From a virus, in the IMG/VR virus record IMGVR_UViG_3300042923_000150, positions 1 to 35,256 of that record: a stretch of 35,256 nucleotides of DNA. One strand, 5' to 3'. The stretch's first letter is position 1. Every line of letters starts with the position of its first letter. A program made the position numbers and the translations under genes. A model generated the notes under the pieces. That model was not told the DNA's origin, did no database searches, and saw nothing but the letters and a program-made list of their open reading frames with translations. Positions 1-35,256 of the stretch are shown here, one piece after another.

Positions 1-17
1 GTTTTGCTCAACGTCAT
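1..17 (-). CDS. Start of a further leftward early gene (partial)
   Basis: The stop codon of the next gene upstream (TGA, 14-16 on the minus strand) overlaps an ATG at 17-15 in the ATGA arrangement used throughout this operon. Only the first five codons (M-T-L-S-K) lie in the window, so the product cannot be identified. It shows that the leftward early operon continues past the left edge. Confidence 0.4.
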
Positions 18-535
18 GCCACTGCCGAGTCATTGGCGCACTCCTGAATCAGTTGTTGCTGGTGTTCGTCGCTGATGGATACGCGGGACAGAACGGCGTC
101 GAGGTTGCCGTCTCGCCGGTACGCGGCTTTGGCATTGCTCCAGCCTTTCTGGTTGTCCGGCGTCAAGTACGCAACGACCGGAGCCTTCGGACTGATGCGC
201 AGACCTTCCATCACCTCGCGACCGAACTTCACATTCGAGTCAACGTAGATGGTGATTCGCACGCCCTGCCAGTCCTCAATGAACGGCGACCCGGTCAGGG
301 CCTTGAGCGTCTTACTGTTGGTGACGTTCAGGATCATCGGCTTAAGCTTTTCACCCGGGCGAATGTCGCGCTCGACGAAGTAGGCCGTGTTGAACAGGTC
401 CTTGGTCTTCTTGGTGCGATCCTGCTCCAGCTTCACATGCGAGATCGTGAAGGTCATGTGACCGACGATATCGGCGCTGCTCAAGTAGGGGCTGTTGAAC
501 GCCTTCTTGAAGTGGGTTTTTGATTCGGTGCTCAT
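14..535 (-). CDS. Conserved phage protein of unknown function, early leftward operon
   Basis: This 173-residue protein begins at the ATG at 535, which overlaps the stop of the upstream gene (ATGA). A longer reading with an alternative start exists but runs back into that gene. The sequence is soluble-looking, without membrane segments or cysteine clusters. It has a well-ordered central part with the motifs KPMILNVTNSK and IEDWQGVRITIY. I recognise the general pattern from hypothetical proteins of temperate phages, often near recombination or single-strand-binding genes, but I cannot assign a function. Its place at the distal end of the PL operon suggests an early role in recombination or host takeover, which is inference only. 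Confidence 0.75.
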   Translation of the reverse strand: MSTESKTHFKKAFNSPYLSSADIVGHMTFTISHVKLEQDRTKKTKDLFNTAYFVERDIRPGEKLKPMILNVTNSKTLKALTGSPFIEDWQGVRITIYVDSNVKFGREVMEGLRISPKAPVVAYLTPDNQKGWSNAKAAYRRDGNLDAVLSRVSISDEHQQQLIQECANDSAVA

Positions 536-831
536 GACCTGCCCTCTGCCTTTTCGATTGCCGCATTCGCAATGCGAGCTGCTTTGGCCTGCATTGAGTG
601 GAAACCCTTGTCCGCAGAGCAATGCGCCAATGTGTCGAGGGCATATTTAAGTGCGGCAAGAAGATCAGGTGCTGCAGCGATCAGATGGGCGTCGGGTTCT
701 TCGTAGACGAAATCAACGACCTGTTCCTGATCCGCGTTGAAGTCAATGGCGAACCCTGTCTGGCCTGGGAACCCCACGCCGCCGACATGTCTTGCCGTCC
801 ATGGTCCAGGGGTGTGCTTTTGTTCAGACAT
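532..831 (-). CDS. Small phage protein with HTPGPW start motif
   Basis: This 99-residue protein carries the N-terminal HTPGPW motif and the central DAHLIAAAPDLLAAL segment. That combination recurs in many small early phage proteins of proteobacteria, whose function is unknown to me. The ATG at 831 is preceded by a GGGAG ribosome-binding site. Its TGA overlaps the ATG of the next gene, so translation is probably coupled. The C-terminal half (MQAKAARIANAAIEKA) is predicted to be helical. It shares an AAAPDLLAAL-like segment with the Ea22-like protein at 9219, so the two may be distant relatives. Confidence 0.8.
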   Translation of the reverse strand: MSEQKHTPGPWTARHVGGVGFPGQTGFAIDFNADQEQVVDFVYEEPDAHLIAAAPDLLAALKYALDTLAHCSADKGFHSMQAKAARIANAAIEKAEGRS

Positions 832-883
832 GATTACTCCCGCGCCATGCCGTTGCCGGGGCGCTGCGAAAGAAAGGAAGGGG

Positions 884-997
884 TTACTGAGTGATGTGCC
901 CGGCCAGTGCGCCCAGCATCATTAGGAAGGTTGCAACGGATATTGCGATGGCCGATCCGCGCAGCATGTAGACGCGCTTGGCGCGCTGGTAGCTCAC
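884..997 (-). CDS. Very small single-span membrane protein
   Basis: This 37-residue protein starts at a GTG whose first bases overlap the TGA of the upstream DUF1382-like gene (GTGA overlap) and ends with TAA. It has a basic N-terminus (YQRAKRVYMLR) followed by one hydrophobic helix (residues about 14-33, SAIAISVATFLMMLGALAG). It is therefore probably a small inner-membrane peptide with a cytoplasmic N-terminus. Nothing identifies a function. The exact overlap and the conserved gene spacing support a real gene. Confidence 0.6.
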   Translation of the reverse strand: MSYQRAKRVYMLRGSAIAISVATFLMMLGALAGHITQ

Positions 998-1173
998 GAC
1001 TGGCCCTCCGCTTGCTGGCAAAGCGTCTCCAGCCGCTGCTGCGACTCTTCGACCAGCTTCAGATAGTCGTCGCCGCTCAAAACAGGCATCGGCACGAACA
1101 GCAAACCGGCTTTGACGTAAGTGTTCGCAGCGTCGATCGCCTTTCTCAGATCGACTGGGCTCGCGCGATTCAT
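994..1173 (-). CDS. DUF1382-like small phage protein (lambda early-region family)
   Basis: This 59-residue protein begins MNRASPVDLRKAIDAANTYV and contains FVPMPVLSGDDY. That is the hallmark pattern of the DUF1382 family, found in the early left region of lambda and related phages, with a usual length of about 60 residues. The ATG at 1173 overlaps the TGA of the gene upstream, and its own TGA overlaps the GTG of the next gene. No biochemical role is established as far as I know. The family call comes from recall of the motif. Confidence 0.75.
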   Translation of the reverse strand: MNRASPVDLRKAIDAANTYVKAGLLFVPMPVLSGDDYLKLVEESQQRLETLCQQAEGQS

Positions 1174-1373
1174 GCCCGCACCTCATAAGCCACGGTCCAT
1201 TCACCGCATAGGCACGCCCGCTTGCTCCAGGCATGAACATTCTCGATCCCGGCGTCGTAGGCCTGAGACATGGCGCCGGTCAGAGTGTGATGGGTGAAGG
1301 CCAGAATGATGCGATCTGACGGCAACTCTTCCAGCTGCTCATCAATCAGGGATTTGACGACGGGGGTTGTCAT
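1170..1373 (-). CDS. Small hypothetical early protein
   Basis: A 67-residue soluble protein encoded between two coupled neighbours (ATGA overlaps at both ends). It has an acidic N-terminus (SLIDEQLEELPSDR) and two nearby cysteines (KRACLCGEW). I see no recognisable domain. The overlaps, the codon use like its neighbours and the position in the operon support it as a real gene. The ACLCGEWTVAYEV end could bind metal only together with other ligands, so no zinc-finger claim is made. Confidence 0.65.
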   Translation of the reverse strand: MTTPVVKSLIDEQLEELPSDRIILAFTHHTLTGAMSQAYDAGIENVHAWSKRACLCGEWTVAYEVRA

Positions 1374-1582
1374 GCTGCTGCCCTCAACTGTTCAACACGA
1401 TTGCCGACCTTCGTCTCCAGCGCCTGCTTGAGGTGCTGGACTTGCTCGAAGGTGATCTGATCCAGAAAGAACGCCATTTCGATCATCCCGGTTACGAAGG
1501 ATTGATCAGGACCCGGCGTTGGAGATTTGGCGATGCGCGCAATCTCCAGATTGATGTATGCGTGTGCAGGCTGGACGCTCAC
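1370..1582 (-). CDS. Small hypothetical early protein
   Basis: A 70-residue protein with a mixed N-terminal half (YINLEIARIAKSPTPGPDQ) and a helical C-terminal half rich in Q, E, L and K (FEQVQHLKQALETKVGNRVEQL), which looks able to form a short amphipathic or coiled-coil helix. Start and stop both overlap neighbouring genes by the ATGA pattern, so it is part of the same translationally coupled string. No family is recognised. Confidence 0.65.
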   Translation of the reverse strand: MSVQPAHAYINLEIARIAKSPTPGPDQSFVTGMIEMAFFLDQITFEQVQHLKQALETKVGNRVEQLRAAA

Positions 1583-1998
1583 AGTTCCGCGTCCTCTGCC
1601 TGCGCAATCAGCCCGTCGCGGGCCAGCGGCTTGAGCAGGCGAACCGCGATCTGGCGCAGCGCCTCGTCTGGATAGGGACTGTTCAGGGCCTCATTTGCCG
1701 CAGTAGCGGCCTCAGAGGGCGAGCCGAACTTCGCAGCCATGATCAGTCGGCCCAGCACAGACGCGCTCATACCCGAGCCGCTGAGCTGCTGCATGACGTG
1801 CTCGTCCACAGCCTCTGCGAACTGCTCGAAGGTGACGCCCTGTTTCGGGTGCAGGCGGCGCTTGAAACTCACGTCCGCGCGCAGCTCGACAAGCGTGTAA
1901 ATGCCATTCTCAATCCACTGCTGTTCCGCCGCGTCGCACAGGTCGACCGGGAGGCGGTTGTCATACTCAAGCTGGGCAATGCGTAGTGCTGCGTTCAT
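1579..1998 (-). CDS. Conserved Pseudomonas-phage early protein, 139 residues
   Basis: The protein starts at the ATG at 1998, preceded by a GGAGG ribosome-binding site in CTGGAGGCGACC. An upstream extension in the same frame exists but would have to be translated through a large hairpin, so the shorter start is preferred. The N-terminus (MNAALRIAQLEYDNRLPVD) is a pattern I associate with a common Pseudomonas prophage family of unknown role. The rest is a helical, soluble domain ending in an acidic tail. It is the first gene after the structured leader at 2021-2316, so its translation may respond to that RNA. Confidence 0.8.
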   Translation of the reverse strand: MNAALRIAQLEYDNRLPVDLCDAAEQQWIENGIYTLVELRADVSFKRRLHPKQGVTFEQFAEAVDEHVMQQLSGSGMSASVLGRLIMAAKFGSPSEAATAANEALNSPYPDEALRQIAVRLLKPLARDGLIAQAEDAEL

Positions 1999-2020
1999 GG
2001 TCGCCTCCAGGGCGTGGTAA

Positions 2021-2316
2021 ACCGCATTGGCCAGATGCCAGGCGCGGGTGACCAAACCCAGCGTGAATAGCGCTGGCCTGGCACCTGCCGATGCGGTCGT
2101 GATGTTTGGGGTAGGGGGATGCAGGGGGCCGCATTGCGCGGTGCAGAAGTCTTCCGCATCGGGGTGTGATCGAAACACCAGGGCGCTACCCCTGCTTGTT
2201 TCCCGCCGCGTTTCTGGTATTGGCCGTTGTACTTGTACCGGCTCAGGACTTTTACGGGGCTTTGCGATCCTAGCGCTGCAGCCCGCTTGGGCACGCTCCA
2301 ATCACACCCCGATGCG
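2021..2316 (-). ncRNA. Structured leader or intercistronic RNA of the leftward operon
   Basis: Two nested features are visible. A 16-bp perfect inverted repeat, CGCATCGGGGTGTGAT at 2155-2170 and its complement at 2301-2316, encloses about 130 nt. Nearer the next gene, 2021-2043 and 2076-2097 form a hairpin of about 22 bp with one bulged base and two mismatched positions. It ends about 14 nt before the GGAGG of the gene starting at 1998. In the minus-strand transcript these would fold as a long-range stem followed by a strong hairpin. A GTG-initiated open frame (2294 to 1995) crosses the region and overlaps the next start by ATGA. It could encode a basic 99-residue peptide, but its composition does not look like a settled protein. 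Confidence 0.45.
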
Positions 2317-2369
2317 CTCTCATTGAGAGGATCGGGCAGTTAACGTCAGGCTGACGTGGCGCTGGTTGT

Positions 2370-2573
2370 TCAGTTGAATGGCTTGCGGCAATCGGCGCAG
2401 AAGATCCGGCCCGTGCCGCTATGGCCCAGCTTCGTTTCGTGCTTGCAGCGTTGGCGCTGGGCTTGCAATGCCAGTTCGTAAGTGAGGAACCAATCCCCCT
2501 TGGTGGCGACCTGTTCAGGGCTGCCAATTGCGGCTTCTACCGGCTTGTTGGCGCTGTTGAGTATCCAGGCCAT
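2370..2573 (-). CDS. Small zinc-ribbon-like hypothetical protein, first gene after PL
   Basis: This 67-residue protein starts at the ATG at 2573, preceded by GGAGG eight bases upstream. The frame is open much further upstream, but that part runs through the PL leader and has no ribosome-binding site. The C-terminal half contains RCKHE and IFCADCRKPF, so three cysteines and several histidines may form a small metal-binding knuckle. It is the first clear cistron of the leftward operon, the place occupied by N in lambda, but it shows no arginine-rich RNA-binding motif. No function is assigned. Confidence 0.65.
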   Translation of the reverse strand: MAWILNSANKPVEAAIGSPEQVATKGDWFLTYELALQAQRQRCKHETKLGHSGTGRIFCADCRKPFN

Positions 2574-2940
2574 CGTCTTGCCCTCCGGGGCGGTTGATTT
2601 TCCGGATGACCCTGTTGCCAAGGTCATCGAGGAAATCTGTTTGCTATCACTCCAAGCGCCTATAGATGCCCTTTTAGCTGGGCCTTTCAGGGAGGCGGTT
2701 TGGAACGCAACCCTAAGTCCGTCTTGCGCGGCCAGCCCTGTGTTCCTGGCTGACTGGCGCTCGTCATGACATTGAGCAGGCGAAGGTTCACTTCGCGATA
2801 TCCAGTTCCAGAGCTGGCATGGGGATCGAGATTTGTGTTTCGCGCTGTGCCCGTTGCCGGGGATCGATCCGCGAAGATTCCAGATTGTGTAAAGAGCGGT
2901 TCGATCCGGAGGCCCTGTTGAGGGGCTGTTTCGTTTCGAT
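2574..2940 (-). promoter_or_regulatory. PL leader with nut-like boxA and boxB-like hairpin
   Basis: About 370 bases lie between the PL start point and the first cistron, with no convincing gene. The minus strand carries CGCTCTTTA (2898 to 2890), which matches the lambda and rrn boxA consensus, some 45 bases into the transcript. About 28 bases further on, a CCCG-GCAA-CGGG hairpin (2861 to 2850) has a GNRA-type loop like folded boxB. The spacing is longer than in lambda. The element suggests Nus-dependent antitermination of the leftward operon. The antitermination protein is not identified. Confidence 0.4.
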
Positions 2941-2946
2941 GGGTGA

Positions 2947-2975
2947 ACAATACCGCCGGTATTGTGGGCGGTCAA
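2947..2975 (-). promoter_or_regulatory. Leftward early promoter PL
   Basis: Reading the minus strand, TTGACC (2975-2970) and TATTGT (2952-2947) form a -35/-10 pair with a 17-base spacer. The -10 lies within operator OL1 and the -35 overlaps OL2, so repressor binding would block it. The transcript would begin near 2940 and serve the genes from 2573 leftward. Confidence 0.65.
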
Positions 2976-2989
2976 TACCTCCGGTCATA
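2948..2989. promoter_or_regulatory. OL: two repressor/Cro operators
   Basis: OL1 is the perfect palindrome CAATACCGCCGGTATTG at 2948-2964. OL2, CAATACCTCCGGTCATA at 2973-2989, matches one half-site well. Their centres are 25 bp apart. The same motif and spacing recur three times upstream of cro (5235-5300), so both sites are inferred to bind the cI protein encoded at 4433-5224 and the Cro protein at 5334. No third site is seen one step to either side. Confidence 0.75.
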
Positions 2990-3007
2990 TTATTTTCCCA
3001 GGGCGAT

Positions 3008-3032
3008 AAAAAGCCCGCTCAGCGGCGGGCTT
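3008..3032 (-). terminator. Intrinsic terminator behind the DUF1654 gene
   Basis: On the minus strand an 8-bp stem (3025-3032 with 3011-3018) and a six-base loop are followed by a run of five Ts (3012-3008). It lies 14 bases after the stop codon of the gene at 3046-3297 and separates it from OL/PL. Confidence 0.8.
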
Positions 3033-3045
3033 AGGGGGAGGGGAA

Positions 3046-3297
3046 TTAGTCGAGCTTGGGAACCGTCCAGAAGAGCTGCACGTGCCCGTCGTCGCGGTGT
3101 GCGATGGTCACATTCTCGTTCTCTGCGATCTCTTCCAGTAAGCGATCCCAGTCTTCTGGCGAGTCGTTCGGGCTTCGTTCAAGGATGGCCGACTTCGATG
3201 CCTGGGCCTTGGGACTGTTAATGCTCCGCTGAATGCGGATACCCAGCAGCTCGTAGGAAGAGGGTTCCTTCGCTGCTTGGGACTTCTGCCTTGCCAT
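3046..3297 (-). CDS. DUF1654-family protein under LexA control
   Basis: This 83-residue protein starts at the ATG at 3297, preceded by GGAGTG; an in-frame ATG four codons earlier is less well placed. The pattern SSYELLGIRIQRSINSPKAQ, SPEDWDRLLEEIAENENVT and HVQLFW fits the DUF1654 family, small proteins found mainly in Pseudomonas chromosomes and prophages, with no known biochemical role. It is monocistronic, bounded by a terminator on one side and a perfect LexA box on the other, so it should be expressed after DNA damage. By analogy with SOS-controlled antirepressors of other temperate phages it may influence induction, but nothing in the sequence proves this. Confidence 0.8.
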   Translation of the reverse strand: MARQKSQAAKEPSSYELLGIRIQRSINSPKAQASKSAILERSPNDSPEDWDRLLEEIAENENVTIAHRDDGHVQLFWTVPKLD

Positions 3298-3305
3298 GAT
3301 GCACT

Positions 3306-3332
3306 CCATTCTACCACTGTATGCTCATACAG
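3306..3332 (-). promoter_or_regulatory. LexA box and promoter of the DUF1654 gene
   Basis: The palindrome CTGTATGCTCATACAG at 3317-3332 is an exact CTGT-N8-ACAG LexA operator with an AT-rich core. On the minus strand TAGAAT (3313-3308) matches the -10 consensus at five of six positions and lies just downstream of the box, so LexA would cover the -35/spacer region. No strong -35 is seen. Confidence 0.75.
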
Positions 3333-3396
3333 TACGGAGGAGGCTGAGTAATGGCAAGGTGGAGGAGTACAAATGTTCTCTTTTGGCGAGCGAGTA

Positions 3397-3421
3397 CAAA
3401 AAAGCCCGCGCTAGGCGGGCT
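3397..3421 (-). terminator. Intrinsic terminator closing the cI operon
   Basis: On the minus strand AGCCCGC (3421-3415), a five-base loop and GCGGGCT (3409-3403) are followed by six Ts (3402-3397). It lies just after the stop of the membrane-protein gene at 3427 and ends the cI transcript. Confidence 0.85.
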
Positions 3422-3426
3422 CTTCG

Positions 3427-4038
3427 CTATGGCGTTGAGATTGACCGTCCAGATTGAGGTTGGCTTCTCCGTATTTCTTCAAGGAGCAACCGATTGGCCT
3501 CGGCCTGCGCTTTTGACTCTTGGATCAGCGCCTCAACCCTCAACTGATTGTTGACCGCATCCTTGCCACCATCAAAAAACGTTTTGCCGCCGCCGAATAT
3601 CGTAGCGTTTGCACCCATAATTCCGAGCACAATGGCCACTCCTATACCTGCCATCCAGTAACGCTGCTCTTTGTTGGCCTGTTTGACGGTGCCAAACTCC
3701 TTTTCGGTTCGCTCTAGTGCGGCCAAGGTGCTAGCCACGGCACGGTCATTGGATTCAATGTGAGCCTTTAGGGTAGCGTTATGCGCCATAGCCTCTCTGC
3801 GCGCTGATCGCTCGCGCAGCCGCATTTCGCGCTGCAGCTCGCCGTTCATGCGATCAATGCGTTTGTCCATCCTATCGTCAATGGCGGATAGAATTACGTC
3901 AATATCGGTGCGGGCGTTATCAGTCATGATGGCAGTATCTACCGGTTTAGCCGTTTCGTCAGTGGTTATCGGCTGACCACCAAAAGGGATGCTGTCCCGG
4001 ATCGGCTTGATATTATCACTCCAGCCATGGTCCTTCAT
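3427..4038 (-). CDS. Coiled-coil membrane protein, second gene of the rexAB-position pair
   Basis: A 203-residue protein with a single predicted transmembrane helix at about 127-148 (YWMAGIGVAIVLGIMGANAT). Long charged helices lie on both sides: residues 45-125, rich in R, E, M and D (DRMDKRIDRMNGELQREMRLRER), and residues 160-192. There is no signal peptide. The ATG at 4038 overlaps the stop of the zinc-ribbon gene (ATGA), with GGAG eight bases upstream. The pair follows cI on the same strand and ends at a terminator, as rexAB does in lambda. An exclusion or anti-phage role is inferred from position and architecture, not from similarity. Base use is less GC-rich than the late genes. An alternative start at codon 38 exists. 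Confidence 0.75.
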   Translation of the reverse strand: MKDHGWSDNIKPIRDSIPFGGQPITTDETAKPVDTAIMTDNARTDIDVILSAIDDRMDKRIDRMNGELQREMRLRERSARREAMAHNATLKAHIESNDRAVASTLAALERTEKEFGTVKQANKEQRYWMAGIGVAIVLGIMGANATIFGGGKTFFDGGKDAVNNQLRVEALIQESKAQAEANRLLLEEIRRSQPQSGRSISTP

Positions 4039-4376
4039 TCGGGAAGCTCCGGGTTAGCCTCGAGCCAGTCCAGTACGCGACGTGCATAAATCGAGCGAAG
4101 TCCGCCGCAATTCCCGCAGCTCATCGAAAAATGAACTCGATAAAACGTAGTTCCTGCGATAGGCATTTTGTAAGCAGTTAGGTACTCAGCGTCTCCTTCA
4201 TTAGAAGACCCTGTGAATAGAGTCCAGTTACCTTCAGTGCCGCAATTCGGGCAGATCATGGACATTTTTACGCCGTCCAGAAACCTTACAAATTGCTCAT
4301 AAGCGACCTGAAATTCGTCCTTTTTAAATGTTACTGATTGCTCGCTCTCTTCCATAACCGACTCTGGGCAATGCAT
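4035..4376 (-). CDS. Zinc-ribbon protein, first gene of the rexAB-position pair
   Basis: A protein of about 113 residues with two CxxC knuckles, CPNC (42-45) and CGNC (87-90), separated by 41 residues. This gives a four-cysteine zinc ribbon around a beta-rich core. The C-terminus (SIYARRVLDWLEANPELPE) is helical. The start is uncertain: ATG at 4376, a TTG at 4385 and an ATG at 4355 are all possible, and none has a good ribosome-binding site. The gene follows cI after a gap of about 56 bases with no visible promoter, so it is probably expressed in the lysogen from PRM. Coupling to the membrane protein suggests a soluble sensor or partner. Similar CxxC...CGNC small proteins occur widely in proteobacteria without a defined role. 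Confidence 0.75.
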   Translation of the reverse strand: MHCPESVMEESEQSVTFKKDEFQVAYEQFVRFLDGVKMSMICPNCGTEGNWTLFTGSSNEGDAEYLTAYKMPIAGTTFYRVHFSMSCGNCGGLRSIYARRVLDWLEANPELPE

Positions 4377-4432
4377 GTTTATCAATCGGGGCGCTTTGAG
4401 GCTGATTCAAGCCTAACTAAAGCACGAATAAG

Positions 4433-5224
4433 TCACAGGTCACCACCGCGCCAGATGACCTGGCCGATGATTCGGTGCTCGTTCACGTCACTGCGCAACA
4501 GCAGCCGATCCGGGTGCTCTTCCTTGTCCTCGTTGTCGCTGCGGATGACCCAGCCGCCCAAGGCGCCCTGAACCAGCCGCTTCACGATCGCGCCCTCTGC
4601 GCTCGCCAGAACAAACACTTGCCTATCTATCGGCTCAACTCGCGATTTATCCACCAGGAGCACGTCCTGATGGCTGATCGTCGGCCACATGCTGTCGCCA
4701 TCCGCGTAGATGACCATCAGGTTTTTTGGATTGGCGCCGCGATACCGCAGCCACTCGCGCTTGAACGCCAGAGTTGATCTGCTCTCGACGTGCGGGTTGT
4801 CATGGCCGAGACCAGCAGCCGCTTTGGCAGTGAGCTGAGGGACAAATGCGTACAGGTGCTCAAGATCGGTCTCATCGCCGTCAGGAAGAGGCGTGTTGGC
4901 CGCCGGGGCATTCTGACCAGCCACCTCTTGAGGCGGCGTGATGATGCCCATTTCTACCATCTGCTTTGCAAGGGTCGGACTGATATCCGATACCGGCACC
5001 TCAAGCAGCTTCGCGAATACAGCCACTGCCTTAAGACTCAGGGCGGTGCGGCGATTCATGAAGTGACTCACGGCACCCTGGGTAACGCCCGCACCAAGGC
5101 CTTCAGCCATTTTATCCTGAGTAAGCTTCAGATCGGCGCGCTTCGCCTGGTAAAGCGCCTTTAGCCGGTCGCTATCAGCAATTTGCCAATCTGTTAACGG
5201 GAGTCTGCGGGAGTCTTTTTTCAT
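4433..5224 (-). CDS. cI: CI-type lysogeny repressor, HTH plus S24 self-cleavage domain
   Basis: A 263-residue repressor. A helix-turn-helix of the HTH_3 type occupies about residues 28-75 (LTQDKMAEGLGAGVTQGAVSHF). A linker follows, then an S24 peptidase domain with the nucleophile Ser178 in DGDSMWP and the general base Lys215 in AIVKRL. The likely cleavage site is Ala137-Gly138 in AKAAAGLG. RecA-stimulated self-cleavage after DNA damage is expected, as in lambda CI and P22 C2. It should bind the five operators at 2948-2989 and 5235-5300. The ATG at 5224 lies only about three bases after the predicted PRM start, so the mRNA is probably leaderless. Confidence 0.95.
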   Translation of the reverse strand: MKKDSRRLPLTDWQIADSDRLKALYQAKRADLKLTQDKMAEGLGAGVTQGAVSHFMNRRTALSLKAVAVFAKLLEVPVSDISPTLAKQMVEMGIITPPQEVAGQNAPAANTPLPDGDETDLEHLYAFVPQLTAKAAAGLGHDNPHVESRSTLAFKREWLRYRGANPKNLMVIYADGDSMWPTISHQDVLLVDKSRVEPIDRQVFVLASAEGAIVKRLVQGALGGWVIRSDNEDKEEHPDRLLLRSDVNEHRIIGQVIWRGGDL

Positions 5225-5233
5225 GCGCGGATG

Positions 5234-5261
5234 ATATTACCTGCGGTATTCGCACAGCCAA
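5234..5261 (-). promoter_or_regulatory. Repressor maintenance promoter PRM
   Basis: On the minus strand TTGGCT (5261-5256) and TAATAT (5239-5234) are separated by 16 bases. The start point would be near 5227, three bases before the cI ATG. The -10 lies in the operator centred at 5243 and the -35 touches the one centred at 5267, which allows both autorepression and activation as in lambda. Confidence 0.55.
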
Positions 5262-5300
5262 TATCGCCGGTATTGACTAACAACAATACCGGCGGTCATA
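5235..5300. promoter_or_regulatory. OR: three repressor/Cro operators
   Basis: Three copies of a 17-bp motif lie between cI and cro: TATTACCTGCGGTATTC (5235-5251), CAATATCGCCGGTATTG (5259-5275) and CAATACCGGCGGTCATA (5284-5300). Centre spacings are 24 and 25 bp. The consensus half-site is CAATACCG, and the best copy of the whole set is OL1. The arrangement equals lambda OR3, OR2 and OR1 in number and in its relation to PRM and PR. Confidence 0.85.
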
Positions 5301-5302
5301 CT
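5273..5302 (+). promoter_or_regulatory. Rightward early promoter PR
   Basis: TTGACT (5273-5278) and CATACT (5297-5302) form a -35/-10 pair with an 18-base spacer. The -10 overlaps the operator at 5284-5300 and the -35 overlaps the operator at 5259-5275, so bound repressor would exclude polymerase. The transcript would start near 5309 and read cro and the replication genes. Confidence 0.6.
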
Positions 5303-5333
5303 GGCAGCGTTTAATTACGTTGAGGACGACGCC

Positions 5334-5528
5334 ATGCGCCGTATCCCGCTTTCAGATTTCGCTAAAGAGCACGGCCATACGAAGGCGGCTCAGATGCTCG
5401 GCTGCACGCAAGGCGCGCTGAGCAAGGCTATCCGCGTAGGTCGCGATGTCTTCGTGACCCGCAATGAAGATGGATCGCTGTCGGCTGAAGAGCTGCGGCC
5501 GTTCCCATCACAGAAATCAGCTGCATAA
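5334..5528 (+). CDS. cro: Cro-like repressor
   Basis: A 64-residue protein whose helix-turn-helix spans about residues 16-37 (TKAAQMLGCTQGALSKAIR), with a short beta-rich tail (DVFVTRNEDGSL). Size, motif and place opposite cI, directly after PR, identify it as the Cro equivalent. It would compete with CI for the operators between the two genes. The ATG at 5334 has TGAGGA about eight bases upstream. Confidence 0.9.
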   Translation: MRRIPLSDFAKEHGHTKAAQMLGCTQGALSKAIRVGRDVFVTRNEDGSLSAEELRPFPSQKSAA

Positions 5529-5560
5529 CACCCATCAACCACCCCAGGAGCAACGCCGCT

Positions 5561-5755
5561 ATGCCCGAAGAACCACGCCCAAATGAGAAGCACGTAAATC
5601 AGATCAAGGTCCTGCTCGACGACAAGTACGAAGGGCTCTTGGACTACGCCGCGCAGATTCACGGCACCAAGAAAGCTGTCCTGGCTCGTGAAGTTCTGAA
5701 GTCTTGGCTGCTTGATCTTGTTGGCAATTCTATCCGCGACGACCGCGCTGCCTAA
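5561..5755 (+). CDS. Small ribbon-helix-helix-like protein in the cII position
   Basis: A 64-residue protein with a short strand-like segment (NQIKVLLDDKYEGLLDYAA) followed by helices (GTKKAVLAREVLKSWL). The pattern resembles ribbon-helix-helix DNA-binding proteins of the Arc type. The ATG at 5561 has AGGAG upstream. Its position after cro is that of cII in lambda, so a role as an early transcription regulator is plausible but not shown. It has no similarity that I can see to CII itself. Confidence 0.7.
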   Translation: MPEEPRPNEKHVNQIKVLLDDKYEGLLDYAAQIHGTKKAVLAREVLKSWLLDLVGNSIRDDRAA

Positions 5756-5762
5756 AGCAAAA

Positions 5763-5795
5763 CAGTAGGGACCCAGCAGGGACCCCGCAGGGACT
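5763..5795 (+). repeat. Three tandem 11-bp repeats in a leader
   Basis: CAGTAGGGACC, CAGCAGGGACC and CCGCAGGGACT follow each other without gaps. They lie between two small early genes and end just before the GGAGG of the gene at 5805, so they are in its ribosome-loading region. They may be a protein-binding site on DNA or RNA, or mere slippage. Confidence 0.6.
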
Positions 5796-5804
5796 GGAGG
5801 CTGT

Positions 5805-5996
5805 ATGCCGGAAGAAAAAGGCATGGAGCTTGGCGAACTACTTGATCCGGAAGAGTTGAAGTTGCTGGAGGCGGAGGCGGCGAAGCGCGGGATGACTCCG
5901 GCGGAGCTGGCAAAGCTGGGAATTCAGCAGGAGCTGACCAGACGGACAAGGCCAAGGGCTATGAGCGGGACGATTCAAGCGTTCCGAAAACGATAA
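5805..5996 (+). CDS. Small hypothetical early protein, helical
   Basis: A 63-residue protein with an acidic helical N-terminus (LGELLDPEELKLLEAEAAKRG), then MTPAELAKLGIQQELTRRT and a basic tail (RPRAMSGTIQAFRKR). The helix pattern resembles the C-terminal half of ribbon-helix-helix proteins, but no family is certain. The ATG at 5805 has GGAGG about six bases upstream. It is the last gene before the tR1-like terminator, so it belongs to the immediate-early right transcript with cro. Confidence 0.65.
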   Translation: MPEEKGMELGELLDPEELKLLEAEAAKRGMTPAELAKLGIQQELTRRTRPRAMSGTIQAFRKR

Positions 5997-6019
5997 GCAT
6001 CGAATTCCAGACACAAAAA

Positions 6020-6044
6020 AGCCGACGGTCGAGGTCGGCTCTTT
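6020..6044 (+). terminator. tR1-like terminator, with an overlapping boxA-like sequence
   Basis: AGCCGAC (6020-6026) and GTCGGCT (6034-6040) form a 7-bp stem with a seven-base loop followed by CTTTC, a poor T-run. On the opposite strand the same stem is followed by six Ts. GCTCTTTCAACA (6038-6049) resembles boxA. The position after the first early genes equals lambda tR1. Confidence 0.55.
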
Positions 6045-6067
6045 CAACAGCAAGTACGGAGCTGATT

Positions 6068-6277
6068 ATGCACAAAACATCTGATCCACACAACACCCAG
6101 CCCGCGCCACAAAACGCGAGCTTAGAAATCGTGGAGCACACGAAATCGTTTCATCAGTCGGCCGCTATGCAAGCCGCCAGAATGATCACCTTTCAGTACA
6201 CCCGCAAAGCCAAGGGCGAGTTCCAGCGCGAGTGCATGGATCACCTCAAGGCCTCACTCGCCGGGGGTGCGGCATGA
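6068..6277 (+). CDS. Small hypothetical early protein
   Basis: A 69-residue protein with a polar, proline- and asparagine-rich N-terminus and a helical C-terminal half (AAMQAARMITFQYTRKAKGEFQRECMDHLKASL). The ATG at 6068 has a GGAG site (acGGAGctg) upstream, and the TGA overlaps the ATG of the GIY-YIG gene. No domain is recognised. Similar short proteins precede replication genes in Pseudomonas phages, but this is recall of context only. Confidence 0.65.
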   Translation: MHKTSDPHNTQPAPQNASLEIVEHTKSFHQSAAMQAARMITFQYTRKAKGEFQRECMDHLKASLAGGAA

Positions 6278-6855
6278 ACTACGGGTTTATCTACTGCCTG
6301 GGTAACGAATGTATGCCGGGCATCTACAAGATCGGCATGACCGACCGCGCCCCGAGTCAGCGTTGTTTCGAGCTGTCTAGTTCGACCAGTGCGCCAAAGC
6401 CTTTTGATCTCCTCTGTTTCGGTGAGGTTCATAACGCATTGTCAGTCGAGCGCGAGCTGCACGATATTTTCGCAGGCGCCCGGCTCAACAAGTCCCGCGA
6501 ATTCTTCAGCGCTGATTACCGCGAGATCCGCGAGGTGTTCAATGCGCTCTCCGATCACCTATGTGAAACACCGGCGGGGAAAGAGCATTCGCACTCTTTG
6601 GAGCTGATGCAGACGTTTTACCTAGCCCAAAGTCAAGACGAGAAGATTAAGGCCTTGCTGAATGCGGCTCAGTTCTCAGGGATCCGCCTCTGGAGCGATC
6701 AGGGCGTGGTTAGGACCTCGGCGCGCCTGGCGTACACACACTGGCTTACCGCCGCCATAAGCGGCATGCGTAACGCCCTGCTTGAAGTTCTTCCGACCAA
6801 GCAACCCGTCAATCACTTGATGGCTCTAGTGTGCGCCATGGAGAAATCAGAATGA
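6274..6855 (+). CDS. GIY-YIG / T5orf172-type nuclease-like protein
   Basis: A 193-residue protein. Residues 1-95 match the T5orf172/MUG113 branch of the GIY-YIG superfamily: YGFIYC as the first strand, GIYKIGMT as the second, the arginine of SQRCFELS and the glutamate of VERELHDIF, ending in REFFSA. These domains cut or bind DNA in free-standing phage proteins. The C-terminal half is helical and unassigned. Start and stop both overlap neighbours by ATGA, and it lies directly before the replication initiator. A role in DNA processing or host DNA attack is possible; sequence specificity cannot be judged. Confidence 0.8.
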   Translation: MNYGFIYCLGNECMPGIYKIGMTDRAPSQRCFELSSSTSAPKPFDLLCFGEVHNALSVERELHDIFAGARLNKSREFFSADYREIREVFNALSDHLCETPAGKEHSHSLELMQTFYLAQSQDEKIKALLNAAQFSGIRLWSDQGVVRTSARLAYTHWLTAAISGMRNALLEVLPTKQPVNHLMALVCAMEKSE

Positions 6856-7673
6856 GCAACGTTCACCAACTTCATGAGCGTAGCCCGGGAGGATTTACCC
6901 GGATGGATAACGAGCTTTATGGGGCCTTGATACGCGCTGACCTCTCCGGTAGGGAGTTGCGCGTAGCTTTGGCTATCCATCGCCAGACCGCTGGCTACAA
7001 CGTCTCTAGCGCACGTATAGCGGCTTCCTACATTGCCGAGATGGCGAATATTCATCGTGAAGACGTTTCGCGCATCATTGGCGAACTGCTGCGTCAGCGG
7101 GTCATTTATCGCGACGGTGGAAGCAAGGCGCCAATCGGAATTTCCCCTGTGTCTGAGTGGAAAATCGATGCCAAAAACGTGCGCAAATCCGACAAGAAAA
7201 AAGAACCACAGTGTGGCGTTTCCACCACGTCCTTAGTGGCGTTTCCACCACACAATAAAGACAGAAATACAAAAACTACTGCTAACGCAGTTGTCGCCGC
7301 TGTCGCTTCGACCGATGCGATGGAACAGCCGGAAGCCGAACAGGCGGACAACACCACCCCTGACCAACCCGAGGCCAGCAAAGCCGAACGCATTCCCTTC
7401 GCCAAGATCATGGATCTGTACAACCGGGTCTGCGGCGGCAAGTTCAAGGGCTGCATTGCCCTGAACGACAAGCGCAAGGCGAACATCCGCAAACTCTGGA
7501 ACCTGAAGCTGGACGGCGAATTCCCGTTCCGCACCTCCGAGTTCTGGGAAGGCTTCTTCAACGACTGCCTGCAAGACAGGCACTGGTGTGGTGAGAACGC
7601 ACGCGGTTGGAGAGCGAGCCTTGAGTTTGTGACCCGCGAAGAAAACGCCCTGCGCGTACTGGAGGGCGAATGA
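6852..7673 (+). CDS. Replication initiator, lambda O-like
   Basis: A 273-residue protein. Residues 12-100 form the winged-helix domain of the phage replication protein O family (MDNELYGALIRADLSGRELR, AIHRQTAGYN). A low-complexity linker (about 115-180) follows, then a C-terminal domain (FAKIMDLYNRVCGGKFKGC to WRASLEFVTREENALRVLEG) found in many Pseudomonas phage initiators. The linker DNA contains two 16-bp iterons (7213-7251) and an AT-rich stretch, as lambda O contains the phage origin. The ATG at 6852 overlaps the stop upstream, and the TGA overlaps the helicase start. It should bind the iterons and deliver DnaB. Confidence 0.85.
   Translation: MSNVHQLHERSPGGFTRMDNELYGALIRADLSGRELRVALAIHRQTAGYNVSSARIAASYIAEMANIHREDVSRIIGELLRQRVIYRDGGSKAPIGISPVSEWKIDAKNVRKSDKKKEPQCGVSTTSLVAFPPHNKDRNTKTTANAVVAAVASTDAMEQPEAEQADNTTPDQPEASKAERIPFAKIMDLYNRVCGGKFKGCIALNDKRKANIRKLWNLKLDGEFPFRTSEFWEGFFNDCLQDRHWCGENARGWRASLEFVTREENALRVLEGE
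7213..7285. other. Candidate replication origin: two iterons and AT-rich segment
   Basis: GTGGCGTTTCCACCAC occurs exactly twice, at 7213-7228 and 7236-7251, with a 23-bp period (about two helical turns). Each copy has internal symmetry (GTGG-N5-CCAC). An A-rich, GC-poor stretch follows at about 7252-7285 and could melt easily. The location inside the O-like gene matches lambda ori. Confidence 0.65.
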
Positions 7674-9085
7674 ACATGCACGCCAGCCTGAACGCTGAAC
7701 GTCCCCTCATCGCGATGGAAGCCGAGCACGGTGTTCTCGGTGCCCTGATGCACAAGCCCGAGCAGTGCGAAGACATCGGCGCTTACTTGGACTTCGCTGA
7801 TTTCAGCCACGAAGACAACGGCGCTCTGTACGCTCTGATCCTGGCCAGCCACGCCAAAAAGGTCCGTCCTGACCCCATCACGCTTTCGGAAATCCGCTCT
7901 GAGCTGCCAAGCGGCGACAGCACCATGGCTTATGCGGCCGAGGTGATGAGCAAGGTGCCGAGCGCTGCCAGTGGGAAGCACTACGCGAAGATCGTCTCGG
8001 AGCGTGCCAAAGCCCGCAAGCTGTACGAGGCGGGTCAGGCGTTGATGGATCTGTCCATGACTGCCGGGAGCCTTGCTGACCAGATTTCCCAGGCCCAGGC
8101 GATGGTCATGGAGCTGGACGCGCACGACGATACACCGGACGTGACCACGATGAAGTCCGCCCTGGGCCCGGTGTTCGAGGACATGCAGGATCGGCTTGAT
8201 GGAAAGCAGTTCATGGGTCAGGACTTCGGCCTGGCTGAGCTGGACAATATCGTGAAATGCCTGCGCCCCGGCAACCTCGCAATCATCGCTGGCCGCCCAG
8301 GTACCGGTAAAACTGTATTGGGCACCGGTATAGCTGACCGCGTAGCCAAGAAGGGCGGCGCGTCTCTAGTTTTCTCGCTGGAAATGCCAACGAAGGAGCT
8401 GGCCAAGCGTTCGTTGGCTGCCGAGTCGGGCGTCAGCCAGAACTGGATCGAGTCCGGGGAGGCTGTTCTCAACGAGGAGGCCTCGGCCAAGATATACGCC
8501 GCCGTCGCCAAACTCTCGCAGGCTGACATCCGCATCTGCGACAAAGGCGCGCTGACGTTTGCCCGCATCTGCAGCATCGCCCGCTTTCAGCACCGCGCTA
8601 AACCCCTCGACATTATCGTCGTGGACTACCTGAGCCTGATCGCCACCGACCCGGCCAGCAAACTCCAAAACCGCAACCTTGAGCTCGGTTCGTACACCCG
8701 AGGCTTCAAGGCTCTCGCCAAGGAACTGGGCATCCCGGTCGTGGTGCTGGCCCAGCTGAACCGTGGCATCGAGAACCGCGCTGATCCCAAGCCGAAGATG
8801 AGCGACCTGCGCGACTCCGGCGAGATCGAGCAGGACGCCGACGTGATCATCATGGCGCATCGCGACATGGACTCGGAGCGTGGGCAGAACGGCCTGACCG
8901 AAGTCGACGTGGTGAAGGTCCGCCACGCGGCACCGAATTTCTGCGTCTTGCAGTTCCAGGGAGAGTACGCCCGGTTCGTCAACGCAGCTCAGGGCTCTTA
9001 TGAAGAGCGCCCGGCACCCGCCCAGAAAGAGCGCAAGCCTTCCGCACGATCAATGATGAGCTCAATGAAAGGTGGCCACGCATGA
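7670..9085 (+). CDS. dnaB: Replicative DNA helicase, DnaB family
   Basis: A 471-residue helicase, the normal length of the DnaB family. The N-terminal helical domain (residues about 10-115) is followed by a linker and the RecA-like core. The core has Walker A GRPGTGKT at 208-215, Walker B IIVVDYLSLI at 315-324, and the late motif DLRDSGEIEQDADVI. It unwinds DNA 5' to 3' at the fork as a hexamer. The phage codes for its own helicase next to its O-like initiator, so it needs no P-type loader to recruit the host enzyme, although a loader cannot be excluded. The start overlaps the initiator stop (ATGA). Confidence 0.95.
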   Translation: MNMHASLNAERPLIAMEAEHGVLGALMHKPEQCEDIGAYLDFADFSHEDNGALYALILASHAKKVRPDPITLSEIRSELPSGDSTMAYAAEVMSKVPSAASGKHYAKIVSERAKARKLYEAGQALMDLSMTAGSLADQISQAQAMVMELDAHDDTPDVTTMKSALGPVFEDMQDRLDGKQFMGQDFGLAELDNIVKCLRPGNLAIIAGRPGTGKTVLGTGIADRVAKKGGASLVFSLEMPTKELAKRSLAAESGVSQNWIESGEAVLNEEASAKIYAAVAKLSQADIRICDKGALTFARICSIARFQHRAKPLDIIVVDYLSLIATDPASKLQNRNLELGSYTRGFKALAKELGIPVVVLAQLNRGIENRADPKPKMSDLRDSGEIEQDADVIIMAHRDMDSERGQNGLTEVDVVKVRHAAPNFCVLQFQGEYARFVNAAQGSYEERPAPAQKERKPSARSMMSSMKGGHA

Positions 9086-9222
9086 GCATCCGCGTACATA
9101 GCGCTCAGGCGCGAATCATCGAGCAGGGCATACCCGCAGACGGCCAAGCCGCGCGGATGCAATTGCTTTCCAAATTGAACATCAAGCGCGGTGAGCTGCG
9201 CGGCAGGGAGATGCAGCCATGA
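9082..9222 (+). CDS. Very small hypothetical protein
   Basis: A 46-residue, basic, helical peptide (MSIRVHSAQARIIEQGIPADG, then MQLLSKLNIKRGELRGREMQP). It is linked by ATGA overlaps to dnaB upstream and to the Ea22-like gene downstream, which is the main support for it. No family is recognised. Confidence 0.6.
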   Translation: MSIRVHSAQARIIEQGIPADGQAARMQLLSKLNIKRGELRGREMQP

Positions 9223-9668
9223 CCATCGACAAAGCACGTTTGAAGGCGCTGGCTGAGGCTGCAACGCCGGGCCCTTGGGAATGCCGCGAAGCTGAGGGTT
9301 CGGCTGCAATTTGCCATAAGCACGGCTGGGTCGCTGACGACTTCAATGAGCAAACAGTCTTCGACACGCGTTATATGGCCGCCGCCAACCCTGCCACGGT
9401 GTTGGCCCTGCTTGCCGAGCTTGAAAAAAACCTGATGCATCTGCGGGTGTTTGCTCAGGTGGGCGATTCGCTGGCGGCCGAGCGCGACCAGCTCAAGGTC
9501 GAGAACGCGACGCTGCGTAAGGACGCCGAACTAGCGGCCAAGAAACTGCGCAGCACTGAAATTTGCCACCCGAACGCTGTGGAGTATTTGGTTGATGAAG
9601 CGCGTGAGGCTCTAAAAGCCTATCTCCCAGACGGCTGGCCTGAACAGAACAAGGAGTCCGCCCAATGA
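9219..9668 (+). CDS. Ead/Ea22-like protein
   Basis: A 149-residue protein beginning with the Ea22-like signature LKALAEAATPGPWECR and YMAAANPATVLALLAELEKN, followed by a coiled-coil stretch (ERDQLKVENATLRKDAELAAKK). Ea22-like proteins are non-essential early proteins of lambdoid phages with unknown activity. The gene is coupled to both neighbours by ATGA overlaps. The coiled coil suggests that it oligomerises. Confidence 0.8.
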   Translation: MTIDKARLKALAEAATPGPWECREAEGSAAICHKHGWVADDFNEQTVFDTRYMAAANPATVLALLAELEKNLMHLRVFAQVGDSLAAERDQLKVENATLRKDAELAAKKLRSTEICHPNAVEYLVDEAREALKAYLPDGWPEQNKESAQ

Positions 9669-10078
9669 CCATCGAAAAGATCATGTCCGAAGTCGAGGCT
9701 GAATACGGCATGGGTGGTCTCCGCGCCGGCGTCTATGGCGATTTTGCGCGGGATGTCGCTGAGCGGTATGCGGCTCAGCTCAAGGCCGAAAACGAACAGC
9801 TCAAAGCGACCCTTGCAACCGAAAGGCTGTCGGGCTTTGCGGCGGCGTTTTATCAGATCGCTGAGGCGGTAGGCGTGAAGGGCGCGCGGCCCGCAACACC
9901 GCAACAGGTGTTTGAGGGCGAGATACTGCCCGCTATTCGCGCCGCTGTGCGTGACGCTGAGCGGTATCGGTTCATCCGCCAGGACGTAAAGCGCTCTGGC
10001 TACGCATTGATCCCTGATGAGAGTGACATGGATGCGCGTGTCGACGCCGCCATGAGCAAGGAGGCCAGCCATGAGTGA
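9665..10078 (+). CDS. Hypothetical phage protein, coiled coil plus helical domain
   Basis: A 137-residue protein. After an N-terminal segment (IMSEVEAEYGMGGLRAG), AQLKAENEQLKATLATERL forms a short coiled coil. The C-terminal part contains EILPAIRAAVRDAERYRFIR, a pattern seen in many small nin-region proteins close to Ea22-like genes. Its stop lies eight bases inside the next gene. No function is known to me. Confidence 0.7.
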   Translation: MTIEKIMSEVEAEYGMGGLRAGVYGDFARDVAERYAAQLKAENEQLKATLATERLSGFAAAFYQIAEAVGVKGARPATPQQVFEGEILPAIRAAVRDAERYRFIRQDVKRSGYALIPDESDMDARVDAAMSKEASHE

Positions 10079-10271
10079 CCAGCCACGAAAAACCGTTTAC
10101 TGCTCCTTCTGCGCTCGCGGCGAACACGAACTGGACGGCGTGCTAATCCAAGGGTTCGACGTCGCCATTTGCCAAGGTTGCGTGAAGGTCTGTGTCGATA
10201 TTGTCTTTGGGCATTCTGCCAACAGAACGAAGGTGCAGGTCGAGCCCCATGCCGAGGAGGCTCAGCCATGA
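10071..10271 (+). CDS. Stand-alone ClpX-type C4 zinc finger protein
   Basis: A 66-residue protein with CSFC at 11-14 and CQGC at 34-37, separated by 19 residues. The spacing and surrounding residues (TVYCSFCARGEHELDGVLIQG, AICQGCVKVC) match the N-terminal zinc-binding domain of ClpX. That domain dimerises and recruits substrates and adaptors such as SspB. There is no AAA+ domain. It might therefore act as a decoy, adaptor or anti-ClpX factor, which is inference. It overlaps the preceding gene by eight bases and the ninB start by four. Confidence 0.8.
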   Translation: MSDQPRKTVYCSFCARGEHELDGVLIQGFDVAICQGCVKVCVDIVFGHSANRTKVQVEPHAEEAQP

Positions 10272-10684
10272 CTGAAGTCATCGTAAGGCACAAGGACGAC
10301 CTGAGCCGCCTGCGTGGCGTTCTGCTCGGCACCGACTTTTCGAAGCCCAAGAAGATCGTCATCAAGGATCTGGACCGCAGTAGCGACCAGAACCGCTTGC
10401 TGCACAAATTGCTGACTCAGGTATCGGAGCAGGTCGCCTGGCACGGCCAGAAGCTCTCAGTGACCGTATGGAAGCGTTTGTGCACGGCGGCATGGCTCAG
10501 GGAGGAAGGAGAGTCACCGATGCTCGTACCGTCTCTGGACGGTCACGGTATCGACATGATCTTTGAGCGCACATCCAAATTGAGTGTCAAGCAGTGCGCG
10601 AGTCTTATCACCTGGATTGAAGCGTTTGGCTCGCAACAGGGCGTGAAGTGGTCCGCACAGGATGTATGGGGAGGTCGGTTCTAA
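10268..10684 (+). CDS. ninB: NinB recombination protein
   Basis: A 138-residue protein matching NinB/Orf of lambda in length and pattern: an N-terminal strand region, RSSDQNRLLHKLLTQVSEQV, WKRLCTAAWLREEGE, and the C-terminal LSVKQCASLITWIEAFGSQQGVKW. Lambda Orf binds single-stranded DNA and helps replace SSB during recombination. The ATG at 10268 overlaps the preceding TGA. The stop TAA shares its last A with the ATG of the homing endonuclease gene, so that gene may have been inserted into a tightly packed operon. Confidence 0.9.
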   Translation: MTEVIVRHKDDLSRLRGVLLGTDFSKPKKIVIKDLDRSSDQNRLLHKLLTQVSEQVAWHGQKLSVTVWKRLCTAAWLREEGESPMLVPSLDGHGIDMIFERTSKLSVKQCASLITWIEAFGSQQGVKWSAQDVWGGRF

Positions 10685-11178
10685 TGGGTGCCAACAAACT
10701 ACCAGACCACGAATACCTCAAGTCGCAGATCGATTACGACCCTGAGACTGGTGATTTCTTTTGGAAGGTGCGACGGAAGGGGCGATTCCCTGGCCGGAAG
10801 GTTGGCTCGCTTCAACCCAATGGCTACCTGCTGATCACGATAGATGGCGTTCGATACTTTGCGCATCGGCTGGCTTGGCTGTACATGACCGGAAAAGACC
10901 CAGAAGGAAACATCGATCACCGAGATGGCGTGCGCACGAACAACAGGTTCGCGAACCTGCGCGACGGGGATCAGCAGTGCAACACTCAAAACCTGCGAAA
11001 AGCCCGGTCGGACAATTCGTCCGGCTTCCTGGGCGTGGCGACCCATGCGTACGGTTTCACAGCGCAGATACATCACGAGGGGAAAAAGAAGCATCTGGGG
11101 TTATTCAAAACTCCCGAGGAAGCCCATGCGGTCTATGTCAGAGCGAAGCGGGAAATTCATGCGGGGTGCACGCTATGA
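10684..11178 (+). CDS. HNH homing endonuclease with AP2-like DNA-binding domain
   Basis: A 164-residue protein. An HNH_3-type nuclease (AHRLAWLYMTG, NIDHRDGVRTNNRFANLR, NTQN) occupies about residues 50-115. An AP2-like DNA-binding domain follows (GFLGVATHAYGFTAQI, KKHLGLFKTPEEAHAVYVRAK). This is the usual layout of free-standing phage homing endonucleases. It probably cuts related phage genomes lacking the gene and promotes its own spread. It has no intron or intein here and sits in frame-coupled contact with both neighbours. Confidence 0.9.
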   Translation: MGANKLPDHEYLKSQIDYDPETGDFFWKVRRKGRFPGRKVGSLQPNGYLLITIDGVRYFAHRLAWLYMTGKDPEGNIDHRDGVRTNNRFANLRDGDQQCNTQNLRKARSDNSSGFLGVATHAYGFTAQIHHEGKKKHLGLFKTPEEAHAVYVRAKREIHAGCTL

Positions 11179-11288
11179 CTGTTCTCGCACAGGCCCTCAT
11201 TCGGCATTCAGAACGCCTCACCACCTTCCTGGCTCAGTGCTACCAGCACCCTGACCTATGCCTTCAATTCCAATGGGGGCAGATGTGA
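11175..11288 (+). CDS. Very small hypothetical protein of the nin region
   Basis: A 37-residue peptide (MTVLAQALIRHSERLTTFL, then CYQHPDLCLQFQWGQM) joined by ATGA overlap to the homing endonuclease gene and by TGATG to the YbcO-like gene. It looks like one amphipathic helix plus a polar tail with two cysteines. No function is recognised. The overlaps at both ends argue that it is translated. Confidence 0.55.
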   Translation: MTVLAQALIRHSERLTTFLAQCYQHPDLCLQFQWGQM

Positions 11289-11587
11289 TGGGTAAGCAGA
11301 CGAAGCTCACCAAAGCGGCGCGCGGCCGGGACTGCATGGTCCGCCTGCCGGGCTGCCCGAACGACACGGAAACGACTGTTCTGGCGCATTACCGGCTGGC
11401 GGGTACGTGCGGCATGGGCATCAAGCCGAACAACCTGCAGGGCGCATGGTGCTGCGCGTGGTGTCACGACCGCATTGACGGCCGCGCCCGATACGACATG
11501 GCGCGTGACGAAATGCGCCTGTACCACGCCGAGGGTGTCATTCGTACAAACGACACCCTGATCAGCGAAGGAGTGATCGCAGCGTGA
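11288..11587 (+). CDS. YbcO/DUF1364-family putative nuclease
   Basis: A 99-residue protein with the family pattern KLTKAARGRDCMVRLPGC, TTVLAHYRLAGTCGMGIKP and CCAWCHDRIDGR. The cysteines and histidines (Cys16, Cys23, Cys55, Cys59, His60) resemble a compact HNH/beta-beta-metal fold. This family replaces or accompanies recombination nucleases in the nin region of lambdoid phages, and a nuclease activity is predicted. It stands three genes before RusA-type resolvase functions, which fits DNA processing. The ATG at 11288 shares one base with the preceding stop. Confidence 0.85.
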   Translation: MGKQTKLTKAARGRDCMVRLPGCPNDTETTVLAHYRLAGTCGMGIKPNNLQGAWCCAWCHDRIDGRARYDMARDEMRLYHAEGVIRTNDTLISEGVIAA

Positions 11588-11751
11588 GATATCCAAACCC
11601 TTACCCGTGGACGTGGGAAAGCCCGCGCGAACGACTGATCAATCGCCGAATAGACCGCATGAGACCTTGGCAGCTACCAGCCCTCCCTAAAGGGAAGTTT
11701 GGTCGAGGCTTCATTCTCAAGCTGTGGCATCGCCGGAGTTTGTGGCCATGA
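11584..11751 (+). CDS. Very small basic protein of the nin region
   Basis: A 55-residue, strongly basic, tryptophan-rich protein (MRYPNPYPWTWESPRERLIN, then RMRPWQLPALPKGKFGRGF). It starts at a GTG overlapping the preceding stop (GTGA) and ends overlapping the rusA ATG (ATGA). The charge suggests nucleic-acid or protein binding. No family is recognised. Confidence 0.6.
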   Translation: MRYPNPYPWTWESPRERLINRRIDRMRPWQLPALPKGKFGRGFILKLWHRRSLWP

Positions 11752-12110
11752 CCGACCTGCTATTGCCATGGCCACCGGCCGAATGCAGCCCAAACGCACG
11801 CGGGCATTGGAGCAAGAAGAGCAGGGCGGCCAAGCGGTACCGCGCCGCGTGCTTCGTGCTGACCAAGAGCGCCTGCCTACCCAGACCGGAAGGGCAGGTA
11901 ATCCTGTCGCTGGAGTTCCTGCCACCGGATCGCCGCCGCCGCGATGACGACAACCTCGTCGCCGCCTTCAAGTCGGGTCGTGACGGCCTGGCTGACGCGC
12001 TGGGGATCGATGACAACCTTTTTGCCACTCAGATACGGGTGAGTGACGAAACCATCAAGGGCGGCGCTGTGCGCGTTCGCATTCAAGCAGTCCATGGGGA
12101 AGCGGCATGA
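11748..12110 (+). CDS. rusA: RusA-type Holliday junction resolvase
   Basis: A 120-residue protein of normal RusA length with the catalytic acidic cluster in RRRRDDDNLVAAFKSGRDGL (Asp66-Asp68) and the later GIDDNLF (Asp88/Asp89). RusA is a dimeric, metal-dependent endonuclease that cuts Holliday junctions. In phages it resolves branched DNA before packaging. It occupies the usual place directly before the late regulator and is coupled to both neighbours by ATGA overlaps. Confidence 0.92.
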   Translation: MTDLLLPWPPAECSPNARGHWSKKSRAAKRYRAACFVLTKSACLPRPEGQVILSLEFLPPDRRRRDDDNLVAAFKSGRDGLADALGIDDNLFATQIRVSDETIKGGAVRVRIQAVHGEAA

Positions 12111-12652
12111 TCTATCGCAACGTAATTTCAGCAGTAGTGCGCGCCCTGGCGGCCGAGACGATAAACAGCGCGGGTGGGTGCGACTTCGAGCCGAAGGTTC
12201 AGGCTTCCAAGCTCAAAGGCGAGATCGTCGGCAAGGAGGCGGCGTTTCTGACCGACTGCATGGTTCACGCCAGGCTCCGCACTCAGCTTGCCCATGAGCA
12301 CTGGAACGTGCTGGTCGCGCAGTACTCCACGCACACCGAGAGAAAGCATGCGGCGATTGTGCTGATCGCCAAGTCTGTGCGGTCACCGGCGCCCGAGCGC
12401 TTCAGGCACGCAGCGGTAGTGACATGGGCCATGCCAAAGCTTCCGGGGCAGGATGGAAAGCGTTCGACCAACGTGCTGCCAGCCGGATGGTACTGCATGG
12501 ACAACTGGCTCGATGAACCTGTGCCTGAGCGCACCCAGTACCGCTGGAAGTCGGCCATTTGCAAGGATCTGAGGCGTCGGGTTGATGAGGCTTTGACCGA
12601 GGCTCAGACGATTCTTGACGCTGAAGGGCTTCTTTTTGAAAACGTCGCTTGA
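12107..12652 (+). CDS. Probable late-gene antiterminator, Q position
   Basis: A 181-residue protein with a conserved-looking N-terminal region (SAGGCDFEPKV, GKEAAFLTDCMVHARLRTQL, HWNVLVAQYSTH) that I associate with Pseudomonas phage proteins annotated as antitermination protein Q. The C-terminal half contains RYRWKSAICKDLRRRVDEALTEA-like helices suited to DNA or polymerase contact. Position is the stronger argument: it is the last gene before a promoter-terminator pair (12649-12749) and the late operon. A regulator of another type in this slot remains possible. Confidence 0.65.
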   Translation: MIYRNVISAVVRALAAETINSAGGCDFEPKVQASKLKGEIVGKEAAFLTDCMVHARLRTQLAHEHWNVLVAQYSTHTERKHAAIVLIAKSVRSPAPERFRHAAVVTWAMPKLPGQDGKRSTNVLPAGWYCMDNWLDEPVPERTQYRWKSAICKDLRRRVDEALTEAQTILDAEGLLFENVA

Positions 12653-12678
12653 CGAGTAGTGGCAGAGTGGCATAGATT
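12649..12678 (+). promoter_or_regulatory. Candidate late promoter PR'
   Basis: TTGACG (12649-12654) overlaps the stop codon of the Q-like gene. With an 18-base spacer TAGATT (12673-12678) is the best -10, or CATAGA (12671-12676) with 16. A terminator follows 47 bases on, the layout of a Q-dependent PR'-tR' unit. Confidence 0.4.
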
Positions 12679-12724
12679 TCCACCTATCTTGTCCTTCTTG
12701 CGTGTTTAAGAGGGACTTAAAAGG

Positions 12725-12749
12725 ACCCGGCCACCGTGCCGGGTTTTTT
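12725..12749 (+). terminator. Intrinsic terminator, tR' equivalent
   Basis: ACCCGGC (12725-12731) and GCCGGGT (12738-12744) form a perfect 7-bp stem with a six-base loop followed by six Ts (12744-12749). It lies between the Q-like gene and the lysis genes and would block the late transcript unless antiterminated. Confidence 0.9.
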
Positions 12750-12834
12750 ATTGCCCACGATTTCCCAAATGCCCCCATGCCTCTTGCCTCGGCAATGCAC
12801 AAATCGCGGGGACTCATTCGCACCTGGAGAGACG

Positions 12835-13092
12835 ATGACTCGTTCCCTTTGCTGGAGCATCTTCGCCTTCGCCATGGCGGTGCTGAGCTACACCATGAAC
12901 CGCGACATCAGCGCCAATGTGTTCATCGGCGTGCTGATGGTTATTCAGGGCCTCAAAAGGACCGGAGAGGAAACCCACCGGGTGACGGAGCGGGTATTGA
13001 CCCTGTGCCTGACAGCAGGCGTCAGCGTGATCACCTTCGCCTTGTTCGCCCGCATGACCGGGCTTGAATGGAACAGCCCAGCATCATGGTGA
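12835..13092 (+). CDS. Small membrane protein of the lysis region, holin-like
   Basis: An 85-residue protein with two or three hydrophobic helices: residues 3-20 (RSLCWSIFAFAMAVLSY), 26-40 (NVFIGVLMVIQG) and 53-72 (LTLCLTAGVSVITFALFA). A charged loop (LKRTGEETHRVTER) lies between the last two. The ATG at 12835 has GGAGAG upstream. It is the first gene behind the late terminator, where S holin genes lie in lambdoid phages. The exact holin family is not clear. Confidence 0.65.
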   Translation: MTRSLCWSIFAFAMAVLSYTMNRDISANVFIGVLMVIQGLKRTGEETHRVTERVLTLCLTAGVSVITFALFARMTGLEWNSPASW

Positions 13093-13126
13093 CCCCGAAC
13101 CCAACCCACCGCCACACGGAGTGCTT

Positions 13127-13537
13127 ATGAGCGCAGAAGCAATACCTGCCGCACTCGTAAGTGGTGTGGCTACTGGGGGTGGGGTGACGCTCGCTTACCT
13201 GTTCTCGTTCGACCACGGCATGGCACTGGCCGCGATTGGCGGATGCTGCTTTTTCCTGGGCGCATCTGCAGCGCTGCCGTGGAGCACCCGCGTCTTCTAC
13301 GCACTCGGTTCCTGCATCATCGGCTACATCTTCGGGATCATGATGCTCAACCTGCTGTCCTACAATGGGGCGGCCGCTTTCCTGGCTTGTGTTGCATCCG
13401 CGCTTGCGTCCTGGGTGTTCGGGTCACTGAAGCGCTGGGCAGACGGCGGGCCGCGTCCTGACTGGGTAGACTGGTTCGCAACCTTCGCAAAGGGTTTCCT
13501 GCCGGCCTTCCTCAAACGAGGAAAGCGCGATGAATGA
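13127..13537 (+). CDS. Multi-span membrane protein of the lysis region, holin-like
   Basis: A 136-residue protein with about four hydrophobic segments: residues 5-27, 31-52 (ALAAIGGCCFFLGASAALPW), 56-78 (FYALGSCIIGYIFGIMMLNLL) and 82-98. A soluble amphipathic, basic C-terminus ends KRGKRDE, as in many holins. The ATG at 13127 has GGAG upstream; an earlier in-frame start would lack one. It lies between two other small membrane proteins, so it may be the holin, an antiholin or an accessory. Confidence 0.65.
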   Translation: MSAEAIPAALVSGVATGGGVTLAYLFSFDHGMALAAIGGCCFFLGASAALPWSTRVFYALGSCIIGYIFGIMMLNLLSYNGAAAFLACVASALASWVFGSLKRWADGGPRPDWVDWFATFAKGFLPAFLKRGKRDE

Positions 13538-13880
13538 ATTCCACCAATGGATCAACGCTGTCGCCATCTGGCTTGATAGCGTCATCCCTGACGTACTGCT
13601 CGGAACACGTGGCACCTGCCACTTGCTGATATTTCTGGTCGTGGCCGGGTATCAAAGCGGTGGCACGAAGCACCGCAAGCTGATCGGGGCCATCGCTGCC
13701 GCCTTCGCCGGTGCGAACGCTGCCGAGGCCTACCGGGTCGCCGTGAACTTCAACCAGTTCTCCGCCGTAGTCCAGCCGCCGCTGACGCTCGTCATGCTCG
13801 GCGTCCTGTTCTTCGTCGTGTACGCCCGGGGCAACGTTGCCCGCATGCTGCCGCGCCGGTTCACCGATCTGATTCGGTAG
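13530..13880 (+). CDS. Putative three-span holin
   Basis: A 116-residue protein with three membrane segments, about residues 26-42 (RGTCHLLIFLVVAGYQSG), 50-65 (KLIGAIAAAFAGANAAEA) and 80-98 (VVQPPLTLVMLGVLFFVVYA). It then has the RGNVARMLPR end that recalls the putative 3TM holin families of Pseudomonas phages. Holins form holes in the inner membrane at a set time. It overlaps the preceding membrane protein by eight bases. No endolysin follows, so its partner must be encoded elsewhere. Confidence 0.75.
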   Translation: MNEFHQWINAVAIWLDSVIPDVLLGTRGTCHLLIFLVVAGYQSGGTKHRKLIGAIAAAFAGANAAEAYRVAVNFNQFSAVVQPPLTLVMLGVLFFVVYARGNVARMLPRRFTDLIR

Positions 13881-13924
13881 GCGCCACAAAACAAACATCG
13901 CCACTTCGTGGCGCGAACATTACC

Positions 13925-13949
13925 AGCCCTGGCCTATACCGGGGCTTTT
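13925..13949 (+). terminator. Weak intrinsic terminator after the holin genes
   Basis: AGCCCTGG (13925-13932) pairs with CCGGGGCT (13939-13946) with one G-U pair, followed by four Ts. Just upstream, GCGCCAC (13881-13887) and CGCCAC (13899-13904) can each pair with GTGGCG at 13908-13913, giving alternative hairpins. Confidence 0.6.
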
Positions 13950-13966
13950 GCATTCTGGAGAAGATC

Positions 13967-14335
13967 ATGAACGACCAAGCAATCGAGCAAGAGATCCAGG
14001 CAAAAGGCAAGACCGCGCCGCGCGTTACGCCAGCCGACTTACAGGCCAACATCGACGGCGAGTACTACTTCACAGCTGCTGATGGCGTTCAGGCGGCCTT
14101 TGCCCGGCAGGACGAATTGACCCGTCTCACTGGTGCGCATGGCGAACTGGCGCTGCTGACCTTCTGCGTGCTGAGGCTCAAGAATGGCTTCACGGTCACC
14201 GGTGAGTCGGCATGTGCCAGCCCGGAGAACTTCGACGCCGAGATCGGTCGTAAGATCGCCCGGCAGAACGCCGAGCAAAAGATCTGGCCGCTGATGGGTT
14301 ACGAGCTTAAACAGCGCCTACACGGCTCGAAGTGA
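13967..14335 (+). CDS. Gp49-like phage protein
   Basis: A 122-residue protein matching the Gp49-like family. Diagnostic segments are IQAKGKTAPRVTPADLQANI, EYYFTAADGVQ, LALLTFCVLRLKNGFTVTG, ESACASPENFDAEIGRKIAR and KIWPLMGYEL. The family is common in tailed phages near packaging or lysis genes, and its function is unknown. GGAGAAG precedes the ATG at 13967. The stop overlaps a GTG that starts the next small gene. Confidence 0.85.
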   Translation: MNDQAIEQEIQAKGKTAPRVTPADLQANIDGEYYFTAADGVQAAFARQDELTRLTGAHGELALLTFCVLRLKNGFTVTGESACASPENFDAEIGRKIARQNAEQKIWPLMGYELKQRLHGSK

Positions 14336-14463
14336 AAAAGAACTGGACCGTGACCACCCCAGGCTACAAGCCATTCCCCATGATTCTGCTTGAATGCGCC
14401 CTCGACCATGAGGGCGCTCTCGCATTCGCCCGGTCGATCTGGCCGCAGTGCACAGTTGAGTAA
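14332..14463 (+). CDS. Very small hypothetical protein
   Basis: A 43-residue protein starting at a GTG that overlaps the stop of the Gp49-like gene (GTGA). Its end (LDHEGALAFARSIWPQCTVE) is a motif I recall from short Pseudomonas phage proteins in the same position. No function is known to me. The stop TAA is followed after four bases by the next ATG. Confidence 0.6.
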   Translation: MKKNWTVTTPGYKPFPMILLECALDHEGALAFARSIWPQCTVE

Positions 14464-14467
14464 GCCC

Positions 14468-14665
14468 ATGAGCAAAGTAACCAATCTCCGAAACGCGCTG
14501 CCGCTGAGTAATGAGACTGTTAAGGTAATCCGAGAAGCGGACGCTGCGATCGTCGAAGCGATCAACAAAGCGGTCAAGGCCGGTATCCCTCAGGGGATGC
14601 TCGTAGGCATGCTGCACGGCTACGCGCTCGAACAGACCGCCCGCATGATCAATGCCGCAGACTGA
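14468..14665 (+). CDS. Small helical hypothetical protein
   Basis: A 65-residue, mostly helical protein (NETVKVIREADAAIVEAINK, then GIPQGMLVGMLHGYALEQTARMI). The ATG at 14468 is immediately after the stop of the previous gene, with weak ribosome-binding sequence, so translation is probably coupled. It has no cysteines or membrane segments. Function is unknown. Confidence 0.65.
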   Translation: MSKVTNLRNALPLSNETVKVIREADAAIVEAINKAVKAGIPQGMLVGMLHGYALEQTARMINAAD

Positions 14666-14672
14666 GGACGCC

Positions 14673-14855
14673 ATGAGCGCGACTATCCACTACATCGAGG
14701 ATGAGCGACCGCATGTTTGCGTTCAGGCCTCAGACGGAGTGCATGTCATCCCGCATGCTCTGATTGGCTCGATCATCAAAGGCGACAAGCCATCCAGCAT
14801 CCTGACTGAGCCTGTGCTGCAGCGGATCATTGAAGAATGGCTGGAGAGAACATGA
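14673..14855 (+). CDS. Small hypothetical protein
   Basis: A 60-residue protein starting at the ATG at 14673 behind GAGGACGCC; an ATG seven codons earlier lies inside the previous gene and is less likely. It has a beta-rich start (ATIHYIEDERPHVCVQASDG) and a helical end (PVLQRIIEEWLERT). The stop overlaps the next ATG. No family is recognised. Confidence 0.6.
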   Translation: MSATIHYIEDERPHVCVQASDGVHVIPHALIGSIIKGDKPSSILTEPVLQRIIEEWLERT

Positions 14856-15112
14856 AAGTCGTTGAGTTTGCGCGGGAAGGGTGGCGAGATCCTGTGAAGA
14901 CGCTACGCAAGATCGCTGACCAGCTTGAAGCAGGTGAGCTGCCTCCTTGTGATGTCGGCGTAGTCTCCATGATCGGCAGCGGCGGTCAGGTCGGTGTGTT
15001 CGGGTTCGGGCCAAAGGGTGACGACCTCCAATGCATTGCGGCCATGCGGCTGGGTGAGCAGCGCCTGATTGACACCATGCTTTCCACTGAAGACGAACTG
15101 GAACCCTTATGA
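14852..15112 (+). CDS. Small hypothetical protein before terminase
   Basis: An 86-residue protein with the segments DPVKTLRKIADQLEAGELPP and VGVVSMIGSGGQVGVFGFGP, a mixed alpha/beta soluble protein. It is coupled by ATGA overlaps to the gene upstream and to the small terminase gene. Similar short proteins lie before terminase genes in many phages without known function. Confidence 0.7.
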   Translation: MKVVEFAREGWRDPVKTLRKIADQLEAGELPPCDVGVVSMIGSGGQVGVFGFGPKGDDLQCIAAMRLGEQRLIDTMLSTEDELEPL

Positions 15113-15717
15113 CAACCAAGCAACCCGACTGGGAGGCGATTGAACGTGCCTACCGGGCCGGATTGCTTTCCATCCGAGAAATCGCTTCAACCCAAGGAAT
15201 CACCCACGGCGCCATAAACAAGCGCGCCAAGCGGGATGGCTGGGAGCGAAACCTTAAGGCAAAGATTCAGGCTAAGGCCGATGCACTGGTATCCAAGCGA
15301 ACGGTATCCAGTGAGGTATCCAGCAAACAGGCGGATACCGAACGCGAGATCATCGAGGTCAATGCAGAGGTCATTGCGAACATCCGCATGGCTCACCGCA
15401 ACGACATATCGCGCGGCCGGCGACTGACCAACAAGCTGCTGGACGAGCTGGAAGGGCTGACTGACAACCGTCACCTGTTCGAAGAGCTTGGCGAGCTGCT
15501 GCGCTCCGAAGACGACAACGGTCAGGATAAGCGCAACGACCTCTACCAGAAGATCATCGACCTGCCTGGCCGATCCAAGACCATGAAGGAAATGGCCGAG
15601 ACGTTGAAGACGCTGATCAGCCTTGAGCGCCAGGCGTATGACCTCGACAGCAAGCAGGGCGGCAACGACGCCGACGAACTCTCGAAGCTGATGGACGAAC
15701 TATCGAAGGACGCCTGA
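15109..15717 (+). CDS. terS: Terminase small subunit
   Basis: A 202-residue protein. Residues 8-46 form a helix-turn-helix (AIERAYRAGLLSIREIASTQ, THGAINKRAKRDGWER), as in TerS proteins that recognise the packaging site. A helical oligomerisation region follows (about 80-190), with an acidic end that may contact the large subunit. It stands directly before terL with one base between the stop and the next ATG. The start overlaps the preceding gene (ATGA). Confidence 0.85.
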   Translation: MTTKQPDWEAIERAYRAGLLSIREIASTQGITHGAINKRAKRDGWERNLKAKIQAKADALVSKRTVSSEVSSKQADTEREIIEVNAEVIANIRMAHRNDISRGRRLTNKLLDELEGLTDNRHLFEELGELLRSEDDNGQDKRNDLYQKIIDLPGRSKTMKEMAETLKTLISLERQAYDLDSKQGGNDADELSKLMDELSKDA

Positions 15718-15718
15718 C

Positions 15719-17206
15719 ATGAAGCCCGAGCACATGAAGCTGCTCAAGGATCGGTTCTGGCGCCTGAACAACCTGTACTTCATCACCGACAAGAACGGGA
15801 AGAAAGTCCGCTTCCGCATGACGCAGGAGCAGATCGACTACTTCCAGGGCATGCATACCCGCAACATCATCTTGAAGGCTCGCCAGCTGGGGTTCACGAC
15901 ACTGGTTTGCATCGTGCAGCTGGACGCCGCGCTGTTCGAGTCAGCCAAGTGCGCGCTGATCGCTCACACCCTGAACGACGCCAAGCGCCTGTTCCGCGAG
16001 AAGATCAAGTATGCGTATGACAGCCTTCCCAAAGAGATACGGGCTGCAAATCCTGCTTCTAACGATGCTGCTGGTGAGCTTGTGTTCAGCAAGGGCGGAT
16101 CGCTCTATGTGTCCACATCCTTCCGGGGCGGGACTCTACGGTATCTGCACGTATCCGAGTTCGGGAAGATCTGCGCCAAGTTCCCTCACAAGGCCCGAGA
16201 GATCGTCACCGGGGCCTTCGAGGCTGTCGCCGCCGATTGCTTCGTTACCATCGAGTCGACGGCGGAGGGCAGGGCGGGCTATTTCTTCGATTACTCGCAG
16301 AGCGCGGAGAAGCAGCAACTGGCTGGCGTTCCGCTGGGCCTGCTGGACTGGAAGTTCTTCTTCTTCAGCTGGTGGCGCAACGCGCTGTACTGGCTTGACC
16401 CGACTGATGTGGTCATCCCGGATCGGCTGACCAAGTACTTCGACGAGCTACAGGCCAAGCACGGGATCGTCACAAACCCCGGCCAGCGCGCCTGGTACTC
16501 GGCCAAAGAGAAGACGCTCGGCGACGACATGAAGCGGGAATACCCGTCGATCCCCGCCGAAGCCTTCCAGCAGTCGATTGAAGGCGCGTACTACGCCAAG
16601 CAGTTCACCAAGCTTTACGCAGCACAGCGCATCGGCGTGCTGCACGACAACAGCCATCAACCCGTTCACACCTTCTGGGATATCGGCGTGGGCGACTCCA
16701 CCGCCATCTGGTTCGTCCGGATCGTCGGCGATGAATTCCACGTCATCGACTTCTACCAGAACAGCGGCGAAGGCCTGCGGCACTACATGAAAGTGCTCAA
16801 GGACCGTGGCTACAGCTACGGCGAGCACTGGGGCCCGCACGACATCGACAACCGCGAGTTCGGCAGCGACGGCAAGACTCGGCGGGAAATCGCCCGGGAG
16901 GGCTACGAGATCGACGGCCAGCGGTATTCGATCACCTTCCAGGTGGTGCCAAAGCTCAGCATCGACGAGGGCATCGAGCAGGCGCGCGAGATCCTGCCGC
17001 GCTGCGCTTTCGACGAGGCCAAATGCGAAGAGGGAATCACCGCGCTGGAGAACTACCGCAAAGAGTGGGACGACAAGAAGGGCTGCTGGAAAGACAAGCC
17101 GCTCCACGACTGGTCATCCCACGCTGCTGACGCCTTCCGATACTTCGCTGTCGCCAAGACCAAGCGCGTCACCATGACCCACATCCCCGTTACTTTCACA
17201 TTCTGA
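15719..17206 (+). CDS. terL: Terminase large subunit
   Basis: A 495-residue packaging motor and nuclease. The ATPase domain has the Walker A-like KARQLGFTT at 53-61, a Walker B strand ending in the catalytic Glu147 (LRYLHVSEFGK) and the coupling motif TIESTAEG at 178-184. The RNase H-like nuclease domain has Asp321 in FWDIGVGDS, the GPHDID motif near 372-377 and Asp471 in HAADAFRY. It translocates DNA into the prohead and cuts the concatemer. Length and motif order are complete. Confidence 0.95.
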   Translation: MKPEHMKLLKDRFWRLNNLYFITDKNGKKVRFRMTQEQIDYFQGMHTRNIILKARQLGFTTLVCIVQLDAALFESAKCALIAHTLNDAKRLFREKIKYAYDSLPKEIRAANPASNDAAGELVFSKGGSLYVSTSFRGGTLRYLHVSEFGKICAKFPHKAREIVTGAFEAVAADCFVTIESTAEGRAGYFFDYSQSAEKQQLAGVPLGLLDWKFFFFSWWRNALYWLDPTDVVIPDRLTKYFDELQAKHGIVTNPGQRAWYSAKEKTLGDDMKREYPSIPAEAFQQSIEGAYYAKQFTKLYAAQRIGVLHDNSHQPVHTFWDIGVGDSTAIWFVRIVGDEFHVIDFYQNSGEGLRHYMKVLKDRGYSYGEHWGPHDIDNREFGSDGKTRREIAREGYEIDGQRYSITFQVVPKLSIDEGIEQAREILPRCAFDEAKCEEGITALENYRKEWDDKKGCWKDKPLHDWSSHAADAFRYFAVAKTKRVTMTHIPVTFTF

Positions 17207-17216
17207 GGCTCAACGC

Positions 17217-18680
17217 ATGCCGAACTACAGTGCCGTCCGGGCTGAATACACGGAGGCCTTGCCCGGCTGGCAGCTGGTCAAGCGCTGCGTGGCGGGGCCG
17301 CGTGAGGTCCGCAAGTACAACGAATATCTGCCGATGCCTGACCCGCTCAACCGATCCGAGGAGAACTTGGCTCGGTATGAGCAACTGAAGAAACGCGCCA
17401 TGTTCCTGAACGTGGTCGGACGCACCCGCACGGGCCTTCTCGGCGCGGTTTTCCGCAAGACTGCCGAGGTCGAACTGCCATCCGCCATCCAGTACCTACT
17501 GGAGAACGTATCCGGCGACGGGGCGAGCCTTGAGCAGATGAGCAAAGAGCTGACAGGGGAATGCCTCGACACGGGCCGCGCCGGCCTGCTGGTGGACTTT
17601 CCAAAGGTCCAAGTGCCAGAGGGTCAGGTTTCGCTGACAAAGGCTCAGGAAGGCGGCAGGAAGGCGTTCATTCACTTCTACCCGGCCGAGAGAATCGTCA
17701 ACTGGCGCGAAGACGTCATCGACGGTGTTAAGCGGCTGACGCTGGTCGTGCTGCATGAGCTGGTCAACGAGGTGACCGAGGACGGTTTCGAGTTCACAGC
17801 GGTCGATCAATACCGGGCGCTGATGCTGATTGGCGGCCAGTATGTGCAGCGCCTGTACCGCGAAGACCAGCTTGAGGGTGAGGAAAGCATTCCGACCGAC
17901 AAGGCCGGCAAGACCTTTGACCATATCCCGTTCCACTTCATCGGCTCTCAGAACAACGACGCGAGCATCGACAAGGCTCCGCTTGAAGACCTGGCCGAGG
18001 TGAACATTCTCCACTACGGCAACAGTGCCACGGTGGAAGAGTCAGGTTTCATCGCCTCGCAGCCGACGCTGTTCATCACCAGCGACATGCCGGTTGATGA
18101 CTTCGCAAAGCTGAACCCGAACGGCATGCACATCGGCTCGCGCCGAGGTTACATGCTGGGCAAGGCTGGTTCTGCAGTGATGCTGCAGGCCAACGAAACG
18201 CAGCTGGCCCGCGAGCTGATGAAGGACAAAGAAGAGCAGATGCTCATGATCGGCGCACGGATCGTCCAGCAGGGCGGTAGCGCTGAGACGGCTGAGGCTG
18301 TGCGGATCCGCTACACCTCCGACAACTCGGTGCTGGGCACCATCGCGGGCAACGTGTCCGAGGCTGTGCGCCTGGCTCTGTTCGACGCTCAGCGCTTCAT
18401 GATGGACGCTGTGGACGAGAACGGGACAGTGTTCTGGCTCAATCAGGAGTTCTTCGAGCAGGCAATGGACGCTCAGGCCATCCTGGCTCAGGTCCAGTTG
18501 TGGCAACAGGGCATCATCGCCAAGAAGGACCTGCGCACGAACCTGCGCAAGGGCGCGGTCATCGAGGCCGATCGCACGGACGAGGATATCGATGAGGACC
18601 GGGAAGGTGAGGCGCCTGTCTTGGGCAGCGAGCCTGAAGAAGAGGAGACTCAGCCAGCCGAGGTAGACGATGAGCAGTGA
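17217..18680 (+). CDS. Portal protein, DUF4055 type
   Basis: A 487-residue protein with the DUF4055 pattern: an N-terminal region (GWQLVKRCVAGPREVRKY, YEQLKKRAMFLNVVGRTRTG), a central YPAERIVNWREDV segment, and a long helical region (ANETQLARELMKDKEEQMLM), ending in an acidic tail. DUF4055 proteins are portals, dodecameric rings at the capsid vertex through which DNA passes. The place between terL and the MuF-type gene agrees. GAGG precedes the ATG at 17217. The end overlaps the next gene by 11 bases. Confidence 0.85.
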   Translation: MPNYSAVRAEYTEALPGWQLVKRCVAGPREVRKYNEYLPMPDPLNRSEENLARYEQLKKRAMFLNVVGRTRTGLLGAVFRKTAEVELPSAIQYLLENVSGDGASLEQMSKELTGECLDTGRAGLLVDFPKVQVPEGQVSLTKAQEGGRKAFIHFYPAERIVNWREDVIDGVKRLTLVVLHELVNEVTEDGFEFTAVDQYRALMLIGGQYVQRLYREDQLEGEESIPTDKAGKTFDHIPFHFIGSQNNDASIDKAPLEDLAEVNILHYGNSATVEESGFIASQPTLFITSDMPVDDFAKLNPNGMHIGSRRGYMLGKAGSAVMLQANETQLARELMKDKEEQMLMIGARIVQQGGSAETAEAVRIRYTSDNSVLGTIAGNVSEAVRLALFDAQRFMMDAVDENGTVFWLNQEFFEQAMDAQAILAQVQLWQQGIIAKKDLRTNLRKGAVIEADRTDEDIDEDREGEAPVLGSEPEEEETQPAEVDDEQ

Positions 18681-19713
18681 GGGATATCTCGAAGACGAGA
18701 CTACCAGGCATCAGATCTACCTCGAACTGCTGGCGCTGGGTAACGCCAAGAAGGCCGCGAAGTTCATCGACACCGCGATCAAGGCTGCGCAGGAGCGCAT
18801 ATCAGAAGGGTTGAGCGCATACAGCACGCGAAGGTACGAGCAGCAGATCAAAGCTCTGCAAAACGATCTGACGGCTGTTTACGGATCAATGAAGGGCCAG
18901 ATCCAGCTGGATTTGCGCGAACTGTCGGTCGTCGAGTCGAAATTCAGCATTGAGCTGATGGGTCAGGTGGTACGGCCCGTGGTGCAGCTCAATACACCTT
19001 CGCCGCAGATGATCAAGGCTGCTGCCCTGTCCGAGCCGATGAAGCTGGAAGCCCGCCCAAATGTGCAGAAGATCAGCATCAGCGGCGCGCTTGACCAGTT
19101 CGGTACCAAGAAGGCTGCCGAGATCATCGGAGAAATCCAGATCGGGGCCGCGCTCGGCGAGACAACGCCTCAGATCAGCCGACGCCTATCCGGCCTGCAC
19201 CAGCTGCAGCGGGATCAGGCAACAGCACTCGTTCGAACCGTGACCAACCATGTCGCCGCCACGGCTCGCATGGAAACACTCAAGGCGAATGACGACATTC
19301 TCGAAGGCAAGAAGCGAATCGCCACGCTGGACGGCCGGACGTCTCCGGTCTGCCGTGCGCTGGATGGAACGGTGGTGCCGCTCTCGGCTCCGTCGCCGCC
19401 ATTCCACTGGAACTGCCGAACCTCTGAGATTCCATGGCTCAAGGCCGAATACCGGCGTGAGATACCGGGTTCTACAAGGCCCTCAGTAGGCCCGGACGGC
19501 GCCAAGCCAGTGCGCAGCAACACGACCTATCAGGAATGGCTTGCACGGCAGCCGGCCAGCTTCCAGCGCGAAGTGCTCGGCCCGAGCCGGTACGCCCTGT
19601 TCACAAAGGGCAAGCTGACGCTGGATCGCTTCGTCGGTGACAACGGCAAGACTCTGACCCTCGACCAACTGAGGGAAAGGCAACCCGCCGCATTCAAGCT
19701 TGCAGGACTCTGA
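18670..19713 (+). CDS. Minor head protein with MuF/SPP1 gp7-like domain
   Basis: A 347-residue protein. Residues about 185-260 carry the phage head morphogenesis pattern: LVRTVTNHVAATARMETLKA, KRIATLDGRTSPVCRALDG and FHWNCRTSEIPW. The paired cysteines in VCRALDG and HWNCRT are typical of the family. Such proteins are packaged in small numbers with the portal and may enter the cell with DNA. The N-terminal half is helical (KKAAKFIDTAIKAAQERI). It starts inside the portal gene, with GAGG seven bases upstream, and is followed by a terminator. Confidence 0.85.
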   Translation: MSSEGYLEDETTRHQIYLELLALGNAKKAAKFIDTAIKAAQERISEGLSAYSTRRYEQQIKALQNDLTAVYGSMKGQIQLDLRELSVVESKFSIELMGQVVRPVVQLNTPSPQMIKAAALSEPMKLEARPNVQKISISGALDQFGTKKAAEIIGEIQIGAALGETTPQISRRLSGLHQLQRDQATALVRTVTNHVAATARMETLKANDDILEGKKRIATLDGRTSPVCRALDGTVVPLSAPSPPFHWNCRTSEIPWLKAEYRREIPGSTRPSVGPDGAKPVRSNTTYQEWLARQPASFQREVLGPSRYALFTKGKLTLDRFVGDNGKTLTLDQLRERQPAAFKLAGL

Positions 19714-19723
19714 ATCACAACCG

Positions 19724-19746
19724 ACCGGCCCTGAGCCGGTTTTTTT
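19724..19746 (+). terminator. Intrinsic terminator between minor head protein and scaffold
   Basis: ACCGGC (19724-19729) and GCCGGT (19735-19740) form a 6-bp stem with a five-base loop followed by seven Ts (19740-19746). It lies directly behind the minor head gene, inside the late operon. Confidence 0.85.
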
Positions 19747-19788
19747 ACGCCTGCGGCTGAGCCAACGGCAAATCATCCGGGGGATGAA

Positions 19789-20484
19789 ATGAAATATCAG
19801 ATCGACAAGGCAGCATTCGACGCACTCGAACCCGCTCTGCAGGCGCTGTACAAGGCGCAGGGCGACCAGTATGTGCTGGACGTAGAGGGGCTGCCATCTG
19901 GTGGTGGTGACCTTGAAGGCCTGCGCAACCAAGTGCAAACGCTGCTCACCGAGAAAAAGGAGGAGAAGCGCAAGCGCGATGCGGCAGAGGCCGAGCAGCG
20001 CCGCATTCAGGAAGAATCGCAGCGCGCCAACGGTGAGTACGAGCAACTTTACACCAGCGCCCAGCAGGCCCTGGAGCAGGAGCGCGCCCGACTTGCCGAG
20101 CTGACCGCCAGCATCGAGCGCCGAGACCTGACCTCGGCAGCCACGAAGATCAGCACGGCCATCGCCGATGGCGAGAACGCCGAGATCCTGTCCGAGTTTG
20201 TTCAGCGTCGGCTCAAGATCGTGGACGGACAGGTCAAGGTCACTGACGCCGAGGGCAACCTCACCATCGCGTCACTCGACGACCTGGCAAAAGAGTTCCA
20301 GCAAGCGCCGCGCTACGCAGCATTGGTGCGGGGATCGCAAGCGAACGGCGGCGGGGCTGCCGGGGGTAAGGGTGGCGGGGCCACCAAAACGTGGGACCAA
20401 ATGACCGGCATGGAGAAAGTTGAACTCCGCCGAACCAACCCCGCCGAGCACGCGCGCCTCAAGGCCGCTGCTGAGGCCAAGTAA
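19789..20484 (+). CDS. Capsid scaffolding protein
   Basis: A 231-residue, highly charged protein. Its central coiled coil (about residues 42-110: NQVQTLLTEKKEEKRKRDAA and EQERARLAELTASIERRDL) and its position directly before the major capsid gene mark it as the scaffold. A glycine-rich linker (about 186-200) leads to a helical C-terminus (WDQMTGMEKVELRRTNPAEH), the part that usually binds the coat protein. No protease is encoded nearby, so the scaffold probably leaves the prohead intact or is removed by another route. Confidence 0.8.
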   Translation: MKYQIDKAAFDALEPALQALYKAQGDQYVLDVEGLPSGGGDLEGLRNQVQTLLTEKKEEKRKRDAAEAEQRRIQEESQRANGEYEQLYTSAQQALEQERARLAELTASIERRDLTSAATKISTAIADGENAEILSEFVQRRLKIVDGQVKVTDAEGNLTIASLDDLAKEFQQAPRYAALVRGSQANGGGAAGGKGGGATKTWDQMTGMEKVELRRTNPAEHARLKAAAEAK

Positions 20485-20498
20485 AAGGAAATTCCGCA

Positions 20499-21518
20499 AT
20501 GCCAACCATTCTCTCGGACGTCGTATTCCGCGACGAACTGCGTGACTACATCGCCGTAAACAGCGTTGAGCGCACCGCGTTCTTCGAGTCCGGCATTCTG
20601 ACCACCAACAGCGACATGACCACGCTGCTGGCGAGCCCTTCGAACACCTTCACCATTCCGTGGTGGGTCGATCTGGATGCGTCCATCGAGTCCAACTACT
20701 CGAACGACGTATACACCGACATCGCGGTTCCGTTGTCTGTCACCAGTGCTTTCATGCAGGCGCGCGCCGCGTACCTCAACGAAGGCTGGAATTGCATGAA
20801 CTTGGTGAAGAACATCACCAATCAGGACCCGCTGGAGTTCGTGGCCGGTCGCCTGCTGAGCTACTGGCGTCGAGTGGCCCAGCGCCGCGCAATCGCTACC
20901 ACTGTTGGTGTCTACAACGACAACGTGACCAGCAATGGCGGCGACATGGTTATCGACGCTGGCGGCACCATCAACGCCGCAGCGATCATCCGCGCCAAGG
21001 CCACGATGGGTGATTACAGCGGCCAGCTGGGCGGTCTGAGTGTCATCGCCATGCACTCCGCTGTGCAGACCGAATTGCAAATCCTCAACTTGATCGACTT
21101 CTCGCCTCTGGCTGACCAGATTCCCGAGTTCGGTCGCTTCCAGGGTATGCGCGTGGTGGTCGATGACTCCATGCCAGTCGTTGGCACCGGCGCCGATGCG
21201 AAATACCTTTCGGTTATCTTCGGGCCAGGTGCTCTGGGCTACGCCGAGGCTCAGCCAGAAGGTGAAGACGGCCTCGAGTACGAGCGCGCCCCGGATCGCG
21301 GCAACGGTGGCGGCACTGAAACCTTGTGGACTCGCCGCAACTTCGTTGTGCATCCACTGGGCTACTCGTTCACCAGTGCCACCATCACCGGCACGCCGAC
21401 CACCAGCCGCCCTGTATCGGCTAACTGGGCTGACCTGGCACTGGCGACCAACTGGGAGCGCAAGTTCGACCGCAAGCAAGTGCCTCTGGCGTTCGTCACC
21501 TCCACCGTATCGGCCTAA
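20499..21518 (+). CDS. Major capsid protein
   Basis: A 339-residue protein with segments typical of HK97-fold coat proteins of this phage group: SDVVFRDELRDYIAVNSVER, DIAVPLSVTSAFMQARAAYL, LSYWRRVAQRRAIATTVGVY and FQGMRVVVDDSMPVV. The C-terminal P-domain-like part contains FVVHPLGYSFTSATITG. AGGAA precedes the ATG at 20499. Position after the scaffold and before connector genes confirms the call. No N-terminal delta domain or fused protease is seen, which fits the separate scaffold. Confidence 0.9.
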   Translation: MPTILSDVVFRDELRDYIAVNSVERTAFFESGILTTNSDMTTLLASPSNTFTIPWWVDLDASIESNYSNDVYTDIAVPLSVTSAFMQARAAYLNEGWNCMNLVKNITNQDPLEFVAGRLLSYWRRVAQRRAIATTVGVYNDNVTSNGGDMVIDAGGTINAAAIIRAKATMGDYSGQLGGLSVIAMHSAVQTELQILNLIDFSPLADQIPEFGRFQGMRVVVDDSMPVVGTGADAKYLSVIFGPGALGYAEAQPEGEDGLEYERAPDRGNGGGTETLWTRRNFVVHPLGYSFTSATITGTPTTSRPVSANWADLALATNWERKFDRKQVPLAFVTSTVSA

Positions 21519-21551
21519 CGCGCACCGGGCGACCGGCGCAAAGGAGGTCTT

Positions 21552-22559
21552 ATGGCAGACGAACAAGACCCGCTCATGGTGGGCGGACGCATCCCTTACC
21601 GCTACAGCCTCGGAAAGCTCTACACCGATCTGGTCTCAATGATCAGGCGGCAGGGCGCGCGAACGCTTCAGTTCCAGGTGGATGAACAGCAGAACCTGAT
21701 GTGGAAGTGGTCTGACGAGAAGGCTTGGCGCGAAATCATGGATTTGGCCGACCTTCCTCAACAAGCTGCGACCGGTCCTGCTGGTCCTCAGGGGCCAAAG
21801 GGAGATCGCGGCGAGCCAGGTTCTGCAGGTGAGCGAGGCGAAACAGGCCCAAAGGGCGACCAAGGGAATCCCGGCACTGCCGGACCCATGGGAAGCCCCG
21901 GACCTGCTGGCCCCGCTGGAATGCCCGGCCCGCAAGGGATCACCGGACAACCCGGCGCCCTTGGACCTGCTGGTCCGCAAGGCGAGTCAGGACCTGTCGG
22001 CGAGAAGGGCGACAAGGGCGCTACCGGCAGCAAGGGTGAAACTGGTCCTGCCGGTCCTGTCGGCCCCACTGGAGCGACCGGCGCCAAGGGTGATCCCGGA
22101 GTTCAAGGCGCCCCGGGCGTGAAGGGCGATCAGGGTTCGCCAGGCGCAACTGGCCCCGCCGGCGCCAAGGGAGACAAAGGCGACAAGGGAGATACCGGGC
22201 CACAGGGGCCGGTCGGACCTGTAGGAGCAAAAGGCGACACTGGCTCCCAGGGATCAACCGGTCCGGCAGGGCCGCAGGGCGCAGCAGGTGCTCAACCTGA
22301 GGTTCTGTCCGGCACTGTAGTAACGGCAGGCGCCAAGGTCGCGGTGAAGTTCGCCAAGACCTACGCCGCTCCCCCGGTCGTCCAGCCATCGCCTACCTGG
22401 AACAACCAGCAGATGGTCATCGGCGTAGCCAGTGAGGTCACAACCACCGGCTGCAACATCACCGTCATGCAATCCACAGGAACGCTGCTGCTGAACGGCA
22501 GCCCATTCGGTACGGCACCCGCCGGCACCGCATTCCGCATGATCGCCTTCGGCACATAG
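21552..22559 (+). CDS. Collagen-like capsid-module protein (probable head fibre)
   Basis: A 335-residue protein. Residues 1-74 form a compact N-terminal domain ([35 protein letters not shown]). Residues 75-248 are 58 uninterrupted Gly-X-Y triplets rich in P, K, D, A and Q, which would form a trimeric collagen helix of roughly 50 nm if fully folded. Residues 249-335 are a beta-rich head ([38 protein letters not shown]), perhaps the trimerisation or receptor-binding knob, resembling H-type lectin-like folds in general pattern. It sits between the major capsid and connector genes, so a head decoration or head fibre is more likely than a tail fibre. AGGAGG precedes the ATG. Confidence 0.8.
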
Positions 22560-22569
22560 GAGAAACACC

Positions 22570-22791
22570 ATGGCTGTTGCACAAGACAAGCACATCGATC
22601 CAAACAACAAGGCCCGCTGGGGCTTCGGTGGTGACACCGGAAACATCAAAGTCGGCCCGCAGACCGTGGGAGAAACCGGTGGCGTTGATACCGCCCGCAC
22701 CGAATCGGACGAAACCGCAGCCCGCAACAACGGCGGCGGCGAGAAGACCGAAGCGGCCAAGGCGACCACCAGCAAGACCACCACCAAGTAA
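22570..22791 (+). CDS. Small disordered protein of the capsid module
   Basis: A 73-residue, low-complexity protein rich in G, T, A, D, N and K (FGGDTGNIKVGPQTVGETGG; EAAKATTSKTTTK). It is probably disordered and without cysteines. The ATG at 22570 has AGGAG upstream. Its place next to the collagen-like gene suggests a capsid accessory or head-completion role, but no family is recognised. Confidence 0.65.
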   Translation: MAVAQDKHIDPNNKARWGFGGDTGNIKVGPQTVGETGGVDTARTESDETAARNNGGGEKTEAAKATTSKTTTK

Positions 22792-22795
22792 CACC

Positions 22796-22809
22796 GGGGC
22801 TTCGGCCCC
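22796..22809 (+). promoter_or_regulatory. GC-rich hairpin with UUCG loop
   Basis: GGGGC-TTCG-GCCCC forms a 5-bp stem closed by a C(UUCG)G tetraloop, which is exceptionally stable in RNA. It lies between two small genes and has no T-run, so it is more likely an mRNA-stability or processing element than a terminator. Confidence 0.5.
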
Positions 22810-22830
22810 ACCTATTCCGAGGCGTCTCAG

Positions 22831-23001
22831 ATGAATCAGATCACCGCAATTCGCAAAGGTCACGTCGCGCGCGTTGAAGGCCCAGGGTTCTCGTACTTCA
22901 AGGCTGGCGATACTTCCCGCTTCACGCAGAAGGGCAAGATCCCCTCTATCCGTGCTGCCAAGGCCTTTTGCAAGCTGTTCGCATCCGATCAACTGGGCTG
23001 A
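22831..23001 (+). CDS. Small basic protein of the capsid module
   Basis: A 56-residue basic protein (MNQITAIRKGHVARVEGPGF, then GKIPSIRAAKAFCKLFASDQ). The ATG at 22831 follows CCGAGG at a suitable distance. The same upstream stretch (TATTCCGAGGCGTC / TATTCGAGGCATC) recurs before the next gene at 23027, suggesting duplicated ribosome-binding regions. Function is unknown; position suggests a head-completion factor. Confidence 0.6.
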   Translation: MNQITAIRKGHVARVEGPGFSYFKAGDTSRFTQKGKIPSIRAAKAFCKLFASDQLG

Positions 23002-23026
23002 GGCGCCCCCATATTCGAGGCATCCC

Positions 23027-23413
23027 ATGGAATACATCACTGTCGCGGACGTAGATGCCGCGCTCGGCGCTACGTGGGCTGCCGATGCAGAAAAGGCTCG
23101 GTATGTGGCAATGGCCAATGCCTACCTGAATGCGCAGACGTTGCGACCGGTTGATCCGCTGGCGATACCGGGTGCAATCGTTGCCGCTGGCGTTGAGCTG
23201 GCCGCAGCTGCGGCCGCAGGCGACCTGTACCAGCAGAAGACGGAGGGCGAGGTTATGTCGAAGTCGGTCAAGGCCGGCTCCGTGTCGTCGTCCAAGACAT
23301 TCGCCAGCGTGACCGGCACGTCCGCCGCTCTGCCCGCGCGCATCCAGTACGCGCTGGCGCTGATCGATCCGTGGAAGACGAGCATGTTTTCTTTCGCCGT
23401 GCACAGGGGCTGA
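23027..23413 (+). CDS. Head-tail connector (adaptor) protein
   Basis: A 128-residue, mainly helical protein (ITVADVDAALGATWAADAEK, YVAMANAYLNA, VAAGVELAAAAAAGDLYQQK) with the segment SKSVKAGSVSSSKTFASVTG. I recall this segment from head-tail adaptor proteins that some databases label DnaT-like. It follows the capsid genes and precedes the closure and tail-completion genes, the usual place of the gp6-type adaptor that binds the portal ring. Confidence 0.75.
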   Translation: MEYITVADVDAALGATWAADAEKARYVAMANAYLNAQTLRPVDPLAIPGAIVAAGVELAAAAAAGDLYQQKTEGEVMSKSVKAGSVSSSKTFASVTGTSAALPARIQYALALIDPWKTSMFSFAVHRG

Positions 23414-23415
23414 CC

Positions 23416-23775
23416 ATGGGCCTACGCGATGAATTACAGGCTGATCTGGCTGAAGCGTTCGACACCGACCTGGCCGACGCCATGCAGCTATTCGCTGGCG
23501 GCGTCACACTTCCAGGCAGCTGGAACCCGATCACCGAGACGGGCGGCGAGCCGATTGTCATCAGCTACACCGGGCGCGGCGTGTTCGACAGCTACCGCGT
23601 CGACCTGATCGATGGCGAGAGCATCAGGTCCACTGATCAGTTGCTGATCGCCCTCACGAATGAGGTCATCGGCGGCGTCCCGCAGGTTGGCCACAAGATC
23701 AATGGTTTCGACGTGCTCAACGTATCCATCGATCCGGCCGGCGCGCATTACGAGATCCAACTGAGGGAAGTGTGA
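23416..23775 (+). CDS. Head closure protein
   Basis: A 119-residue protein with a helical start (LRDELQADLAEAFDTDLADA) and a beta-rich remainder (EPIVISYTGRGVFDSYRVDL, VGHKINGFDVLNVSIDPAGA, YEIQLREV). This pattern fits the small beta-barrel head-closure or stopper proteins found at this point in siphophage genomes. The assignment rests mainly on order. It starts three bases after the adaptor gene and its stop shares a base with the next ATG. Confidence 0.7.
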   Translation: MGLRDELQADLAEAFDTDLADAMQLFAGGVTLPGSWNPITETGGEPIVISYTGRGVFDSYRVDLIDGESIRSTDQLLIALTNEVIGGVPQVGHKINGFDVLNVSIDPAGAHYEIQLREV

Positions 23776-24155
23776 TGGCAGGATGGAGCATTCCCCCGAC
23801 AGCCTTTATCGATCAGATCGAGAGCGACCTGACCAAACAAGCGCGGATCATCGCCATGGCGCTGCTGGGCGAGATTGTGCTGCGGTCTCCGGTCGACACT
23901 GGCCGATTCCGAGGTAACACCACAGTGAGCATCGGCGCGCCCGTGTTCTCCAACAGCGACAAGGTGGACAAAAGCGGCAGCGCAACAATAAGCGCAGGCA
24001 ATGCCGCGCTAAATGGCCTCAAGCCCTACAGCGTCATCTACATCCAGAACAATCTTCCCTATGCCGAGAGGCTTGAGAACGGCCACTCCAAGCAAGCTCC
24101 CAACGGCGTGTTCGGCCTGGCCTTCACCGGCGTAGCAGCGGCGTACGCATCATGA
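23775..24155 (+). CDS. Tail completion protein, HK97 gp10-like
   Basis: A 126-residue protein with the gp10-like hallmark RSPVDTGRFRGNTTV and NNLPYAERLENGHSKQAPNG. These proteins help join the tail to the head. The ATG at 23775 shares its A with the preceding stop. A GTG one codon earlier is possible, but the ATG has better spacing from GAGGGAAG. The stop overlaps the tail terminator start. Confidence 0.85.
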   Translation: MAGWSIPPTAFIDQIESDLTKQARIIAMALLGEIVLRSPVDTGRFRGNTTVSIGAPVFSNSDKVDKSGSATISAGNAALNGLKPYSVIYIQNNLPYAERLENGHSKQAPNGVFGLAFTGVAAAYAS

Positions 24156-24574
24156 CCTACGAAGATATCCGCGTTGCGATCATCGCGCGCATGGCCGCAT
24201 TCACTGGCATCGAGCAAAGCCGCATCTTCTATCCGAACGCACCGGTACCAGCCGCCAACCAAGACAGCTCCGGCGTGTTCAAGCCGCCTGCTGATGGCTT
24301 GTGGTGCCGCCTGCACATCGGCCACGCCACGGCATTCATGGCGGGCATGGCCGACGAGCCCTATACCCGCAAGCCTGGGCTGATTACCGTCCAGTGCTTC
24401 GCCCGCATACGCACTGGCATGAAGGGGCTGAACACACTGGCCGATGCGCTGGAGGCTCATTTCGCCTACTGGACACAGGGCGACCTCGAATGCATCGAGG
24501 CCAGCCAAGTCGATGCGGGGGAGTTCGAAGGCTTCTACCAGATCAACGTGAATATCCGGTTCCGCGCCGGCTGA
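24152..24574 (+). CDS. Tail terminator protein
   Basis: A 140-residue protein with the DUF4128/tail terminator pattern: an N-terminal helix (YEDIRVAIIARMAAFTGIEQ), YPNAPVP, GLWCRLHI, and a central KPGLITVQCFARIRTGMKGL followed by a helix (LADALEAHFAY). It should form a hexamer capping the tail tube and setting its final end. It is coupled to the gp10-like gene by ATGA overlap and followed by a terminator. Confidence 0.85.
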   Translation: MTYEDIRVAIIARMAAFTGIEQSRIFYPNAPVPAANQDSSGVFKPPADGLWCRLHIGHATAFMAGMADEPYTRKPGLITVQCFARIRTGMKGLNTLADALEAHFAYWTQGDLECIEASQVDAGEFEGFYQINVNIRFRAG

Positions 24575-24593
24575 CCCAGCAACACCAGAACCC

Positions 24594-24616
24594 ACCCGCC
24601 TTGAGCGGGTTTTTTT
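24594..24616 (+). terminator. Intrinsic terminator before the tail tube gene
   Basis: ACCCGC (24594-24599) and GCGGGT (24605-24610) form a 6-bp stem with a five-base loop followed by seven Ts (24610-24616). It lies just after the tail terminator gene and 25 bases before the tail tube start. Confidence 0.85.
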
Positions 24617-24641
24617 ATGCCCGCAGAAAGGAGACATATCC

Positions 24642-25577
24642 ATGTCGTCTGGCGCAAAAGTAACGAGTTACCTGATTCCCGAGGTCACACCGGGCGTCAC
24701 TCCAGAAACCGGTCCGTGGGAAACCCTGCGCCTGACCGGAAACACTCTGTCCCCAACCGTCAACACCCAGGCCAGCGACGAGATCACAGATTCTCGCGTC
24801 AGCCAGGGCTCGGTCGCTACCAGCACTGACATTCAGGGCGACCTGACTGCCGAGCTGTCCTACGGCTCGTTTGATCGCCTGTTTGAGGCCGGCTTCTACG
24901 GAACCTGGAATAACGATGTGCTGACCGTGGGCGACACGCGCCGCACCTTCACCGTCGCAAAGAACTTCAACGATGTGAGCGTGTTCACCCTGTTCAAGGG
25001 CATGCATGTTTCGACGTTCGCATTGGACATCCCGTCTGACGGCAAGATCACCGCGACCTTCACCCTGATGGGCCTGGACTATGCGGACAACGGCACTGTC
25101 AGTTCGGTCGGGACCATCAACCCGCCAACTACCACGCCGTTCATGTCGAACATCAACGTTGGCACGCTGACTGTCGACGGGCAGTCGCTCGAAGGCGTTG
25201 CTTGCGTGTCGGGTCTGACCATCAGTCTGGACAACAGCCTGCAAACGCAGCGCTGCCTCGGTAACAACAAGCTCGGCCCGGGTGCTCACATCGCTACCGA
25301 AGCGGCCATCACCGGAACTATCACCATGGCCTGGTCGAATCGCGCCTGGCAGATCTGGAAGAACACCTTCACCCGCGCGCCGATCGCTCTGTCGTTCCCG
25401 ATCACCGACAGCCTGGGCAACGAATACACCTTCGACTTCCCGGCAATTGAGGTCGACGGCGACCTGCCCAATGGCGGCAAGCGCGACCTGATCGAAGTGA
25501 CTCTCAACTACACCGTCGCCAAGATCGCGCCGACCCTGACCCGCTCTCCTGCGGAAGATGCACCTGTAACCCCATAA
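24642..25577 (+). CDS. Major tail tube protein
   Basis: A 311-residue, beta-rich protein of the Phage_tube_2 kind: an N-terminal arm (SYLIPEVTPGVTPETGPWET), LRLTGNTLSPTVNTQASDEI, RVSQGSVATSTDIQGDLTAE, and a C-terminal half with EAAITGTITMAWSNRAW and FPAIEVDGDLPNGGKRDLIE. It polymerises into the flexible tube of a siphophage. Being isolated between two intrinsic terminators, it may also be made at a different level from its neighbours. Confidence 0.88.
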   Translation: MSSGAKVTSYLIPEVTPGVTPETGPWETLRLTGNTLSPTVNTQASDEITDSRVSQGSVATSTDIQGDLTAELSYGSFDRLFEAGFYGTWNNDVLTVGDTRRTFTVAKNFNDVSVFTLFKGMHVSTFALDIPSDGKITATFTLMGLDYADNGTVSSVGTINPPTTTPFMSNINVGTLTVDGQSLEGVACVSGLTISLDNSLQTQRCLGNNKLGPGAHIATEAAITGTITMAWSNRAWQIWKNTFTRAPIALSFPITDSLGNEYTFDFPAIEVDGDLPNGGKRDLIEVTLNYTVAKIAPTLTRSPAEDAPVTP

Positions 25578-25595
25578 GACCTGATTCACCCTTTC

Positions 25596-25635
25596 GACTG
25601 CTCCGGCGATTACGCCAGCCGGGGCGGTCTTTTTT
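25596..25635 (+). terminator. Strong intrinsic terminator after the tail tube gene
   Basis: A 12-bp stem (25596-25607 with 25618-25629, two G-U pairs) and a ten-base loop are followed by six Ts (25630-25635). It is the strongest terminator in the window. It lies between the tail tube and tail chaperone genes, where transcript levels usually drop. Confidence 0.9.
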
Positions 25636-25659
25636 CTGGCGTGGCGTAGAGGATTTACC

Positions 25660-26145
25660 ATGGCTCTCAAGCTGAAAAAACAGAACACCAATGTCGATGC
25701 CAAATGGTTCGATTTCGACGAGGACACTAAAGTCCTTCTGGCCTCCATTGACACCCCCGCCTACCAGATCGCGCTGGAGCGTCTGCGCCGTAGCATTCAG
25801 CGCAACGACTCGAAGTTCGATCAGGGTGAGGTCGGCGTCATCGACGGCGAGAAGACCGAATACCAGGGCCAATGCTCCCTGCTGGCGAACTTCATCCTCA
25901 AGGACTGGAGCGGCGCCGAGGACGAAGAGGGCAACCCCCTCAAGTTCAGCGTGGAAAACGCCGAGGCCATGCTGCTGGGCAGTACCGAACTGTTCATCTT
26001 CGTCATTCAGTCCGCCGGCGCGTACGCCGCCGAGCTGCGCGAAGAACTCACTGAGACAGTGGGAAAGCCATCGCCCGATTCGAGTGGGAAAAAGAGTGGG
26101 GCGGCGAGAGCACCGAAAAGCGCACCGAAATCTACCGCCGCTTAA
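25660..26145 (+). CDS. Tail assembly chaperone, G-type (unshifted product)
   Basis: A 161-residue protein, helical and acidic in its main part (YQIALERLRRSIQRNDSKF, LLANFILKDWSGAEDEEGNP, AMLLGSTELFIFVIQSAGAY), with a basic, low-complexity tail (KSGAARAPKSAPKSTAA) produced when no frameshift occurs. It occupies the lambda gpG position between tail tube and tape measure. It should coat the tape measure protein during tail assembly. The slippery heptamer at 26061-26067 lies near its end. Confidence 0.85.
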   Translation: MALKLKKQNTNVDAKWFDFDEDTKVLLASIDTPAYQIALERLRRSIQRNDSKFDQGEVGVIDGEKTEYQGQCSLLANFILKDWSGAEDEEGNPLKFSVENAEAMLLGSTELFIFVIQSAGAYAAELREELTETVGKPSPDSSGKKSGAARAPKSAPKSTAA

Positions 26146-26390
26146 GGATGCAGGTCCCTGACGAGCCGCCCCGCGATCCGCTGACGGCTTATCTGCTGAA
26201 TGCCTTCCGCAACATCTGCCGAGGCCGGCGTTATCTCTCGACCATGGCCGGGGCTCACCCGCTCCGGCTGTCGGCCAGGGAAATCAACGACTGGATTGAG
26301 GCGCATCCGGTGCCGCTGCCTCGCCACTATGTGGATGAGGTGGTGTTTGCGCTGGATGATGTGGTTATGAGCGAACAACAGGAGAAGTGA
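25660..26390 (+). CDS. Tail assembly chaperone, GT-type -1 frameshift product
   Basis: G GGA AAG at 26061-26067 is in the correct phase (GTG|GGA|AAG) and is identical to the lambda G/GT slippery sequence. A -1 shift there continues through an open frame without a stop (GCC ATC GCC CGA...), giving AIARFEWEKEWGG, then YRRLRMQVPDEPP and the T-like helical domain (TAYLLNAFRNICRGRRYLST, RHYVDEVVFALDDV), ending at 26390. The fusion (25660-26067 plus 26067-26390) has about 243 residues. The T part also has its own ATG at 26148, but no good ribosome-binding site. Confidence 0.85.
26061..26067 (+). promoter_or_regulatory. Programmed -1 frameshift site GGGAAAG
   Basis: The heptamer G GGA AAG is read in the G frame as the end of GTG, then GGA and AAG, and permits slippage of both tRNAs to GGG AAA. 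It matches lambda exactly. Confidence 0.85.
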
Positions 26391-26392
26391 TC

Positions 26393-26602
26393 ATGATCAA
26401 TGCCACTGAAAACGCCGAACCGGATACCATATACCTGGCCCAACTAGCGAAAAGCGCAGAGTCTATTGCAGCATCTCTGCGCGAAATTGCCGATAGCTCC
26501 AAAACTACGGCGGCCATTTTGAACAAAATTGACCAGAAAGGCCTGCCGCCGTCTTTCATTGAGATGACGGAGGCCTGGAAGAAGCGCTGGTTACTCGACT
26601 GA
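26393..26602 (+). CDS. Small hypothetical protein between chaperone and tape measure
   Basis: A 69-residue helical protein (NAEPDTIYLAQLAKSAESIA, SLREIADSSKTTAAILNKID, then FIEMTEAWKKRWLLD). The ATG at 26393 has GGAG eight bases upstream; a GTG at 26387 would be too close. The base composition is less GC-rich than the neighbouring tail genes. Its last 12 bases overlap the end of a gene on the opposite strand. The first helices resemble a small coiled-coil or toxin-antitoxin type protein, but no family is recognised. Confidence 0.65.
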   Translation: MINATENAEPDTIYLAQLAKSAESIAASLREIADSSKTTAAILNKIDQKGLPPSFIEMTEAWKKRWLLD

Positions 26603-26824
26603 TTTTGCCCGCACGGCATCTGCTACAACATGCAGATGACTGATCACCCGATCCAGGCATTTATAAAAGCTGTTCTCGCGTTGCCACTGCAGGAGCTCGT
26701 CACTAGACTCGTCCTCGCGAAGACCTAGACGTTTTTGCTCATTTCTCGGATCGCTAAGAGCATCGACTCGCGACAGTATCCGCTCTGCAAGCAGCAGCTC
26801 ATCGGTGGAGTACTTCTCTGACAT
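26591..26824 (-). CDS. Accessory gene on the opposite strand within the tail operon
   Basis: A 77-residue soluble, acidic helical protein (MSEKYSTDELLLAERILSRV, then DPRNEQKRLGLREDESSDEL and NSFYKCLDRVISHLHVVADA). The ATG at 26824 has the excellent site AAGGAGG seven bases upstream, which is the main reason to accept it. It runs against the late genes and is therefore a typical moron, expressed independently, perhaps in the lysogen. It ends convergent with the gene at 26393 with 12 bases of overlap and no clear terminator. Function is unknown. Confidence 0.65.
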   Translation of the reverse strand: MSEKYSTDELLLAERILSRVDALSDPRNEQKRLGLREDESSDELLQWQRENSFYKCLDRVISHLHVVADAVRAKSVE

Positions 26825-27017
26825 ATGACCTCCTTGGTCATTGCGCCCCGTCCATGTGGTTCAAGCACTGGCCGGGGCCAGTTGGTGGAGGCGCAAAGCT
26901 ACTACACCTGCGGATTTGGAATGAACTGGCCATTTCGCCAGCCTGTACGCCTGCACAGGCCCTTCGCTCCACTCTGCGATGATGGTAGATTGCTGTCATC
27001 TACAGGGAGAAGTAACC
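26825..27017. promoter_or_regulatory. Divergent intergenic region with a CTGT-N8-ACAG palindrome
   Basis: This 193-bp region separates two divergent accessory genes and should hold their promoters, although no clear -35/-10 pair stands out. CTGT-ACGCCTGC-ACAG (26943-26958, flanked by GC and GC) fits the LexA spacing, but its GC-rich centre is atypical. It can also be read as a 6-bp hairpin. Confidence 0.35.
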
Positions 27018-27281
27018 ATGCAGCTGGCAATCCTATTAGTCTTAATCCTCATTGCTGTCCTGATAGCCCCATGGCTATTCGGGGTGATTGTCGCCGCCGC
27101 TGCTTTGTATGGGGTGTGGCTGATAGTCGTCGCCATCGTCGTCGCAGTGGTCCTGATCTGCATCGCTCTGTCAGGCTCACTTTCTAAGTTCAGATCCAAA
27201 AGTAGGGTCGATGCTCAGATAGCTGAAGGTAACCGCATAATCCGTGAGAAAGAGCGTCAGAGTCGCGAACAGAAAGAATAA
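27018..27281 (+). CDS. Small two-span membrane protein before the tape measure gene
   Basis: An 87-residue protein with two closely spaced transmembrane helices, residues 2-27 (QLAILLVLILIAVLIAPWLFG) and 29-56 (AALYGVWLIVVAIVVAVVLI). A basic and then strongly charged cytoplasmic tail follows (KFRSKSRVDAQIAEGNRIIR, EKERQSREQKE). The ATG at 27018 has GGGAGAAG upstream. It is followed by a terminator, so with its own promoter it would be an independent unit. Such inner-membrane morons often exclude superinfecting phages, an inference from architecture and place. Confidence 0.7.
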   Translation: MQLAILLVLILIAVLIAPWLFGVIVAAAALYGVWLIVVAIVVAVVLICIALSGSLSKFRSKSRVDAQIAEGNRIIREKERQSREQKE

Positions 27282-27310
27282 ACGCCTGTAACAGGCACGA
27301 ACAAACCAAT

Positions 27311-27334
27311 AGCCCGCCACTGAGCGGGCTTTTT
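27311..27334 (+). terminator. Intrinsic terminator before the tape measure gene
   Basis: AGCCCGC (27311-27317) and GCGGGCT (27324-27330) form a 7-bp stem with a six-base loop followed by five Ts. A small hairpin GCCTGTAACAGGC (27284-27296) precedes it. It ends the accessory membrane-protein unit. Confidence 0.85.
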
Positions 27335-27351
27335 CATGCCTGGAGAAAAGT

Positions 27352-30300
27352 ATGGCGCTGACATCCCGCCTTGCGGTCGAGATTGACGGTAGAAACGCCG
27401 AGCAGCAGGCACTTGCGGTGCGCAAGGCGCTTGAGTCCCTTACTGAGGCGGGGCTGCGCGTAGGTCCTGTCCTGTCCGCTGCATTCGGGAATCTGGCCGA
27501 CGCCGCGAAGAATGCCAATGCCGCGGCCAATGGCCTGAATTCTGCCCGAAAAGCGCTGGACGGAGTCAACGAGGCAGGAAAGAAGACGGGCGCCATCATC
27601 GGTGGGGCGGCGGGCAGTGTTTCCACTATCGGTAACAACGCTGCTGCAGCAGAAGCCAAATTGGCGGCTGCGCGAAAGGCGCTCGAAGCACTCAACCAGG
27701 CCGGCGGCAAATCAAGTTCTGCGCTGAACGGTGCGGGCGGGGCAATGGCATCTGCCAGCGTAAACGCACGTAGCGCCACCACGCAGGTACAAGGCCTTGA
27801 GCGCCAAGTAAAATCTTTGGCAGCGCAAGCCGCTGGTCTCGCCGGCCCGCTTGCGGCGGCATTTAGCATCAAGGCCTTCTACGATGCGGCGGAGGCGTAC
27901 AGCACGCTGACAAACCGTATGAAGCTCGTGACAAGCGGTGCGCAGGAGTTGGCTACGGCTCAAAGTGCCGTCTTCTCGATTGCGCAAAGCTCTTATCAGC
28001 CGCTCAATGCAACTGCCGAGCTTTACCAGCGCATTGCCACCAATCAGAAAGAATTAGGCTTGAGCGGGAAGGAGGTGGCAGGCGTCGTTGGAACTATCTC
28101 CAAGACCCTTGCAATCTCGGGTGCCTCAGCATCGGCAGCAAGCGCAGCACTCGTGCAGCTCGGCCAAGCCTTCGCGTCCGGAACCCTTCGCGGCGAAGAA
28201 CTCAACTCCGTGATGGAGCAAGCTCCAGCTCTGGCTCAGGCCATTGCGGCGGGCATGGGTAAGACTGTTGGCGAGCTTCGCACACTGGGCGCAGCCGGTC
28301 TTCTAACTGCGGACGCGGTAGTGAAGGCATTGCAGGCGCAACAAGGTGCCGTCGACGAGTTGTTCGGCAAGACTGCAGTCACCATCGGTAACTCTTTGAC
28401 AGCGGCCGGCAACTCGTTCACCCAGTTTGTCGGACGCATGGATCAGGCTTCTGGTGCAAGCGCGGCGATTTCTGCACAGATCGTTGCAGTCTCTCAGGCC
28501 ATCGATTCGCTCACCAGCGATTCGGACGCTCTCAACACAACCATAAATGCTGTAGGGGCGGCGATGTCCGCCGCTGCGGCAGGTGGCGCATTTTTGCTCG
28601 TGAATAAGCTCGGCGCGCTGCTGTACGCATACACAGCCAATCGGGCAGCGGGGATTGCAAGCGCTGCGGCAACGCTGAACTCTGCGAAATCCGACGCCAT
28701 TAAGGCAGCGACCGCCACCTCGCTCGCTAAAGCTGAGATGGATCTTTACCGCGGCACAGTTCTTCAAACGGTTGCTGCGGGCCGATATGCAGAAGCCAGA
28801 CTCAAGCAGGCCGCCGCAGACAGCGCTGCAACTGTAGCTGCTGATCGCCTCGCGATGGCGCAGCGTACGGTTTTCGCATCGCTCATGGGCCCTGCGGGCA
28901 TCGCCCTTGCCGTTGGCACGGTAGCCGCGTCGCTATTCCTGATGCGGGACAACACCAGTGCTGCGACAAGCGCTCTTGATGAGCATGGGTTGTCTGTTCA
29001 GGAAGTATCCAAAAAGTACAACGAGCTGAATGGTGCTCAACAGCGTCTTAAACGACTTGAGTGGATCGATCAGCAGAAGCAGTCGCTAAAGGAAGCTGGT
29101 AGCGCGCTTGACGAATACGCGTACAAGGTAGAGACCGGCGTCAAGCTCGGCCCGTTAACCGAACAATTTCGCACCCTTATCCAAGAGGTCAAAGACGGCC
29201 AGCGGAACCTGGATAGCGTCACTACATGGGTGGAGTCACAGACCAAGCTTTACCCTGAGTTTGGCAAGGAGCTGGCTCAGCTTACCGCCAAGTACGATGA
29301 CAACATCGAGCGCAACAACGAATTAAAGTCTGTCCTTTCAGCCACCGATGTCGAGCAGAAGAAGGTGGCAGCAAGCGCTGCCGTGAACGCTACAGCCCAG
29401 TCTGAAAGCGGCAAGCAGACCAAGGCCCAGGCCGCCGAAATCGAGAAGTATCTGGCAAAGCTGCGCGAGCAGAGCGTCCTTTTCGGGGCAAACAAGAAGG
29501 CTATCGCCGAATACGAAGCCTCGAAGCTGGGCATGAACACCCAGCAGAAGGAAGAGGCTCGGGTACTGGGTTCTATCCTGGATGTGCAGGAGGAATACCG
29601 GGAAGCGCTCAAGAAGAACGACAAGGCGCGGCAGGAATCCTTGCGGGTCGAGCTTACGGCTCTCATCACCCAGCGCAACGCTGCCGAGGATGCAGCTACC
29701 AAGTCGACCGAGGCCATCAACCGTATCCACTATGCGTCGGACAAGGCTCTCGGCGAGAGTGTCAGCCGGCGTATTCAGGAGCTTGCAAAGCTTGCCACGT
29801 TCGCAAGTTCGCTGCCTGGCAACGTCAACTACCTGACCGGCAAGGGCATTGAGCGGCCGACGATCCAAGGCTCAAGCATGGTGCCGATTGGCGCTCCAAA
29901 GCCTGCGAATTCTTCCACCTCCAGCACCTCGACCCGCAAAACCGTCCAGCAGGAAACCGACGAGCTTTTGGCTCAGATTCGCGAGACCTCTGAGGCGCGC
30001 ACGAAGGCGGCCAAGGCCTACACCGAGAGTGCTGGGCAGAAAATGCTTGATCAGGCCAGCCAGCAAAACGCCCTCCTGAAGGAGCAAGCGGCGCTGGTCG
30101 GTCTGCAAAAGGGTGAGCTGGACAAGATCGGCCCTGCCCAGCGCGAACTGATCAAGTGGGAGCAGCAGCTCGCTGACATCAAGGAGAAGAAAACTCTCAC
30201 CGCTGACCAGAAATCGCTGCTCGCCAACGAGGAGAAGATCACAGCCGCATTGAAGATCAACGCGGCGGTCGAGAAAGAGACCGCGCTCCGCAAGCTGGCT

Positions 30301-33300
30301 GCCGACGAAGCAGAAAAGCTGCTGTCGTTCCAGAAGTCGATCAACAATGAGTTAGACCTGGCGCAGGAAGAGCTGTCCAACCAGTTGGCCGGCCTTGGGA
30401 TGGGGCAGGAAGGCCGCAAGCGCCTGCAGGACGACCTGAAAATCCGCCAGGACTATCAGAAAAAGATGTCTGCCCTGCAGGAGCAGCTGAACGAGGGGCG
30501 GCTCACAAAAGAGACCTACGACAAAGAAACTGCGCTCCTGCAGAACGCTTTGGACAAGCGTCTGGACATGCAGACCGACTACTACCGGCAACTGGAGCTG
30601 GCCCAAGGAAACTGGGCAAATGGCGCCAACGCTGCCTGGCAGGACTACGTCGACGAAGCGCGAGATATCTCCAACCAGACCTACGACTTGTTTAGCAACG
30701 CATTCCATGGAATGGAAGACTCGCTCGTTGATTTCGTGACGAGTGGGAAGCTGTCTTTCAAGGAGCTGGCTGATTCGATCATCGCAGACATTGCCCGCAT
30801 CCTGATTCGCACCAAGATCGTTACCCCTGCACTGAACGCGCTTTTTGGCGGGGCTGGTGCTGGTGGCGGGGCGGCCAGCCTGTTGAGTGGTGGTGGTAGT
30901 TCGGGTGGCGGGTTCGATCTGCAAGGCGCTTGGAACAATGTCAGCGGTGCCTACAGCGTGGCGACCTCCGGTTTCGGCCAGGCGGTGAGCGCCGGCTGGG
31001 CGTCGGGCGAAGGCTTCCTCGGCGGGGTGCAAGGGGCATTCAAGGCGGGTGCAGGTCAGCTGTCTACCAGTATTGGCAGCCTGTTTACCAGCTCCAGCGG
31101 CTCTATGGTCAACGGTGTTTATCAGCTTGGGTCTAGTGGCTCGGTTGCAACCGTTGACCTGATCAGCAACACCGTCACAAACAGCGCGACAGGCGCCGTC
31201 ACAGGCACCGCCTCTGGCGCAACCTCTGCGGCGGGGGCTGGGCTTTCCGCTTCAAGCGCGCTGATGGCGGGCATCGGCGGTGCGATCCAAGGCTATCTGA
31301 AAGCCGGGGTCAAAGGTGCTGTCGCCGGCGCCGGCGGCGCGGTGGCTGGCGCCTATGCTGGTGCGGCTCTCGGTTCAATGGTTCCGGTCATCGGTACCGC
31401 CATTGGTGGCGCAATCGGTGCAGTCATCGGCGGCTGGTTCGGCTCCTCTCTGTTTGGCGGCGATTGGGTCACCAAGGACCAGGGTTTCCAGCTGGGCGTT
31501 ACCGACGGCGACCTCGATGCCTATGCGTTCGAGTATCAGAAGAAGAAAGGCGGGCTGTTCAGCAGCAACAAGAAGCGCACCCGTCTTACGGCGCTGGACC
31601 CAGAAATGCAGGCGGCACTGGACGGCACCTACGCCAGTACGCTCGGCACGGTTATCGGTTTGTTCGATAGCCTCAACGTCGAACTGAACGACGGCGTGCT
31701 GGATGGCCTGAACATGGCCAAGACCCAGATCAGCACAAAGGACAAGACCGCCGAAGAGATCCAAGCTGAGATCGCTACGTGGTTCACCAGTCTGGCTGAT
31801 GCTGCTGTGGGCACGATTGCGCAGGCGACCAACGAACTGAGCCTGTCGGGCTATTCGTTCGATCAGTTGACCCTGTCGGCCAACACCCTGCTGCAACTCA
31901 ACGCCATCCTGGAGAAGACCAACAACGGGATGCTGGCGGTGTCGGTCGGCGGGCTGCACCTGGCGGAGCGTCTGGCCGAACTGGGCGGCGGCATGGAGCG
32001 GTTCTCCGAACTGACTTCCGGTTACTACAACGCCTTCATTCCATCTGCGGAGCGCGCAGACGACACGCTGATCGATGTTGGTCGGCAGTTCGAGGCCATG
32101 AACATCGCGTTTCCGGCCACCCGCGAGGGCTTCCGGACGCTGGTAGAGGCGATGGACGTGACCACGTTGTCGGGTCAGGACGCGTACGTATCGCTGATGA
32201 ACCTGGCAGCTGGCGCTGATGCGGCTTACACGATCCTCGAAGACCGTGCGACAGCTGCCGCGCAGGCCGCTGCCGATGCTGCCCAGGCACTGTTCGACAA
32301 GATGGTAGGCGCTGCCGGCACTGCCCAAAGCGCTGTCCAGAGGGCAATCGCTGCTGAGCAGGAAAAGGCGACTGCCGATTACAACAAGCGAGTAACCGAA
32401 CTCAACAACATGTCGAGTGCGGCCTCGAAGTCTGTTTCGGACCTTACCAGCATCAGCAGCTCGCTGAGCAATGCTCTCAAGGCACTGCGCGGCGATTCCG
32501 ACGATGCCGTGAAGATGCTCCAGGCGCAGGCCCGCGCGACGTTGCAGTCTGCGTTGGCGACCGCGCGGTCTGGCGGTTCGCTGGCGGGGTTCACCGGTCT
32601 GGAGGATGCGCTCAGTACGGTCAGCAGCAACAACACTGATCTGTATGGATCTATGGAGGACTTCGCAAGGGATCAGGGCCGTACGGCCAACGTCGTGGCC
32701 GAGCTGAACGCCCTCAACGGCAAGCAGCTCACCACGGCTGAGAAAACCGTCAAGGCGCTGCAGGACCAGCTCGACCAGGCCAAGGCTGCGTATGACGCGC
32801 AGATGGCTCAATACGACGCTCAGCTGGAGTTCGCTCAGGCGCAGATGGACGCGCTAAACGGCGTGGACAACTCGGTCATGACCGTGACCGAAGCCATCAA
32901 GCAGATGAACGCGGCCGTGGTTGCGGCGATTGCCACCATCAACGGCAAGAGCACGACAGCCAACGCTGGGACGCTGATCGACACCATCTACAAGGATGTT
33001 CTCGGGCGTGACGCGGACGATAAGGGTAAGGAGTACTGGCAGGGCCAACTGGCGAACGGCTCGCTCAATAACGGCAACATCGTTGGAGCGATCACCAATG
33101 CTGCTGCCCAGGACGCTATCAAAAACGCGTACTCGTCGGTCTTGGGCCGCGGCGCGGATGCTGCAGGCGCCAAGTACTGGAGTGACCAGGTAGCGTCCGG
33201 CGCCCTGACCGTCAGTCAGCTTGAGCAGGCGATCAGAAACGCAGCCAAAGCCAGTGGATCGATCCCAGCCTTTGCATCGGGCGGCATGCACTCGGGCGGG

Positions 33301-33534
33301 ATTCGTCTGGTGGGTGAGAAGGGACCAGAGATCGAGCTGACAGGCCCGAGTCGGATCATCAGCAACAAGGATGCGGCCAAGGCGCTCAGTGGCGCAGGCG
33401 GTCAAGAGCAAGTCGTTGCAGAACTCCAAGCCCTCAAGAGCTACCTCTACATGATCACCAAATACGGCGAGCAGACAGCCTCCGGCATCCGCCGACAAAA
33501 CGAAGTGGGCATTCCAATGCAGGAGGTTGCATGA
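27352..33534 (+). CDS. Tail tape measure protein, with C-terminal DUF4214 region
   Basis: A 2060-residue protein. Residues about 165-330 match the tape measure N-terminal domain (AFYDAAEAYSTLTNRMKLV, SGTLRGEELNSVMEQAPALA). Long helical and coiled regions follow. About residues 1096-1165 match the lambda gpH C-terminal region (AWQDYVDEARDISNQTYDLF, SFKELADSIIADIARILIR). The remaining 900 residues are unusual: a glycine-zipper-rich, membrane-type segment (about 1321-1370, GAVAGAYAGAALGSMVPVIG), coiled coils, and two DUF4214-like repeats (about 1873-1970, IYKDVLGRDADDKGKEYW and AYSSVLGRGADAAGAKYW), then the usual end GGIRLVGEKGPEIELTGPSR. It sets tail length and is released with DNA; the extension may form a channel or bind the tail tip. 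Confidence 0.92.
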   Translation: MALTSRLAVEIDGRNAEQQALAVRKALESLTEAGLRVGPVLSAAFGNLADAAKNANAAANGLNSARKALDGVNEAGKKTGAIIGGAAGSVSTIGNNAAAAEAKLAAARKALEALNQAGGKSSSALNGAGGAMASASVNARSATTQVQGLERQVKSLAAQAAGLAGPLAAAFSIKAFYDAAEAYSTLTNRMKLVTSGAQELATAQSAVFSIAQSSYQPLNATAELYQRIATNQKELGLSGKEVAGVVGTISKTLAISGASASAASAALVQLGQAFASGTLRGEELNSVMEQAPALAQAIAAGMGKTVGELRTLGAAGLLTADAVVKALQAQQGAVDELFGKTAVTIGNSLTAAGNSFTQFVGRMDQASGASAAISAQIVAVSQAIDSLTSDSDALNTTINAVGAAMSAAAAGGAFLLVNKLGALLYAYTANRAAGIASAAATLNSAKSDAIKAATATSLAKAEMDLYRGTVLQTVAAGRYAEARLKQAAADSAATVAADRLAMAQRTVFASLMGPAGIALAVGTVAASLFLMRDNTSAATSALDEHGLSVQEVSKKYNELNGAQQRLKRLEWIDQQKQSLKEAGSALDEYAYKVETGVKLGPLTEQFRTLIQEVKDGQRNLDSVTTWVESQTKLYPEFGKELAQLTAKYDDNIERNNELKSVLSATDVEQKKVAASAAVNATAQSESGKQTKAQAAEIEKYLAKLREQSVLFGANKKAIAEYEASKLGMNTQQKEEARVLGSILDVQEEYREALKKNDKARQESLRVELTALITQRNAAEDAATKSTEAINRIHYASDKALGESVSRRIQELAKLATFASSLPGNVNYLTGKGIERPTIQGSSMVPIGAPKPANSSTSSTSTRKTVQQETDELLAQIRETSEARTKAAKAYTESAGQKMLDQASQQNALLKEQAALVGLQKGELDKIGPAQRELIKWEQQLADIKEKKTLTADQKSLLANEEKITAALKINAAVEKETALRKLAADEAEKLLSFQKSINNELDLAQEELSNQLAGLGMGQEGRKRLQDDLKIRQDYQKKMSALQEQLNEGRLTKETYDKETALLQNALDKRLDMQTDYYRQLELAQGNWANGANAAWQDYVDEARDISNQTYDLFSNAFHGMEDSLVDFVTSGKLSFKELADSIIADIARILIRTKIVTPALNALFGGAGAGGGAASLLSGGGSSGGGFDLQGAWNNVSGAYSVATSGFGQAVSAGWASGEGFLGGVQGAFKAGAGQLSTSIGSLFTSSSGSMVNGVYQLGSSGSVATVDLISNTVTNSATGAVTGTASGATSAAGAGLSASSALMAGIGGAIQGYLKAGVKGAVAGAGGAVAGAYAGAALGSMVPVIGTAIGGAIGAVIGGWFGSSLFGGDWVTKDQGFQLGVTDGDLDAYAFEYQKKKGGLFSSNKKRTRLTALDPEMQAALDGTYASTLGTVIGLFDSLNVELNDGVLDGLNMAKTQISTKDKTAEEIQAEIATWFTSLADAAVGTIAQATNELSLSGYSFDQLTLSANTLLQLNAILEKTNNGMLAVSVGGLHLAERLAELGGGMERFSELTSGYYNAFIPSAERADDTLIDVGRQFEAMNIAFPATREGFRTLVEAMDVTTLSGQDAYVSLMNLAAGADAAYTILEDRATAAAQAAADAAQALFDKMVGAAGTAQSAVQRAIAAEQEKATADYNKRVTELNNMSSAASKSVSDLTSISSSLSNALKALRGDSDDAVKMLQAQARATLQSALATARSGGSLAGFTGLEDALSTVSSNNTDLYGSMEDFARDQGRTANVVAELNALNGKQLTTAEKTVKALQDQLDQAKAAYDAQMAQYDAQLEFAQAQMDALNGVDNSVMTVTEAIKQMNAAVVAAIATINGKSTTANAGTLIDTIYKDVLGRDADDKGKEYWQGQLANGSLNNGNIVGAITNAAAQDAIKNAYSSVLGRGADAAGAKYWSDQVASGALTVSQLEQAIRNAAKASGSIPAFASGGMHSGGIRLVGEKGPEIELTGPSRIISNKDAAKALSGAGGQEQVVAELQALKSYLYMITKYGEQTASGIRRQNEVGIPMQEVA

Positions 33535-34445
33535 AGGTCGTTCCGCCAGTCGAGATCACTGACGCCACGATGATCGAGAACAACGTCCCCATCATGGACT
33601 TTGATGCCTACTCGGCGACGAAGACATACAAAATCGGGGATTCGGTCACGATCAAGAACAACAATTGGGAGTCATTGATCGACAACAACACGGGAAAGAA
33701 TCCCGAGACGGACAAGAGCAGCCCCGCTGCTTGGCTCAACAAGGGACCGACCAACCGCTGGCGGATGTTCAACAAGCGGATCGGCAACACCTGGACGCTT
33801 GGAACATTCACCGAAAACCCTGAAAGCATCGAAGTCAAGTTTCGGCCCGGCGTGCGGATCAACTCGTTCGGGCTGGTCGGGGTTCGAGCTTCAACGGTGC
33901 GGGTCGTCATGACCGTGCCGGGCACCGACGAGCCGGTCTATGACAAGACCTTCGCTATGTCCTCGAAGGCCGGCGGCAGCTGGTATCAGTATTACTTCGG
34001 GGAGTTCATCACCAAGGACAACGTCGCACAGTTCGACCTGCCTCCTTTCAACAACGCCGATATCCGCTTCGTGGTGTCGGCTCCGGGAGGCACTGCGCGC
34101 GTCGGGATGCTGGTGCTGGGCATGTCCAAGGATATCGGGTGGGCGCGGTTCGGGTCAGGCGTCAGCCTCGACAGCTATTCCAGCATCAAAGAGGACGACT
34201 TTGGCGGCGTCACCATTACACCGCGCGGCAAGCGTCGCGTCGTGGATTACGACATCGGCATGTACGCCAACAAGGTTTCCAGCGCTCTGAGGGTGTTGGA
34301 GCCGTTGTCGGACACTGCTGCTCTTTATATCGGCGCCGTATCCGCTGACTGGTCCATCACAATTGGCCGCTTCGACAGATTGGCGCTGATCAATCCCAAC
34401 GTGGCACTCGCCGAATACTCACTTGAAGTCAGGAGCCTTTACTAA
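33531..34445 (+). CDS. Tail-tip protein with carbohydrate-binding-like N-terminus
   Basis: A 304-residue, beta-rich protein. Residues about 26-75 (FDAYSATKTYKIGDSVTIKN, NNWESLIDNNTGKNPETD, AAWLNKGPTNRWRMF) resemble the small CBM5/12-type carbohydrate-binding modules found in phage tail proteins. The remainder contains FRPGVRINSFGLVGVRASTV and GKRRVVDYDIGMYANKVSSA. It starts in the last codons of the tape measure gene (ATGA overlap). It is probably a distal tail or baseplate component that contacts cell-surface sugar. Confidence 0.75.
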   Translation: MKVVPPVEITDATMIENNVPIMDFDAYSATKTYKIGDSVTIKNNNWESLIDNNTGKNPETDKSSPAAWLNKGPTNRWRMFNKRIGNTWTLGTFTENPESIEVKFRPGVRINSFGLVGVRASTVRVVMTVPGTDEPVYDKTFAMSSKAGGSWYQYYFGEFITKDNVAQFDLPPFNNADIRFVVSAPGGTARVGMLVLGMSKDIGWARFGSGVSLDSYSSIKEDDFGGVTITPRGKRRVVDYDIGMYANKVSSALRVLEPLSDTAALYIGAVSADWSITIGRFDRLALINPNVALAEYSLEVRSLY

Positions 34446-34954
34446 TGGCTGTCCCGAAAATAGATCTATTGCCCGATCCGCCTTTACCGACTGACTCCGA
34501 GGCCGATTTTGATGCCAAGGCAGGCGCATCGCTCACCGCTCAGCAGCAGATGGTCCCGCAGATCAATGCATCCCTGACGTGGGTCGGACAGCAGGTCGCG
34601 GCGGTTGGTACTTATGCAACTGCGGCGAGCGACAGCGCGGCTGCGTCTGCTGCATCGGCGGCGGCAGCTAATCAGGCGAAAGCCGCTGCCCAACAAGCGG
34701 TGGTAGACGCGGGCGCTGCCGGTGCGCAGCAGGTCCAGTTAGCAGCGGAGCAAGTTTCCCTGGCATCTGACCAGGTTGATTCAGCCCAAAGCGCTGCGTC
34801 ATCCGCTCAGGCCTATGCAGCTGCCGCCGGCTCAGCCGCGGGCCTGCCGGCACTGAACGGCGCCGGTAATTTCCTCACGATCAACGCCACAAACGACGGC
34901 GTTGCCTTCTCTTCACCGCTTGCTCTTCTTCACGCAACCGCTCTCCTATTTTGA
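34445..34954 (+). CDS. Alanine-rich coiled-coil tail-fibre-associated protein
   Basis: A 169-residue protein. A short N-terminal part (PKIDLLPDPPLPTDSEADFD, NASLTWVGQQVAAVGTYATA) leads to a long A/S/Q-rich helix (about residues 55-130) of the kind seen in trimeric tail-fibre shafts. The end (LPALNGAGNFLTINATNDGVAF) recalls phage fibre repeat ends. It shares one base with the stop upstream. It may be a fibre shaft or attachment protein with its tip encoded downstream. Confidence 0.7.
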   Translation: MAVPKIDLLPDPPLPTDSEADFDAKAGASLTAQQQMVPQINASLTWVGQQVAAVGTYATAASDSAAASAASAAAANQAKAAAQQAVVDAGAAGAQQVQLAAEQVSLASDQVDSAQSAASSAQAYAAAAGSAAGLPALNGAGNFLTINATNDGVAFSSPLALLHATALLF

Positions 34955-34964
34955 GGACTTCCCC

Positions 34965-35256
34965 GTGCCAATGACTTTCACAGCGCCATTCGCTCAGATT
35001 CCACGGACAATGTCCGCAGCCGTTACCGCCGCCATTGGCGGACTGGGAACCGACACAATCACCGGAGCGCAGCTGCTGGTCACTGCAGGTGCCAACGGCG
35101 CGGTGGTGACAGGTATCAGTGCCATGCCTCGGGCTACGGTAACGGCATCGTCGCTCGTCCTGTTCCTCGTAAAAGCAGCTACCCCCAACGTCTACCGTCC
35201 GATTGATTCGGTCCTGATGGCCGCTTATACCCAGGCGGTGACGACCGCGCTGCCTG
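34965..35256 (+). CDS. Tail protein, partial at the right edge
   Basis: The gene starts at a GTG at 34965 with GAGGA seven bases upstream (an ATG two codons later has poorer spacing) and runs off the window after 97 codons. The product (MPMTFTAPFAQIPRTMSAAV, GGLGTDTITGAQLLVTAGAN, SAMPRATVTASSLVLFL, YRPIDSVLMAAYTQ) is beta-rich. It resembles small tail or tail-fibre-associated proteins common in Pseudomonas phages, as I recall them. Its function is not established. Confidence 0.7.
   Translation, partial: MPMTFTAPFAQIPRTMSAAVTAAIGGLGTDTITGAQLLVTAGANGAVVTGISAMPRATVTASSLVLFLVKAATPNVYRPIDSVLMAAYTQAVTTALP

Follow-up and report, generated by a model that had tools for sequence, protein, structure and literature searches.

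A 35,256-base viral record (IMGVR_UViG_3300042923_000150), a Pseudomonas prophage referred to here as the window, carries on its minus strand a repressor gene of the cI type followed by two further genes, P1 and P2, and then by a terminator, an arrangement that raises the question of what two proteins encoded at the position of lambda rexAB might do. The features of the region are the following:

4433..5224, minus strand: cI-type repressor with HTH and S24 peptidase domains (PF00717, E = 1.1e-13; HTH_3, E = 3.7e-5; PHROG 4, transcriptional repressor, E = 2.5e-38)
4035..4355, minus strand: P1, predicted zinc-ribbon protein of 106 aa (ATG at 4355; phrog_4293, E = 1.2e-8)
3427..4038, minus strand: P2, long form of 203 aa, its start overlapping the P1 stop as ATGA
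3427..3927, minus strand: P2, predicted short form of 166 aa, from an internal invariant ATG (M38) whose A is the predicted +1
3957..3962, minus strand: putative -35 element of an intragenic promoter (cTGACg in the window; family consensus xTGACA)
3934..3939, minus strand: putative -10 element of this promoter (GATACT in the window; NATACT in the family), 17 bp from the -35 element and 6 bp before the internal ATG
3396..3422, minus strand: intrinsic terminator closing the cI-P1-P2 unit, recognised from the sequence (folding z = -2.3)
3046..3309, minus strand: DUF1654 gene in the flank beyond the terminator, outside the module (PF07867, E = 2.2e-28)

The cI gene is presumed to be the first gene of a lysogenic operon, at whose end the hairpin AGCCCGC-CTAGC-GCGGGCT is followed by a T run (3421-3398). 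A consensus terminator scanner run on the window did not list this hairpin, and the terminator scan between cI and P1 gave as its sole match one at the end of cI, at chance level. Transcription of P1 and P2 would occur together with that of cI. A sequence-only reading of this DNA had described P1 and P2 as lying directly after cI on the same strand before a single terminator, as translationally coupled, and as encoding a CxxC...CxxC protein and a one-span membrane protein with long helices. The coordinates agree with the hairpin and T run, the P1 stop and the P2 start share the ATGA overlap, the CxxC pairs of P1 fall at residues 35-38 and 80-83, and P2 combines long helices with a single predicted span at residues 130-148; this two-gene description was therefore correct, although it had missed both the internal promoter-like signal and start within P2 and the swapping of partners that are described below. 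Both genes are real, and the P1-P2 arrangement, found again in dozens of different Pseudomonas prophages, lies far beyond chance. As alternatives to ATG 4355, in-frame starts of P1 are found at ATG 4376, the choice of the earlier reading, and at TTG 4385.

The distribution of the pair was analysed from both genes. A search of 50,697 phage records with the DNA and the window proteins gave no match, a plasmid search gave no match to the pair, and in published phage genomes similar DNA or proteins were absent except for one P. aeruginosa prophage, D14O. IMG/VR yielded 23 loci with a P2 relative, and the P2 profile matched 27 of 398 Pseudomonas genomes, the module being present in roughly 7% of the sampled Pseudomonas species genomes. 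The gene directly upstream of P2 encoded a CxxC...CxxC protein in most loci, with an overlap of 3 to 13 bases. To avoid circularity, P1 was also searched alone, independently of P2, and matched 30 of the 398 genomes; a membrane protein followed P1 immediately in 24 of the 29 P1-side loci analysed and an S24-type repressor directly preceded it in at least 13 of the 29, both counts being lower limits with genomic flanks of about 1.5 kb. Linkage of the two genes in other genomes, on which the sequence-only reading had made its proposal depend, was thus found from either gene. At the higher ranks, the P1 search recovered only the seed genome (G001) among 390 genomes of the order and three further genomes among 369 of the class, in two of which P1 adjoins a small membrane protein. 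The two families, PHROG 4293 (P1) and PHROG 6701 (P2), are not described as a pair.

On the P2 side, 29 of 36 loci lie directly downstream of a cI-type repressor on the same strand. The repressors preceding the module are of at least four types, as judged by their C-terminal sequences, which indicates that the module is not a cofactor of one cI; a role as repressor cofactor was rejected as the main reading on this ground. In P. avellanae (L026:4688-5645), an apparently intact pair with the internal promoter signal is found near an SDR oxidoreductase gene, with no recognisable adjacent repressor. Stand-alone P2 relatives that lack P1 were also observed (L038, L046-L054); two of them (L038 and L051) are located just after a LysR-type gene, and their promoter-like signal is degenerate, mostly AATACC.

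The four cysteines of P1 (C35, C38, C80 and C83) are invariant in 29 sequences and form the two CxxC knuckles of a zinc ribbon, and curated zinc-ribbon models gave weak matches only. P1 is thus a zinc-ribbon-like protein for which zinc binding is predicted. The family phrog_4293, whose function is listed as unknown in PHROG, matches 28 of the 29 members. In the AF2 model (pLDDT 87), a beta core is preceded by two short helices at the N-terminus and followed by one helix at the C-terminus. Because Foldseek returned nothing below 0.001 with this model and the best Z in the fold comparison was 3.0, with zinc-ribbon proteins of RNase P and others and no fold standing out, no function was drawn from the fold. 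Against solved structures, the P1 profile gave weak zinc-ribbon matches alone, and RexA was absent from them. A named family for either P1 or P2 was sought in Pfam, NCBIfam and PADLOC and rejected, these being empty apart from the weak zinc-ribbon matches.

A single span was predicted for the window P2 and for 41 of the 46 loci scored, and no locus had more than one. The AF2 model of P2 (mean pLDDT 77.5, low near the membrane exit) consists of a disordered tail (residues 1-38), a helix that includes the transmembrane span (40-143) and a second helix (155-192), so that the ordered part begins at residue 40, two residues past the Met of the short form. P2 had no curated family match and no predicted enzymatic or channel domain; PHROG 6701, whose function is likewise listed as unknown, matches it weakly, and PF07798 (CCDC90-like coiled-coil membrane) gave matches in 3 of 26 relatives (best E = 5e-4) and none with the window P2. 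Strong constraint acts on the P2 core: seven of nine pairs gave a dN of 0.05-0.16, their dS being saturated or greater than 1. The N-terminal tail is under looser purifying selection, with dN below dS and dN/dS of about 0.14-0.29 where it could be estimated. Since an open frame of 29 to 110 codons precedes the internal Met in all 46 loci and dN is below dS, this tail is a real protein segment.

Comparison among loci revealed that the parts of the pair are exchanged. The P2 cores of L020 and L030 are 99% identical and their P1 proteins 36% identical, and in L044 P1 and the P2 tail resemble those of L017 (75% and 71%), the P2 core being closest to that of L043 (64%). P1 similarity correlated with that of the P2 tail (rho 0.33; 1 of 2000 permutations) and more weakly with that of the P2 core (rho 0.21; 57 of 2000 permutations), a covariation that could partly reflect simple linkage, because the tail sits between P1 and the P2 core. 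In seven loci (L003, L005, L006, L035, L036, L042 and L055) the place of P1 is held by proteins without cysteine pairs, and twelve others (L075-L082, L084-L086 and L089) pair the P1 family with a different membrane protein, of the MEARVxxLE type. At the level of sequence the pair, its linkage and its mosaic structure are established: judged by these comparisons, it is a mosaic of conserved P2 cores and exchangeable P1 partners. Four of the cysteine-free proteins in the place of P1 (L003, L005, L035 and L036) share a pattern that gives the impression of a DUF3467-type protein, with no profile match. In L083 and L088, a P1-type gene is followed by yet another small protein, apparently membrane-spanning.

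The internal Met of P2 (M38 in the window, ATG at 3927) is common to all P2 relatives. When loci were chosen by the protein sequence around this Met, not by DNA, the DNA preceding it followed the pattern xTGACA-N17-NATACT-N6-ATG in 46 distinct loci with few exceptions, and in the 33 prophage-type loci with differing tails information exceeded 1 bit solely at positions -34 to -30 and -11 to -7 of the 45 bases before the ATG. The codon at -36 to -34 stands for 11 amino acids, but its last base is T in 30 of 33 loci (p = 7e-17 against a background of 22%), the Thr at -9 is written ACT in 30 of 30 (background 24%, p = 3e-19), and the codon at -12 is NAT in all 32 NAY codons, across Asp, His, Asn and Tyr (background 52%, p = 6e-10), the three p values ignoring relatedness among loci. 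These codon tests indicate that the constraint at the signal acts on DNA. The exact string TGACA-N18-ATACT was found 49 times in 1.09 Mb (both strands), several of these loci overlapping so that independent cases are fewer, against about one expected, and all occurrences were at this site and in this orientation. A chance origin of the signal was rejected on its positional information and on this excess, and conservation of the promoter-like signal at the DNA level is evident across the loci compared. The window copy (cTGACg-N17-GATACT) agrees with the consensus at 8 of 12 positions and was too weak to be found by a promoter scanner run on the window; it was therefore revealed only by conservation.

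The spacing and position of the signal match those of a sigma-70 promoter with its +1 on the A of the ATG, implying a putatively leaderless mRNA such as is known for lambda cI transcribed from pRM. The literature search yielded no report of an internal promoter or a leaderless mRNA in genes of this kind. Because the tail is real protein and the promoter-like signal is conserved, two forms of P2 would be expected, a long one from the cI transcript and a short, tail-less one from the internal promoter; we infer both promoter activity and leaderless translation of the short form. That TGACA...NATACT is instead a protein-binding or RNA element near the start of the P2 core would fit the -35 element, whose first T is not conserved, and the C at position 5 of the -10 element, but is improbable given the 17-bp spacing and the +1 exactly on the A of the ATG, which are textbook sigma-70 positions, and given that in the second partner family the signal lies upstream of a Shine-Dalgarno leader instead.

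This second family, the MEARVxxLE type (L075-L082, L084-L086, L089 and L090-L098), is unrelated to P2 and has a conserved internal GGAGG and internal start, often together with TGACA-N18-ATACT. In L075, L079, L084, L090 and L096 the signal is located about 30 bases before the GGAGG-preceded internal start, a related signal is present in L080 and L086, and members L076-L078, L082, L089 and L093 are without it. The transcript predicted for these members would begin with a short leader containing a Shine-Dalgarno site. The occurrence of one signal ahead of unrelated proteins with two modes of translation start is hard to explain otherwise than by its being a promoter.

The place of the pair in the prophage was then compared with that of known systems. 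Different cargo occupies the slot that follows cI: the phage D14H, whose downstream flank is about 90% identical to that of D14O, which has the pair (L056), carries BstA there (PADLOC E = 1.9e-118), and other relatives carry ParA-like, DUF1828, DUF3800 or HEPN-like genes. BstA shares with P1 and P2 the slot itself; it differs from them in being a single protein, unrelated in sequence. The BstA gene of the P. aeruginosa phage vB_PaeS-D14H (L059:2591-3490) is annotated merely as a hypothetical protein. The pair resembles lambda RexA/RexB in lying directly downstream of cI, in combining a soluble with a membrane protein and in its expected expression in the lysogen. In lambda, a separate promoter for rexB, pLIT, lies inside rexA, whereas the internal promoter signal of the module is within the membrane gene itself, so that P2 would be truncated; the P1 zinc ribbon has no RexA match, and P2 has one span, RexB having four. 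The same-strand position downstream of cI is thus that of rexAB, and neither a RexA-type DNA-binding protein nor a RexB-type multi-span protein was found. The sequence-only reading had noted a rexAB-like position and soluble-plus-membrane division filled by different proteins, with which the gene order, the single span and the absence of a RexA match accord. On these comparisons the pair is not a RexAB homologue, its soluble part not being RexA-like and its membrane part having one span, and it would work like RexAB if the exclusion inference holds, with the intragenic promoter as its distinctive feature. A second, RexAB-like pair downstream of the module was not evident in the prophages examined.

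A parallel from Pseudomonas is RexABpp (PP_5643/PP_5644), published rexAB-type genes of P. putida prophage P1; the first encodes a RexA-like DNA-binding protein, and the product of the second is predicted to span the membrane four times (PMC12894663). It likewise forms a soluble and membrane pair in the cI operon of a Pseudomonas prophage, but is separated from cI by two further genes. Deletion of these two, PP_3897 and PP_3898, which are set beside P1 and P2 by position, had no phenotypic effect with two groups of phages (PMC12894663). The pairs gp30/gp31 of Butters, gp30/gp31 of Sbash and gp44/gp43 of CarolAnn, called Rex-type in the same source (PMC12894663), are also two-part prophage systems of a soluble and a membrane protein; they differ in belonging to Mycobacterium and Gordonia phages, and are set beside P1 and P2 by description.

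From its position, its architecture and the exchange of its parts, exclusion or abortive infection would be the function of the pair, as the sequence-only reading had proposed. This proposal was partly supported, mainly by position, in a slot that also houses BstA and RexABpp; the match to a defence family is lacking, neither P1 nor P2 having matched PADLOC-DB 2.0.0 at E values up to 1, in line with that reading's remark that no similarity to a known system was visible. An exclusion function is favoured by the position, by the presumed lysogenic expression and by the way in which sensors change while the effector stays constant, and the pair is probably a phage-exclusion device. Its more specific form, to which we give about even credence, is a Rex-like two-part exclusion module in the cI operon that contains a second promoter of its own. 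In it the small zinc-ribbon protein P1 would be the exchangeable sensor or adaptor and P2, a membrane-anchored helical stalk, the conserved effector. The cI transcript would yield P1 and long P2 together by translational coupling, with the disordered N-terminal tail of long P2 as a likely docking site for P1, and the promoter inside P2 would yield tail-less short P2 from a leaderless mRNA, setting the P1 : P2 ratio and supplying P2 subunits that P1 cannot bind. Phage exclusion would then occur through P2 acting on the membrane. Counted against an exclusion module are the absence of a PADLOC match, the single span of P2 with no sign of a channel, the weakness of the window promoter by consensus, the unconserved first T of the -35 element and, as a comparison by position, the dispensability of PP_3897 and PP_3898 (PMC12894663). 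A wider reading, possible and held only tentatively, is that of a modular family in which one stalk effector with exchangeable sensors carries in its own gene the promoter of a sensor-blind leaderless isoform, the long : short ratio tuning the response, and in which a second, unrelated membrane protein with a Shine-Dalgarno start reached the same design.

Other functions were weighed against this exclusion module. P2 might be an entry-type exclusion protein that blocks a receptor or the injection of DNA at the inner membrane, with a purely regulatory role for P1 and no abortive infection; the single-span helical anchor, the lack of a predicted enzymatic or channel domain and the lysogenic expression expected from position would agree with this, but the long predicted cytoplasmic stalk (the topology is itself predicted) and so closely linked a zinc-ribbon partner would point to signalling and not to a passive block, and we regard this entry-type reading as unlikely. 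Two coupled genes, one of them with an additional promoter signal, also recall a toxin-antitoxin-like or reversed-Rex pair, in which one part would be toxic, the other would restrain it, and the internal promoter would ensure an excess of the restraining form. For Butters gp30/gp31, one source describes reversed roles (PMC12894663). The partners of P2 are freely swapped, some for cysteine-free proteins, unlike a tightly matched pair, and stand-alone P2 relatives without P1 exist, which makes a pair of this kind rather unlikely. The module lies nearly always near the immunity region, in a presumed operon with cI, as would suit a regulator of lysogeny or lysis timing (an anti-holin, or a protein that modulates the repressor or tethers it to the membrane) with no part in defence. 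This is decidedly doubtful in view of the four or more repressor types and of the P. avellanae copy, which lies near an SDR gene and not near cI.

If the exclusion reading is true, an undescribed two-part module joins the short list of Rex-type systems, of which there are five so far (PMC12894663), and the dosage of an effector would be set by a promoter buried in the effector's own gene. Such an intragenic promoter would mean that annotation by ORFs only gives an incomplete view of the product, and the swapping of sensors offers a way to ask what part of a phage is recognised by each of the zinc-ribbon proteins. Elsewhere in the window, an open frame at 6232-6855 was recognised by eye as resembling a GIY-YIG/T5orf172-type nuclease domain.
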